Shown here: piece by piece, positions 1-52,474 of the stretch
Numbering within the stretch: position 1 is the first letter of the stretch
How the letters are laid out: each line of letters begins with the position of its first letter
From: Bacteroidales bacterium
GTDB taxonomy: Bacteria; Bacteroidota; Bacteroidia; Bacteroidales; UBA932
Assembly (NCBI GenBank): GCA_017471025.1
Contig: JAFUWX010000059.1
Coordinates: 1 to 52,474, forward strand
Direction of reading: 5' to 3'
DNA length: 52,474 nt
Program-made: the position numbers and the translations under genes
The notes under the pieces: model-generated
What the model was told of the DNA's origin: nothing
What the model saw: only the letters and a program-made list of their open reading frames with translations
The model's database searches: none

Positions 1-366
1 GAGGTTGAAGACCCCGCCAAACTTGAAAGAAACGACCTCCAGACACGCATAACCGACCTTGTTGAGGAAAAACAACTCTTCCTCATCAAGGATCTGAAGA
101 TTACGGATATCGCCCGGGAACTTGGCACAAACGCCACTTATATATCGGCCTGCATAAACGGGCAGATGGGCATTTCCTTCCCGGAATTCATATCAAGGTA
201 CAGGGTTGAATATGCACTTAAACTGATGCAGGAACACCCGGAAATGTCTTTAGTAGAGGTTTGGGATGCATCCGGCTTCAACAACGAGAAAACCTTCTTC
301 CGACGCTTTCGCTTACAGACGGGTATGACACCCGCCGAATGGAAGAAACAGCATTTAACCAAATAG
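1..366 (+). CDS. AraC-family transcriptional regulator, C-terminal part (5' truncated by window edge)
   Basis: The reading frame is open from base 1 to the TAG at 364-366, so the gene begins outside the window; 121 residues are visible. They form a typical AraC-type DNA-binding domain with two helix-turn-helix units. The first includes ITDIARELGTNATYIS and the second SLVEVWDASGFNNEKTFFRRF, followed by the family hallmark 'F-R-x-x-T-G-M-T-P-A-E-W'. The sensor or N-terminal part is not visible, so ligand and targets are unknown. An internal ATG at 166 would cut the first HTH and is not the true start. No terminator-like hairpin directly follows; the next sequence is the 388-653 repeat region. 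Confidence 0.85.
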   Translation, partial: EVEDPAKLERNDLQTRITDLVEEKQLFLIKDLKITDIARELGTNATYISACINGQMGISFPEFISRYRVEYALKLMQEHPEMSLVEVWDASGFNNEKTFFRRFRLQTGMTPAEWKKQHLTK

Positions 367-387
367 CACGCTGAATTTACCAAGGCG

Positions 388-485
388 CCGCAGGTGCAAA
401 GATAACCTGGAAAGCCGTCGGCCGGAGCCGAAGGCCCCATGCATCCCCGTAGCAGTCATTTGAAATGCCGGCAGGATTTGTTATT
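388..485 (+). repeat. Copy 1 of a ~98-bp direct repeat (degenerate right end)
   Basis: Bases 388-485 match 548-645 at a constant offset of 160 bp, with a handful of substitutions. The left end carries GGTGCAAAGATAAC, as in copy 2. The right end reads GTTATTCTGG where copy 2 has GTTATCTTTGCACC. The terminal inverted repeat and the promoter-like TATCTTTG are therefore lost in this copy. The sequence between the copies (486-547) is unique. Confidence 0.8.
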
Positions 486-547
486 CTGGAGGCCGAAGGC
501 CGACGGGGGATGTTTGAAGGGGTCCTCCCCTTCATAGATAGGAGGGC

Positions 548-653
548 CCGCAGGTGCAAAGATAACCGGGAAAGCCGTCGGCCGGAGCCAAAGGCCCCAT
601 GCATCGCCGCGGCAGTCATTTGAAATGCCGACAGGATTTGTTATCTTTGCACC
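548..653 (+). repeat. Copy 2 of the direct repeat, with intact 14-bp terminal inverted repeats
   Basis: The ends are GGTGCAAAGATAAC (553-566) and its exact reverse complement GTTATCTTTGCACC (640-653). An inner GTCGGC/GCCGAC pair lies inside them. Each end contains an outward-facing Bacteroidetes -7 box (TATCTTTG, and CAAAGATA on the other strand). The right end forms the rlmH promoter. It could be a small mobile or extragenic palindromic element. I see no target-site duplication. Confidence 0.75.
619..649 (+). promoter_or_regulatory. rlmH promoter (TTTG-N19-TATCTTTG)
   Basis: A TTTG at 619-622 and TATCTTTG at 642-649 with a 19-bp spacer match the Bacteroidetes -33/-7 consensus (TTTG / TAnnTTTG). 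The box ends only 6 bases before the rlmH ATG at 656, so the transcript would be leaderless or nearly so. Confidence 0.7.
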
Positions 654-655
654 GT

Positions 656-1126
656 ATGAAAGTCACGCTGCTCACGATGGGAAAGACGGACGTGCGGTGG
701 GTCCGTGAAGGCCTTGACCTGTACCGGTCGCGGCTGGGCCACTATGTCCCTTTCGCCCTGAACGAGTTGCCCGAACTCAAAAACGCCTCAGCCCTCACCC
801 AGGCCCAGATCAAGGAGCGGGAAGGCGCCCTGCTGCTGGGGCAGGTCAAACCCGCGGACGAAGTCATCCTGCTGGACGAACGCGGCCGCCAGTTGCGTTC
901 CGTCGAACTGGCCGCCTGGCTCCAGGAACGCCTCAACCGGGGCCGGGACCTGGTCTTCGTCATCGGCGGCGCCTACGGCTTCAGCGAAGCCGTCTATGCC
1001 CGTGCGGACGGCAGCCTCTCCCTCTCGAAAATGACTTTCTCCCACCAGATGGTGCGCACGATTTTTGTCGAACAGCTATACCGCGCCTGCACGATCCTGC
1101 GGGGCGAACCCTATCACCATGAGTAA
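656..1126 (+). CDS. rlmH: 23S rRNA (pseudouridine1915-N3)-methyltransferase RlmH
   Basis: This is a 156-residue SPOUT methyltransferase, the usual family length. It uses SAM to methylate pseudouridine 1915 of 23S rRNA. The sequence starts MKVTLLTMGKT. It has the SAM-site core LLDERGRQLRS and FVIGGAYGFSE, and the C-terminal signature SKMTFSHQMVRTIFVEQLYRA ending in EPYHHE. The ATG at 656 fits the family N-terminus; an in-frame ATG at 599 would add 19 unrelated residues encoded by the upstream repeat. The gene overlaps the following kinase start by 8 bases, indicating translational coupling. Confidence 0.96.
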   Translation: MKVTLLTMGKTDVRWVREGLDLYRSRLGHYVPFALNELPELKNASALTQAQIKEREGALLLGQVKPADEVILLDERGRQLRSVELAAWLQERLNRGRDLVFVIGGAYGFSEAVYARADGSLSLSKMTFSHQMVRTIFVEQLYRACTILRGEPYHHE

Positions 1127-4100
1127 CTGGCGCGCCATCATCACGAAGAATCTCTGGGTCCTGCTGGTCGCATCGGCCCTCCTGCTGGTCGCCATTTCCG
1201 TGCTGGTCAACCGGGATGCCGACTTCTCCGGCATGGCGGCCCGGCGCACCGCGCGCCTGATCGAGGCGCGTATGGAACGGCTGGAAGGCTATATGGACGA
1301 GGTCAGCCGCCTGGACCGCGGGGCATGGCCGGACCTGGACGATTTCCCCGAGGATATGGTCGTCTATCGCTATGACGACGATTCCCTGCGCTGCTGGTGC
1401 AACCAGTTCACCCTGGATAACGACGACATTTCGCGCAAACCGTATATCCAGCGCCTGCGCAACCTCCGCTACAACATGGTGTCCCCGCTCGTGGATGTCG
1501 ATACGACCGTGAGCTACCTCAACATGGGGCCGAATTGGTACCTGGTCAAAGGCCGCGTCGGGGCGTCCGGCTGCTGGATCGTCGGGGGCCTGCTGGTCAA
1601 GAATACCCTGGCCGAGGGCGTCTCCAACGGGGTCAATCCCCGGCTCAAGCTGTCCGACCGTTTCGCCGTCCATCCCATTTCCGCGAGCGGCGGTGTGCCG
1701 GTGCGGGTCGAAGGACGCCCGCTGGTCAAAATCATCCAGGAAAATGCCAGCGTCGTGCCGCTGCTGCCGCATCCTACGGCCATCTGGATTGCCGTATTCC
1801 TGTTGATTGCCGGGGCCCTGCTCTTCCTGGAAAGCCACCGTACCCGTACGGGACTGCTGACCGTCATGACCCTGCTGACGCTGCTCCTGGGCGGTTTTTA
1901 CCTCATCGGCCTGAGCCTGCGTTCGCTGTCCGACCTCTTCTCGCCGACGATTTTTGCCGACGGTCCCTTCCTGTATTCCCTGGGCGCCGTGCTGATTGTC
2001 GGCATCTGGGTGGTGCTGATGGTGACCTGCGTCTATATCGTCCGCATCCCCTTGCAGCGGCGTGCCTTCGGCAGCCGGGCGGGGACGGTCCTGTATGTGG
2101 CGGTCACCGGGGTGGCGATGCTCGCGACGGCCCTGTACCTGCACCTGTCTTTCCGCAGCATCATCCTCAACTCGAACATCGTCCTGGAGCTGTACCGGAT
2201 CACCGGCATCACCCGCTTCACGGTCTATGTATATCTGGTCTATCTGGCCCTGCTGATGGCCCTGGCCCTGCTCATGCAGATGCTGCTGCCGCTGCTGCCC
2301 CGCCGGGCCCGTAAGGCGCTGGATATCTTCGCCCCGCACTCGCGGGTCCTGCTGTCCGTCCTGGCGGCGGTGTATCTGGTGACCATGTCCTCGACGCTGA
2401 GCTTCCGCCGGGAAAAGAGCCGCGTGGAAATCTGGGCCAACCGCCTGGCGATGGACAGGGAACTGGTCCTGGAGCTGCAGTTGCGCGGGGTGGAGCGCGC
2501 CATCGCCCGGGACCCGGTCATCCCCACGCTGGTGGCCGACAGCCGGGACTACCGGCTGATCCTGGACCGGATTACGGAAAACTACCTCTCCCGCATCAGC
2601 CAGGACTATGACGTGAGCCTGTATATGTTCAATGAAGAACAGTCCGACGCGGCGGTCGTCCGCTATTTTGCGGACCGGCTCAGCAGCGGGGTGGCCATCG
2701 CCGACAGTTCCCGCTTCAGCTATTCGCGTTCCAGCAGCGGCAAGGCGCAATATACCGGGGTTTTCGAATATGGGGACGCCCAGGGCGGACGCACCAAGCT
2801 GCTGTTGGGCATCGGTTCCAAGGCCGACAAGGTGGGCCGCGGCTATTCTTCCATCTTGGGCAATTCCAGCCCGGGGTCCGTGGTGGTGCCGCACCGCTAT
2901 TCCTATGGCAAATACATCGAAGGGAAACTCGTCAGCTACCAGGGCGATTATGCCTATCCGACCGTCCTGCACGGCGGGCTGATGCGGGCCAACGAAGGGT
3001 CGCGCGGCTCGGGCTTCCTGACCTATGACCGCTATATCCATTTCACGACGGAAGTATCTGACGACGAGACGGTTGTCATTTCCCGGCCGGATGAGGATTT
3101 CACCCGATACCTGGTCGCCGGCTTCCTGCTGGGCATCGTGGCCTACTTCGGCATCAGCCTGACCGCCTTCCGCCGCAGGCGCCATACGGCCTTCGACCGC
3201 AACTATTACAAGACCCGTATCAACACGGTGCTTTACCTGTCCCTGATCGCCACGCTGGTGGCGATGGCGGTCATCAGCGTGCTCTTCGTGTACCGGCGCA
3301 ACGAGACCAACCTGATGAACCTGATGACGGGGAAAATCAGCACGATACAGTCGCTGGTCGAGGCTTCGGGCCGCTATTTCACCAGCCCGGACGACTTCTC
3401 CTCCCAGGAATTCAGCGGCGAGCTGGAGAATATCGCCAGTTACACCAAGTCGGACATTTCCCTCTATACGACCTCCGGCCGCATCTTCAAATCGACCTAT
3501 CCCGAGGCTTTCGAGCGGATGATGCTCGGGTCGAGGCTGGACGAGGACGCCTACCGGAGCATCATGTACAGCAACCTGCGGTATTATATCCACAAGGAAA
3601 AATTCGCCTCGCATACCTTCTATTCGATGTATGCCCCCGTGTTCAACGGCGACGGGCGCATGCTGGCCATCCTCAGTGCGCCATACACCGATTCCGGCCT
3701 GGATTTCCGTTCCGAGGCGCTCTTCCATGCGATGTTTGTCATCACGGTGTTCCTGCTGCTGCTGCTGTTGACCCGTTTCCTGACCGCCAAGGTGGTGGAC
3801 AAGATGTTCCGCCCGCTTACGGAGATGGGCATGAAGATGAACGCGGCCCGTACGGACGGTCTGGAATACATCATCTATGAACGGGAGGACGAGATTTCCG
3901 CCCTGGTGCGGGCGTACAACCTGATGGTCCACGACCTGTCCGAAAGCAGCAAGCAGGCGGCCCAGGTGGAACGCGACAAGGCCTGGAGCGAGATGGCCCG
4001 CCAGGTGGCCCATGAGATCAAGAATCCGCTGACCCCGATCAAGCTCCAGATCCAGCGTATCATCCGGCTCAAGGCCAAGAACGACCCGCAGTGGGAGGAG

Positions 4101-4667
4101 AAGTTCGACAGCATCGTACCGGTCATCCTGGAAAGCATCGACGGCTTGACGGATACGGCCAACGAATTCTCCACCTTCGCCAAGCTCTACAGCGAGGAGC
4201 CGGTGGATATCGACCTGGATGCCCTGCTGGCCGACCAGGTGTCCCTGTTCGACGACAAGGAGCATATCGAATTCCATTATATGGGCCTGAAGGATGCCCG
4301 CGTGTCCGGGCCTAAGCCGCAGCTTACCCGCGTGTTCGTCAATCTGTTGACCAATGCGGTGCAGGCCATTGAGAATCAGCAGCATGAGGACGGACCGGCC
4401 GCCCGGGAGGGGCAGGTGCTGGTGTCCCTGCGCCATTCCTCGCGGGAAGGGTATTACGATATCGTGTTCGAGGACAACGGGCCCGGCGTGCGCGACGAGA
4501 ACCGCGGACGGCTCTTTACCCCGAACTTTACGACCAAGAGCGGCGGTACGGGCATCGGCCTGGCCATCTGTAAGAATATCCTGGAGCGTTGCGGCGGGGA
4601 AATCGCCTACAGCCGCTCCTTCTCCCTGGGCGGCGCCTGCTTCACCATCCGCTATCCCATCGCGTAG
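1119..4667 (+). CDS. Large multi-pass membrane sensor histidine kinase, NtrY-like
   Basis: The 1182-residue protein has many membrane segments: one near 12-30, a cluster at about 222-425, and others near 663-683, 704-725 and 866-885. Two extracytoplasmic regions (about 430-660 and 727-865) probably sense the signal. A HAMP-like linker follows near 888-940. The kinase core shows an H-box VAHEIKNPLTPIKL with His965 as likely phospho-acceptor, an N-box FVNLLTNAVQAI, G1 DNGPGV (about 1119), an F-box and G2 GGTGIGLAI. The order and H-box resemble NtrY-type nitrogen kinases, but the ligand is unknown and no response regulator lies nearby. The ATG at 1119 overlaps the rlmH stop. The upstream in-frame start at 1065 lies inside rlmH and is less likely. 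Confidence 0.88.
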   Translation: MSNWRAIITKNLWVLLVASALLLVAISVLVNRDADFSGMAARRTARLIEARMERLEGYMDEVSRLDRGAWPDLDDFPEDMVVYRYDDDSLRCWCNQFTLDNDDISRKPYIQRLRNLRYNMVSPLVDVDTTVSYLNMGPNWYLVKGRVGASGCWIVGGLLVKNTLAEGVSNGVNPRLKLSDRFAVHPISASGGVPVRVEGRPLVKIIQENASVVPLLPHPTAIWIAVFLLIAGALLFLESHRTRTGLLTVMTLLTLLLGGFYLIGLSLRSLSDLFSPTIFADGPFLYSLGAVLIVGIWVVLMVTCVYIVRIPLQRRAFGSRAGTVLYVAVTGVAMLATALYLHLSFRSIILNSNIVLELYRITGITRFTVYVYLVYLALLMALALLMQMLLPLLPRRARKALDIFAPHSRVLLSVLAAVYLVTMSSTLSFRREKSRVEIWANRLAMDRELVLELQLRGVERAIARDPVIPTLVADSRDYRLILDRITENYLSRISQDYDVSLYMFNEEQSDAAVVRYFADRLSSGVAIADSSRFSYSRSSSGKAQYTGVFEYGDAQGGRTKLLLGIGSKADKVGRGYSSILGNSSPGSVVVPHRYSYGKYIEGKLVSYQGDYAYPTVLHGGLMRANEGSRGSGFLTYDRYIHFTTEVSDDETVVISRPDEDFTRYLVAGFLLGIVAYFGISLTAFRRRRHTAFDRNYYKTRINTVLYLSLIATLVAMAVISVLFVYRRNETNLMNLMTGKISTIQSLVEASGRYFTSPDDFSSQEFSGELENIASYTKSDISLYTTSGRIFKSTYPEAFERMMLGSRLDEDAYRSIMYSNLRYYIHKEKFASHTFYSMYAPVFNGDGRMLAILSAPYTDSGLDFRSEALFHAMFVITVFLLLLLLTRFLTAKVVDKMFRPLTEMGMKMNAARTDGLEYIIYEREDEISALVRAYNLMVHDLSESSKQAAQVERDKAWSEMARQVAHEIKNPLTPIKLQIQRIIRLKAKNDPQWEEKFDSIVPVILESIDGLTDTANEFSTFAKLYSEEPVDIDLDALLADQVSLFDDKEHIEFHYMGLKDARVSGPKPQLTRVFVNLLTNAVQAIENQQHEDGPAAREGQVLVSLRHSSREGYYDIVFEDNGPGVRDENRGRLFTPNFTTKSGGTGIGLAICKNILERCGGEIAYSRSFSLGGACFTIRYPIA

Positions 4668-4693
4668 AATTTCAAGCAAAGAAATGAAACAAA

Positions 4694-4724
4694 TTGGAAA
4701 TCCCGGGCAGATTCTTTATCTTTG
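4694..4724 (+). promoter_or_regulatory. engB promoter
   Basis: TTGG at 4694-4697 and TATCTTTG at 4717-4724 fit the Bacteroidetes -33/-7 arrangement. The start codon at 4742 leaves a leader of roughly 14 nt. Confidence 0.65.
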
Positions 4725-4741
4725 CAGAGAAAAGGGCGGAT

Positions 4742-5353
4742 ATGAGAATTACGGAAGCAAAATTTGTGAGCAGCAGCACCCGGGTGGAGCAGAAACCTGC
4801 CCGCCGTCTGCCTGAATTCGCCTTTATCGGGCGATCCAATGTCGGAAAATCCAGTTTGATCAATATGCTCTGCGGCAACCGCAAACTGGCCATGACGTCC
4901 GCCACCCCCGGCAAAACCAAGCTGATCAACCATTTCCTGGTCAACGACAGCTGGTACATCGTCGATCTGCCGGGCTACGGTTTCGCCAAACTTCCCCAGA
5001 AAGAGCGCGAGAAACTCCACACCATCATCAGCGACTACCTCAGCCATTCGCAGGAAATGGTGATGCTCTTCGTCCTGGTGGACTCGCGCCACGACCCGCA
5101 GAAAATCGATGTCGATTTCATCAACGAGCTGGGCGAAAACGGCATCCCTTTCAGCATCATTTTCACGAAAGGGGACAAAATGGGCCCGCAGGCCCTTCAG
5201 AAACAGATTGACAGATACAAACAGCAACTCCTCCTGGACTGGGACACCCTGCCGCCCTGTTTTGTCAGTTCGGCGCAGTCGGGGCTGGGAAAGGAAGAGA
5301 TTACGGGATATATCGGTCAGGTCCTGGAAGATGTCCGGCCTGATTTCGAATGA
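4742..5353 (+). CDS. engB: Ribosome biogenesis GTP-binding protein EngB (YihA/YsxC)
   Basis: This 203-residue TrmE-Era-EngA-EngB-Septin-like GTPase acts in assembly of the large ribosomal subunit. Visible motifs are G1 GRSNVGKSS (30-38), the G2 threonine region after it, G3 DLPGYG (75-80) and G4 TKGD (142-145). The G5 region is SSAQSGLGKEE near the C-terminus. The ATG at 4742 lies just after a promoter; an earlier in-frame ATG at 4694 would overlap the -33 element and add 16 unrelated residues. The product is soluble. The next gene, prs, follows after 25 bp. Confidence 0.95.
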   Translation: MRITEAKFVSSSTRVEQKPARRLPEFAFIGRSNVGKSSLINMLCGNRKLAMTSATPGKTKLINHFLVNDSWYIVDLPGYGFAKLPQKEREKLHTIISDYLSHSQEMVMLFVLVDSRHDPQKIDVDFINELGENGIPFSIIFTKGDKMGPQALQKQIDRYKQQLLLDWDTLPPCFVSSAQSGLGKEEITGYIGQVLEDVRPDFE

Positions 5354-5378
5354 ACCTTTATCATAAAACTATTTCGTC

Positions 5379-6350
5379 ATGCAGTTTGAACACAGAATGG
5401 AACTTTTTGCCTGCGAAGCTTCCAAGAAATTCGCGGAAAAAGTGGTGGAAGAAATGAACAAGAATCTCGGGGAAGGGGAAGCCCCCCTGCACCTGGGCCG
5501 CTCTGAAGTCCTTCACTTCAGTGATGGTGAATTCCAGCCCGCCTTTGTGGAAAGCGTGCGCGGTGCCACCGTCTTCATCATTCAATCGACCTTCCCGCCG
5601 ACAGACAATCTGATGGAACTCCTGCTGACGATCGACGCCGCCAAACGGGCTTCCGCAGACTCAGTGATTGCCGTGATGCCCTATTTCGGCTGGGCCCGCC
5701 AGGACCGCAAGGACAAGCCCCGCGTGTCCATCGGCGCCAAACTGGTGGCCAATCTGCTGAAGGCCTCCGGCGCCGACCGGATCATGACCTGCGACCTGCA
5801 TGCGGACCAGATCCAGGGCTTTTTCGACTGCCCGGTGGACCACATGTATGCCAGCAAGGTATTTATCCCGTATATCAAGCAGATGCGCCTGAAGAACCTG
5901 TCCATCGCCGCCCCGGACATGGGCGGCGCGAAACGGGCGAACGCCTATGCCCGGGACCTGGCCTGCCCGGTGATCATCTGCCATAAAACCCGCTCCAAGG
6001 CCAATGTCGTGGGCTCCATCACGGCCATCGGCGATGTCGAAGGACGGGATATCGTGATCGTCGATGATATGATCGATACGGCCGGTACGCTCTGCAAGGC
6101 GGCCGACGTGCTGATGGAAAAGGGAGCGGCCAGCGTCCGCGCCTGCGCCACCCATGCGGTGCTCAGCGGCCCGGCATACGACCGGATCGCCGCATCCGCC
6201 CTGAAGGAAGTCCTCGTGACGGATACCATTCCGCTGAAAGAAGGGGAGGACCACAGCAAGATTACCGTCGTGTCCATGGCCGGGACCTTCGCCCGGATCA
6301 TCGACAAGGTGTATAAATACGAGCCCATCAGCGGCGAGTTTGTGTATTAA
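5379..6350 (+). CDS. prs: Ribose-phosphate pyrophosphokinase (PRPP synthetase)
   Basis: The 323-residue enzyme transfers pyrophosphate from ATP to ribose 5-phosphate to make PRPP for nucleotide, histidine and tryptophan synthesis. Class I signatures are present: FSDGEFQPAFVESVRG near the N-terminus, the ATP-binding loop RQDRKDKPRVSIGAKL, DLHADQIQGFFD, and the PRPP-binding loop DIVIVDDMIDTAGT (about 224-237). Length is normal. It is followed after 5 bases by a small membrane protein gene and then der, probably in one transcript. Confidence 0.96.
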   Translation: MQFEHRMELFACEASKKFAEKVVEEMNKNLGEGEAPLHLGRSEVLHFSDGEFQPAFVESVRGATVFIIQSTFPPTDNLMELLLTIDAAKRASADSVIAVMPYFGWARQDRKDKPRVSIGAKLVANLLKASGADRIMTCDLHADQIQGFFDCPVDHMYASKVFIPYIKQMRLKNLSIAAPDMGGAKRANAYARDLACPVIICHKTRSKANVVGSITAIGDVEGRDIVIVDDMIDTAGTLCKAADVLMEKGAASVRACATHAVLSGPAYDRIAASALKEVLVTDTIPLKEGEDHSKITVVSMAGTFARIIDKVYKYEPISGEFVY

Positions 6351-6355
6351 GCCCC

Positions 6356-6604
6356 ATGAAAGTATTCCTCGCAGCCTTGATTATCATCGGCATCGGCGTA
6401 TTCGCCATGTGCTTCAACATCATCTTTCTGAAGAAGGATTTCCCCCAGAGTGATGTCGGAGCCAATGAGAATATGCGCAAGATGGGCATCCGCTGCATGA
6501 AAGAGGAAGAAATGGAGCGGCTTTCCCGGCAGAAGAAGTCGAAGTGCCCCGGGACATACAGCGATGCCTGTGCCGGGTGCGGATTGTATAAAATAGAGCA
6601 TTAA
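6356..6604 (+). CDS. Small cysteine-containing single-pass membrane protein
   Basis: The 82-residue protein has one hydrophobic N-terminal segment (about 3-27) and a charged soluble tail. Cysteines occur in G-I-R-C and in a C-terminal K-C-P-x6-C-x2-C cluster, which could bind a metal or iron-sulfur centre. Short Bacteroidetes membrane proteins with a 'FP..(H/D)VG.N..MR..GI.C' pattern are common in my memory, but I know no function. There is a loose similarity in layout to the Na+-NQR maturation factor NqrM (N-terminal helix plus cysteines), too weak for a call. It sits 5 bases after prs and 10 bases before der. Confidence 0.7.
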
Positions 6605-6614
6605 TAGATTGAGT

Positions 6615-7925
6615 ATGAGTCGTTTAGTAGCTATCGTAGGAAGGCCGAATGTGGGCAAGTCCACCCTTTTCAACCGCCTGGTCGGCATGCGCCAGGCCAT
6701 CGTCGATGAGACGGCGGGCGTCACCCGGGACCGCCATTACGGCAAGTGTGAATGGTGCGGCCAGGAGTTTTCCGTGGTCGATACCGGCGGCTGGTCTTCC
6801 GGCTCGGACGATGTGTTCGAGGAGGAAATCCGCAAACAGGTGAAAATCGCCATCGATGAGTCCGACGTGGTGCTCTTCCTGGTGGAAGCCGCGACGGGCA
6901 TCACCGATTACGATGCGGAGATCGCCGACTTGCTGCGCCGCAGCAAAAAGCCTGTGGTGCTCTGCGTGAACAAGGTGGATTCCGGCGAGAAGATGTACGA
7001 CGCCTACCAGTTCTATTCCCTGGGCCTGGGCGAAGTCTGGAGCATTTCCGCGGCCAACGGCAGCGGCACGGGCGACCTGCTCGACGAAATCGTCCGCATC
7101 CTGCCCGAAGACAAGGGCGACGACGACGAACATCCCGAACTGCCCCACATCGCCATCGTGGGCAAGCCGAACGTGGGCAAGTCGTCGATGACCAACGCCC
7201 TGCTGGGCGAAGACCGCAACATCGTGACCCCGGTAGCCGGGACGACGCGGGATTCCATCGCGACCTATTACAACAAATTCGGCCACGAACTGATGCTCGT
7301 CGATACGGCGGGCATGCGGCGCAAGAACCGGGTCAGCGAAGACCTCGAGTTCTATTCCGTGATGCGGGCCATCCGCGCCATCGAGCATGCCGACGTCTGC
7401 ATCCTGATGATAGACGCCAATGCCGGCATGGAAGCCCAGGACATGAGCATTTTCAACCTGATCCAGCGCAACCGCAAGGGCTGCGTCATCGTGGTGAACA
7501 AATGGGACGCCTTCGAGAAGGACCAGAATACGATGAAGCGGTACCGGGAGGCCCTCCAGGCCCGTATCGCGCCCTTCACCGACGTCCCCATCATCTTCAC
7601 TTCCGTGCTCAAGAAGCAGCGCATCATGGATGTCCTGGACGAGGTGCAACATGTCTATGACAATTATTCCCGCAAGATTTCCACGGCGCGGCTGAACGAG
7701 GCCCTGCTGCCCGAAATCGAGAATTATCCCCCGCCGGCATGGAAGGGTAAATACGTGAAAATCAAGTATATTACCCAGTTGCCGACCCGTTTCCCCGCCT
7801 TCGCGTTCTTCTGCAATCTTCCGCAGTATGTCAAGGACCCGTACAAGCGTTTCCTGGAAAACAAGCTCCGCGAGTACTTCGACCTGAGCGGCTGCCCCGT
7901 CCAGGTCTATGTGCGGCAGAAATAA
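6615..7925 (+). CDS. der: Ribosome-associated GTPase Der (EngA)
   Basis: Der is the double-GTPase factor for 50S assembly. The 436-residue product has a first G domain with GRPNVGKST (9-17), DTGG and NKVD. The second has GKPNVGKSS (from 183), DTAG and NKWD. A C-terminal KH-like domain ends in a basic QVYVRQK. The ATG at 6615 gives the family N-terminus MSRLVAIVG; a TTG two codons upstream is possible but unnecessary. A hairpin follows the stop codon. Confidence 0.96.
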
Positions 7926-7934
7926 ACCTTCATG

Positions 7935-7958
7935 AAGCCCGGGCAAAGACCCGGGTTT
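7935..7958 (+). terminator. Hairpin between der and xseA
   Basis: AAGCCCGGG (7935-7943) pairs with CCCGGGTTT (7950-7958) around a CAAAGA loop, with one G-U pair. No U-run follows, so this may be a processing or attenuation hairpin rather than a full terminator. It argues against xseA starting at the ATG at 7932. Confidence 0.45.
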
Positions 7959-7964
7959 ACAGCC

Positions 7965-9443
7965 ATGGCACCAGAGACGGAATATATTGAACTCTATGAG
8001 TTGCAGCGACTGCTGAAACAGGGGGTCGCCAGGCTGTTTCCGGACGCGCTGTGGGTCAAGGCGGAAATCGCCAGCATCGGCGTCCGTTCCAACGGCCATT
8101 GCTATCTGGAGCTTTCTCAAAGCGACGAGACCGGCGTGATCGCCAAGGTCCGGGCTGTCATCTGGCGCTCCAGCTGGCCGTCCATCAGCCAGCTGTTCCG
8201 GGAAGTGACGGCGCAGGAACTCAAGGCGGGGCAAGAAGTTCTCGTCCGGGTCCGGCCGTCCTATCATGAGCTCTACGGGATGTCGCTGACCATAGACCGG
8301 ATCAATCCCCAGTTTACGGTCGGCGTGCGTGCCGTCCAACGCAAGCAGACCCTTCTCCGCCTGGAGAAAGAGGGGCTGCTGACCCGTCAGCAAAAGCGCA
8401 GTCTCCCTTTGCTTCCGTATTATCTGGCCGTGGTGTCCGCGCCGGACGCCGCCGGGCTGGGCGATTTCCGGCGTCATCTGCTGGAAAATGAATACGGCTA
8501 TGCCTACCGGCTCGACCTCTTCGAGGCGACGATGCAGGGGCAGACGGCCCCGGCGTCCATCTGCGAGGCCCTGGAAGCCATTGCGGCGGCGACTGTCCCC
8601 TATGACGCCGTCCTGATCCTGCGCGGCGGCGGCTCCGACCTGGACCTGGATTGCTATGATGATTATGACCTGGCCGTAGCCATTGCGACCTTCCCGGCGC
8701 CGGTGCTGACGGCCATCGGCCACGACCGCGACCACCATGTCGCCGATGAAGTGGCTTACCGGAGCGTGAAGACCCCTACGGCCCTGGCGGATGTTTTCCT
8801 GGATTGTTCCGCAGCCGAAGACGAGCGCATCGGGATGCTGGAGGCCCGCCTGCAGCGTGGCGCGCTCGGCCAGGTGGCCCGCCTGGAGGCCCGCACGGAG
8901 CAGCTCGCCGTACGGATCGGCCAGGGCGCGACCCGGCGGCTGGAAGCGGAATCGCACCGGCTTGACCTGTCGGCTTCGCGCATGGTCCAGGGTATCGGCA
9001 CACGCTTGTCGCGGGCCGAGGACCGCCTGACCGCCCTGCGGGACAGGATCGGTATCGGTGCCAAGACCCGTCAGGAACGAGCCGAGGACGGCCTGGATGC
9101 CTTTTCGGGCCGCATTTTCCAAGTCGCCCGCGGCCGGCTGGCACTGGCCGTAAGCCGGCTGGACAACCAGGGTGAATACATCCGGAAAATCGCCCAGAAC
9201 ACCCTGGAACGGGCGGAAATCAAACTGTCCGCCATGGAGATGCACATCCGCTCGGCCGACCCGCGCCGGGTCCTGGACCGGGGTATTCCTGTGGTGGAGA
9301 ACGCCCGGGGCGAAAAAGACCGCCTGGCCGCCGACTTCCGGCCGGGCGATCCGCTCAAAGTCTATCTGCGGGACGGCAAGCTGGACTGCGTCGTGCAGCA
9401 GGTTACCGTCACCCAACCCCTTGAAAATCAAAAAACCGCATGA
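7965..9443 (+). CDS. xseA: Exodeoxyribonuclease VII large subunit
   Basis: This is the catalytic subunit of the single-strand-specific exonuclease VII, 492 residues from the ATG at 7965. The N-terminal OB fold is visible as LWVKAEIASIGVRSNGHCYLEL. The central catalytic part includes LILRGGGSDLDLDCYDD, then PVLTAIGHDRDHHVADEVA and SVKTPTALADVFL. A long coiled-coil region of about 150 residues follows, and the C-terminus has DPRRVLDRGIPVV. The alternative start at 7932 lies inside a hairpin and adds an atypical 11 residues. The partner xseB follows after 55 bp. Confidence 0.95.
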   Translation: MAPETEYIELYELQRLLKQGVARLFPDALWVKAEIASIGVRSNGHCYLELSQSDETGVIAKVRAVIWRSSWPSISQLFREVTAQELKAGQEVLVRVRPSYHELYGMSLTIDRINPQFTVGVRAVQRKQTLLRLEKEGLLTRQQKRSLPLLPYYLAVVSAPDAAGLGDFRRHLLENEYGYAYRLDLFEATMQGQTAPASICEALEAIAAATVPYDAVLILRGGGSDLDLDCYDDYDLAVAIATFPAPVLTAIGHDRDHHVADEVAYRSVKTPTALADVFLDCSAAEDERIGMLEARLQRGALGQVARLEARTEQLAVRIGQGATRRLEAESHRLDLSASRMVQGIGTRLSRAEDRLTALRDRIGIGAKTRQERAEDGLDAFSGRIFQVARGRLALAVSRLDNQGEYIRKIAQNTLERAEIKLSAMEMHIRSADPRRVLDRGIPVVENARGEKDRLAADFRPGDPLKVYLRDGKLDCVVQQVTVTQPLENQKTA

Positions 9444-9498
9444 GAAGTTATTTGTATTTTATCCATTTCAATCCACATAAATCTTTTCGTTAATAATT

Positions 9499-9675
9499 AT
9501 GGAAGAGAAATTCGATTACACGAAAGCCATGGCCGAACTGGAAGAAATCGCCAGGAAGGTGGACGATTCCACCACCAGCCTGGACGATATCGGTGCGCTG
9601 GTCAAGCGCTCCAAGGAATTGATCGCCGCATGCCGCGAATACCTGCGCACGGTCCGGGAATCCATAGAAGCCTAA
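9499..9675 (+). CDS. xseB: Exodeoxyribonuclease VII small subunit
   Basis: A 58-residue product, MEEKFDYTKAMAELEEIA... ending RTVRESIEA, matches the small helical XseB subunit. The signature 'F-x-Y-x-x-A-x-x-E-L-E-x-I' and the short amphipathic second helix are visible. It lies directly after xseA, as is usual, and its stop is 4 bases before glgB. The 55 bp ahead of it are AT-rich but hold no clear promoter. Confidence 0.9.
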   Translation: MEEKFDYTKAMAELEEIARKVDDSTTSLDDIGALVKRSKELIAACREYLRTVRESIEA

Positions 9676-9679
9676 GCCT

Positions 9680-11668
9680 ATGATTTACGATACAGACCCC
9701 TATCTGAAGCCTTTCCAGGACGCCATCGATGCGCGCCATGAAAGGATTGCCGAGGCGGCACGCGCCTTTGCCGGCGAAGGCCGTCTGAAGGACGCCTTCA
9801 ACAACCACCTGTACTATGGCCTCCACAAGGAGGGCGCGCAATGGGTTTTCCGCGAATGGGCGCCCAATGCCACCCGCATCTACCTGATCGGCGAATTCAA
9901 CAACTGGAAACGCACGTCGGCCTATGCCCTCAGGCCGGTCGGGACCGGAAACTGGGAGATCCGTCTTCCGGAGATGTTCCTCCACCACGGTGACCTGTAC
10001 AAACTCTTCATCGAATGGCCCGGCGGTGGGGGAGAACGCCTGCCCGCCTATGTGCGCCGCGCCGTCCAGGACCCGGATACGAAGGTGTTCTGCGCCCAGG
10101 TCTGGGAGCCGGAAAAGCCCTACCGCTGGCGTAACGCACGCCCCGGAAAACGCCCGCATCCGCTGATTTACGAATGCCATATCGGCATGAGCAGCGAAGA
10201 GGAGAAAGTCTCCACCTTCACCGAGTTCCGGCAGACGGTGCTCCCGCGCGTCGCCGCGCTGGGCTATGACACGCTCCAGATCATGGCCCTGCAGGAGCAT
10301 CCGTACTACGGCTCCTTCGGCTACCAGGTGTCCAATTTCTATGCGCTCAGCTCCCGTTTCGGCACCCCCGAAGAATTCAAGGCCCTGGTCGATGAAGCCC
10401 ATGGCCTGGGCATCGCCGTCATCATGGACATCGTCCATTCCCACAGTGTCGATAACGAGGCCGAAGGCCTGTCCCTGTTCGACGGCCGGGAGGACCTGTA
10501 TTTCTACGCCGGCGCCCAGGGCCGCCACCCCGCCTGGGGCTCCCGCTGCTTTGATTACGGCAAGGATGAAACGAAGTATTTCCTGTTGAGCAACTGCAAG
10601 TTCTGGATGGAAGAATACCACCTGGACGGGTTCCGCTTCGACGGCGTGACCAGCATGCTGTACTGGGACCATGGCCTGGGCAAGGACTTCGGCAATTACA
10701 GCCTGTATTTCGACAGCGGCGTCGATGAGAATGCCGTGACCTACCTCGCGCTGGCCAACCAGCTCATCCACGACATCAATCCGGATGCCCTGACCATCGC
10801 CGAAGATGTCAGCGGCATGGCCGGCCTGGCCGCTCCGTACCGGGAAGGTGGCGTCGGCTTCGATTTCCGCATGGCGATGGGCGTGGCGGACCACTGGATC
10901 AAGTGGATCAAGGAACGCTCCGACGACCAGTGGAGCATGGGCGAAATCTGGTACGAACTGACCAACAAGCGCGCCGACGAGCAGACCGTCAGCTATGCCG
11001 AGTGCCACGACCAGGCGCTGGTCGGGGATAAGACATTGATTTTCAGGTTGATGGACAAGGAAATGTACACCGCGATGAGCTGCGGGTCGCAGTCGCTGAT
11101 CGTGGACCGCGGCATCGCCCTGCACAAGATGATCCGCCTGCTGACCCTGGCCACCTGCGGTGGCGGCTACCTCAATTTCATGGGCAACGAATTCGGCCAT
11201 CCCGAATGGATCGATTTCCCGCGCGAGGGGAACGGATGGTCCTTCAAGTATGCCCGCCGCCAGTGGTCGCTCTCCGACAAGGATTACCTCCGCTACGGCC
11301 TCCTGCGCAATTTCGACGAGGCGATGATCCGCCTGGTCAAAGGGGAAAACGTTTTATCGGCCCCGCCGGTCATCCTGACGGCCGATGAGCAGAAGAAAAT
11401 ATTGATTTTCAGCAGGAAAAACTGTATCTTTGCATTTAATTTCAATCCGACGGATTCGTTCGCGGATTACGGCTTTTCCGCACCGGCGGGAGCATACACG
11501 GTGGCGCTGAGCTCCGACGAGAAGTCCTTCGACGGCTTCCAGCGGGTTGTCAGCGGCGAAAGGCATGTCAGCATGGCTGGGAAGTGCCCCAACGGCAACC
11601 CCGCCTTCGACCATACCTTGCAACTGTATCTGCCCAGCCGCTGTGCGGTGGTATTGAAGCAAATATAG
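9680..11668 (+). CDS. glgB: 1,4-alpha-glucan branching enzyme (GH13, eukaryotic-like GH13_8 type)
   Basis: The enzyme makes alpha-1,6 branches in glycogen. The 662-residue protein has a CBM48-like domain (about 45-150; WVFREWAPNATRIYLIGEFNNW) and a GH13 barrel. Predicted catalytic residues are nucleophile Asp321 in FRFDGVTSM, acid/base Glu375 in IAEDVSGM and Asp444 in ECHDQALVGDK. The pattern EEYHLDGFRFDGVTSMLYWDHG is closer to eukaryotic branching enzymes than to E. coli GlgB, as is common in Bacteroidetes. It is the first gene of a tight glycogen operon (6 bases to the next gene). An AT-rich stretch near its end contains a promoter-like motif. Confidence 0.94.
   Translation: MIYDTDPYLKPFQDAIDARHERIAEAARAFAGEGRLKDAFNNHLYYGLHKEGAQWVFREWAPNATRIYLIGEFNNWKRTSAYALRPVGTGNWEIRLPEMFLHHGDLYKLFIEWPGGGGERLPAYVRRAVQDPDTKVFCAQVWEPEKPYRWRNARPGKRPHPLIYECHIGMSSEEEKVSTFTEFRQTVLPRVAALGYDTLQIMALQEHPYYGSFGYQVSNFYALSSRFGTPEEFKALVDEAHGLGIAVIMDIVHSHSVDNEAEGLSLFDGREDLYFYAGAQGRHPAWGSRCFDYGKDETKYFLLSNCKFWMEEYHLDGFRFDGVTSMLYWDHGLGKDFGNYSLYFDSGVDENAVTYLALANQLIHDINPDALTIAEDVSGMAGLAAPYREGGVGFDFRMAMGVADHWIKWIKERSDDQWSMGEIWYELTNKRADEQTVSYAECHDQALVGDKTLIFRLMDKEMYTAMSCGSQSLIVDRGIALHKMIRLLTLATCGGGYLNFMGNEFGHPEWIDFPREGNGWSFKYARRQWSLSDKDYLRYGLLRNFDEAMIRLVKGENVLSAPPVILTADEQKKILIFSRKNCIFAFNFNPTDSFADYGFSAPAGAYTVALSSDEKSFDGFQRVVSGERHVSMAGKCPNGNPAFDHTLQLYLPSRCAVVLKQI
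11403..11432 (+). promoter_or_regulatory. Candidate promoter inside glgB
   Basis: TTGA at 11403-11406 and TATCTTTG at 11425-11432 are spaced like a Bacteroidetes promoter and lie in an unusually AT-rich part of the glgB coding sequence. If active, the transcript would start about 240 nt before the debranching-enzyme gene. Confidence 0.4.
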
Positions 11669-11674
11669 GAAAAT

Positions 11675-13615
11675 ATGGCTTTTCTGAAATTCAACAAGCA
11701 TGAGCTTGTCAACCTGTCTTATTCGCTGAAGCGGGAGATCCTCTGCGCGAACAAGACGGGCGCGTATTGCAACACGTCCATCGTCACCTGCAATACCCGG
11801 CGCTACCATGGTCTGCTCGGCGTGCCGATAGACCAGTTCGGCGGACATAAGTATGTCCTGCTGTCTTCCCTGGATGAAAGCCTGGTCGTTGGCGGAAAGC
11901 AGTTCAATCTGGGCATCCACCGCTATGGCGACATCTATGAGCCCCGCGGCCACAAGTACATCGTCGATTTCAATGCCGACCCCATCCCTGAGATTGTCTA
12001 TAAAGTGGGCGGCATCCTGTTCTCCAAGAGCATCCTGCTGGTCCCCGGACGGGACCAGGTCATGGTCCGTTACGAGCTGCTGGAGGCCCCTTCCGCGGTG
12101 GAGCTCCAGCTCAAGCCTTTCCTGGCCTTCCGGCGTATCCACGACCTGACCCACCAGAACGCACAGGCCCGCACGGACTACCGCGAGGTGCGCGGCGGCG
12201 TGGCTTTCTGCCTGTACGAAGGCTTCCCGGAGCTACATCTGCAGATGAATACGGCGAAAGCCTCCTTCAAATACGCCCCCTATTGGTACAACGGCATCAC
12301 CTATTCCGACGAATACCGGCGCGGCTTCGACTGCAAGGAAGACCTGCTGGTCCCCGGCCAGTTCTCCGTCGTGATGAAGGAGGGGGAAAGCGTGATTTTC
12401 TCCGCGTCCGTCTGTGAGGTGGCGCCCCGCACGATGAACCGCGTGTTCGCCGACGGCATCGCCCAGGCCGGGGAAATCACCAGTTTCCACGACCAGCTTG
12501 TCCACTGCGCCGACCTGCTCAAGCGGGACCGGGGCGGCCGCAAGCAGATTACCGCCGGCTACTCCTGGTTATACACCGGCCTGCTGCGGGAGACCCTGCG
12601 CGCCCTGCCCGGCCTGACCCTGTACGCTAACGGTGACAAGCAGGAATTCGAGGATATCCTGGACAACCTGATCGCCGACGAGCAGGAACGCCTCTTCCAC
12701 AAGACCACGCAGGTCGAAGCCCCGCTGACCCTGCCCTGCGCCCTGCAGAGCTACATCGATTTCGGCGCGGACGCCCGCAAGGTCTGGAAGAAATACGGCG
12801 AGACTGTCAAAGGCATCATCGAGAGCTATGCCCCCGGCTGCCGCGAAGAGGTCACCCTGCACCCGAACGGCCTGCTCTGGGCCCAGAAGGACCACACGGC
12901 CCTGTCCTGGATGAATGCCTATATCAACGGAAATCCGGTCACCGAACGTGCCGGCTACCAGGTGGAGACCAACGCCTTCTGGTACAATGCCCTGAGCTTC
13001 GCCATCGACATGGAGCGCCGCTTCGCCTCTCCGCGCAGCGCCTTCATCACCAAGTGGACCCCGGTCCGTGACATCTGCGGCGAGAATTTCCAGCCTACGT
13101 TCTGGATTGCCTCGGGCGGCTACCTGGCCGATTATGTCGATAATGCGGGCCAGAACCATGATGTGCGGCCCAACCAGCTGTACGCCCTGTGGGTGCCCTA
13201 TTCCCCGGTGGATGACGAGGTGACCAGCAGCGTACTGCATGTGATTGACAATGAATTGGTTACCAAGCGTGGTATCCGCACCCTTTCCCCGCGTGACGTG
13301 AAGTACAAGGGGGTCTATGAGGGCACCCAGATCGAGCGGGACCTGGCCTATCAGCAGGGCTGTGCCTGGCCTTTCCTGCTGGAACCGTACATCGCCGTCG
13401 CGTTCCGGATCAAGGGCGTCTCCTTCTTCAAGCGGGCCGAATGGCTGTGCGAGGGCTTCTTCAAGGAAGACCTGGGCAAGCATGGCGTCGGCGCCTTCTC
13501 CGAGCTGTATGACGGAGACCCGCCCCACGAGCCGCACGGCGCCATTTCATCCGCGCTCAGCACGGCGGCCTTGCTCTCTATCGACTATATGATGGACCAA
13601 TACAGGGAGGATTAA
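11675..13615 (+). CDS. Glycogen debranching enzyme, amylo-alpha-1,6-glucosidase type
   Basis: The 646-residue protein has the bacterial/archaeal GDE layout. An N-terminal beta domain holds ANKTGAYCNTSIVTCNTRRYHGLLG and comes before an (alpha/alpha)6 C-terminal domain (about 270-640). The catalytic domain shows AGYSWLYTGLLRETL, LWAQKDHTALSWMNAYINGNPVTERAGYQVE, TNAFWYNALSF and a C-terminal GAISSALSTAALL. It should hydrolyse alpha-1,6 branch points in glycogen. Assignment to GH133 is from recalled family features. It is 6 bases after glgB and 3 bases before the GT4 gene. Confidence 0.88.
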   Translation: MAFLKFNKHELVNLSYSLKREILCANKTGAYCNTSIVTCNTRRYHGLLGVPIDQFGGHKYVLLSSLDESLVVGGKQFNLGIHRYGDIYEPRGHKYIVDFNADPIPEIVYKVGGILFSKSILLVPGRDQVMVRYELLEAPSAVELQLKPFLAFRRIHDLTHQNAQARTDYREVRGGVAFCLYEGFPELHLQMNTAKASFKYAPYWYNGITYSDEYRRGFDCKEDLLVPGQFSVVMKEGESVIFSASVCEVAPRTMNRVFADGIAQAGEITSFHDQLVHCADLLKRDRGGRKQITAGYSWLYTGLLRETLRALPGLTLYANGDKQEFEDILDNLIADEQERLFHKTTQVEAPLTLPCALQSYIDFGADARKVWKKYGETVKGIIESYAPGCREEVTLHPNGLLWAQKDHTALSWMNAYINGNPVTERAGYQVETNAFWYNALSFAIDMERRFASPRSAFITKWTPVRDICGENFQPTFWIASGGYLADYVDNAGQNHDVRPNQLYALWVPYSPVDDEVTSSVLHVIDNELVTKRGIRTLSPRDVKYKGVYEGTQIERDLAYQQGCAWPFLLEPYIAVAFRIKGVSFFKRAEWLCEGFFKEDLGKHGVGAFSELYDGDPPHEPHGAISSALSTAALLSIDYMMDQYRED

Positions 13616-13618
13616 ACG

Positions 13619-14911
13619 ATGAAAGTCCTTATGTTCGGTTGGGAGTTCCCTCCCCATATCGCAGGCGGTCTGGGTACGGCCTGCTATGGCATCGTCAAAG
13701 GCCTGGCCTACAACGGGGTCGAGACCCTTTTCGTGATGCCTTCCGCTTCCGGAGACGAAGACCAGAGCGCCGCGACGATCATTAACGCCAGCGACGTCCC
13801 AGTGGATTTCGCGGAGGAAGTGGATGTCGAAGACCTGCTCGACAAGGTGCAGTTCGTCCATGTCGGGACGAACATGGTGCCCTATGTCGATCCGCAGGAG
13901 TTCCACAGCCTCGTGGAAGACGAGCGCCGTCGCCAGGTCAAGGATTTCCGCATCCAGTACGGGCAGAAATACAAATTCTCCGGGAAATACGGTGCGAACC
14001 TGATGGAAGAGGTGGCCCGTTACGCCATGGTCGGCGGCACGATCGCCATGCAGCACAAAGACGAGATCGACGTGATCCATGCCCATGACTGGCTGACCTA
14101 TTACGCCGGCATCACCGCCAAGCGGCTGACCGGCAAGCCCCTCGTGGTCCATGTCCATGCCACGTCCTTCGACCGCGGCAGCGCCGAGAACATCGACACG
14201 CGCGTGTTCGCCATCGAAAAGAACGGCATGCTGGCCGCAGACAAGGTCATCACCGTCAGCGACCTCACCCGCAACATCGTGATTACCAAGTACGGCATCG
14301 ATCCGGCCAAGGTCGTGACCGTCCACAACGCCGTGGACTTCAGCGGCCGGGACGACCTGCAGGTGGAGCGCGGCGTCAAGGACAAGGTCGTGACCTTCCT
14401 GGGCCGCATCACCTTCCAGAAGGGCCCCGAATACTTTATCGAGGCCGCCGCGAAGGTGCTCAAACGGACCAAGAACGTCCGCTTCGTGATGGCGGGCAGC
14501 GGTGATATGATGAACCGCGCCATCCGCCACGTCGCCCGGCTGGGCATTTCGGACCGCTTCCATTTCACCGGCTTCCTGCGCGGGGCCGATGTCCAGAAGA
14601 TGTTCGCCCTGTCGGATGTCTATGTCATGCCTTCCGTGTCCGAACCTTTCGGCATCTCTCCGCTGGAAGCGATGCGGACCGGCGTCCCTTCGGTGATTTC
14701 CCACCAGAGCGGGGCGGCGGAAGTGCTTAAATATGCCTTCAAGGTGGATTTCTGGGATGTCGATGCGATGGCCGACCAGATCTACGCCCTCATCGAATAT
14801 CCCGCCCTGGCGAAATTCGCCGCCCGGCAGGGATATGACGAGGTCAACACCCTGAAGTGGAACAACGCCACCGCCAAGATGAAAAAGGTATATGAATCTG
14901 TAATCAAATAA
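13619..14911 (+). CDS. GT4 family glycosyltransferase of the glycogen operon
   Basis: The 430-residue GT-B fold protein starts MKVLMFGWEFPPHIAGGLGTA, with the nucleotide-sugar-loop motif GGLG. Its C-terminal half carries VTFLGRITFQKGPEYFIEAA and SEPFGISPLEAM, with the retaining E-x7-E pair at Glu342 and Glu350. Placement in the glycogen operon suggests it elongates or primes alpha-1,4-glucan, or makes a related malto-oligosaccharide. A separate GT3 synthase lies two genes downstream, so the division of labour is open. No signal peptide is visible; the product is cytoplasmic. Confidence 0.85.
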   Translation: MKVLMFGWEFPPHIAGGLGTACYGIVKGLAYNGVETLFVMPSASGDEDQSAATIINASDVPVDFAEEVDVEDLLDKVQFVHVGTNMVPYVDPQEFHSLVEDERRRQVKDFRIQYGQKYKFSGKYGANLMEEVARYAMVGGTIAMQHKDEIDVIHAHDWLTYYAGITAKRLTGKPLVVHVHATSFDRGSAENIDTRVFAIEKNGMLAADKVITVSDLTRNIVITKYGIDPAKVVTVHNAVDFSGRDDLQVERGVKDKVVTFLGRITFQKGPEYFIEAAAKVLKRTKNVRFVMAGSGDMMNRAIRHVARLGISDRFHFTGFLRGADVQKMFALSDVYVMPSVSEPFGISPLEAMRTGVPSVISHQSGAAEVLKYAFKVDFWDVDAMADQIYALIEYPALAKFAARQGYDEVNTLKWNNATAKMKKVYESVIK

Positions 14912-14922
14912 CACGCAATACT

Positions 14923-16233
14923 ATGGCCAAGAAATCCATAACCCTTTATTTCCAGGTGCATCAGCCTTCCCGGCTCCGGTTATATAGATTCTTCGATATA
15001 GGCAAGGACTCGCATTACTACGACGACTTCGCCAACCGCACCATCCTGCGCCGTGTGGCCCAGAAGTGCTATCTGCCGATGAACCAACTGCTGCTGGAAC
15101 TTATCCGCAAGCACGGCGGCGACTTCAAGGTGGCCTTCTCCATCTCCGGTACGGCCCTGGAGCAGTTCGACCGCTATGCCCCCGAGGTGCTGGACAGCTT
15201 CCGGGAACTGGCCGCGACCGGCTGCGTCGAGTTCCTGAGCGAGACCTATTACCACTCCCTGGCCTCCCTGGCCAATCCGCAGGAGTTCCGTCATCAGGTG
15301 CTGAAGCACCGCGACGCCATCCAGCGCTGGTTCGGGGTCACGCCGACCGCCTTCCGCAACACCGAGCTGATTTACAGCAACTCCATCGGTGAAGAGGTCT
15401 ATGACATGGGATTCACGACGATGCTGACCGAAGGCGCCCGGCACATCATGGGCTGGAAGAGCCCGAATTTCATCTATGGCTGCGACACCCAGCCCAAGCT
15501 CAAGCTCCTGCTGCGCAATTATTCCCTCAGCGACGACATCGCCTTCCGTTTCTCCAACCAGGGTTGGGCCGATTGGCCCCTCACCGGCGAGAAATACCTC
15601 GGCTGGCTGAAAGACGCCGTCAAGGACGGCGGGGACGTCATCAACCTGTTCATGGATTACGAGACCTTCGGCGAGCACCAGAATGCGCAGAGCGGCATTT
15701 TCGATTTCATGCGCTATCTGCCGGAAATCATCCTGCAGGACGGCACCTTCCGCTTCACGACCCCTTCTGAGGCCGCCAAGAAGCACAAGGCCGTGGCCGA
15801 CCTCGACGTGCCCGAGACCATCTCCTGGGCCGACGAGGAGCGCGACGTGACCGCCTGGCTCGGCAACGAGCTCCAGCAGGACGCCTTCAACAAGCTGTAT
15901 GCGCAGTATGAGAAACTCTCCCTGGTCAACGACGAGATGCTCTGGAACGATTTCGGCCATCTCCAGGAGAGCGACCACTTCTACTACATGTGTACCAAGT
16001 TCTTCTCGGATGCGGAAGTACACAAGTATTTCAACCCCTATGACACGCCGTACGAGGCCTTCATCAATTACATGAATGTCCTGAGCGACTTTATCATCCG
16101 GGTCAATGACGCGGTGTCCGTGCTGGATGCCCCCCAGGAAACGCCTGTGAGGAAGGCCCCCGCGAAAAAGGCGCCGGTGAAGAAAGCGCCGGCCAAAAAG
16201 GCCCCTGCCAAGAAGGCGGCGGCCAAGAAATAG
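14923..16233 (+). CDS. GH57 alpha-amylase/glucanotransferase with a Lys-Ala-Pro-rich C-terminal tail
   Basis: The first ~405 residues are a GH57 catalytic domain. It starts with ITLYFQVHQPSRL, then has AFRNTELIYS with predicted nucleophile Glu148 and FMDYETFGEHQ with predicted acid/base Asp245. It acts on alpha-glucans, either by hydrolysis or transfer. The last ~30 residues are a basic repeat of K-K-A-P units ending in A-K-K, resembling histone H1-like bacterial tails. That tail is not part of the GH57 fold. It is cytoplasmic, with no signal peptide. The gene is 11 bases after the GT4 gene, and a hairpin lies after its stop. Confidence 0.88.
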   Translation: MAKKSITLYFQVHQPSRLRLYRFFDIGKDSHYYDDFANRTILRRVAQKCYLPMNQLLLELIRKHGGDFKVAFSISGTALEQFDRYAPEVLDSFRELAATGCVEFLSETYYHSLASLANPQEFRHQVLKHRDAIQRWFGVTPTAFRNTELIYSNSIGEEVYDMGFTTMLTEGARHIMGWKSPNFIYGCDTQPKLKLLLRNYSLSDDIAFRFSNQGWADWPLTGEKYLGWLKDAVKDGGDVINLFMDYETFGEHQNAQSGIFDFMRYLPEIILQDGTFRFTTPSEAAKKHKAVADLDVPETISWADEERDVTAWLGNELQQDAFNKLYAQYEKLSLVNDEMLWNDFGHLQESDHFYYMCTKFFSDAEVHKYFNPYDTPYEAFINYMNVLSDFIIRVNDAVSVLDAPQETPVRKAPAKKAPVKKAPAKKAPAKKAAAKK

Positions 16234-16249
16234 TTTACGCATGGCCGTT

Positions 16250-16286
16250 CGGACGGGTCCGGCAAGCGCCGCCGAGGACCCGCCCG
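16250..16286 (+). terminator. GC-rich hairpin between the GH57 and synthase-phosphorylase genes
   Basis: CGGACGGGTCC (16250-16260) pairs with GGACCCGCCCG (16276-16286) with one mismatch around a 15-nt loop. No U-run follows, so read-through into the fused gene is likely. It could tune expression within the operon. Confidence 0.45.
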
Positions 16287-16311
16287 GGCTGCCCATAATG
16301 ATTAGAAAGAT

Positions 16312-19300
16312 TTGAAGAAAGAAGTTAATTTGACTCCGGACTATCTGTTTGAGGTCAGTTGGGAAGTTTGTAACAAAGTCGGCGGTATCTACACCGTCAT
16401 CGCCACCAAGTCCCTGTACTTGAAGTCCCAGCTGGGCCGTCACCATATTCTGATCGGTCCGGATGTGTGGATGGGTACGGAAAGCCATCCGGATTTCATC
16501 GAGGATGTGCATCTGTACGGCGGATGGAAGAAAAAAGCGGCGGAGGAAGGGCTCAGACTCCGGATCGGCCGCTGGAATGTCCCCGGCCGGCCGACGGCCA
16601 TCCTGGTGGATTTCCGCCAGTTCATTCCCAGCCAGAACGAGATCCTGGCGGAATGCTGGACCCGCTTCGGCGTCGATTCCATCTCGGGCGACTGGGATTA
16701 TAAGGAAAACGCCCTTTTCGGCTATGTGGCCGGTATGGTGATCGCCAGTTTCTACCGCTACAACATGACCGGCTCCGAAAAGGTGGTCGCCCAATTCCAC
16801 GAATGGCAGACCGGCGCCGGCCTGCTCTATCTGAAGACGACGGAACTACCTGTTGCAACCGTATTTACAACCCATGCGACCGTCATCGGGCGCTGCATCG
16901 CCGGCAACGGCCTGCCGCTGTATGACAACATGGCTTCCTACAATGGCGACGAAATGGCCCGCCGCTTCGGCGTGGTCGCCCGCCATTCCCTGGAGAAGAT
17001 ATCCGCCCGTCATGCCGACGTGTTCACCACGGTCAGCGACATCACGGCCAAGGAATGCGCCCAGTTCCTGGAGCGTCCGGTGGACATCGTGACCCCGAAC
17101 GGCTTCGAGAACAGCTTTACGCCGGCCACCGAGGAGGAGTACGACGCCAAGCGCGCCGCCGCCCGGGCCCGGCTGATCGAGGTCGCTTCCGCGATGTCCG
17201 GCGAGCCCGTGGCCAAAGACGCCATCCTGATGGGTATCGGCGGCCGGTATGAGTATCGGAACAAAGGCATAGACGTCTTCCTGGACGCCCTCGGCGCCCT
17301 GCAGGCGGAAGGCTATTGCGGCCGCGAGATCCAGGCCTTCATCATGGTCCCCGGCGGGCATAACGGCCCCGACCGTGCCCTGGTGTCGAAGATGGTCCGG
17401 GGCGACAATGCCCAATATACCGTCCAGGTGTCCCATAGCCTGATGTATCCGGAAAACGACCAGATTACCCGGCGTTTCCGCGAACTGGGCCTTGTGAACG
17501 CCCTGGGCAGCCGCATCAAGGTCTATTTCATCCCCTCTTACCTGAACGGGACGGACGGCATCTTCAATATGCCGTACTATGACCTGCTCGTGGGCATGGA
17601 CCTGGCGATGTTCCCTTCCTATTACGAGCCCTGGGGCTACACCCCGCTGGAGGCCGTCGCCTTCAAGGTGCCGACCTTCACCACCACCCTGGCCGGATTC
17701 GGTTTGTGGGTCCGCGACCGTTTCGCCGACAAGGCCCACCCCGGCATCACCGTCTCCGAGCGCACCGACGCCAATTATTCCAGCGTGGTCGCCGACGTCA
17801 AGGCACGCATCCTTGAAATCGCTTCGCTGGACCGCGAGGGCCGGAAGGTCTATATGGCCTCCGCGCAGGAAGCCGCTTCCATCGCCCTGTGGGAGAATCA
17901 GATTATCTACTACAACAAAGCATATTCCCTGGCTATCCGCAAGGTGATAGCCGAAAGGGGTGAATTCCCGAAATTTACGAACGACACACAGATGAATTAT
18001 CAGAAAATCGAAATCAATGCGCCCTCCTGGAAAAGTGTCATGGTGACACGCCACTTACCGGAAGCGCTGAAGGGCCTTGAAACCCTTTCCAAGAACCTCT
18101 GGTGGTGCTGGAACGACAGCGCCAAGGCTCTTTTCAAGACGGTCGATGCCCAGGTCTGGCATGAAAGCGGCCACAACCCCGTGGCCATCCTGGACACCGT
18201 CAGCATCAAGCGTTTCAACGAACTGGCGAAGGACAAGGCCTTCGTCGCGCAGGTGAATGCCGTGATGGCGGAATTTGATGCGTATATGGCCCTCAAGACG
18301 CAGCGGACGGATCCTTCCGTGGCCTATTTCTGCATGGAATACGGCCTGGACAGCTCGCTGAAGATCTATTCCGGCGGCCTGGGTATCCTCGCGGGCGACT
18401 ACCTCAAGGAAACCAGCGACATGAACGTCAACCTCGTGGCGGTCGGCCTGCTGTACCGCTATGGCTATTTCACCCAGGTCCTGTCGGCTTCCGGCGACCA
18501 GGTGGCCCGCTACGATGCGCAGGACTTCATGAAGATTCCCGCCGAGCCGGTCTATGACGCCGAAGGCAACTGGATGACCACCAGCGTGGCCTTCCCGGGC
18601 CGCACCCTGACCGCCCGCATTTGGAAGGTGGCGGTGGGCCGCACCGACCTGTACCTGCTCGATACCGACTTTGAGGCGAACCGCGACGAGGACCGCTCCG
18701 TCACCCACCAGCTGTATGGCGGGGACTGGGAGAACCGGCTCAAGCAGGAGATCCTCCTGGGCTTCGGCGGCGTACGCGCCCTCCGTGCCCTGGGCCTCAA
18801 TCCGCAGATTTACCACTGCAACGAAGGCCATGCGGCCTTTATCGGTCTGGAACGCATGCGGGAATACATCCAGCAGGACAACCTCTCCTTCGCCGAAGCG
18901 ATGGAGGTGGTGCGTGCTTCTTCCCTCTTCACGACCCATACCCCCGTCCCGGCCGGCCACGACGCCTTTGACGAAGGCTTCATGCGGAAATACCTCAGCG
19001 ACATCCCGCAGCGCCTGAATATCAGCTGGGAACAGTTCATGGGTCTGGGCAAGATCAACGCCGCCGACCCGCACGAGAAGTTCTCGATGAGCTTCCTCGC
19101 GGCCAACATGTCCCAGAATGTCAACGGCGTGTCCATGCTGCACGGCAAGGTGAGCCAGGAGATTTTCGACCGGATGTATCCGGGCTATCTCCCCGAGGAG
19201 CTGCACGTGAGCTATGTCACCAACGGCGTCCACTACCCGACCTGGGCTTCCAAAGAATGGAAACAGCTGCATGCCAAGGTGTTCGGTGAGGCGTTCCAGA

Positions 19301-20556
19301 CGCATCACTATGACAAGAAGTGCTTCGAAGGCATTTACAACGTGCCCGATGAGGACATCTGGGCGGTCCGTCGGCTGATGAAGAAAGACCTCATCATGCA
19401 GGTCAAGAAGCGTCTCTCGGATCCGGCCATGGGCAACCACTATTCCCCGGCCCAGATTGTCACGATCAAGGAGAATCTCCGCGATGACGTGCTGACCATC
19501 GGTTTTGCCCGCCGCTTCGCGACATACAAGCGCGCCACCCTGCTGTTCAGCGACCTGGACCGTCTCGACGCCATCGTCAACAACCCCAAGATGCCGGTCC
19601 AGTTCATCTTCGCCGGCAAGGCCCATCCGGCCGACCGGGCCGGCCAGGACCTCATCAAGCGGATTGTCGATATCTCCAAGCAGGAGCGCTTCCTGGGCAA
19701 GATCGTTTTCGTGCCCGGATATGACATCACCCTGGCCAAACGGCTTGTACAGGGCGTCGATGTATGGATGAACAACCCGACCCGTCCGCAGGAAGCTTCC
19801 GGTACGTCCGGCGAGAAAGCGGCGATGAACGGCGTCATGCATTTCTCCGTCCTCGACGGCTGGTGGGTGGAAGGCTACAAGGAGGGCGCCGGCTGGGCGC
19901 TGCCGATGGAGCGCACCTACGACGACCAGAATTACCAGAACGAGCTTGACGCAGCCACGATTTACGGTATCATCGAGAATGAGATCGCCCCGGTCTATTA
20001 CGATGTGGATTTCCGGCTCGGCCGTTCTCCCCGGTGGATTACCTATATCAAGAACACGATCGCCCAGGTGGCCTGCAATTTCACCACCAACCGCATGCTG
20101 ACCGACTACTGCGAGCAGTACTATGTCCCGCAGGCGGAGCGTACGGGCAAGTTGGTGGCCGACGACTTCAAGGTGGCCCGCGAGATTGCCGCCTGGAAGC
20201 GCAGGGTCGAGCGGGAGTGGCAGAACATCGACGTGGTATCCTATGCCCGTCCGGACGATGCCTACACCCTTTCCCAGGCGAACCCGATGCACTCCGTGGT
20301 CGAGCTCCATATCGGCGACCTTGATCCGGAAGATATCGGCGTGGAGATGCTCTTCTGCACCAGCGATGTGCGCGGCAACCTGCATATCCAGGACAAGTGT
20401 GCCTACAAGGTCGTTTCTTTCGAGGACGGCACGGCCCGCTATGAAGCGGACATCTTCCCGGAACGCACCGGTATGTACCAGGTGGCGACCCGGATCTATC
20501 CGAAGAACCCCTTGCTGCCGCACAGGCAGGACTTCGCGCTGGTAAGATGGCTGTAG
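16312..20556 (+). CDS. Fused glycogen synthase (GT3) - alpha-glucan phosphorylase (GT35)
   Basis: This 1414-residue protein joins two opposing activities. Residues 1 to about 560 are a GT3 (eukaryotic-type) glycogen synthase with EVCNKVGGIYTVI, HEWQTGAGLLYLK and YYEPWGYTPLEAVAFK, where Glu439 and Glu447 form the E-x7-E pair. Residues from Met561 are a GT35 phosphorylase of the short bacterial/archaeal type. It includes the N-terminal LSKNLWWCWN, MEYGLDSSLKIYSGGLGILAGDYLKE and SGTSGEKAAMNG, with Lys1169 as the predicted pyridoxal-phosphate lysine. The start is a TTG at 16312, because the nearby ATG at 16298 is out of frame and soon stops. The end overlaps ribF by 10 bases. Similar fusions are known to me in Bacteroidales annotations. 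Confidence 0.9.
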   Translation: MKKEVNLTPDYLFEVSWEVCNKVGGIYTVIATKSLYLKSQLGRHHILIGPDVWMGTESHPDFIEDVHLYGGWKKKAAEEGLRLRIGRWNVPGRPTAILVDFRQFIPSQNEILAECWTRFGVDSISGDWDYKENALFGYVAGMVIASFYRYNMTGSEKVVAQFHEWQTGAGLLYLKTTELPVATVFTTHATVIGRCIAGNGLPLYDNMASYNGDEMARRFGVVARHSLEKISARHADVFTTVSDITAKECAQFLERPVDIVTPNGFENSFTPATEEEYDAKRAAARARLIEVASAMSGEPVAKDAILMGIGGRYEYRNKGIDVFLDALGALQAEGYCGREIQAFIMVPGGHNGPDRALVSKMVRGDNAQYTVQVSHSLMYPENDQITRRFRELGLVNALGSRIKVYFIPSYLNGTDGIFNMPYYDLLVGMDLAMFPSYYEPWGYTPLEAVAFKVPTFTTTLAGFGLWVRDRFADKAHPGITVSERTDANYSSVVADVKARILEIASLDREGRKVYMASAQEAASIALWENQIIYYNKAYSLAIRKVIAERGEFPKFTNDTQMNYQKIEINAPSWKSVMVTRHLPEALKGLETLSKNLWWCWNDSAKALFKTVDAQVWHESGHNPVAILDTVSIKRFNELAKDKAFVAQVNAVMAEFDAYMALKTQRTDPSVAYFCMEYGLDSSLKIYSGGLGILAGDYLKETSDMNVNLVAVGLLYRYGYFTQVLSASGDQVARYDAQDFMKIPAEPVYDAEGNWMTTSVAFPGRTLTARIWKVAVGRTDLYLLDTDFEANRDEDRSVTHQLYGGDWENRLKQEILLGFGGVRALRALGLNPQIYHCNEGHAAFIGLERMREYIQQDNLSFAEAMEVVRASSLFTTHTPVPAGHDAFDEGFMRKYLSDIPQRLNISWEQFMGLGKINAADPHEKFSMSFLAANMSQNVNGVSMLHGKVSQEIFDRMYPGYLPEELHVSYVTNGVHYPTWASKEWKQLHAKVFGEAFQTHHYDKKCFEGIYNVPDEDIWAVRRLMKKDLIMQVKKRLSDPAMGNHYSPAQIVTIKENLRDDVLTIGFARRFATYKRATLLFSDLDRLDAIVNNPKMPVQFIFAGKAHPADRAGQDLIKRIVDISKQERFLGKIVFVPGYDITLAKRLVQGVDVWMNNPTRPQEASGTSGEKAAMNGVMHFSVLDGWWVEGYKEGAGWALPMERTYDDQNYQNELDAATIYGIIENEIAPVYYDVDFRLGRSPRWITYIKNTIAQVACNFTTNRMLTDYCEQYYVPQAERTGKLVADDFKVAREIAAWKRRVEREWQNIDVVSYARPDDAYTLSQANPMHSVVELHIGDLDPEDIGVEMLFCTSDVRGNLHIQDKCAYKVVSFEDGTARYEADIFPERTGMYQVATRIYPKNPLLPHRQDFALVRWL

Positions 20557-21419
20557 TAGCCACAGGCTTTTTCGACGGTGTCCATCTCGGGCACCGTCGT
20601 GTTGTCAGCGAGCTGGTCCGTCAGGCATCCGCCCGCGGGGAGGAGGCGCTGGTCGTCACGTTCTGGCCGCATCCGCGTACCGTCTTGCAAGACGATGCCC
20701 GGACGCTCCGGCTCCTGAATTCCTTGGAAGAAAAGAAGGCACTGCTTTCCGCCCTGGGCGTGGACCGGGTGGAGGTGCTGGATTTCTCCCGGGCGTTCAG
20801 CCGGCTGTCCACCCGGGCGTACCTGGACTTGCTCCGCGAGCGCTTTGACGCTACCTGTGTGCTGCTGGGCTATGACAACCGGATCGGATCGGACCTGCTG
20901 GCTGCCCCGCAAGCGGCCCGGTTGGCGCACGAATCCGGCCTGGAGGCGCAGGTGCTGGAGCCGCTCTCGCTGGGCGGCGTGACGGTCAGTTCGACCAAAA
21001 TCCGTACGGCCCTTGGCGAGGGCCGCGTGGAAGACGCCAGCGCGATGCTGGGCTATCCCTATATGCTGCACGGCGTCGTGGTGGCCGGCAACCGCATGGG
21101 CAGGACCCTGGGCTTTCCGACGGCCAATATGCAACTCTATGAACCGCTCAAACAATTGCCCGGGAATGGGGTGTATTGCGTTGAGGCAGAGGTGCTTGGA
21201 CGCAAATATCGGGGCATGTGCAACGTGGGCGTCCGGCCGACCGTAGCGGGAAGCGGGGCCCTGACCATCGAGACCCATATCCTCGACTTTGACGAGGATA
21301 TTTATGGCCTGGACATGCGCGTCCGCTTCCTTCGCTTCCTCCGTCCCGAACGCCGCTTCGACTCTCTCGACGCCCTCCGCACCCAACTCGCCGCCGACCG
21401 CTCCGATGCCCTAAGATAA
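20547..21419 (+). CDS. ribF: Bifunctional riboflavin kinase / FAD synthetase
   Basis: The 290-residue protein makes FMN and then FAD from riboflavin. The N-terminal adenylyltransferase domain has GFFDGVHLGHRRV (the HxGH-type nucleotidyl motif) and VTFWPHPR. It continues with LLGYDNRIGSD and SSTKIRTAL. The riboflavin kinase domain follows (about 170-285), with AGNRMGRTLGFPTANM and the metal-binding NVGVRPTV. It is slightly shorter than the E. coli enzyme (~313 residues). The ATG lies 10 bases inside the end of the phosphorylase gene, so it is translationally coupled to the glycogen operon, with no obvious metabolic reason. Confidence 0.93.
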   Translation: MAVVATGFFDGVHLGHRRVVSELVRQASARGEEALVVTFWPHPRTVLQDDARTLRLLNSLEEKKALLSALGVDRVEVLDFSRAFSRLSTRAYLDLLRERFDATCVLLGYDNRIGSDLLAAPQAARLAHESGLEAQVLEPLSLGGVTVSSTKIRTALGEGRVEDASAMLGYPYMLHGVVVAGNRMGRTLGFPTANMQLYEPLKQLPGNGVYCVEAEVLGRKYRGMCNVGVRPTVAGSGALTIETHILDFDEDIYGLDMRVRFLRFLRPERRFDSLDALRTQLAADRSDALR

Positions 21420-21427
21420 GAAATAGT

Positions 21428-24202
21428 GTGAAGCCTTACTGTAGATTCGCCTTGAAACAGTTTTTCTCGACATGGCTGCTGCTCTGGATGGCCGCCCTTT
21501 CCTTTGCGCAGAACCGTGACTTGGCGAGGGTGAGCGGCACCGTCGTGGTCGATATGTATGACGGGAAAATGTTTCCCGTGGCCGATGCGGCGGTAGGTAT
21601 TTCTTCGGGCGGGTCGGATACGCTATGGACTGTGACGGGACGGACGGGCAGCTTCGCCTTGAAAACCATTACGGTCGGTAAGCATGCCATTCATCTGAGG
21701 AAAATGGGCATGAAGCCTTACGACGGGAGTCTCGAACTTGCCAAAGGAAAGAATGTCTTGATCCTCAAAATGGAGAGGGCGGTCTATTCGCTGGACTCGG
21801 CCACGGTATCCGCCGATATGCCTCTTCTGACGCATCAGGGGGATACGGTCATCGTCCACCCGGAAGCGGTCTATCTTTCGGCCGATGATGCAGTCATCGA
21901 ACTTTTCAAGGCTGTCCCGGGCGTCACGGTCAAAGGCGGGAAAATGTATGTCAATGGGGAGAGAGTCGAAAGAATCTATGTCAATGGCAGATTCCTCTAT
22001 GGCTCCAATCCCATGGATGCGGCCAACAACCTGATGGCAAGTGAGGTCACCGAGATTAAAATCTATGATGAGCCCAGAAGGAACGATGTCAGGCGCGGCT
22101 ACAGAAATCCCAAAAAGGAAAAAGTTGCGGATATCCGTACCCGGGAGCCTATTATCCAGGCCTTTGACGGGTATGCGGTAGCATCGGGAGGCATCGATGG
22201 TGACAAGGATGCCTCCGGCAGATTGAAGGGCCGGTATCTGGCTGGGGGAAGCGCTAAGTTCTTTTCCGAAAAGCTATTGCTCAGATCCGATCTGCTGGCG
22301 AACAATGTGGGCAAGAAACAGTATTCCCGCTCGGATTTGTCCTCGGTGGGTGATCCTATCCACAGCAATGAAAATACCATACATGCCGGGGTCGGGGCCG
22401 TCAAGTATCTGGACGGTATCTGGGATTTTCTGCAGCTTGGCTATGATTGGCAGGGCGGGAAGATAGACCAGCGGACATTGCGGCAGGAAGAAGTTTATGC
22501 CGAGGCAGGTTTCCCTTCTATGCACCGGTATGATACGTCCGGATTTAAGAGCGGGAGCAGCAGTCATGCCATTCAATTCAAATTCCATAAGAACGAAACG
22601 CCGTTGACGGATATCGCCCTGGATGCCTCGTTTATGGTGAAAAGTACTGATGAACAGTCTTATCAGAAAGAGGCGTTATGGACGGGAGGAGTCCTCTCTG
22701 GAAGGACCGCCTTGGATAATGATTCCCATAGGCGTGCGTGGAAGGCATCCCTGGCTTTTAAGACAACCGACAACCGTCAGGTGAAGTTTCATCCTGAGAG
22801 TGAACTGTCCTTGGGACTGGGTTGGGACAATGCCTCGCAAATGCTTGCGGATACGCTTGAAACCTCTTTCACCAGGCGGAAAATGACCTCTTCTCCCCAC
22901 GGGATGAATCTTGACTCCAGATGGCGGATAGCGGTGAGTGGAACGGTGGTTAACACTGACAAATATACCCTCTCCATCGCCCCTGAAGTATATGCCGGAT
23001 ATGTCAGGGACAAGCGTGTCAATGTAGCCTATGATCTGTTGGATGTGGTGGTTCCGACCCTGAACTTGCTTCAGACCTATCAGGTCAGTCGGTCAAACCT
23101 TTCGGCCGGGGCAGGCGCATCGGTGATGATACAATGTGCCAACCATGTCTCTATCACGGCTGAAACCACGCTTGGCGCCACCATGCTCTCTGATCAATCC
23201 GGCCATACGAGATGGTTCTTTTCTCCCCAGGCCGTTTTTTCATATTCGACAAGAAGGTCATGGCTGCCATTGTTGCAGGCCGAGCTGGTCTATGACGTCC
23301 CTGCTGTGGAACAGTCCCTGGGTATCTTTGACGACAGAAATCCGATAGCACTCCAGTGCGGGAATCCAGCACTGAAACCGACGGGGAACATTTCTGTCTA
23401 TGCCACGTTGTTCCGGAAGAACAAGCGGGGCAAATACCTCAACATCAATGCTACCGCAAATGTCAAGGCCCATCCCGTCGGATCGTCCAGACGATATTTC
23501 CCTATAGACACGGTGTTGCCGGAGTGGAATGATTATACAGCCAAGGCCGGGTCTGTGCTTTATTCCTGGATGAACCTGGGTCCGGAATACAGAGCCGGTC
23601 TCGATGCCTATGCCACGTCCTCCTTGAAGCGCAAACTCAGCTATGGGTTCAAACTTGTTCCGAAATGGCAGATTTCCTCTCGGGAGAGCCTGTTGGGTGG
23701 AGAAAGGGTCCGTTACTTCGAGAGCAATCCTTCCCTGCTCGCTTCCTTCACCCTTACAACGCCGGGTAAAGTCTTCAGTACCCAGATAGACAGCCAGACA
23801 TCGTATTCGGACATCGCCGCCGCAGACGGCAAGATGGCAGTCAGGACCCTGTCAGAGGTGCTGGGAATCAGCGCGGGTCTCACGTTCAAACACTGGTTCG
23901 CGCGCTCTTCTTTCACGTGGGACTATATGCATTTTCCGGGCGGGGAACTTCCCGACCGCCATGCCGTTCCGCTCGGCGCCCTTATCGGCTATCGCCGTGG
24001 AAGACTTATGATATCCCTGAGCGGGAATGATCTCTTGTCCCGTGGCCTTTCGTATTCCGTGGTGACTGACGCGAACGCGACCGTACAATCCTGGACGCCG
24101 TCGTTTGGCCGCTACTTTATGCTGAGCGTGTATTGGCGTCTGAACAAAACGGATAAACGCTCGATTTTCAAAGGGGCATCCTTCGATTCCATAGGTTTTT
24201 AA
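21428..24202 (+). CDS. TonB-dependent-receptor-like outer-membrane beta-barrel protein
   Basis: The 924-residue protein starts at a GTG with a signal peptide (about 1-28, ending LSFAQ). A carboxypeptidase-regulatory-like beta domain follows (about 35-120; VSGTVVVDMYDG, RTGSFALKTITVGKHAIHLRKMG). Next is a plug-like region (about 140-220) with ELFKAVPGVTVKGGKMYVNGE and a long beta-barrel ending in a terminal Phe. No SusD partner is adjacent. Codons look less GC-rich than in neighbouring genes, suggesting different ancestry. Ligand is unknown. It is 8 bases after ribF, but the shift in composition makes a functional operon doubtful. Confidence 0.72.
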   Translation: MKPYCRFALKQFFSTWLLLWMAALSFAQNRDLARVSGTVVVDMYDGKMFPVADAAVGISSGGSDTLWTVTGRTGSFALKTITVGKHAIHLRKMGMKPYDGSLELAKGKNVLILKMERAVYSLDSATVSADMPLLTHQGDTVIVHPEAVYLSADDAVIELFKAVPGVTVKGGKMYVNGERVERIYVNGRFLYGSNPMDAANNLMASEVTEIKIYDEPRRNDVRRGYRNPKKEKVADIRTREPIIQAFDGYAVASGGIDGDKDASGRLKGRYLAGGSAKFFSEKLLLRSDLLANNVGKKQYSRSDLSSVGDPIHSNENTIHAGVGAVKYLDGIWDFLQLGYDWQGGKIDQRTLRQEEVYAEAGFPSMHRYDTSGFKSGSSSHAIQFKFHKNETPLTDIALDASFMVKSTDEQSYQKEALWTGGVLSGRTALDNDSHRRAWKASLAFKTTDNRQVKFHPESELSLGLGWDNASQMLADTLETSFTRRKMTSSPHGMNLDSRWRIAVSGTVVNTDKYTLSIAPEVYAGYVRDKRVNVAYDLLDVVVPTLNLLQTYQVSRSNLSAGAGASVMIQCANHVSITAETTLGATMLSDQSGHTRWFFSPQAVFSYSTRRSWLPLLQAELVYDVPAVEQSLGIFDDRNPIALQCGNPALKPTGNISVYATLFRKNKRGKYLNINATANVKAHPVGSSRRYFPIDTVLPEWNDYTAKAGSVLYSWMNLGPEYRAGLDAYATSSLKRKLSYGFKLVPKWQISSRESLLGGERVRYFESNPSLLASFTLTTPGKVFSTQIDSQTSYSDIAAADGKMAVRTLSEVLGISAGLTFKHWFARSSFTWDYMHFPGGELPDRHAVPLGALIGYRRGRLMISLSGNDLLSRGLSYSVVTDANATVQSWTPSFGRYFMLSVYWRLNKTDKRSIFKGASFDSIGF

Positions 24203-24216
24203 TTCCCCAATACGTC

Positions 24217-24230
24217 TTTCGCCGGCGAAA
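24217..24230. promoter_or_regulatory. 14-bp perfect palindrome upstream of greA
   Basis: TTTCGCCGGCGAAA reads the same on both strands. It lies 27 bases ahead of the greA -7 box, so it overlaps or abuts the -33 region. It could be an operator, or the remnant of a terminator for the upstream outer-membrane gene. Confidence 0.4.
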
Positions 24231-24257
24231 TGTGAACAACTTCTAAAAATAATTGAT

Positions 24258-24265
24258 TATATTTG
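24258..24265 (+). promoter_or_regulatory. -7 promoter box of the greA leader
   Basis: TATATTTG matches TAnnTTTG. The -33 element is weak. Transcription would start near 24269, just ahead of a terminator-like hairpin. Confidence 0.55.
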
Positions 24266-24276
24266 CATCAGCATAC

Positions 24277-24308
24277 GGGTTCTGCCATGGGGCAGAACTC
24301 CTTTTTAG
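24277..24308 (+). terminator. Rho-independent terminator in the greA 5' leader
   Basis: A 10-bp stem (24277-24286 with 24291-24300, one G-U pair) with an ATGG loop is followed by CTTTTTAG. It has the full form of an intrinsic terminator. It may end the upstream outer-membrane gene's mRNA, or act as an attenuator, since the only clear greA promoter is upstream of it. A second small hairpin, CGGCC-GGAA-GGCCG, follows at 24320-24333. Confidence 0.7.
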
Positions 24309-24352
24309 TTACCTGAAAGCGGCCGGAAGGCCGTTTACTGAAACGGATTATT

Positions 24353-24823
24353 ATGGCAGAGATTCATTACATGACCCAGGAGGGTATGGATAAACTCAAG
24401 AAGGAACTGGCCGATGCGCTCGCCCAGCGTCCGGTGATTTCGGCGGCTATCGCAGAAGCCCGCGAGAAAGGCGACTTGTCTGAAAACGCCGAGTACGATG
24501 CAGCCCGCGACGCACAGGGCCTGCTGGAGGTCAAGATTGCGCGGCTGAAGGATATGGTGGCCAATGCCAAGGTGCTGGACGAGTCCAAGATCGGGACAGA
24601 CAAGGTGCAGATGCTGAACCGGGTGAAAGTGGAGAATGTCGCCACCAAGCAGCAGATGGAATTCACCATCGTCGGTGAGACCGAGGCGGATTTCGCCCGC
24701 GGCAAACTCGCTTCTACGACTCCGATAGCGAAAGCCCTGCTCGGCCATGCCAAGGGCGAGGTCGTCAGTGCCCAGGTGCCGGCCGGCATCCTTCAGTTCA
24801 AGATTCTGGATATCAGTCTGTAA
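24353..24823 (+). CDS. greA: Transcription elongation factor GreA
   Basis: The 156-residue protein has the GreA layout. An N-terminal coiled coil (about 8-75) includes the tip motif EKGDLSENAEYDAA, whose acidic residues stimulate RNA polymerase to cleave backtracked RNA. A C-terminal FKBP-like domain ends with TPIAKALLGHAKGEVVSAQVPAG. Length is normal. It is followed after 5 bases by a HIT-family gene. Its leader contains a terminator hairpin. Confidence 0.95.
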   Translation: MAEIHYMTQEGMDKLKKELADALAQRPVISAAIAEAREKGDLSENAEYDAARDAQGLLEVKIARLKDMVANAKVLDESKIGTDKVQMLNRVKVENVATKQQMEFTIVGETEADFARGKLASTTPIAKALLGHAKGEVVSAQVPAGILQFKILDISL

Positions 24824-24828
24824 GTTCT

Positions 24829-25233
24829 ATGGCTACCCTGTTTACCCGCATCGCCGCAGGCGAGATTCCGTCCTGGAAAGTGGCGGAAGACGAGAATTAT
24901 TATGCTTTCCTGGATATCAGCCCCCTGGCCGAAGGCCATACGCTGGTCATTCCCAAAAAGGTCGAAAACGACTATATTTTTGCCCTGGACGAGACGGTAT
25001 ATGCAGGTTTGTGGGCCTTTGCCCGCAAGGTAGCCGTCGCGCTCAAGGCTGCCGTCCCCTGCAAGCGGGTCGGCGTTGCCGTGCTGGGTATGGAAGTGCC
25101 CCATACCCACATTCATCTGGTGCCGTTGCAGACGGAGGGCGATATGGATTTCCGGAAGGAACACCTCAAGCCGTCGCCCGAACGGATGAAAGCCATTGCG
25201 GATGCTATTCTTGCCGAATATGAGAAACTGTAA
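24829..25233 (+). CDS. HIT-family nucleotide-binding hydrolase
   Basis: The 134-residue protein has the histidine-triad signature HTHIHLVPL with His92, His94 and His96. Upstream it has the family N-terminus LFTRIAAGEIPSWKVAEDENYYAFLDI and the PLAEGHTLVIPKK segment. Family members hydrolyse nucleotide phosphoramidates or dinucleoside polyphosphates; the substrate here is unknown. It lies between greA and a lipoprotein gene that starts inside its end, so the three are probably co-transcribed. Confidence 0.92.
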   Translation: MATLFTRIAAGEIPSWKVAEDENYYAFLDISPLAEGHTLVIPKKVENDYIFALDETVYAGLWAFARKVAVALKAAVPCKRVGVAVLGMEVPHTHIHLVPLQTEGDMDFRKEHLKPSPERMKAIADAILAEYEKL

Positions 25234-26362
25234 ACTTGTCACCCTGGCTGCGGCGGCCCTGATGCTGGCTGCCTGCGGCGGGACCCGGATAGATGGGACC
25301 CTCGCCGATGCCCCGTCTTCCGAAGTGGTGGTCCGCCTGCTGGACGGTGACCATTACAAGACCCTGGATACCCTGAAGACCCGTGCGGACGGCAGTTGGT
25401 CCTGCAAGGTCGATGTCAAGAAGGGACGTCCGGAATTCATCTATGTGTTTTACAAAGACACCCGCATCGCTTCCTTGCTGCTTCAGCAGGGTGAGCGGGC
25501 GAAGGTCGTGTCCGACACGCTGGGCAATTACTCCGTGACCGGATCGCCCGAGACCCTCAAGCTGATGGAGGTCGAAAAGGATGAGGCCCGTTTCGCCGGC
25601 GAATTCGCCGCGACGTCCGCCCGTCTGGATGACCTGGATCCGGCTTCTCCGGAGGCCCAGGCCGTGAGCCGGGACCTGGCCAAGCAGTATGTTGCCTATT
25701 ATCGCAGCCGGGTGAAATACCTGATGGACAATCCCTATTCCCTGACGGTCGTCCCGGTGCTGTACCAGCAGGTCGGGGTCAATCTCCCCGTTTTCAGCCA
25801 GGCGACGGATGCGATCCATTTCCGCAACGCGGCGGATTCCCTGAAGACGGTCTATCCGGAATCCCGTTATGTCAAGGCCCTGGACGAAGAGGCGAAGCGC
25901 CGTTTCAACATGATGGAGCTGGGTAACCTCGTCCGCAACGCCGAGACCGTCGGCTTCCCGGACCTGGAGCTTCCCGACGTGAACGGCAACAAGGTGCGCC
26001 TCAGCGCAATCGACGGCAAGGTAATTATGCTCTATTTCTGGCAGGCGGAGGACGCGGACCAGAAAATGTTCAACCTGGACAAGATGATTCCGCTGTACAA
26101 CCGGTATCATGCGAAAGGCTTTGAGATCTATGCCGTTTCGCTGGATGTCGATAAGACAGTCTGGGCTTCGGCGGTCCGGAACCAGAAGCTCCCTTGGATC
26201 AATGTCTGTGACGGTCTGGGCGGCGGTTCTGTCGCGACGCGCCTCTACAATGTGCCTTCTCTGCCGACTTCCTATATCATTGCGGATGGCTCACTGGTGG
26301 CGGATGTCTCCATTTCCGACGAGGCTTCCCTGCGGAAATACCTGGATGCCGTGCTGAAATAG
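25220..26362 (+). CDS. Redoxin/TlpA-like lipoprotein without the CXXC pair
   Basis: The 380-residue protein has a signal with the lipobox LAAC (Cys19), so it is a membrane-anchored periplasmic lipoprotein. An N-terminal beta-rich domain (about 20-120) resembles the DUF4369 region common in Bacteroidetes. A helical spacer and a thioredoxin-like fold (about 250-380) follow. In that fold, the position of the catalytic W-C-x-x-C reads FWQAEDADQK, so both redox cysteines are absent, although the cis-proline loop VPSLPTSYII is kept. It is probably a binding or structural protein rather than a disulfide reductase. The start at 25220 gives a clean signal peptide; the earlier ATG at 25196 would spoil it. 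Confidence 0.8.
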   Translation: MRNCKLVTLAAAALMLAACGGTRIDGTLADAPSSEVVVRLLDGDHYKTLDTLKTRADGSWSCKVDVKKGRPEFIYVFYKDTRIASLLLQQGERAKVVSDTLGNYSVTGSPETLKLMEVEKDEARFAGEFAATSARLDDLDPASPEAQAVSRDLAKQYVAYYRSRVKYLMDNPYSLTVVPVLYQQVGVNLPVFSQATDAIHFRNAADSLKTVYPESRYVKALDEEAKRRFNMMELGNLVRNAETVGFPDLELPDVNGNKVRLSAIDGKVIMLYFWQAEDADQKMFNLDKMIPLYNRYHAKGFEIYAVSLDVDKTVWASAVRNQKLPWINVCDGLGGGSVATRLYNVPSLPTSYIIADGSLVADVSISDEASLRKYLDAVLK

Positions 26363-26380
26363 AAGCTGTTACATAGTTAA

Positions 26381-26413
26381 CGCCCCGCTCTCTTGTCATC
26401 AGAAGGCGGGGCG
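26381..26413. terminator. Bidirectional terminator between the redoxin lipoprotein and tsaB
   Basis: CGCCCCGC (26381-26388) pairs with GCGGGGCG (26406-26413) around a 17-nt loop. It lies between two convergent genes and could end both transcripts. Poly-U tracts are poor. Confidence 0.55.
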
Positions 26414-26442
26414 CATCGTTTACTTAGAACAGCTTTTTGCGG

Positions 26443-27117
26443 CTAGAACAGCTTCTTTCGACTGACGGTGGCGACGAAATCTTTCAGATAGAAGGGCTCG
26501 AAATAGGCCACGTCCTCAAAGCGCCTGGCCTGCCAGGCGGCTTCGGCCAGCGGAGCCATCGCCCGGGCAGAGGGGCAGCAGCCCTGGAAAGCGGCCTGGG
26601 GCGACTGCAGGACAGGGCGGCATTTTTCCGCGCCGTCTCCGATGAACAGCACCGGCCCTTCGGCGAGCTGCGCTGCGAAACTTTCTTCCGTAATCACCTG
26701 GGGCGCAATCGGTTGCAGACGTTCTCCGGCAGGGGAATAAACGGTGGTATAGACCTCCATCCGGCGGGCGTCGATCATCGGGACGATGTATTTCCAATCC
26801 CCCGGCCGGGCCATGGCGGCCAGGATGTCCAGCGAGCCCGTGGCCAGCAGGGGAATCCCCGCGCCGAAACACAGCCCCTTGGCGGTGGAAACGCCGACGC
26901 GCAGGCCGGTGAAGGACCCGGGCCCCATGCTCACGCACACGGCATCGCAGTCTTTGGCCCGCAAGCCTTTTTCCTCCAGCACTTCCTGGACGAAGGGAGC
27001 GGTCAGCGAGGCATGCTGCCGGGTATCGTCTTCCCGGTAGCTGACGACCGTCCCGTCTATTTCCAGCGCGACGGAACACAGCGCGGTAGAAGTTTCGATC
27101 AGCAGGATCTTGGCCAT
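26443..27117 (-). CDS. tsaB: tRNA threonylcarbamoyladenosine biosynthesis protein TsaB
   Basis: The 224-residue ASKHA-fold protein partners TsaD in making t6A37 in tRNA. The N-terminus MAKILLIETSTALCSVAL and the segment SMGPGSFTGLRVGVSTAKGLCFG are diagnostic. It is a pseudo-enzyme scaffold in the TsaBDE complex. It follows cvpA on the minus strand after 7 bases and ends beside a terminator. The last codons are partly duplicated just after the stop (see findings). Confidence 0.93.
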   Translation of the reverse strand: MAKILLIETSTALCSVALEIDGTVVSYREDDTRQHASLTAPFVQEVLEEKGLRAKDCDAVCVSMGPGSFTGLRVGVSTAKGLCFGAGIPLLATGSLDILAAMARPGDWKYIVPMIDARRMEVYTTVYSPAGERLQPIAPQVITEESFAAQLAEGPVLFIGDGAEKCRPVLQSPQAAFQGCCPSARAMAPLAEAAWQARRFEDVAYFEPFYLKDFVATVSRKKLF

Positions 27118-27124
27118 GATGCTA

Positions 27125-27619
27125 CTATTGCTTGAACAACAATTCTTTCAGATAAGGGAATACGGTGTAACCCAGTTCTTTGACGACCGGGTACAGGACG
27201 GATTCGCCCAGTACTTCCTCTTTGACGAAGGCGAAGCGGGTGTTGAGCGTGTCGAAAAGCAGGACCAGCAGGCTGACGATCAGGCCGGCCTTGATCAGGC
27301 CGAAAAGAACGCCGAGCAGTTTGTCCAGCCAGCCCAGCATGGCGATTTTCAGAATGCCTTTCAGGGCTTTTCCCAGTAGTGCCAGCCCCAGGATGACGGC
27401 GATGAGGATGACGCTGAAAGCGACCACGTGCAGGACCTGGGGCGATACGTCCAGGTAGGGCTGCAGCCATCCGCCGACCAGCTCCGAAAAGCGGAAAGAG
27501 GCCCAAACGCCAACGATAATTCCAAGAATACCAGCTACTTGCGTAGTAAACCCTTTGATGAGCCCCTGGATGACTGCGGGGATCAGACAGATGAGGATGA
27601 TAATGTCCGTCGCGTTCAT
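27125..27619 (-). CDS. CvpA family membrane protein
   Basis: The 164-residue protein has four hydrophobic segments (about 4-40 as two helices, 63-85 and 102-125). It matches the CvpA layout, with IILICLIPAVIQGLIKGF at the N-terminus and LDKLLGVLFGLIKAGLIVSLL later. CvpA proteins are inner-membrane proteins linked to colicin V production and bile or envelope stress tolerance in other bacteria. The exact role here is unknown. It is divergent from ileS, with promoters in the shared gap. Confidence 0.85.
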   Translation of the reverse strand: MNATDIIILICLIPAVIQGLIKGFTTQVAGILGIIVGVWASFRFSELVGGWLQPYLDVSPQVLHVVAFSVILIAVILGLALLGKALKGILKIAMLGWLDKLLGVLFGLIKAGLIVSLLVLLFDTLNTRFAFVKEEVLGESVLYPVVKELGYTVFPYLKELLFKQ

Positions 27620-27624
27620 TCTGA

Positions 27625-27656
27625 TTTGCCTATGTGTCGGAAAATCCGTATCTTTG
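27625..27656 (+). promoter_or_regulatory. ileS promoter
   Basis: TTTG at 27625-27628 and TATCTTTG at 27649-27656 with a 20-bp spacer match the Bacteroidetes consensus. The leader would be about 50 nt long and contains a TCCGCAA/TTGCGGA hairpin (27666-27687). Confidence 0.75.
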
Positions 27657-27689
27657 TTGATTGATTCCGCAACCTTACGATTGCGGATG

Positions 27690-27719
27690 CAAAATTAGCG
27701 AAAAAATATGACATTCAAA
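27690..27719 (-). promoter_or_regulatory. cvpA-tsaB promoter, overlapping the ileS start
   Basis: On the minus strand, TAATTTTG (27690-27697) is preceded by TTTG (27716-27719) with an 18-bp spacer. The -33 element lies inside the first codons of ileS. The transcript would carry the same small inverted repeat in its leader. Confidence 0.55.
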
Positions 27720-30700
27720 GAGTATAAAGGGCTTGATTTGACGGCTGTCGGCGCCGAGGTGCTGGACAAATGGAAGAAAATCGATGCGTTCGGACAGTCC
27801 GTCCGTTTGCGCGAAGGCGCCCCGAAGTTTATTTTCTTCGAGGGACCTCCGTCCGCGAACGGCATGCCGGGCATCCACCATGTGATGGCGCGCGCCATCA
27901 AGGACGCCATCTGCCGCTACAAGACCCAGACGGGCTATCAGGTCGATCGCCGCGCTGGTTGGGATACCCATGGCCTGCCCGTGGAGCTGGGCGTCGAGAA
28001 GAAACTCGGCATCACCAAGGCCGATATCGGCACGAAGATTTCCATCGCGGACTACAATGCCACCTGCCGCAAGGAGGTGATGAAATATACCAAGGAGTGG
28101 GTCAATATGACCGAGCGGGTCGGATACTGGGTCGATATGGACGATCCATACATCACCTACGACAACCGCTACATCGAGACCCTCTGGTATCTGCTGCGCA
28201 AGATCTACGACAAGGGGCTGCTGTACAAGGGATATACCATCCAGCCCTATTCCCCGACCGACGGCACCGGCCTGAGCTCCCATGAGCTCAACCAGCCTGG
28301 CTGCTACAAGGATGTCACCGACACGACGGCCACCGTCCAGTTCGAGGTCATCAAGGACGGCAAGTCCCAGCCGCTGTACGGCACGGAGGCCTTCCCGGTC
28401 TATTTCCTGGCCTGGACGACGACGCCCTGGACCCTGCCTTCGAATACGGCCCTGTGCGTCGGACCCGACATCGACTATGTCCGCGTACTGTCCTTCAACC
28501 CTTATACCGGCGACCCGGCCGTCTATGTCCTGGCCGAATCCCTCGTGGGCGCCTGGTTCAATCCCAAGGGCGAGAATGCGCCCCTGGAAGGCTATGTCAA
28601 AGGCGACAAGGTCATTCCTTGGAAACGTCTGGACGGCAGCTTCAAGGGCCGCGACCTCGTGGGCATCCGCTACCATCAGCTGATTCCGTGGTTCAAGCCC
28701 CAGGGCGAAGCTTTCCGCGTGATCCCGGGCGATTACGTGACGGTCGAAGACGGTACGGGCATCGTCCATATCGCCCCCACCTTCGGTGCGGACGACAAGA
28801 AAGTGGCCACCCTCGCCGGCATCGGCCCCGTCATGGTCATCGACCGCGACGGCAACCCGCAGGCCCAGGTGGACCGCCAGGGCCGTTTCTTCCGTCTGGA
28901 AGACATGGATCCGGCCTTCGCCGAGACGGTGGACCCGTCCTATCGCGAATATTCCGGCCGCTATGTCAAGGCCGGCTACAAGGCCTATTTCGAGCATGAA
29001 GAGGAGGAAGGCACCCTGGATATCGACCTGTGCGTGATGATGAAAGCCGACGGCCGGGCCTTCAAGGTCCAGAAGCATGTCCATAATTATCCGCATAGCT
29101 GGCGTACGGACCTGCCGGTCCTCTACTATCCGCTGGATTCCTGGTTTATCCGGGCTACGGCGGTCAAGGACCAGATGGTGGCGCTGAACAAACAGATTAC
29201 CTGGAAGCCGGAATCGACCGGTACCGGGCGTTTCGGCCAGTGGCTGGAGAATATCCAGGACTGGAACCTGTCCCGCAGCCGCTTCTGGGGCACCCCGCTC
29301 CCGATCTGGCGCACGGAAGACGGCAAGGAAGAGAAATGCATCGGCAGCGTGGCCGAGCTCTATGCCGAGCTCGACAAGGCGGTCGAGGCCGGCGTGATGA
29401 GCTCCAACCCCCTGCGGGACAAGGGCTTCGACCCGGCCGACATGTCGCTGGAAAATTACGACCGCATCGACCTGCACCGTCCCTTCGTGGATGAGATGTT
29501 CCTCGTGTCCGACAGTGGCCGCAAGATGATCCGGGAGACGGACCTGATCGATGTCTGGTTCGACTCCGGTGCCATGCCTTATGCCCAGGAAGGCCTTCGC
29601 GGGCTGGATAAACCCGGTTTCGGTGCGACGGCGGACTTTATCGCCGAAGGCGTCGATCAGACCCGCGGCTGGTTCTATACCCTGCATGCCATCCATACGA
29701 TGGTCAGCGGTACGCCGGCCTTCAAACGCGTGATTTCCAATGGTCTCGTGCTCGATAAGAACGGCGCCAAGATGAGCAAGCGCCTGGGCAACGCGGTCGA
29801 TCCTTTCTATGCCCTGGACCAGTACGGCGCCGACGCGCTCCGCTGGTATATGCTGACCAACGCGCAGCCTTGGGACAACCTGAAATTCGACGGCAGCGGC
29901 GTGGATGAGGTCCGCAGGAAGTTCTTCGGGACCCTGTACAATACCTATTCTTTCTTCGCCCTGTATGCGAACATCGACCATTTCGACCCGGCCGAGGCTC
30001 CCGTCCCTGTGGCGGATCGTCCCGGTGTGGACCGCTGGGTGATATCCAAGCTCAACACGCTGATCCGCAAGGTCCGGGCCGCCTACGACGACTATGACCT
30101 GACCCTGGCCGGCCGTCTGATCCAGGACTTCGTGTGCGACGACCTCAGCAACTGGTATGTGCGTCTGAACCGCAAACGTTTCTGGGCGGGTGCGATGAAT
30201 GCCGACAAGCGCAGCGCCTTCCAGACCCTGTGGCAGGCCCTTCGCGACGTCGCCGTGCTGGCCGCCCCGATCGCCCCGTTCTATATGGACCAGCTCTATT
30301 GCGACCTGGTTCCCGGAGCGGAGTCCGTCCATTTCGAGCGCATGCCCGAGGCGGACGAGGCCCTGACGGATCCCGACTATGAGGAGCGGATGGCCCTGGC
30401 GCAGAAGGCGACTTCGATGGTGCTCGCCCTGCGCAAGAAGGTGTCCATCCCGGTCCGCCAGCCGCTGGCGAAGATGCTGATTCCGGTGATCTCGGACAAG
30501 GAGCGCGCGCAGCTGGAGGCTGTCAAGGACTTGATTCTCAGCGAGGTGAATGTCAAGGAGATGGAATTCATCGCCGACACGACAGGCATCATCACGAAGA
30601 AGATCAAGCCGAATTTCAAGACCCTGGGCAAAGTCTATGGTCCGCGGATGAAAGAGATCGCCGCGGCCTTCGCGACGCTGGACCAGGCCATGATTTCCGC

Positions 30701-31130
30701 CATCCAGGCCGCGGAAGGGGATTATACGCTTTCCCTGCCGGGCGGCGACGTGGTGCTCCGCGCCGATGATTATACCATTTCTTCCGAGGACATGCCCGGT
30801 TGGCTCGTCGCTTCCGACGGCCCGACCACCATCGCCCTCGATATCGAGCTGACGGACGCCCTTCGCCAGGAGGGAACGGCCCGTGAGCTGATCAACCGTA
30901 TTCAGAATGTCCGCAAAGACAGCGGACTGGAAGTTACCGACCGTATCCATGTCACGTTGTACGCCGAGGGTGAAGCCCGTGCGCAGATTGCCGCCTCCCT
31001 GGCGCAGTTCAGCGACGCCGTGGCCGCCCAGACCCTGGCGGGGAGCGTGACGTTGGCCGACGACCCGGTGGAGGGCATCGAAGCCGAGTGGGATGAAACT
31101 ACCATTACGATCAAGGTGTCAAAACTTTAA
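27708..31130 (+). CDS. ileS: Isoleucyl-tRNA synthetase, IleRS2-like with GIHH signature
   Basis: The 1140-residue class I synthetase charges tRNA-Ile. The catalytic domain shows PPSANGMPGIHHVMARA, where the usual HIGH motif reads GIHH (55-58). The CP1 editing domain includes WTTTPWTLPSNTALCVG. The KMSKS loop is KMSKR (688-692). The C-terminal anticodon-binding region runs to about 1140. Length and motifs resemble the eukaryotic-like IleRS2 class, which is naturally resistant to mupirocin. It is transcribed divergently from cvpA and precedes a DksA-like gene by 11 bases. Confidence 0.95.
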   Translation: MTFKEYKGLDLTAVGAEVLDKWKKIDAFGQSVRLREGAPKFIFFEGPPSANGMPGIHHVMARAIKDAICRYKTQTGYQVDRRAGWDTHGLPVELGVEKKLGITKADIGTKISIADYNATCRKEVMKYTKEWVNMTERVGYWVDMDDPYITYDNRYIETLWYLLRKIYDKGLLYKGYTIQPYSPTDGTGLSSHELNQPGCYKDVTDTTATVQFEVIKDGKSQPLYGTEAFPVYFLAWTTTPWTLPSNTALCVGPDIDYVRVLSFNPYTGDPAVYVLAESLVGAWFNPKGENAPLEGYVKGDKVIPWKRLDGSFKGRDLVGIRYHQLIPWFKPQGEAFRVIPGDYVTVEDGTGIVHIAPTFGADDKKVATLAGIGPVMVIDRDGNPQAQVDRQGRFFRLEDMDPAFAETVDPSYREYSGRYVKAGYKAYFEHEEEEGTLDIDLCVMMKADGRAFKVQKHVHNYPHSWRTDLPVLYYPLDSWFIRATAVKDQMVALNKQITWKPESTGTGRFGQWLENIQDWNLSRSRFWGTPLPIWRTEDGKEEKCIGSVAELYAELDKAVEAGVMSSNPLRDKGFDPADMSLENYDRIDLHRPFVDEMFLVSDSGRKMIRETDLIDVWFDSGAMPYAQEGLRGLDKPGFGATADFIAEGVDQTRGWFYTLHAIHTMVSGTPAFKRVISNGLVLDKNGAKMSKRLGNAVDPFYALDQYGADALRWYMLTNAQPWDNLKFDGSGVDEVRRKFFGTLYNTYSFFALYANIDHFDPAEAPVPVADRPGVDRWVISKLNTLIRKVRAAYDDYDLTLAGRLIQDFVCDDLSNWYVRLNRKRFWAGAMNADKRSAFQTLWQALRDVAVLAAPIAPFYMDQLYCDLVPGAESVHFERMPEADEALTDPDYEERMALAQKATSMVLALRKKVSIPVRQPLAKMLIPVISDKERAQLEAVKDLILSEVNVKEMEFIADTTGIITKKIKPNFKTLGKVYGPRMKEIAAAFATLDQAMISAIQAAEGDYTLSLPGGDVVLRADDYTISSEDMPGWLVASDGPTTIALDIELTDALRQEGTARELINRIQNVRKDSGLEVTDRIHVTLYAEGEARAQIAASLAQFSDAVAAQTLAGSVTLADDPVEGIEAEWDETTITIKVSKL

Positions 31131-31141
31131 CATTCTTTATT

Positions 31142-31549
31142 ATGGAAAACAGTCAACAGGAAGTGGTAAAGAACCGTTACAGTGACGAGGAACTGGAAGA
31201 GTTCCGCGTGATTATCAATGATTTGTTGGCCAAGGCCCGCAAGGAGTATGCGACCCTGCGCCATGTCGTGATGAGCAACGGTACGAATGACATTGAGGAC
31301 ACGACGCCCTCGTTCAAGACGGTAGAGGACGATGGTGCCATGCAGCTTTCCAAGGAAGAAGCCAGTCAGCTCGCCCAGCGGCAATACAAGTTCATCCAGA
31401 ACCTGGAGGCCGCCCTGGTCCGCATCGAGAATAAGACCTATGGCGTCTGCCGGGTGACAGGCAAGTTGATTCCCAAGGAACGGCTTCGTCTGGTGCCGCA
31501 TGCCACCCTCACCGTAGAGGCGAAAGAAATGCTGGCGAAGCGCAAATAA
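31142..31549 (+). CDS. TraR/DksA-family protein with an incomplete zinc site
   Basis: The 135-residue protein has a helical N-terminal half (about 14-95) and the C-terminal DksA/TraR segment YGVCRVTGKLIPKERLRLVPHATL. Classical DksA uses four cysteines. Here only Cys103 remains, with His120 nearby, so zinc binding is doubtful. The coiled-coil acidic tip of DksA is not obvious. It may still bind in the RNA polymerase secondary channel, but that is inference. It lies between ileS and lspA in a close operon. Confidence 0.85.
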   Translation: MENSQQEVVKNRYSDEELEEFRVIINDLLAKARKEYATLRHVVMSNGTNDIEDTTPSFKTVEDDGAMQLSKEEASQLAQRQYKFIQNLEAALVRIENKTYGVCRVTGKLIPKERLRLVPHATLTVEAKEMLAKRK

Positions 31550-31556
31550 GCTGAGC

Positions 31557-32198
31557 ATGAAAATCGGAAAAGGAAAGTTACTGCTCATATTCGGGATCGT
31601 TCTCGTCGTCATTGACCAGGTCATCAAGGTCCTGGTCAAGACGAATATGAGCCTCGGGGAGCATTTCAACGTGCTGGGGGATTGGTTCCAGATCCTGTTT
31701 ATCGAGAATGAAGGCATGGCTTTCGGCATGAAGTTCGGCGGGATGTGGGGCAAGCTGGCCCTGTCCCTGTTCCGGATTGTGCTCTGCACTTTGCTTTGCT
31801 GGTGGATTACCAAGCTGGTCCGTCGGGGTACGCCCCGGGCCAAGGGCGAGGATGCGAAGCGCGAGGTGGTGCCGACCGGTGTGCTGGTGGGGCTGACCCT
31901 CATTACGGCCGGGGCTTTCGGCAACATTATCGACAGTCTCTTCTACGGGCTGGTGTTTTCCGAGTCGGTCCCGGGCCAGGTGGCGGTTTTCGGCGGGTCC
32001 TATGCGCCGCTGCTTTTCGGCAAGGTCGTGGATATGTTTTATTTCCCGCTGTGGACCTGGCCGGATTGGGTTCCCTGGCTCGGCGGCCATATTTTCTTTG
32101 AGCCGGTGTTCAATTTCGCGGACAGCTGCGTGACCGTCGGCGCCATCTATCTGATTCTGTTTCAATGGAAATTCTTCTCGAAAGAGGACGAGAAATAA
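31557..32198 (+). CDS. lspA: Lipoprotein signal peptidase (signal peptidase II)
   Basis: This inner-membrane aspartyl protease removes the signal peptide of prolipoproteins. The 213-residue protein has four membrane segments. Family boxes are NEGMAFGM, FGNIIDSLFYG with catalytic Asp126, and FNFADSC with catalytic Asp189. It is longer than E. coli LspA (164 residues), owing to an insertion around 87-105 and another near 145-160, as in other Bacteroidetes. Several lipoproteins in this window would be its substrates. A large inverted-repeat element begins 19 bases after the stop. Confidence 0.95.
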   Translation: MKIGKGKLLLIFGIVLVVIDQVIKVLVKTNMSLGEHFNVLGDWFQILFIENEGMAFGMKFGGMWGKLALSLFRIVLCTLLCWWITKLVRRGTPRAKGEDAKREVVPTGVLVGLTLITAGAFGNIIDSLFYGLVFSESVPGQVAVFGGSYAPLLFGKVVDMFYFPLWTWPDWVPWLGGHIFFEPVFNFADSCVTVGAIYLILFQWKFFSKEDEK

Positions 32199-32216
32199 AG
32201 GTTTTTTAGACATTTC

Positions 32217-32340
32217 GAAAAATCAGCTACCTCATTTCAACAACCTTCGCTTCGCTCATCCCTCCCAAACAAGTTTGGGCCCCTCCCATTCATGTGGCCA
32301 TGGGCGGCCACAGGTTTTGAAACGAGGTAGCTGATTTTTC
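32217..32340 (+). repeat. Dispersed inverted-repeat element, copy 1
   Basis: A 17-bp perfect outer stem (32217-32233 with 32324-32340) extends inward through one mismatch and one bulged C to about 28 bp. Inside are two hairpins: CCCAAAC-AA-GTTTGGG (32264-32279) and TGTGGCC-ATGGGC-GGCCACA (32293-32312). The same element recurs in reverse orientation at 42289-42411. Between the outer stems the copies differ at only two positions (32246 and 32258). No coding frame or target duplication is seen. It may terminate lspA transcription. Confidence 0.85.
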
Positions 32341-32365
32341 TCCATTTAGTAATATTTTTCGTGTC

Positions 32366-34387
32366 ATGAAAACGAACTTCCCCATAGTTTTATTGCTGAT
32401 TGTAGCTATGACCTCCTGTACCCGCACCAACCCCTTCCTTCAGGAATGGGACACCCCGTACGGCACCCCGCCGTTCCACGAGATCCGTCTCGAAGACTAC
32501 AAGCCGGCCATGCTGGCTGGCATTGATAAGCAAAAAGCTGAAATTCAGGTAATTATAGATAATCCGGAGGCGCCGACCTTCGAGAATACCATCGCGGCTT
32601 TCGAACTGTCCGGCCAGCTGTTGGCCAAAGTTGAGGGCGTATTCTTCAACCTGTCCGAGTCGGATTCTACGCCTGAAATGCAGGCCATCGAAGAGGAAAT
32701 GACCCCGCTGCTGACCGCCGCGTCCGACGAGATTTTCATGAATCCCGCCTTCTTTGCCCGCGTCAAGGCCGTGTATGACCAGCGCGAGAGCCTGGACCGG
32801 GAGCAGCAGATGGTGACGAAGGAACTGTATGAGGCTTTCGTCCGCAACGGTGTGGCCCTGGACGAGGCCGGTCAGGCCCGCTTCAAGGAGATCAACACGC
32901 GTCTGGCGTCGCTGAGCCAGAAATTCGGGACCAACCTCCTGGCGGAGAACAACGCCTTCAAGGCGGCGATCGGCATCAGCGTGTCGGATTATCCGGATTT
33001 CATGGCGAGCTGCCCGGACCGGGCCAAGCGTGAAGCGGCTTTCAAGGCCTATTCCGCCCGCGGTAATCAGGCCAATGCCTATGACAACAACGAGATTGTC
33101 CTGGAAGTCATGAAACTCCGCACGGAGAAGGCGAACCTGCTGGGCTTCCCGACGTCGGCCGCCTATCTGCTGGACGACAAGATGGCGAAGACCCCTGCCG
33201 CGGTCGATGCCTTCCTGGAAAAGATCATGGCGGCGTCCATGCGCCGGGCGAAGGAAGAAGTAGCTGATATGCAGGAGATTATGGATGAGGATATCCAGGC
33301 CGGGCTGCTGCCTGCCGGGACGAAGATCGCCCCGTGGGATTGGTTCTGGTATGCCGAAAAGGTGCGCTCCCGCAAGTATGCCCTGGATGAGGAGCAGACC
33401 AAGCCCTATTTCCAGGTGGACAGCGTCCGCAAGGGCGTCTTTTACGCGGCGCAGAAGATCTATGGCATCCGGATCGAGGAGGCCCCCGAGGTGGAGGTGT
33501 ACAATCCGGAGGTCAAGGCTTACCGCCTCAGCGATGCCGACGGCTCGCTCCTGGGCATTTTCTATGTCGATTATTTCTCCCGCGATACCAAACGCGGCGG
33601 AGCCTGGATGAACAATTTCCGCGACCAGTATCGGGATGCCGCTGGCGAGGATGTGCGCCCCATCATCGTCAATGTCTGCAATTTCCCGCCGGAGGCGCCT
33701 TCGCTGCTGACGATCGACAACGTGACGACGGCCTTCCATGAGTTCGGCCACGCCCTGCATGGCTTCCTGTCCCGGTGCCGCTACCGCAGCATCAGCGGGA
33801 CCAGCGTGGCGCGTGATTTCGTGGAGACCTTCTCCCAGTTCAACGAGAACTGGGCCTTCCAGAAGGAGATTCTGGCCCACTATGCCAATGATTACCGCAC
33901 GGGCGAGCCTATTCCGGACGAGCTGGTGGCCAAGATCGTCAATGCGCTGAAATTCAATCAGGGCTTCACCACCGGCGAGCTTTGCGCCGCGTCCATCCTG
34001 GATATGAAATGGCATGAACTGACCGCCGAGCAGCTGGCCTCCTTCACGGATGCCGCGTCCATCCGCGCCTTCGAGCAGCAGGCCTGCCAGGAGATGGGCC
34101 TCATCGACGAGATTATCCCGCGTTACAGGACGACCTACTTCAACCACATCTTCAACAGCGGTTACAGCGCCGGCTATTACAGCTATCTGTGGTCCGAAGT
34201 GCTGGACAAGGATGCCTTCGAGTATTTCCAGCAGCAAGGCATCTACAACCCTGAGGTGGCCCTGAAGTTCCGCCAGACTTTCCTGGAGAAGGGTGGCAGC
34301 GAAGAGCCGATGATCCTCTACGAGCAGTTCCGCGGCGCCCAGCCCGATCCCGGTGCCCTCCTCCGCGCCCGCGGCCTGAGCGACTGA
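32366..34387 (+). CDS. M3-family zinc metallopeptidase lipoprotein (peptidyl-dipeptidase Dcp-like)
   Basis: The 673-residue protein begins with a lipoprotein signal (VAMTSC, Cys18), so it is anchored on the periplasmic side or exported. The thermolysin-type zinc motif HEFGH occurs at 458-462, and a downstream glutamate region supplies the third ligand. Overall layout and length match the oligopeptidase A/Dcp family, with N-terminal ETPYGTPPF-like segments (here DTPYGTPPFHEIRLEDYKPA). It probably trims peptides for uptake. A strong terminator hairpin follows the stop. Confidence 0.92.
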   Translation: MKTNFPIVLLLIVAMTSCTRTNPFLQEWDTPYGTPPFHEIRLEDYKPAMLAGIDKQKAEIQVIIDNPEAPTFENTIAAFELSGQLLAKVEGVFFNLSESDSTPEMQAIEEEMTPLLTAASDEIFMNPAFFARVKAVYDQRESLDREQQMVTKELYEAFVRNGVALDEAGQARFKEINTRLASLSQKFGTNLLAENNAFKAAIGISVSDYPDFMASCPDRAKREAAFKAYSARGNQANAYDNNEIVLEVMKLRTEKANLLGFPTSAAYLLDDKMAKTPAAVDAFLEKIMAASMRRAKEEVADMQEIMDEDIQAGLLPAGTKIAPWDWFWYAEKVRSRKYALDEEQTKPYFQVDSVRKGVFYAAQKIYGIRIEEAPEVEVYNPEVKAYRLSDADGSLLGIFYVDYFSRDTKRGGAWMNNFRDQYRDAAGEDVRPIIVNVCNFPPEAPSLLTIDNVTTAFHEFGHALHGFLSRCRYRSISGTSVARDFVETFSQFNENWAFQKEILAHYANDYRTGEPIPDELVAKIVNALKFNQGFTTGELCAASILDMKWHELTAEQLASFTDAASIRAFEQQACQEMGLIDEIIPRYRTTYFNHIFNSGYSAGYYSYLWSEVLDKDAFEYFQQQGIYNPEVALKFRQTFLEKGGSEEPMILYEQFRGAQPDPGALLRARGLSD

Positions 34388-34406
34388 TGATTTCTTAGGA
34401 AACCGA

Positions 34407-34441
34407 AGGGGCTGGCCAGAGTATTCATTTGGCCAGCCCCT
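34407..34441 (+). terminator. Terminator hairpin after the M3 peptidase
   Basis: GGGGCTGGCCA (34408-34418) pairs perfectly with TGGCCAGCCCC (34430-34440) around an 11-nt loop, and an outer A-T pair extends it. The downstream TGTTGCTT is only moderately U-rich. Confidence 0.75.
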
Positions 34442-34600
34442 GTTGCTTAAAAACATGTAAGCGAAAGAATTGCTGTCACGCTAAAACGCCCTGCTAGCAA
34501 GGGTACGAATCACCCCTGCGGGAAGAGGTATAGCGTCAGAAGCATTTAGCGGCTTTGTTCCATCGACGAATACTTGTTATTCCTCCGCAGGGATAATCGA
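34442..34600. other. Gene-free spacer with quasi-palindromic segments
   Basis: No convincing coding frame is seen here. Imperfect inverted pieces occur: CGCTAAA against TTTAGCG (34482 and 34542 regions) and CCCTGCGG against CCGCAGGG (34523 and 34584 regions). They could form a folded RNA or be the scar of an insertion. It marks the left side of the AT-rich toxin-antitoxin patch. Confidence 0.35.
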
Positions 34601-34690
34601 TTTATGGTCGCAACCATAAATTTTCGTGATTTTTTATGGTTTCAACCATAAATTTTTGTAATTTTTTATGGTTTCAACCCAAATTTTATG
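34601..34690 (+). repeat. 32-bp direct repeats, two full units and a partial third
   Basis: Units start at 34601, 34633 and 34665. Each begins TTTATGGT and holds the palindrome TTATGGTT-TC-AACCATAA (one base pair varies in unit 1). The third unit breaks down after AACCC. A spacing of about three helical turns would place bound proteins on one face of the DNA. It lies upstream of the AbiE promoter and may be an operator array. Confidence 0.7.
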
Positions 34691-34725
34691 TCATCCCGGC
34701 GCCCCGCGACTCATGTATATAAAAA

Positions 34726-34786
34726 TGCGGCTCAGTTTCCAATTTTTGAGCCGAAACCCCATTTTTTAGCGAAGAATTGAGCCGCA
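34726..34786. promoter_or_regulatory. Inverted repeat TGCGGCTCA / TGAGCCGCA flanking the AbiE promoter
   Basis: TGCGGCTCA (34726-34734) and its exact reverse complement (34778-34786) are 43 bp apart. A third, shorter half-site TGAGCCG sits at 34747-34753. The right site overlaps the TTGA that is the best -33 candidate (34777-34780), so binding there could repress the antitoxin-toxin operon. Confidence 0.5.
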
Positions 34787-34801
34787 CTCAAGAAAAAAAC
34801 G

Positions 34802-34842
34802 TATATTTGTAGGTAGAAATTTTTGCAAAAATTTTCTACCTA
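34802..34842 (+). promoter_or_regulatory. AbiE operon -7 box and overlapping palindromic operator
   Basis: TATATTTG (34802-34809) is a good -7 box. Immediately after it, 34810-34842 is a nearly perfect palindrome: TAGGTAGAAA and TTTCTACCTA flank a TTTTTGCAAAAA core, with one unpaired base. It covers the expected transcription start and ends 6 bases before the antitoxin ATG. This is a strong candidate for the autoregulatory site. Confidence 0.6.
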
Positions 34843-34848
34843 AGCATT

Positions 34849-35454
34849 ATGCGTATAGTTGATAACATAGAACAGCAGATACAACAGAGCGAGGCCGGGA
34901 CCTTGTTTTTTGTATCGGACTTTGCGAAGACAGGCAACGATGTGTTTGTTAGCCGTCTATTGTCGCAATTCGCAGGAAAGGGGCTCTTGTGCCGCCTCGC
35001 GAAGGGAATCTATTATAAGCCCATCGAGACGCGTTTCGGAATTCTCTATCCAGAGGTGGGCAATCTGGTGAAAGCCATTGCACGTAGAGATAATGCTCAA
35101 GTCTTGCCGACGGGGGAGACTGCGCAGAATATGCTAGGTCTCTCGACACAAGTCCCTATGAATTATGTATATTTGACTTCGGGCTCTGCCCGCAAGATCA
35201 AGGTGGGGCCTAGGACAGTCATGTTCAAACGCTGTGTTCCCAAGAACTTTGCTGTCAAGAATGAATTTCTGGCCATTCTAATCCAGGCCATGAAATCCAT
35301 CGGCGAGGACAGGATGACAGATCAGCATAGGATGGTTATTAAAGGTTTACTTAAAAAGAACCTGCCGATTGAGACATTTGAACAAGACTTGAAGGTCGCT
35401 CCCATTTGGGTAAGGAAAACGATTTGGAATCTTGCAAAGGAGATAGAGAGATGA
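34849..35454 (+). CDS. AbiEi-like antitoxin (DUF6088 family)
   Basis: The 201-residue protein fits the DUF6088/AbiEi-type antitoxins paired with AbiEii toxins. An N-terminal winged-helix-like part (about 1-60) includes FFVSDFAKTGNDVFVSRLL and LCRLAKGIYYKP. The middle portion has VLPTGETAQNMLGLSTQVP and YLTSGSARKIKVG. AbiEi proteins repress their own operon through inverted repeats and neutralise the toxin indirectly (type IV). Its stop overlaps the toxin start by 4 bases (ATGA). The AT-rich composition differs from the surroundings, suggesting horizontal acquisition. Confidence 0.85.
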   Translation: MRIVDNIEQQIQQSEAGTLFFVSDFAKTGNDVFVSRLLSQFAGKGLLCRLAKGIYYKPIETRFGILYPEVGNLVKAIARRDNAQVLPTGETAQNMLGLSTQVPMNYVYLTSGSARKIKVGPRTVMFKRCVPKNFAVKNEFLAILIQAMKSIGEDRMTDQHRMVIKGLLKKNLPIETFEQDLKVAPIWVRKTIWNLAKEIER

Positions 35455-36482
35455 CAAAGTGGATAGACAAGAATCTGCTGGAGCAGCGAGTGATTCTCCA
35501 GCAAACGGCTGCACAAGAGCATCTCCCGGAGTATGCCGTGGAGAAAGACTGGTGGGTAAGTATGACGCTGAAAGCGCTCTTCAAGACTTCTTGCAAAAAT
35601 TACCTGGAGTTCAAGGGCGGTACTTCGCTCAGTAAGGGCTGGGGCCTGATTGACCGTTTTTCAGAAGACATCGATCTGGCACTCAATCATCGATTCTTTG
35701 TGCCTCAACTGGATAACAACACCCAACTGAAGAATCTCCGCAAGAAGAGCCGAAAGTTCATTGTTGCCAATCTTGCGGAAGATTTGGATGTACAGATGAA
35801 AGCGTTAGGGCTCTCTGGATATGACGTGAAGCCGGAGATTACAGATGCGGCGGGAACGCCGATCTCCTCCGATGCAGATCCTACGGTGATTTACGTCAGC
35901 TATTCTTCCGTGTCTTCTGACAGCTCTCCATATGTCCCACCGAGAGTCAAGATTGAGATAAGTTGCCTCTCGATGGATGAGCCGTTTAAGATGCGGACCA
36001 TCAGTTCAATGATCAGTGCCTATTTCCCTGAAGATGACAATGAAACAGAATGCACGATACCGGTGGTCCTTCCGTCAAGGACATTCTTGGAGAAGGCTTT
36101 TCTATTGAACGAAGAATTTCAGAAGCCTGAACCGAGGAGTCTGAGGATGACACGGCATCTGTACGACTTAGAGAAACTGATGGACACGGACTTCGGGAAG
36201 ATGGCCCTTTCGGATATGGAACTTTATCGTAAGATTGTTGAGCATCGTCGAAAGTTCTATCATGTAGGCTATGCCGACTACGACAAGGACTATCCCGAAT
36301 CCATCGAATTCCTCCCTCCGGAGAAATGCATCAAGCAATGGGAGGCCGACTATGGCGAGATGCTGGAGCATTTTGTGTATGGCAGACACCTGTCATTTGC
36401 GGAGTTGTTGGAACGGATTTCAATATTACAAGATCGCTTTAGGTCACTGTATTCCATTGACCAGCACCGACTGTCAAGATGA
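35451..36482 (+). CDS. AbiEii/AbiGii-family nucleotidyltransferase toxin
   Basis: The 343-residue protein has the polymerase-beta-like nucleotidyltransferase signature: FKGGTSLSKGW (Gly56-Gly57-Thr58-Ser59) followed by FSEDIDLAL with Asp73 and Asp75. A conserved RHLYDLEKL motif lies further on, around 240. AbiEii toxins modify tRNA or other substrates and cause growth arrest or abortive phage infection. The ATG at 35451, preceded by AAAGGAG, overlaps the antitoxin stop. An upstream in-frame ATG at 35406 would lie inside the antitoxin gene. Confidence 0.9.
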   Translation: MTKWIDKNLLEQRVILQQTAAQEHLPEYAVEKDWWVSMTLKALFKTSCKNYLEFKGGTSLSKGWGLIDRFSEDIDLALNHRFFVPQLDNNTQLKNLRKKSRKFIVANLAEDLDVQMKALGLSGYDVKPEITDAAGTPISSDADPTVIYVSYSSVSSDSSPYVPPRVKIEISCLSMDEPFKMRTISSMISAYFPEDDNETECTIPVVLPSRTFLEKAFLLNEEFQKPEPRSLRMTRHLYDLEKLMDTDFGKMALSDMELYRKIVEHRRKFYHVGYADYDKDYPESIEFLPPEKCIKQWEADYGEMLEHFVYGRHLSFAELLERISILQDRFRSLYSIDQHRLSR

Positions 36483-36551
36483 CTACGGCTCCCCGCCGCC
36501 GGCAGGCAGCAACTCTGCTCCGCCGGCATCCTAATAGACGAGGAAGAATAA

Positions 36552-36610
36552 GACTACAGCTGATGCGTCACAGGTAAATCTTATCCTGTCATGTTGACGT
36601 AGGTGTAGTC
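36552..36610. terminator. Imperfect inverted repeat between the toxin gene and the oxidoreductase
   Basis: GACTAC (36552-36557) pairs with GTAGTC (36605-36610), and further in ACAGG pairs with CCTGT around a 10-nt loop. Mismatched sequence separates the two helices. Lying between convergent genes, it may end transcription from both sides. The rest of the 36483-36643 spacer shows nothing recognisable. Confidence 0.35.
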
Positions 36611-36643
36611 AATATTACCAGAGCCTTCTGCCTTTGAAAGCCC

Positions 36644-38596
36644 TCACCCCGCCGGGACCAGGACGACGGCGTCGGCTTTGCCGGGGAGGTTGCCGGCGTT
36701 ACGGAAGGATACGGAGAGGGTGCCGCCGCGGCGAAGGTCGGCGGTGCCGACGGGAATCCATTCGCCTGCGGTCTGGCCGCTGATGGCCAGGGTATGCAGG
36801 TCCACCGGCGTGACGGTCTCCTTGTCGCCGGCGCGGAGCACATAGACCGGATAGGGATTCGACCAGACTTTCTGTTGATAGGTATAGACGGCCCAGGTGC
36901 CGCGCCGCTCGGGCAGGTGATAGACCACCGTGCCGGTGGTGTCGCCGGGCTCGCTGCGCAGGAAGGTCGGTCCATAGCCGGTTCCGGCCCAGTCGCGCCG
37001 CCAGTTTTCGGGAATATCGATCAGGGGGGAGTCGTCGTCGATGATGACGTCCGGGGTGCTGCCGTCCAGATACGGATCGGCCTCCATCCGGGCGCGAATC
37101 GCCTGGGCGGAGACATCCTGCACCGCGCCGCTTCCGGCCATCGCCGCCGCCATGCCGCACACCTGGCCCAGCACCATGAAGACCGGCTCCATCCGGATGG
37201 ACCCGTAGGCGATGTGGCTCGCGGACAGGCAGACCGGCACCAGCAGGTTGGTACATTCACTCCGTTTCGGGGTCAGGGCCCGGTAGGGGATGGGATAAGG
37301 CCCGCCGCCGGGCACTTCCACATTGCCTTCGTTCTTGACCATCGCCTTCCCGTCCTGCAGGATGACCCCGCGCCGGCAGTTGTGCGAATCCATCGTATAG
37401 GCCGCCATGGCGATGGCGTCCTCCGGGTCGGTGCGTCCCTCGCAGTCGGCCTGGGTACAGACCCATTCGCCCACCATCCGCCGGGCTTCCCGGACATACA
37501 GCTGGGGGCTCAGACCGCCGCCGAATTCATCCTTGGCATAGCCCCAGCGCAGCATTTCATCCCGGATGGCCTGCGGCACGGCCGGGTCGTGGCCGAGGAA
37601 ATACAGCAAGCCTTCGGTATATTCCTTGTGCGCCTGGAACAGGGCCTGGCGCTCCTCGCGGGTGCCGCCGGGCCATCCCTGGGACAGGCCGATGACGTCG
37701 CTGGAGAAGCCGCCCCGGTTGTTGATGTCGGTTTTGCGCCCCGGCATTTCGTTCCAGATCAGGTAATCCTTCGGGGACTGCTTTTCGGGCTGGGCCTGCA
37801 TCAGGCGCCGGAACAATTCATAACGGTCAGGGTCATAACCCTGCGGCCGGGTGATCTGGACTTGGTTTTCCAGGCTGTCCGTCAGGCAGATCCGGAAATT
37901 GTACGCCTGGATCAGACTGTCTCCGCGCCCCGGGTCCACGGTCATTTCGGCCAGGCCCGGCAGCAGCCCGCTGTCCGGGCGGCCCGGGATGCGGTACGGG
38001 TCGATGCCGTCGGGGAACTGATGGCCCTTGAGCATCTGCTGCCCATTCCAGGTCTCCCCATAGACCTCGTTCCCTTCGCGTCCGCTGGTCCAGCTGACCC
38101 CGGCGGCCGCCATCAGGTCCCCTTCGTAAGAGGCGTCGATGAAACTGTCCGCCACCAGGTGGGTATGGGTCGTGCCGTCCGACACGCCGATGGCCCGTAT
38201 CCGTCCGCCTGCGGTGTCGGCCGCCGTCAGGTAGCAGCCGTCCATGATGCGGATGTGCGGGTGCGTGGCGAACTGCCGGAAGATCTCTTCGGCCACATGC
38301 GGCTCGAAGATCCAACTCTCCAGATGACCGTACCTTTGTCCGGTCAGGCGGTAGAACTTTTTGCTGAGGCCAGTAACCACTTGTTTGTTACCGATATCGG
38401 TGTAGCCCAGGCCGCCGGCGGTCATCCCGCCCAGCCTTCCTTCCGGCACTACGAGCACGACCTCGGCGCCCGATTGCGCCGCACTATAGGCGGCAACCAC
38501 CCCGGCGGAAGTCCCGCCATAGACCACGACACGCGGCGCATGATGGCAGGAAAAAGCCGTCCAGGCCGCCAGCAAAAGAGTAATCCACTTTCTCAT
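36644..38596 (-). CDS. FAD-dependent oxidoreductase lipoprotein
   Basis: The 650-residue protein has a lipoprotein signal (AFSC, Cys17) and then VVVYGGTSAGVVAAYSA, the GxGxxG-like dinucleotide fold for FAD. Other segments are RLGGMTAGGLGYTD, DASYEGDLMAAAGVSW and GQVCGMAAAMA, as in the FAD_oxidored family (PF12831). The C-terminal ~130 residues form a beta-sandwich with DWAGTGYGPTFLRS, resembling golvesin or xylan-lyase-like accessory domains. The likely role is oxidation of a sugar or related substrate at the cell surface or in the periplasm. The substrate is unknown. Confidence 0.85.
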   Translation of the reverse strand: MRKWITLLLAAWTAFSCHHAPRVVVYGGTSAGVVAAYSAAQSGAEVVLVVPEGRLGGMTAGGLGYTDIGNKQVVTGLSKKFYRLTGQRYGHLESWIFEPHVAEEIFRQFATHPHIRIMDGCYLTAADTAGGRIRAIGVSDGTTHTHLVADSFIDASYEGDLMAAAGVSWTSGREGNEVYGETWNGQQMLKGHQFPDGIDPYRIPGRPDSGLLPGLAEMTVDPGRGDSLIQAYNFRICLTDSLENQVQITRPQGYDPDRYELFRRLMQAQPEKQSPKDYLIWNEMPGRKTDINNRGGFSSDVIGLSQGWPGGTREERQALFQAHKEYTEGLLYFLGHDPAVPQAIRDEMLRWGYAKDEFGGGLSPQLYVREARRMVGEWVCTQADCEGRTDPEDAIAMAAYTMDSHNCRRGVILQDGKAMVKNEGNVEVPGGGPYPIPYRALTPKRSECTNLLVPVCLSASHIAYGSIRMEPVFMVLGQVCGMAAAMAGSGAVQDVSAQAIRARMEADPYLDGSTPDVIIDDDSPLIDIPENWRRDWAGTGYGPTFLRSEPGDTTGTVVYHLPERRGTWAVYTYQQKVWSNPYPVYVLRAGDKETVTPVDLHTLAISGQTAGEWIPVGTADLRRGGTLSVSFRNAGNLPGKADAVVLVPAG

Positions 38597-38600
38597 ACTG

Positions 38601-38669
38601 CAAAGAAAAAAATTAAAACGATATTGTCCAAAATAATTTGCAAAGTTCCCGGGGAATTTCTTATCTTTG
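38601..38669. promoter_or_regulatory. Back-to-back promoters for the oxidoreductase and the uracil permease
   Basis: Plus strand: TTTG (38637-38640), 21-bp spacer, TATCTTTG (38662-38669), good for the permease. Minus strand: TTTG (38629-38632), 20-bp spacer, TTTCTTTG (38601-38608), a weaker -7 box only 4 bases from the oxidoreductase ATG, which would make that mRNA nearly leaderless. The two -33 elements are 4 bases apart. Confidence 0.6.
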
Positions 38670-38718
38670 TCTGGTCATTAGGCCTGTGGGGAAGGATTTA
38701 ACCTTTAATACTCATATA

Positions 38719-40068
38719 ATGACAAATCAGAACGCTATCTACGATGCGCGCCAGCTCGGACGCGGAAAGATGTTCACCCTCGGCCTCCAGCACATGTTCG
38801 CCATGTTCGGAGCCACAGTCCTTGTCCCGGTCATCACCGGTCTCTCGATGTCGGCCACCCTGTTGTTCGCAGGTCTTGGCACCCTGATTTTCCACTTGTT
38901 GACCAAGATGAAGGTCCCGGCGTTCCTCGGCTCATCCTTCGCGTTCCTGGGCGGCTACGCAGCCGTCGTCTCCATGGGAGCGCAACAAGGACTTACCCCC
39001 GCGGAATCACTGCCTTATGCCTGCATCGGAGTTTTCTCGGCAGGCATTGTTTATTTTATCCTGGCCGGTCTCTTCGCTGCCTTCGGCGCCCGCAAGGTGA
39101 TGCGCTTCTTCCCGCCGATCGTCACAGGTCCGATTATCATCGCCATCGGTCTGACCCTCTCCGGTTCCGCCATCGGCAACTGCAACCAGAACTGGTGGAT
39201 CGCCCTGCTGGCCATCGCCATCATCATCGTCTGCAACATCTGGGGAAAAGGCATGGTCCGGATCATCCCCATCCTGCTGGGCGTTCTGGGCTCTTACATC
39301 GTAGCGGCATGCTTCGGGCTCTGCGACTTCACCCCCGTGAAGGAAGCCGCCTGGATCGGCCTGCCTTTCCAGTGGAAAGACACTGCGTTCCACGTATTCC
39401 GTGACCCCAACTGGGGCCTGATCGTATCCGCCATCATCGCCATCGTCCCGATTTCGCTGGCCACGATGATGGAGCACATCGGAGACATGTGCGCCATTTC
39501 CTCCACCACCGGCATCAATTATCTGGAAGATCCTGGTCTGCACCGTACCCTGATGGGCGACGGTCTGGCCACCGCGCTGGCTTCCCTGTTCGGCGCCCCG
39601 GCCAATACGACCTACGGCGAAAATACCGGCGTGCTCAACCTCACCCGCGTGTATGACCCCCGCGTCATCCGGCTGGCCGCCATCTTTGCCATCATCCTGA
39701 GCTTCTGCCCGAAATTCAGCGCGCTGATTGCCTGCATGCCGGCCGCGACCATCGGCGGCGTGTCCCTGGTCCTGTACGGTATGATTTCCGCCGTGGGTGT
39801 GCGCAACGTCGTAGAGAACCAGGTGGATTTCACCAAGAGCCGCAACGTGCTGGTCGCCGCCCTGATCCTGGTGCTGGCCATCGGTATCAAGTACGGCGCG
39901 GGCGACGCCATCTCCCTCGGATTCACCTCCCTCAGCGGCCTGGCCGTGGCCGCCATCGTCGGCGTGGTCCTGAATGCCGTCCTGCCTGGCAAGGACTATG
40001 AGTTCGGCGCCAACCCCAGCGGTGACAAGGCGGTTGACTTCGAAATCAATCCTTCCCTGCGCAAATAA
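38719..40068 (+). CDS. uraA: NCS2 uracil/xanthine permease, UraA-like
   Basis: The 449-residue inner-membrane transporter has about 14 hydrophobic segments. It matches the UraA/UapA branch with LGLQHMFAMFGATVLVPVITGLSMSATLLFAGLGT at the start. Other matches are FAFLGGYA, FPPIVTGPIIIAIGLTLSG, ATMMEHIGDM (substrate-binding Glu region) and GAPANTTYGENTGVL. Uracil is the likeliest substrate, though xanthine is possible. The ATG at 38719 gives the family N-terminus; the earlier in-frame ATG at 38638 lies upstream of the -7 box. It is followed by an outer-membrane protein and another nucleobase permease. Confidence 0.9.
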   Translation: MTNQNAIYDARQLGRGKMFTLGLQHMFAMFGATVLVPVITGLSMSATLLFAGLGTLIFHLLTKMKVPAFLGSSFAFLGGYAAVVSMGAQQGLTPAESLPYACIGVFSAGIVYFILAGLFAAFGARKVMRFFPPIVTGPIIIAIGLTLSGSAIGNCNQNWWIALLAIAIIIVCNIWGKGMVRIIPILLGVLGSYIVAACFGLCDFTPVKEAAWIGLPFQWKDTAFHVFRDPNWGLIVSAIIAIVPISLATMMEHIGDMCAISSTTGINYLEDPGLHRTLMGDGLATALASLFGAPANTTYGENTGVLNLTRVYDPRVIRLAAIFAIILSFCPKFSALIACMPAATIGGVSLVLYGMISAVGVRNVVENQVDFTKSRNVLVAALILVLAIGIKYGAGDAISLGFTSLSGLAVAAIVGVVLNAVLPGKDYEFGANPSGDKAVDFEINPSLRK

Positions 40069-40103
40069 CCTTCATTCATATATTCACTCATAAACTACGC
40101 TTT

Positions 40104-40910
40104 ATGTTTCAAAAATCACTCATTACCGTTGCTATTGCAACCCTGGCTCTGACCCAGGTGGCCAAAGCCCAGACCAATCTCCAGGTGTTTTACGATTTCG
40201 CTTCGGATCGTCAGCACGTCACTACTACGCTGGAGGGTTTCTACAATGACAATTGGGGAAATACCTTCTTCTTCGTCGATCACGACTTCGGCAGCAAGGA
40301 CAACAACAACCGTACGTATGCCCCCAGCGGAACCTATATGGAAATCGCCCGCTGCCTGAACTTCTGGCAGAATACGGTAATGGCCCCGTTCAGCCTGCAG
40401 GTTGAATACAATGGTGGCGTCTATAACGGCTACACCATCAACAATGCCTGGCTCGGCGGTGTGGACTTCTTCCTCCACAGTGATGATTTCAAGAATACTT
40501 TCAACTTCAAACTCCTCGGCAAGTATATCAACTACGCCGGCGGCGTGGACCTCGACGGCAACAAGCGCAAGAGCCTCGTCCCGCTCCAGTTCACCTTCGT
40601 CTGGGGCATGCAGGACCTCTTCGGCGTGAAGGGCCTGCGTTTCAGCGGCTTCGCCGATTTCTGGTTCGAGAACCACACCGTCTTCAACTGGTCTGACACG
40701 GCGGCTCCCGGCCTTGGCCTGCGCGATCCGCTCAGCGCAAAGGACGCCCAGTTCGTCTTCCTGTCCGAGCCCCAGATCTGGTACAATGTGGGCCAGTGGT
40801 TCGGCGTGGACAACCTGAACATCGGCGGTGAGGTGGAACTCGCCTTCAACTTCGGCACCCTCGCCGGTTTCCGTGCCCGTCCTTGCGCGGGTCTCAAGTG
40901 GGTTTTCTAA
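40104..40910 (+). CDS. DUF5020-family outer-membrane protein, Tsx-like
   Basis: The 268-residue protein has a signal peptide (cleavage near VAKAQ, residue 23) and alternating beta strands ending in a terminal Phe (CAGLKWVF), as for outer-membrane barrels. Recognisable segments are LQVFYDFASDRQHVTTTLEGF and TFFFVDHDFG. I recognise it as DUF5020. The aromatic-rich strands recall the nucleoside channel Tsx. Its position between two nucleobase permeases suggests it lets nucleobases or nucleosides cross the outer membrane; that role is inference. Confidence 0.8.
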   Translation: MFQKSLITVAIATLALTQVAKAQTNLQVFYDFASDRQHVTTTLEGFYNDNWGNTFFFVDHDFGSKDNNNRTYAPSGTYMEIARCLNFWQNTVMAPFSLQVEYNGGVYNGYTINNAWLGGVDFFLHSDDFKNTFNFKLLGKYINYAGGVDLDGNKRKSLVPLQFTFVWGMQDLFGVKGLRFSGFADFWFENHTVFNWSDTAAPGLGLRDPLSAKDAQFVFLSEPQIWYNVGQWFGVDNLNIGGEVELAFNFGTLAGFRARPCAGLKWVF

Positions 40911-40935
40911 AGACTTGTCTATAGGAGAATAAGTT

Positions 40936-42279
40936 ATGGCAAATATCCTTGCGAAGTGCTTCGGTTTCGATAGCACAAAACACTCAGTTCGTACTGAGAT
41001 CGTCGCCGGTATCACCACCTTCCTGACGATGGCCTATATCCTGGCCGTCAACCCCGGCATCTTCAGCGCCCTGGACGGCATGCCCGGCGGGGCCGTATTC
41101 ACCGCCACGGCGCTCGCCGCCATCATCGGTACCCTCTGCATGGCCATCCTGGCCAAGAAGCCTTTCGCCCTGGCCCCCGGCATGGGCCTGAACGCCTTCT
41201 TCGTGTTCACCGTCTGCCTGGGCATGGGCTACTCCTGGCAGTTCGCCCTGACGGCCGTTTTCATTGAAGGTATCCTCTTCATCATCCTGACCCTCACCAA
41301 GGTCCGTACCTGGCTGATCAATGCCATCCCGGGTACGCTGAAAAAGGCCATCGGTGCGGGTATCGGCCTGTTCATCGCCTTCATCGGCCTGCAGAACGCC
41401 GGCATCATCGTCAATTCCGACGCCACCCTCGTCACGCTCGGTTCCCTGACCCAGGGCAAGGCCCTCGTGGCCATGCTCGGCCTCTTCATCACCGCTGCGC
41501 TGGTGATGCTGAAGGTCAAAGGCGGCATGCTGATCGGTATCCTCGTCACCACCGTGATCGGCCTGTTCATCAAGGACCCGGCCACCGGTGAGGCCGTCAC
41601 CCAGCTGATCCGGGGCGAAAACGGCAACCTGCGCTTCCTGTCCATGCCGGACAGCGTGGCCCCGATTTTCTGCCAGTTCGAGTGGGCGAATGTCCTGAGC
41701 TGGGATATGCTCGTGGTCGTGCTGACCTTCCTGTTCATCGATATGTTCGACACGATGGGTACCATCATCGGCGTACACCAGACCACCGGCCTTGCGGACA
41801 AGCCCGACGAGATTGACGGCGTGGAGCAGATGTTCCTCTCCGACTCCATCGCCACCGTCGCCGGCGCCTGCCTCGGTACCTCCACCACGACGACCTATGT
41901 CGAGAGCGCTTCCGGTATCGCTGCCGGCGGCCGCACCGGCCTGACCGCCTTCTCCGCCGCCGTGTGCTTCGCCCTGGCCCTCTTCTTCTCGCCGATTTTC
42001 CTGGCCATCCCGGGCGCTGCGACGGCCCCGGCCCTGATTATCGTCGGCGTGATGATGATGCCTTCCGTCAAACGGATCCACTGGGACGACTATTGCAAGG
42101 CCATCCCTGCTTTCCTGACCATCGTCATGATGCCGTTGGCCTATTCCATCTCCGACGGTATCCTGATCGGCGTCATCGCCTACGTGATCACCCACGCCAT
42201 CAGCGGCAAATTCAAAGAGATCTCCATCCCGATGTGGGTGCTCGCCGTGTTGTTCATCTGCAAGTATATCTTCATGTAG
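40936..42279 (+). CDS. NCS2 purine permease, AzgA/PbuG-like (guanine/hypoxanthine)
   Basis: The 447-residue inner-membrane transporter has family motifs of the AzgA branch: VRTEIVAGITTFLTMAYIL near the N-terminus, AGMGLNAFF-like PGMGLNAFFVF, IPGTLKKAIGAGIGLFIAFIGLQNAGI and LFIDMFDTMGT. GTSTTTTYVESASGIAAGGRTGLTA also matches. It probably imports adenine, guanine or hypoxanthine. It follows the DUF5020 gene after 25 bases, so all three are likely one operon. The second copy of the inverted-repeat element begins 9 bases after the stop. Confidence 0.92.
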   Translation: MANILAKCFGFDSTKHSVRTEIVAGITTFLTMAYILAVNPGIFSALDGMPGGAVFTATALAAIIGTLCMAILAKKPFALAPGMGLNAFFVFTVCLGMGYSWQFALTAVFIEGILFIILTLTKVRTWLINAIPGTLKKAIGAGIGLFIAFIGLQNAGIIVNSDATLVTLGSLTQGKALVAMLGLFITAALVMLKVKGGMLIGILVTTVIGLFIKDPATGEAVTQLIRGENGNLRFLSMPDSVAPIFCQFEWANVLSWDMLVVVLTFLFIDMFDTMGTIIGVHQTTGLADKPDEIDGVEQMFLSDSIATVAGACLGTSTTTTYVESASGIAAGGRTGLTAFSAAVCFALALFFSPIFLAIPGAATAPALIIVGVMMMPSVKRIHWDDYCKAIPAFLTIVMMPLAYSISDGILIGVIAYVITHAISGKFKEISIPMWVLAVLFICKYIFM

Positions 42280-42288
42280 GAACGAAGA

Positions 42289-42411
42289 AATAATAAGTTA
42301 CCTCGTTTCAAAACCTGTGGCCGCCCATGGCCACATGAATGGGAGGGGCCCAAACTTGTTTGGGAGGGACGAGCGAAGCGAGGGTTGTTGAAATGAGGTA
42401 ACTTATTTTTC
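42289..42411 (-). repeat. Dispersed inverted-repeat element, copy 2 (reverse orientation)
   Basis: This is the reverse complement of the 32217-32340 element. The outer stem is 13 bp perfect (42292-42304 with 42395-42407), then a T-T mismatch and two more pairs. Compared with copy 1, two stem pairs have changed on both sides: C-G to A-T (42295/42404) and C-G to T-A (42298/42401). The interior, including both small hairpins, is otherwise conserved. It lies after the purine permease gene, just before a terminator. Confidence 0.85.
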
Positions 42412-42429
42412 GGAGTGGCTAAAAATAGA

Positions 42430-42465
42430 ACGGGGATGACCTGAAGTCCAGGCCATCCCCGTTTT
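42430..42465. terminator. Bidirectional terminator between the purine permease and GH2 genes
   Basis: ACGGGGATG (42430-42438) pairs with CATCCCCGT (42454-42462), with a short inner CCTG/CAGG helix. It is preceded by AAAAATAG and followed by TTT, so it works on paper in both directions for these convergent genes. Confidence 0.7.
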
Positions 42466-42481
42466 GTATTGCCGTAGCCGG

Positions 42482-44272
42482 CTACTGGAGCGTAGCGATT
42501 ACGTCGCGGTTGATGTCAGCCAGCTGCTTCTCATCCATCTTGACCAAAGCCCGGTCATACGTCATCAGACCGTTCACCTCGATCTCCACATCGGTCGTCT
42601 GCGTATAGACCGCCGCCGCGCAGCCCTGCCGGATCAGCTCCTTCAGCTGCTCGGCATACTCCCGATACTGGGCCAGCACCTGCTCGCCGCTATGGTGCTC
42701 GATATAGCCCCAGTTGCGGTCAGGCTGCCACAGATGACCCTCCACCGGATAACCGATACCGCCATACTCGCCCAGGACATTGACCATGCCCTCCTCCCAC
42801 AGCGGCATCTCCGCATTGGGATAATGGTGGACGTCGAGGATATCCCCGCAGCCCTTGACGAAATTGCCGCCCGAAGACTGGTTGATCAGCCGGGTCGGGT
42901 CCTGCTCCCGCGTGAAAGCGACCGCCTTCTCCGTCTCGAACTGCGCCCAGGCCTCGTTGAACGGCACCCAGACCACGATGCTCGGATGGTTCTTCAGCTG
43001 GGCGATGATTTCGCCCCACTCCTTGAAATACGTCGCCTTCGCCTCGTCGGTGACCGCCCAATCCACACCATTGTAACCATAAGCGTCCCAGCGGGTTTCG
43101 CTGTTGTCATCCATGCTCGGCATATCCTGCCAGACCAGCATGCCCAGCTTGTCGCACCACCAGTACCAACGCTCCGGCTCCACCTTGATATGCTTGCGGA
43201 TCATATTGTATCCCAGCTCCTTGGTCTTGCGGATATCATAGACCAGCGCCTCGTCCGTCGGGGCGGTATAGAGCCCGTCCGGCCACCAGCCCTGGTCCAG
43301 CGGACCGAACTCGAAGAGCGGCTCCCCGTTGAGGGCCATGCGCTTGCGTCCTTCGCCGACGGCGCTGATGCTACGCAGGGCGGAATAACCCTTCACGGCA
43401 TCCACGGTCTTTCCGTCCCGCACCAGGCGGATCTGGATATCATACAGCCAAGGGTCGTCCGGCGTCCACAATTTCGGATCCTGCACCTTGATGACCGCGG
43501 CCCTGTCCGGATCCGTCACGACCACCTGTCCGTCCGCCTCGACCTCCACGCGGTCGCCCTCCTGGGCGCCTTCCACGACCGGCAGGACGGTGAACGTGGA
43601 TCCGGGCACGTCGGCCACCGCCTCATAGCGGACGATATAGCTCTCGGGGACGGTCTCCGTCCAGACGCTCTGCCAAATGCCGGTGACGGCCGTGTACCAG
43701 ATGCCCTCCGGCTCGCGGACCTGCTTGCCGCGCGGCTGCTTGCCATTGTCCGTACCGTCCAGCACGCGCACGACCAGCTCCTGCTTCCCGCTGCCTTTCA
43801 GGCAAGGGGTCACGTCCAGGGTGAAACGGGTATATCCGCCGCTGTGCTCCCCGGCCTTGATGCCGTTGACCCAGACCTCCGCCTGCCAATCGACGGCGTC
43901 GAAATGCAGCAGCTGCCTTCCGCCTGTGGCGGCCTTGAAGCTGGTCTTATACCACAAGGCGTTCTCCTCGCCGACCGTCCGGCCCACGCCGGAAAGGGCG
44001 GATTCCGGGGCGAAGGGGACGAGGATACGGCCGTCCCACTGCGCGGGTTGGGGGGATTCCGCCGGTACGATGGCATAGTCCCACAGGCCGTTCAGCGAAG
44101 TCCATTGCCCGTCCCGGACCATGCTCGGACGGGGATACTCTCCCAAAGTGTTCTGCGGATCGACCTCGTCCGCCCACCTTGTCATAATTCTCCCTTCAAC
44201 GGGTTTCCAGCCATTCCCGCAGGCTGCGACGGCAAGAAGGGCCGTCATCCATGAAAAAATCCGTTTGACCAT
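42482..44272 (-). CDS. GH2-family beta-glycosidase lipoprotein
   Basis: The 596-residue protein has a lipobox AVAAC (Cys18), so it is membrane-anchored. A sugar-binding jelly-roll domain (about 45-215; SLNGLWDYAI, YKTSF, WVNGIKAGEHSGGYTRF) comes first, then an Ig-like domain and the GH2 barrel from about 300. The predicted acid/base is Glu440 in VPFNEAW and the nucleophile Glu502 in LGEYGG. Specificity (galactosidase, glucuronidase, mannosidase) cannot be told. Met at 44272 gives the signal peptide; the longer frame upstream lacks one. It is the last gene of a minus-strand hydrolase cluster. Confidence 0.88.
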   Translation of the reverse strand: MVKRIFSWMTALLAVAACGNGWKPVEGRIMTRWADEVDPQNTLGEYPRPSMVRDGQWTSLNGLWDYAIVPAESPQPAQWDGRILVPFAPESALSGVGRTVGEENALWYKTSFKAATGGRQLLHFDAVDWQAEVWVNGIKAGEHSGGYTRFTLDVTPCLKGSGKQELVVRVLDGTDNGKQPRGKQVREPEGIWYTAVTGIWQSVWTETVPESYIVRYEAVADVPGSTFTVLPVVEGAQEGDRVEVEADGQVVVTDPDRAAVIKVQDPKLWTPDDPWLYDIQIRLVRDGKTVDAVKGYSALRSISAVGEGRKRMALNGEPLFEFGPLDQGWWPDGLYTAPTDEALVYDIRKTKELGYNMIRKHIKVEPERWYWWCDKLGMLVWQDMPSMDDNSETRWDAYGYNGVDWAVTDEAKATYFKEWGEIIAQLKNHPSIVVWVPFNEAWAQFETEKAVAFTREQDPTRLINQSSGGNFVKGCGDILDVHHYPNAEMPLWEEGMVNVLGEYGGIGYPVEGHLWQPDRNWGYIEHHSGEQVLAQYREYAEQLKELIRQGCAAAVYTQTTDVEIEVNGLMTYDRALVKMDEKQLADINRDVIATLQ

Positions 44273-44320
44273 AATTGTGTTGATTAGGGCAGGGCGGGCC
44301 GAGACCGCCGCTTGCCAAGG

Positions 44321-44328
44321 CAAAGTTA
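44321..44328 (-). promoter_or_regulatory. Candidate -7 box upstream of the GH2 gene
   Basis: On the minus strand TAACTTTG matches TAnnTTTG, about 50 bases before the GH2 start. The -33 element is unclear, so the gene may also depend on read-through from the upstream genes. Confidence 0.35.
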
Positions 44329-44354
44329 ATAAAAAATTGGCATTTGTCAGGGAC

Positions 44355-46496
44355 TTACCATCGCAGGGAAACGCTTACGCCTTCGGGGCTGTTGTGGTGC
44401 TTCACCAGACAGGTCTTGCTGGCAGCATCCCAGGACAGATCCGCTTTCTTTCCGTTTACGAGCACTTCCACAGGAGGTGAAGGGAGCAGTATCCGGGTGA
44501 CGCATAGCGTCTCCTCCGGGCCCTTACAGATGTAAGAAAAGGACTTCGCAGTGGCCGTTTCATCGTAGGAGCGGCCTGCGGAAGCCAGGATGCACGGGGC
44601 TTTCGGCGCCTTCCTGACATCATACAGCAGGCACTGCGTGCCGGGCAGGATATCCCTGCGGGAAACGACCGGCAGAGACGGGTCATACAGATCGATGTAG
44701 CAACCGCTCAGGTGATAGGGCTCCTTCGAGACGCTTTCATCCAGGACGGCCACCAGCTTGTACGGCCCCCTGTCCAAATGGAAGAAGTTCTTCTGCTGCA
44801 GGGACTTACCATAGGAAGCGGAGACCGCCTCGACCAGCGGCACGTCGCCACCGGAGCGCATGACGAATTCCTTGGGATTGCACCGGATGACGGTAACGGA
44901 ACCCTTGCCATAGCGGTAAGCGCCCTCACCGGCGCCTGCCTCCATGCCCATCAGGGAGAACAGATGGTCGGCTGGCCTGGCGAAAGCACAGTCCCCGCTG
45001 TTCCACCATTCCTGGATATCCTGGAAGGGGTCATTGTCTTCGGATGCGTAAATGAGGTGTCCGCCACGTTTTACCCAGTCGGCCAGATACTGATGTGATT
45101 CCTTCTCCATGGGCTTCATGTTCGAATAGGACATCAGCAGCACCTTGACGCCCCGGAGGGTCTTGTCGAAGGAGAGGTTTTCCATATGGACCGTCTCGAC
45201 AGGGATGCCCCGCTTGATCAAAGGCATGGCGAGCCCCATGAAATTGGACAGGAAAGGGTCGTCATACCCTTCGTGCGAAGGGAATCGCTGGAACATCAGC
45301 GAGTTGCACATCAGGACGGCGATGCCGTGCGAACCGTCAAGGGAAGGGCCGCCGCCGGGCATCAGGCGTGCCGTGTTGATCATGACCTGCATCATCGTGG
45401 CGAAGTCTTCCGGGATACGGATACGCTCCTGCGAATCGGGGGTCCTGCGGTAGCGGCCGAGGTAGATTCTTTCCGGCCATGGCATGATCTCATAATCAAC
45501 GACTTGCGGGTACAGCATCTGGGCCGTGAAGGTGGCCTGGTAGTTGCGTTTGTACTCCGGCCAGTTCCGGGGGACATCCTCCAGGGGATCGGTCAGGAAC
45601 CACATCCTCCTGCCGGTAGGCGCGGTCATCGACGCCATGCAACCGTACTCCAGATAGGCCGTCTCGAAGGTGCGGACATCCAGGTTGCCGTCATAATAGG
45701 CGGGCTCACGGGCCGTGCCGCTCCAGACCTGGGCGATGTAGCCGTCCACGCAGGGGAGCAGGGCCAGGGAAGCCTCGGGAGAAACGATCTGCCATTGGGC
45801 ATAATTCAAAAGCGAGTGCGTCGGTACGTAGCAGCGGATTTCGCGGCCCAGCGAGCGTCCGTATTCCTTTGCGTAGGTAAACACCTCATTCAGCGCCCTG
45901 TAGTAGAGGTGGTACTTCAACTTGGAGGACATGTAGGTCGCCTGGGGAGACTCGTGCTGCGCCTGCCAGGGGGTGCCGTAATACTCTTTCCACTCGCGGC
46001 GGAAAGCCTCGCTGTAGCCTGCGCGGGCCCAGAACTCCGGCTCTTCGAGGAAAATGTCGTCAATCCCGGCATCGATGACCCTGCGGATCTGGCGCTCCTT
46101 GAAATAGTCGAGGTAGTTCCTGGTGGGGACGATATAGGGGACCATCCACCCGTGCCAGATGGTGTCTCCGGACATCTGCACCTGACCTTCGTCCAGATGC
46201 CTTTTCCCGTCCCATTCTCCGAGGAAATAGTCCTTGTATTCGCCCCAGGCGATGCCTGTCATGAAATGCGTGGTGTAGCCCTTCTCCCGCCAGGCCGCCA
46301 CCCTGTCCTCGAACGGGACATTGGGCTTGCGGAGGGAACTGTTGTCGCCTGTGCTATAGACCATGACGGCGTCGGCCCTGTTGTCCAGGAAGCGGTTCCA
46401 GGTGCTGCCGGTCTGGAAGGTTGTCTTTGACGGGCCTTGGGCGAACATGGCCGAAAAGGCCAGCAGCCCCGCCAGGAAAGGGATTTTTTTCATCAT
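44355..46496 (-). CDS. Secreted protein of unknown family, possible glycoside hydrolase
   Basis: The 713-residue protein has a signal peptide ending near FAQG (residue 20). I do not recognise its family. The middle part (about 60-400) looks like a TIM barrel with acidic clusters: DAGIDDIFLEEPEFWARAGYS, where EEPEF could supply catalytic acids, and later PCVDGYIAQVWSGTAREPA. The C-terminal half holds a Rossmann-like or trimerisation-like portion (GVKVLLMSYSNMKPM, LADWVKRGGHLIYASEDNDP), as in GH42-type enzymes, and a final beta domain. Its start overlaps the GH43 stop by 4 bases, so it is co-translated with known glycosidases. Confidence 0.6.
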   Translation of the reverse strand: MMKKIPFLAGLLAFSAMFAQGPSKTTFQTGSTWNRFLDNRADAVMVYSTGDNSSLRKPNVPFEDRVAAWREKGYTTHFMTGIAWGEYKDYFLGEWDGKRHLDEGQVQMSGDTIWHGWMVPYIVPTRNYLDYFKERQIRRVIDAGIDDIFLEEPEFWARAGYSEAFRREWKEYYGTPWQAQHESPQATYMSSKLKYHLYYRALNEVFTYAKEYGRSLGREIRCYVPTHSLLNYAQWQIVSPEASLALLPCVDGYIAQVWSGTAREPAYYDGNLDVRTFETAYLEYGCMASMTAPTGRRMWFLTDPLEDVPRNWPEYKRNYQATFTAQMLYPQVVDYEIMPWPERIYLGRYRRTPDSQERIRIPEDFATMMQVMINTARLMPGGGPSLDGSHGIAVLMCNSLMFQRFPSHEGYDDPFLSNFMGLAMPLIKRGIPVETVHMENLSFDKTLRGVKVLLMSYSNMKPMEKESHQYLADWVKRGGHLIYASEDNDPFQDIQEWWNSGDCAFARPADHLFSLMGMEAGAGEGAYRYGKGSVTVIRCNPKEFVMRSGGDVPLVEAVSASYGKSLQQKNFFHLDRGPYKLVAVLDESVSKEPYHLSGCYIDLYDPSLPVVSRRDILPGTQCLLYDVRKAPKAPCILASAGRSYDETATAKSFSYICKGPEETLCVTRILLPSPPVEVLVNGKKADLSWDAASKTCLVKHHNSPEGVSVSLRW

Positions 46497-47476
46497 AATA
46501 ACGGGGTGAGGTCTTCCGCCACGGGGCGGCTGTGGTCAAGATAAGGCCATCCGTCGGCATCCCAGAAGAGGCGCTGCAGGAAGGTGAAGCGCCGGGCCGT
46601 GCCGGAGGAACGGTCGTGGCAGTGGTAGAAGATGTAATCCTGTCCTGCGGCGTCGGAGAAGATTTCGCCATTGTGCCCGGGACCGTAGAAATTGTCCACC
46701 AGCGTGCTCCAAAGAAGCGGGGTGGCATATCCCAGGGACATTTTCCTTCCGTCCTTGTCCACGAACTCACCGTCCAGGCTGGGGCTGCGGCCCACCTTCA
46801 GCATATACTGCGGGTCGGCAAAATAGCCGCAACTGACGAAAAGGTACCAATACCCTCTCCGGTAATGGAGATAGGACCCTTCGAAAACATGGGTGCGGGT
46901 GCTGTCCACCTCGTAGGTCAGGCCCGCAACGTGCTCATACCGGGCTCCTTCCGCCACACGCCGGCCGTCGGGAGCGAGGGCTACGCGGTGAATCCCGCCG
47001 ATGCTTCCGAAAAACAGCCACAGCCGCGCTGTCTGCGGGTCATACACGACCTCGGGATCGATGGTGTCCGGGATCCCGGTCTGAGCGCTGTCGGAAATGA
47101 TGGCGTCATATTCGAAAGGCCCAGACGGGGAAGAGGAGCGGAAAGCGACGATCTTGCTCTCCTGCGCGCTGCGGTAACAAGTGACATACATCATCCATGC
47201 GTCGCCGATTTTCACCACGTCGGGCGCCCACAGGTATCGGCTCAGACGCCTGGCCTGGTCCATGGCATCCCGCGTGAGCGGCGCATGGTCCAGCTTGCTC
47301 CAGGAAACCATGTCGGTGCTGGTGTAGATGGCATCCAGGCCGGTCGCTACCGAATAATACCGTCCGTCCTCATACCAGACGGTGGGATCCGCCCAGTCGC
47401 GCCGGATCACCGGATTCCTGAAATAATCCGGTGCTGCCAGCAGGGGCAGCAGCATGACGAGCAATCGGGCAAGCAT
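46493..47476 (-). CDS. GH43-family glycoside hydrolase
   Basis: The 327-residue single-domain protein fits the five-bladed beta-propeller GH43 family. It has Asp30 in RDWADPTVW (general base), Asp140 in DTIDPEVV (pKa modulator) and Glu199 in VFEGSYLHYR (general acid). A hydrophobic N-terminus (about 1-15) is probably a signal peptide. Substrate could be an arabinan, xylan or galactan linkage; the sequence alone does not decide. It lies between GH116 (4 bases away) and the unknown putative hydrolase gene. Confidence 0.85.
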   Translation of the reverse strand: MLARLLVMLLPLLAAPDYFRNPVIRRDWADPTVWYEDGRYYSVATGLDAIYTSTDMVSWSKLDHAPLTRDAMDQARRLSRYLWAPDVVKIGDAWMMYVTCYRSAQESKIVAFRSSSPSGPFEYDAIISDSAQTGIPDTIDPEVVYDPQTARLWLFFGSIGGIHRVALAPDGRRVAEGARYEHVAGLTYEVDSTRTHVFEGSYLHYRRGYWYLFVSCGYFADPQYMLKVGRSPSLDGEFVDKDGRKMSLGYATPLLWSTLVDNFYGPGHNGEIFSDAAGQDYIFYHCHDRSSGTARRFTFLQRLFWDADGWPYLDHSRPVAEDLTPLL

Positions 47477-47480
47477 GACG

Positions 47481-50000
47481 CTACCGGTTCCGGATGGTTT
47501 TGCCGGAAACCACGAAGTTCTTGACGTCTATCGTGCCCTGGCGGACTTCCACGAAAGGAACGCCGTCCTTCAACCCGACGACACCGTAACCGCTTTCCGT
47601 GCAGAGGAAGGAACGGAAATTGCCGCCCACCCGGGAGTCGATGTACAGATTCTTTTCGACAGCGTCATAGCGGGCGCCGGTCAGGGCCGCGAGCAGGGCA
47701 TAGCTGGACAGCGCACGGCCATACCAGGAACCGCACTCATACTCGTTGAAAGGATTGCGGACGACGCCGGTGTAACGGTCCCGGCAGGTACGGACGATGT
47801 CCAGCCCTTCCGCGACGCATCCTTCCCGGATGAGATGTGCCGCCACCTGATACTCGATGCCGGTCCAGACCTCGTCGCTATAGACGAAAGGAAGCTGGGG
47901 CTTCTCTCCGCGGGGCCAAGAGCAGAGCAGCAGGCCGCCTTCGTTGCCCATGGCATATCCCGGGCGCTGGGGATTGGCGTGGTCCCGCAGGTCGTGCTTG
48001 AGGTTGTATTTGTAAACGGAAAGCAGATGGCTGCGCACCTTTTCCTTGGCAAGCGGCTCGTCCAGGCCTGCGAACTCGGACATGAAGCAGCCCAGGACAC
48101 CGTCCGAAATGCAGCCCTTGCCGTATTGGTATTTGGGACCCTCGGCCAGAAGGATCTTCTGGGCCTCAGGGCTGTAGGTGCTCTGGAAAGACTGCGCCTG
48201 GAGCGGTGAAGGCGAACGCAGGCCTTCCCATTTCACCTTCTGGTAGAAATACTCTCCGTTCCACAGTTCATTTTCCATATATGCCTTGCTCGCAGCGAGG
48301 AGCTCCTCGTAAGGCTTGATTTCTTTCGCCTTGATCTTGAGGGCTTTGCTGATCTGGACAAAACTGTTCAGGGCGCTGGTATAGAAACTTGTACACATCC
48401 CGTCAGGTCCCCAGAACTCGATGTCGTATGTGTTGTGGTGAGGCTCTTCCAGCGCGCCGATCCGGCGGGGGTCCCAGGTGCGGATGCAGTAGTCCATGCT
48501 CTGCTTGAGCTGGGGATACAGGGCCTTGAGCCACTCGGTGTCGCCGCTGATCCTCCATTCACGATAGACCTTGATCAAGCCGCCGAGCTGCCCGTCGGCA
48601 GCGGCATGGAAGTCATGATGTACGGGTCTGATGGGGATATTGGCACGGAATACCTGATGCCCTTCCGTGTTCTGATCGACATAGAACTCCGTCTCGCGCA
48701 AGGAACGCTCCAGCCGCGGGAAAAGATGGGGGACGGCCTGTGCGTAGTTCCACACGTGGCAGCAGGAACCGTGGCAGCTGCCCCAGTTGTCGCCGCTTCC
48801 TTCCCAGACCCAGAAGCGTCCGTCGTGCTGGCGCATCACGGTCGTGGACTTGAGGATGGTGAGATTGGCGGAAACGGCCTCAAGCACCTCCGGCGGGAGG
48901 GTGCTGTCATAGAATGCGTCGGTGAAGCGCTGGGTTTGCTCCTTGAGGGAATCGTAGTTGCGGCTCCAGTACTCGGCCACCTCTTCGAGATTCTTGAACC
49001 GGCGGCTGTAGTAGGGCTGATACCGCTCGGGGAGGTCCTTGTAGTCATCGGGATTGTAGCATGAGCCGTAGTCGGATTCCACCCGCGCGTCGGGTCCTAT
49101 GCGGTGAATGGATTCAGGCATGTACCAGGCAAAGCGAAGGCGGATGGTCTTGCTTTCCCCGGGGGCCAGGTTCACGGGCACATACAGGGAACCGCCGGGC
49201 GCGCCGTCGCCGGTGCCGTTAGGAACGATTTCCCCGCTGGCGGCCTTGTTCCAGGCCATGGTCAGGGGATCGAACCAGCCGCCCCGGAACCAGCAGTAGT
49301 CGCACTGGGTGGCGTCGTCATCGGTGTAGATGGCGCAGCGGCCTTCGAATTCGGGATTGCGCGGCGTGGGATCCTGCCTCAGCACGAAGCCGTTTTTGAA
49401 GGGCTCCACGCAGGAGAGGGCATCGTGCGTGCGGAAGACGAAGTTCCGGGTATTGAAGGAGAAAACAGCCTCGACGGGCTTGTCGGAGATATTCGTGAAG
49501 GTGTATTCAAAGCCGCCCACGGGAAGGCCGGAATCATCCTCGTTGCCGGGGATGAAGGGGTTCCAGACCATGATGGATGCCGTCACGGGCATGTCCTTGT
49601 CGGAAAGGTCCAGTACGGCGAAAGGGAAACGGGCCCGGAAGACGCCCTCGTCGAAACGCGGAAGCCCCCAAGTCGTGCCGCCGACGCCCATGCCGCCTTC
49701 CAGCCTGCCGAACTTCTTGTAGGACGGGACATTGGTTTCGAGGACCTTGGTCCCGTTCTCCAGGCCTTTGACACAGATCGCGGCAAAGGTACAGGGCTCG
49801 TGAAACAACTCGGGAACATGGCGCAGGGACATATTCGATATGGCACCCGTGCCTTCGAAACAGAACATGCCGGTGCCTATCCCGCCGATGGGGAAGGCGA
49901 TGTGGTCCAATTCATGTCCGGAGTAGGACTGATTGTAGTCGTGGGCGAAGCTGACGATGGCCAGGGCCGACAGGGCCAGCGCGGAAAGAAGTTTTCTCAT
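47481..50000 (-). CDS. GH116-family glycoside hydrolase (GBA2-like, DUF608)
   Basis: The 839-residue secreted protein (signal peptide about 1-19) has an N-terminal beta domain starting HIAFPIGGIGTGMFCFEGTGAIS. The C-terminal (alpha/alpha)6 barrel (about 380-800) has VWEGSGDNWGSCHGSCCHVWNYAQA and WGPDGMCTSFYTSALNSFVQ. These match the bacterial relatives of GBA2 (beta-glucosidase/xylosidase, GH116). I do not assign the catalytic Glu and Asp individually. It is the first gene of the minus-strand hydrolase cluster and is divergent from the GH92 gene. Confidence 0.85.
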   Translation of the reverse strand: MRKLLSALALSALAIVSFAHDYNQSYSGHELDHIAFPIGGIGTGMFCFEGTGAISNMSLRHVPELFHEPCTFAAICVKGLENGTKVLETNVPSYKKFGRLEGGMGVGGTTWGLPRFDEGVFRARFPFAVLDLSDKDMPVTASIMVWNPFIPGNEDDSGLPVGGFEYTFTNISDKPVEAVFSFNTRNFVFRTHDALSCVEPFKNGFVLRQDPTPRNPEFEGRCAIYTDDDATQCDYCWFRGGWFDPLTMAWNKAASGEIVPNGTGDGAPGGSLYVPVNLAPGESKTIRLRFAWYMPESIHRIGPDARVESDYGSCYNPDDYKDLPERYQPYYSRRFKNLEEVAEYWSRNYDSLKEQTQRFTDAFYDSTLPPEVLEAVSANLTILKSTTVMRQHDGRFWVWEGSGDNWGSCHGSCCHVWNYAQAVPHLFPRLERSLRETEFYVDQNTEGHQVFRANIPIRPVHHDFHAAADGQLGGLIKVYREWRISGDTEWLKALYPQLKQSMDYCIRTWDPRRIGALEEPHHNTYDIEFWGPDGMCTSFYTSALNSFVQISKALKIKAKEIKPYEELLAASKAYMENELWNGEYFYQKVKWEGLRSPSPLQAQSFQSTYSPEAQKILLAEGPKYQYGKGCISDGVLGCFMSEFAGLDEPLAKEKVRSHLLSVYKYNLKHDLRDHANPQRPGYAMGNEGGLLLCSWPRGEKPQLPFVYSDEVWTGIEYQVAAHLIREGCVAEGLDIVRTCRDRYTGVVRNPFNEYECGSWYGRALSSYALLAALTGARYDAVEKNLYIDSRVGGNFRSFLCTESGYGVVGLKDGVPFVEVRQGTIDVKNFVVSGKTIRNR

Positions 50001-50022
50001 GACTGCATTTTTTTATTTAATG

Positions 50023-50055
50023 CAAAGATAAACAAAATAATGCGGATTTGCTAAA
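50023..50055 (-). promoter_or_regulatory. Promoter of the GH116-GH43 operon
   Basis: Minus strand: TATCTTTG (50023-50030), with a TTTAG-like -33 element at 50051-50055 and a 20-bp spacer. The leader would be about 20 nt. Confidence 0.6.
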
Positions 50056-50060
50056 TCGAT

Positions 50061-50133
50061 TTTGCGAATTATGTTTTTTTCTATAAGTTTGCATAGAAAT
50101 GTGCGGGTAATGAAAATGAAATGGGTAAATTTG
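50061..50133 (+). promoter_or_regulatory. Tandem promoters of the GH92 gene
   Basis: P1: TTTG (50061-50064), 19-bp spacer, TAAGTTTG (50084-50091). P2: TAAATTTG (50126-50133) with a weak -33. Both -7 boxes continue into GCATA, forming a short direct repeat TTTGCATA 42 bases apart. Confidence 0.55.
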
Positions 50134-50151
50134 CATATTGACTGACAGTGG

Positions 50152-52326
50152 ATGATGATGAATAAAACAGCTTGTTTCCTCCTTGCGGCGGCGATCCTTT
50201 TCCTGATGTCCGCCGCCCGCCCGGCGGATACCGAAGAATTTTCTCCGGTGGACTATGTTTCGACCCTGGTCGGGACGCAGTCGGATTATACCCTGTCCAC
50301 AGGGAATACCTATCCGGCCATCGCCCTGCCGTGGGGCATGCACTTCTGGACGCCGGTCACGGCCGAAAACGAAGACGATGGATGGGCCTACCAGTATGAT
50401 AAACACCGGATTACCGGCTTCAAGCAGACGCATCAGCCCTCGCCATGGATCAATGATTACGGCGCATTTTCGCTCATGCCTTTCACCGGGAAGGCCGACG
50501 GGAATCCCGCAAGCTGGTTCTCGCATAAAAGCGAGACGGCCAAGCCCTATTACTACAAGGTCTATCTTGCCGATTATGACATCACGGTGGAAATCACCCC
50601 GTCAGAACGCGCGGCGGTCATGCGCATCACCTTCCCCGCGAGCGAATCCGCCGGCGTCAGGGTCAATCCGTTCCGGGGCGGCGAGGTAAGCTTTGATGGC
50701 CTTTGGACCAGCGGATTCAGCGCCCAGAACCACGGAGGGGTCCCCGCAGGCTTTAGGAACCATTTCGTCATCCAGTCCGACGTCCCGCTCGAAAAACCTT
50801 TCCCGACGGTGCGGAACCAGGTCGTGACCCTCTATATCGCTTCCTCCTTCATTTCACCGGAGCAGGCGAAGGTCAACCTCCGGGAAGTCAGCGGACGCAC
50901 ATTCGAACAGGTGTGCACGCAGGCGCGCCGGCGCTGGAACGAGGTACTGGGCCGGATACGCGTGTCCGGAGGTACCACGGACCAGTGCAGGACGTTCTAT
51001 TCCTGCCTGTACCGGAGCACGCTGTTCCCGCGGAAATTCTATGAAACAGGCCCCGACGGGCGTCCCGTTCATTACAGCCCCTACAACGGCCAGGTCGAGC
51101 CGGGCTACCTTTATACGGATACAGGCTTCTGGGACACGTTCCGGGCGTTGTTCCCCTTGCTGAACCTGGTCTATCCCGATGTCAACGCCGAAATCCAGTC
51201 CGGGCTCGCCAACATTGCGCGGGAGAACGACTTCCTTCCCGAATGGGCTTCCCCCGGCCACCGGGACTGCATGATCGGCAACAATTCCGCCGCGGTCGTG
51301 GCGGATGCGGCCCTGCAGGGCATCATTTCCCGGGAAGACCTCCAGGTGCTGTACAAGGCCCTTGTCCACGGCACCGAGCATGTTCACCCGAGCGTGAGTT
51401 CCTCCGGCCGCAAGGGGTATGAGTATTACAATAGACTGGGATATATCCCCTATGACGTCGGGGTCAACGAGAATGTCGCACGGACTCTGGAATATGCCTA
51501 TGACGACTGGTGCATCGCGCAGATCGCCCGCCTGCTGGACCGTCCGAAAAAGGAGGTCGAGCGTTTTGAGAAGCGTTCCGGGTCCTGGCGCAACGTCTTC
51601 GACAGGGAGTCGAGGCTGATGCGCGGCCGGAATGCCGACGGCTCTTTCCAGGAGCCTTTCAGCCCCTACAAATGGGGTGACGCCTTCACCGAAGGCAATG
51701 CCTGGCACTACACCTGGAGCGTCTTCCACGATGTGCCCGGCCTCATCCGGGAGATGGGCGGCGAAGACGCGTTCGTGGAGATGCTCGATTCGGTGTTCCG
51801 GGTGCCGCCCATCTATGACGACAGCTACTACGGATTCCGTATCCATGAGATTACCGAGATGCAGGTGGCGGATATGGGCAATTATGCCCACGGCAACCAA
51901 CCCGCCCAGCATATGCTCTACCTGTACGACTGGACCTCCAGCGCGTGGAAAGGGCGCCTGCATATCCGTCAGACGATGGACCGCCTCTACAGCAGCGCGC
52001 CCGACGGCTACTGTGGTGACGAAGACAATGGCCAGACCTCGGCCTGGTATGTCTTCTCGGCCCTGGGCTTCTATCCCGTCTGTCCGGCCAGCGGGCAATA
52101 TGCCGCAGGCATCCCCCTGTTCGAAAAGGCCGTCATCTCCCTTCCCGGCGGAAAGACGCTCGAAATCTCAGCGCCGGGCAACGGGCCCGAAACCACGGAT
52201 GTCCGGAAAATCGTCTGGAACGGAAAGACGCTCGCAGACAATTTCCTGGACATCGCGGAACTTAAAAAAGGCGGTGAACTCCGCTTCTGGCTTTCGCCCG
52301 GCGATCACTTGACCGCTTCCAGGTAG
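50152..52326 (+). CDS. GH92-family glycosidase with Gln in place of the catalytic acid
   Basis: The 724-residue secreted protein (hydrophobic signal about 4-22) has the GH92 layout. An N-terminal beta-sandwich holds STGNTYPAIALPWGMHFWTPVT and GFKQTHQPSPWINDYG, and an (alpha/alpha)6 domain includes NIARENDFLPEWASPGHRDCM. The catalytic base aspartates are present as Asp623 and Asp625 in GDEDNGQTSAW. The acid motif, usually GNEPxHH, reads GNQPAQH, with Gln583. Family enzymes are calcium-dependent alpha-mannosidases. This change suggests an altered leaving group, such as a mannose-phosphodiester. The end overlaps a convergent gene by 22 bases. Confidence 0.88.
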   Translation: MMMNKTACFLLAAAILFLMSAARPADTEEFSPVDYVSTLVGTQSDYTLSTGNTYPAIALPWGMHFWTPVTAENEDDGWAYQYDKHRITGFKQTHQPSPWINDYGAFSLMPFTGKADGNPASWFSHKSETAKPYYYKVYLADYDITVEITPSERAAVMRITFPASESAGVRVNPFRGGEVSFDGLWTSGFSAQNHGGVPAGFRNHFVIQSDVPLEKPFPTVRNQVVTLYIASSFISPEQAKVNLREVSGRTFEQVCTQARRRWNEVLGRIRVSGGTTDQCRTFYSCLYRSTLFPRKFYETGPDGRPVHYSPYNGQVEPGYLYTDTGFWDTFRALFPLLNLVYPDVNAEIQSGLANIARENDFLPEWASPGHRDCMIGNNSAAVVADAALQGIISREDLQVLYKALVHGTEHVHPSVSSSGRKGYEYYNRLGYIPYDVGVNENVARTLEYAYDDWCIAQIARLLDRPKKEVERFEKRSGSWRNVFDRESRLMRGRNADGSFQEPFSPYKWGDAFTEGNAWHYTWSVFHDVPGLIREMGGEDAFVEMLDSVFRVPPIYDDSYYGFRIHEITEMQVADMGNYAHGNQPAQHMLYLYDWTSSAWKGRLHIRQTMDRLYSSAPDGYCGDEDNGQTSAWYVFSALGFYPVCPASGQYAAGIPLFEKAVISLPGGKTLEISAPGNGPETTDVRKIVWNGKTLADNFLDIAELKKGGELRFWLSPGDHLTASR

Positions 52327-52474
52327 AGGATGGCGAATTCGAATTCCCGGCTGTAGCGCTCGCCCTTGAAACGGAAAGTCAGCGTGTTGCTTTGAGCGGT
52401 CACGTCCACTTCTCCCAGGAAGACGTGGTCCACCCAGCCGTACTGGGGCGCCATCGAGCTCATCCACGGGGAAA
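52305..52474 (-). CDS. C-terminal end of an unidentified protein (5' truncated)
   Basis: Only the last 55 or so residues are visible, from the window edge to a TGA at 52305-52307. The frame reads WMSSMAPQYGWVDHVFLGEV and ends FAILYLEAVK, a beta-strand-rich pattern like the end of a carbohydrate-binding or malectin-like sandwich domain. Family cannot be decided. Its 3' end overlaps the GH92 gene by 22 bases. Confidence 0.55.
   Translation of the reverse strand, partial: SPWMSSMAPQYGWVDHVFLGEVDVTAQSNTLTFRFKGERYSREFEFAILYLEAVK

What the first reader, a model, noticed from the sequence alone, without database searches (positions are those of the whole stretch)
32217..32340. A ~123-bp dispersed element in two inverted copies, each right after a gene
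The sequence at 32217-32340 recurs as its reverse complement at 42289-42411. Between the outer stems (90 bases) the two copies differ at two positions only (32246 and 32258). Each copy starts within 9-19 bases of the stop codon of the preceding gene (lspA, purine permease). Each can fold into a long stem enclosing two hairpins, a three-way-junction-like layout. I recognise no family for it. It could be a REP/BIME-like or MITE-like element, a terminator family, or an RNA.
Basis: seen in the sequence. Interest (0 to 1): 0.72.

Follow-up and report, generated by a model that had tools for sequence, protein, structure and literature searches.

The report
Mobile palindromic element of gut bacteria
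The repeated 124-base sequence belongs to a family of small mobile hairpins in gut Bacteroidales that sit between genes and, in related species, in frame inside essential protein genes, with a conserved knotted core on long stems whose sequence can differ from site to site.

Summary
The window's genome holds about 19 cores. Counting that genome, 47 of 61 sampled genomes of its genus carry the core (up to 41 copies), 5 of 295 in an order sample (four from other genera or families), and 1 of 395 in a phylum sample.

The conserved unit is not the 124 bp but a core of about 55-75 nt with a hairpin and a covarying H-type pseudoknot, on a stem of about 20-30 bp. In two genomes examined copy by copy, many copies with near-identical cores stand on unrelated, near-perfect stems. 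In the window's genome, in part of one of those two, and in distant genomes, copies share stems.

In relatives the element lies in open frames inside ribF, aroE, aroB, ksgA, rsmE, tilS, trmH, truB and others, in both orientations and several frames, with empty counterparts in other species. The core is inverted at 3 of 6 sites compared between two species.

It works like Rickettsia palindromic elements but is not shown to be one. Best reading: a selfish, non-autonomous mobile element recognised through its folded core. The enzyme and the origin of the stems are unknown.

The parts
32211..32346 (+). copy 1, with the flanking hexamers (CATTTC ... TCCATT) that resemble those of other own-genome copies
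32217..32240 (+). copy 1, left outer arm of the stem (24 nt)
32241..32259 (+). copy 1, P2 region (variable, weak hairpin)
32258..32313 (+). copy 1, conserved core found by covariance model R1 (77.6 bits)
32264..32279 (+). copy 1, P3 hairpin CCCAAACAAGTTTGGG
32285..32304 (+). copy 1, pseudoknot stem S1: 32285-32289 (CCCAT) with 32300-32304 (ATGGG)
32293..32312 (+). copy 1, pseudoknot stem S2: 32293-32299 (TGTGGCC) with 32306-32312 (GGCCACA)
32317..32340 (+). copy 1, right outer arm (24 nt)
42289..42411 (-). copy 2, between the convergent purine permease (40936-42279 +) and a glycoside-hydrolase-like ORF (42482-44323 -)
42315..42370 (-). copy 2, conserved core (R1, 76.5 bits)
42388..42407 (-). 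copy 2, left outer arm (20 nt)
42292..42311 (-). copy 2, right outer arm (20 nt)
20544..21404 (+). ribF of the window, without insert: empty counterpart of the ribF loop that is filled in 15 of 35 ribF genes compared

Best explanation
It is a non-autonomous, probably selfish mobile element of Bacteroidales. SHOWN: (1) a dispersed family; (2) a conserved core of about 55-75 nt with P3 and an H-type pseudoknot kept by paired changes; (3) a long palindromic stem around the core, which in G016 and G023 is unrelated between many copies with near-identical cores; (4) copies between genes and, in open frames, inside conserved protein genes, with empty counterparts in relatives; (5) inversion of the core relative to its flanks between two species at 3 of 6 sites. 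INFERRED: the core is recognised as a folded single strand (RNA or ssDNA), on the strand opposite to the CCCTCCC strand, and inserted at new sites by an enzyme acting in trans; the arms are formed or replaced at insertion and then diverge while staying paired; inside genes the element is translated as an extra loop of about 35-50 residues and is kept only where that is harmless. In the window's genome one complete hairpin, stem included, was amplified into intergenic gaps.
For: Family. Core: on 63 distinct rows from loci not in the model's alignment, S1 pairs in 99.7% of cells and 181 cells change on both sides, against 57 in shuffles and at most 21 in slid controls; R1 was built without S1 pairs. 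Stems: ten G023 copies share 98% of the last 28 core bases while arm identity falls 0.70, 0.37, 0.34, 0.23 per 6-nt step outward; left arms at six orthologous G023/G047 sites are identical at 140 of 158 positions, aligned by eye, so arms are not simply hypervariable. Genes: aroE and aroB loops empty in some species and filled in others; Pfam matches on both sides of the insert, or spanning it, in ribF, ksgA, an ABC ATPase, rsmE, aroE, aroB, trmH, tilS, truB and a FAD-dependent protein. Gain: C7:37010 of G023 is empty in G047 and G399; C18:23943 is empty in G047 and no element is seen there in G399, whose right flank does not align. Inversion. Strand: in 46 non-redundant stems A.C outnumbers G.U 32 to 11 on the CCCTCCC strand (p 0.002), in the same direction for sense-gene, antisense-gene and other copies; on the other strand these are G.U wobbles.
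Against: No mobilising gene found: PF01797 in 31 of 61 and PF00078 in 18 of 61 genus genomes, neither in G016. Target duplications only suggestive (TAA, AATACA, AGTAC). Origin of arms unexplained: no match elsewhere in G016 or G023, no excess in flanks (8.0 against 8.2 nt in shuffled arms). Shared stems are common: the own genome, 16 of 35 copies in G016, and two further G016 copies with similar stems; in G088, G186 and G238 copies share one or two stems, in G268 stems are only partly alike. The innermost 6 nt of arms are partly shared. At C6:19877 a 7-bp block changed in both arms between species, so arms can be rewritten in place. In the structure control, the number of further pair types is not above shuffles (31 against 29.6). 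The strand asymmetry is modest. My ORF test looks for open frames; only 11 of 32 G023 copies sit in ORFs with a recognised domain, and in 6 of these the matched domain lies to one side of the insert.
Confidence: 0.56

Rival explanations
1. An ordinary MITE: fixed terminal inverted repeats recognised by the transposase of an autonomous relative; unrelated stems are old terminal repeats that drifted in a paired way, or come from several unrelated founder families whose cores recombined.
For: Shared stems in the own genome (16 full copies), in 16 of 35 G016 copies and in G088, G186, G238. ribF arms diverge strongly between species while staying paired. L083 shows recombination inside the core.
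Against: In G023, paralogs with near-identical cores have unrelated arms beyond 6 nt, whereas orthologous arms stay 89% identical. Two probable G023-specific insertions have arms without relatives in that assembly.
Confidence: 0.27
2. A host-useful RNA device (terminator, attenuator, mRNA-stability or regulatory element) conserved for its function at gene ends.
For: Strong conserved structure with pseudoknot covariation; intergenic copies near gene boundaries; A5/T5 at the stem ends in the window's genome.
Against: Both orientations and open-frame positions inside unrelated housekeeping genes. In 16 copies inside ORFs read in the CCCTCCC direction, arm mismatches are A.C 14 against G.U 3, the kind that would not pair in the host mRNA. 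Patchy occurrence: 14 of 61 genomes without a match.
Confidence: 0.1
3. The element inserts into pre-existing perfect palindromes, which explains the site-specific arms.
For: Many arms are near-perfect and unique per site. YPAL/RU-2 elements are reported to insert in or next to dyad symmetry (PMC2229807, passages).
Against: Empty counterparts (C18:23943 and C7:37010 in G047; C6:37235 and C14:23361 in G399; aroE, aroB) show no such palindrome to the eye.
Confidence: 0.04
4. A self-splicing or ribosome-bypassed insert, so that host proteins lack the inserted residues.
For: Highly structured sequence with a pseudoknot inside essential genes.
Against: The coding copies verified by Pfam keep an open frame through the insert, which splicing or bypass would not require; my search favoured open frames, but no broken gene was seen at the 6 non-coding G023 copies where Pfam named both neighbours.
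Confidence: 0.03

Closest known systems
Rickettsia palindromic elements (RPE) and Wolbachia palindromic elements
   Same: About 100-150 bp, palindromic, in intergenic regions and in frame inside conserved protein genes (RPE: passages of PMC10969869 and PMC2229807; Wolbachia elements: seen only as phrases in a search listing).
   Different: Another phylum of bacteria. Here the conserved part is a pseudoknotted core, stems can be site-specific, several frames and both strands are used (RPEs are reported to encode a conserved peptide), and the core inverts.
MITEs (Correia/NEMIS, ERIC, RUP, YPAL/RU-2)
   Same: Small non-autonomous dispersed palindromes, some fused in frame to genes (PMC2229807, passages).
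   Different: Most of those have fixed terminal inverted repeats; here shared stems mark sub-families only.
REP/BIME with RAYT
   Same: Dispersed structured repeats near gene ends.
   Different: REPs are 20-40 bp (start of the abstract of PMC3733652 in a listing). No Y1 transposase in high-copy G016; copies also lie in genes.
Coding palindromes of Nematomorpha mitochondria
   Same: Perfect inverted repeats maintained inside translated genes (PMC6649704, abstract and outline).
   Different: There both arms encode conserved host residues; here stem and core are inserted DNA with a core shared among unrelated genes.
Integron attC sites (recalled, not from a call)
   Same: Sites of variable sequence recognised as one folded DNA strand.
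   Different: No cassette array or integrase association was examined; the conserved core here is a pseudoknot.

Membership tests
Rickettsia palindromic element | palindrome of about 105-150 bp | tested here: met
   124 bp in the window
Rickettsia palindromic element | in-frame insertion in conserved protein genes | tested here: met
   in relatives; the window's own two copies are intergenic
Rickettsia palindromic element | conserved encoded peptide | tested here: not met
   three forward frames and reverse frames give different peptides
Rickettsia palindromic element | sequence homology to RPE families | not tested
   no RPE sequence was fetched or compared
MITE | fixed terminal inverted repeats across the family | tested here: not met
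   stems differ between genomes and between many copies in G016 and G023; shared within sub-families
MITE | target-site duplication | tested here: inconclusive
   TAA, AATACA, AGTAC suggested at three sites
MITE | autonomous partner sharing the ends | tested here: inconclusive
   PF01797 and PF00078 do not track presence; other transposase families not tested
REP/BIME-RAYT | 20-40 bp unit with Y1 transposase in the same genome | tested here: not met
   unit size; G016 with 35 copies has no PF01797 match
Rfam RNA families | score at or above a family's gathering cut-off | tested here: not met
   0 matches in the window; best relaxed match 17.8 bits against a cut-off of 140
intrinsic terminator | G+C-rich hairpin followed by a T run | tested here: inconclusive
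   own-genome stems end in T5; stems in G016/G023 have no consistent T run; the scanner allows loops of 3-8 nt only, so its silence on the element says little
integron attC | conserved core sites and integron integrase nearby | not tested
   family description recalled

The most novel reading that the evidence does not exclude
A class of mobile element whose unit of movement is a pseudoknotted core of about 60 nt only, and which can gain a new, site-specific, near-perfect palindrome of 20-30 bp at insertion that is copied neither from the donor copy, nor from the target, nor from elsewhere in the genome. It is recognised as one folded strand and settles in frame in essential genes.
Probability: 0.35. 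Interest if true: 0.9.

Novelty: new variant of a known kind. Interest (0 to 1): 0.76.

Why it matters
In-frame palindromic elements are best known from Rickettsia. Here a gut lineage (200 genomes of the genus, one per species, were drawn from a larger group) carries one in ribF, aroE, aroB, ksgA and other core enzymes, with filled, empty, inverted and double states in related species. That makes it testable how mobile DNA adds loops to essential proteins. A conserved core on unrelated, near-perfect stems is a mechanistic puzzle that transposition schemes known to me do not obviously explain.

Tried and rejected
Rfam at gathering and relaxed thresholds gave nothing relevant; in five relatives' loci it gave tRNAs only. 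Arms as an inverted copy of the target: fits part of C1:37172 and perhaps the outermost 8 bp in aroB of G399, but not C18:23943 or C6:37235. Arms copied from elsewhere in the genome: 36 left arms (16 of 35 G016 copies, 20 of 32 G023 copies; short, weak and TCTCGGC-stem copies left out) gave 70 matches, all at the arms of the copies themselves. Arms from nearby flank: no excess (23 of 32 G023 copies). Partner proteins PF01797 and PF00078 do not fit. Carriage on viruses or plasmids: 0 exact pattern matches in IMG/VR, no match in phages or plasmids. Structure prediction of RibF was not available. A second filled/empty comparison of ten G023 sites was only partly read: trmH, EamA, tilS and ksgA are filled in G047; the YhhN stretch that I displayed was the wrong one, and the other sites were not displayed. 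Alignment A2 (39 of 40 copies listed; L114 left out) came from a pattern that fixes several core columns, so its invariant columns are partly by construction; A4 (58 chosen loci, not all held) is the independent check, though many of its loci had been found with R1. Literature: open-access full text only; no paper on such an element in Bacteroidales was seen in these listings. Papers opened: passages of PMC10969869 and PMC2229807, abstract and outline of PMC6649704.

Full report
1. Observation. The window holds one long inverted pair, 32203-32339 and 42289-42425 (137 nt, 93%). The interiors differ at 32246 and 32258; the stems differ by paired changes. Both copies fold beyond shuffles on either strand, the strand opposite to CCCTCCC more stably (-63.2 and -57.1 against -55.7 and -45.9 kcal/mol). 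No Rfam family matches. Below, F is the strand reading CCCTCCC...GGGCCCCTCCC (the + strand for copy 1) and R its complement.

2. Own genome. A DNA search gives 35 matches at E <= 0.001, including short matches between the two arms of single copies. Covariance model R1 finds 19 cores at E <= 1e-4 in this 2.0 Mb, 81% complete assembly (18 and 14, which scored fewer candidates). The 16 longest copies share one stem and similar flanking hexamers, with paired differences in the stem. None lies inside a called ORF; 15 of 16 have an ORF boundary within 100 nt (mechanical calls).

3. Relatives. In a genus sample that includes the own genome, 43 of 61 match the window copy by DNA, the relatives mostly over the interior only; with R1 it is 47 of 61, up to 41 copies. 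In an order sample 5 of 295 match: the own genome, one of another genus of the family, three of other families; one further same-genus genome there had none. In a phylum sample only the own genome matches (1 of 395). No match in IMG/VR by exact pattern, nor in phages or plasmids. Relatives by LspA are uncultured Bacteroidales or Bacteroidia, many with ruminant organs in their titles.

4. Core structure. A2 (39 sequences) and A4 (74 matches, 63 distinct rows, no locus shared with A2) support P3 and a pseudoknot S1/S2. In A4, S1 pairs in 99.7% of cells; one S1 pair is changed on both sides in 35 of 63 rows; 181 cells change on both sides, against 57 in shuffles and at most 21 when partners are slid; the number of further pair types is not above shuffles (31 against 29.6) (A2). 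S1 was not part of R1. Variants seen include CCCAT/ATGGG, CCCGT/ACGGG, CCCTC/GAGGG, CCCAC/GTGGG and CCCCC/GGGGG. P2 is variable and weakly supported.

5. Stems. In G016 (8 contigs, 98% complete, 35 copies) 16 copies share one stem; most of the others, and most of the 32 copies in G023, have stems of about 19-33 bp without evident similarity to one another, except that G016 C2:15405 and C2:421707 have similar stems. Some copies are truncated or have weak stems. For ten G023 copies of one core type, mean pairwise identity of the last 28 core bases is 98%, but arm identity is 0.70, 0.37, 0.34 and 0.23 for successive 6-nt steps away from the core. Left arms at six orthologous G023/G047 sites keep 140 of 158 positions. 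Thirty-six arms used as query match only the arms of the copies themselves, and flanks hold no more matches than for shuffled arms. In distant genomes stems are often shared: G088 (copies in a longer repeat, at or near contig ends), G186 and G238 have one or two stems each, G268 has partly similar ones. So hairpins can move as wholes; unrelated stems under near-identical cores are shown for G023 and G016 only.

6. Genes. In relatives the core lies in open frames. Gene names from my reading of translations are: ribF, dnaX, an ABC ATPase (just after the Walker A motif), ksgA (both orientations), aroE (both orientations, in different species), aroB (antisense in G023, sense in G399, a double insert in G027), rsmE, trmH, tilS, murB, truB, tsaB, a FAD-dependent oxidoreductase. 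Pfam names the families. Matches lie on both sides of the insert, or span it, in ribF, ksgA (L134), the ABC ATPase, rsmE, aroE, aroB, trmH, tilS, truB and the FAD-dependent protein. In dnaX, murB, TrmB, YhhN, EamA, His_Phos_2, radical SAM and ksgA of G023 the matched domain lies to one side; in tsaB the match ends about where the insert lies. Of 35 ribF genes compared, 15 hold the core by R1 and 20 do not, L044 looking like a remnant. In G023, 21 of 32 copies span an ORF of at least 120 aa. I scanned the ORFs of 13 of these: 11 copies have a Pfam domain in the ORF with the core not merely in an upstream extension; the ORFs of the other 8 were not scanned. Of the 11 copies outside such ORFs, Pfam named both neighbours at 6, always different families; at 5 one or both sides had no family or no sequence. 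So no broken gene was seen where it could be judged. Empty loops: aroE (25 aa from NP to GGLYML, GGLPML in L260) in L250, L251, L253, L254, L260; aroB in L247 and L260; ribF in the window.

7. Gain, loss and inversion. Ten G023 sites were looked up in G047: 6 filled, 3 empty (C1:37172, C7:37010, C18:23943), 1 split by a contig end. C7 is also empty in G399; for C18 no element is seen in G399, but its right flank does not align; at C1, G399 carries another element with other arms. So C7 and C18 are best read as gains in the G023 lineage. At 3 of the 6 filled sites the core is inverted between G023 and G047 with the arms in place; at a fourth, G047 lost the part between two CCCTCCC repeats. L083 ribF joins halves of two element types and its arms do not pair.

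8. Which strand matters. In 46 non-redundant stems (of 104 measured) the non-Watson-Crick cells on F are A.C 32, G.U 11, other 36 (p 0.002; 19 loci with more A.C, 5 with more G.U). By mechanical ORF class the ratio is 14:3 in 16 copies in F-direction ORFs, 3:0 in 4 in R-direction ORFs, 15:8 in 26 others. The P3 pair next to CCC is non-standard in 34 of 62 rows, mostly A.C to the eye, though many rows are related. On R these are G.U wobbles. This points to R as the constrained strand independent of host-gene direction, against selection on host mRNA and for a property of the element itself. The effect is modest.

9. Mechanism. Shown: family, core structure, unrelated stems under near-identical cores in two genomes, open-frame positions, empty sites, inversion, strand asymmetry. 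Inferred: recognition of the folded R strand, movement in trans, arms formed at insertion, selfish maintenance, translation of the insert as a loop (36-51 residues longer than the empty loop for single inserts in aroE and aroB). Not known: the enzyme, the source of arm sequence, the size of target duplications.

10. Placement. It works like Rickettsia palindromic elements (passages of PMC10969869 and PMC2229807) but has no single conserved peptide and is built differently, so I file it as a new variant of protein-coding palindromic elements, not as an RPE. Nothing similar for Bacteroidales appeared in the open-access searches named in Tried and rejected.

Noticed in passing
window 383-484 and 543-644: A 102-nt direct repeat, 92% identical, start-to-start 160 nt, beginning near GCAGGTGCAAAGATAAC.
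   Followed up: no
L049, L082, L096 (ribF), variants in L067 and L071; EamA region of G447 (L334): A second small repeat (ATTCTTCGCTGCGCTCAGAATGAC type; peptide HSERSEES) sits in the same ribF loop or the same EamA gap as the element, so these places collect several kinds of insert.
   Followed up: partly
window 42429-42463, - strand: A separate canonical terminator-like hairpin lies between copy 2 and the convergent gene.
   Followed up: yes
L249, aroB of G027: Two elements in opposite orientation inside one open frame.
   Followed up: partly
L083 ribF: A chimera: the left part looks like one element type and the right part like another, and the arms do not pair.
   Followed up: no
L114 (G048:C199): A palindrome of at least 45 bp near the start of a short contig, possibly an assembly artefact.
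   Followed up: no
L285 (G399) against G023:C1:37172 (L268): The gap after a class II tRNA synthetase gene holds different elements in two species, which suggests an insertion hot spot.
   Followed up: partly
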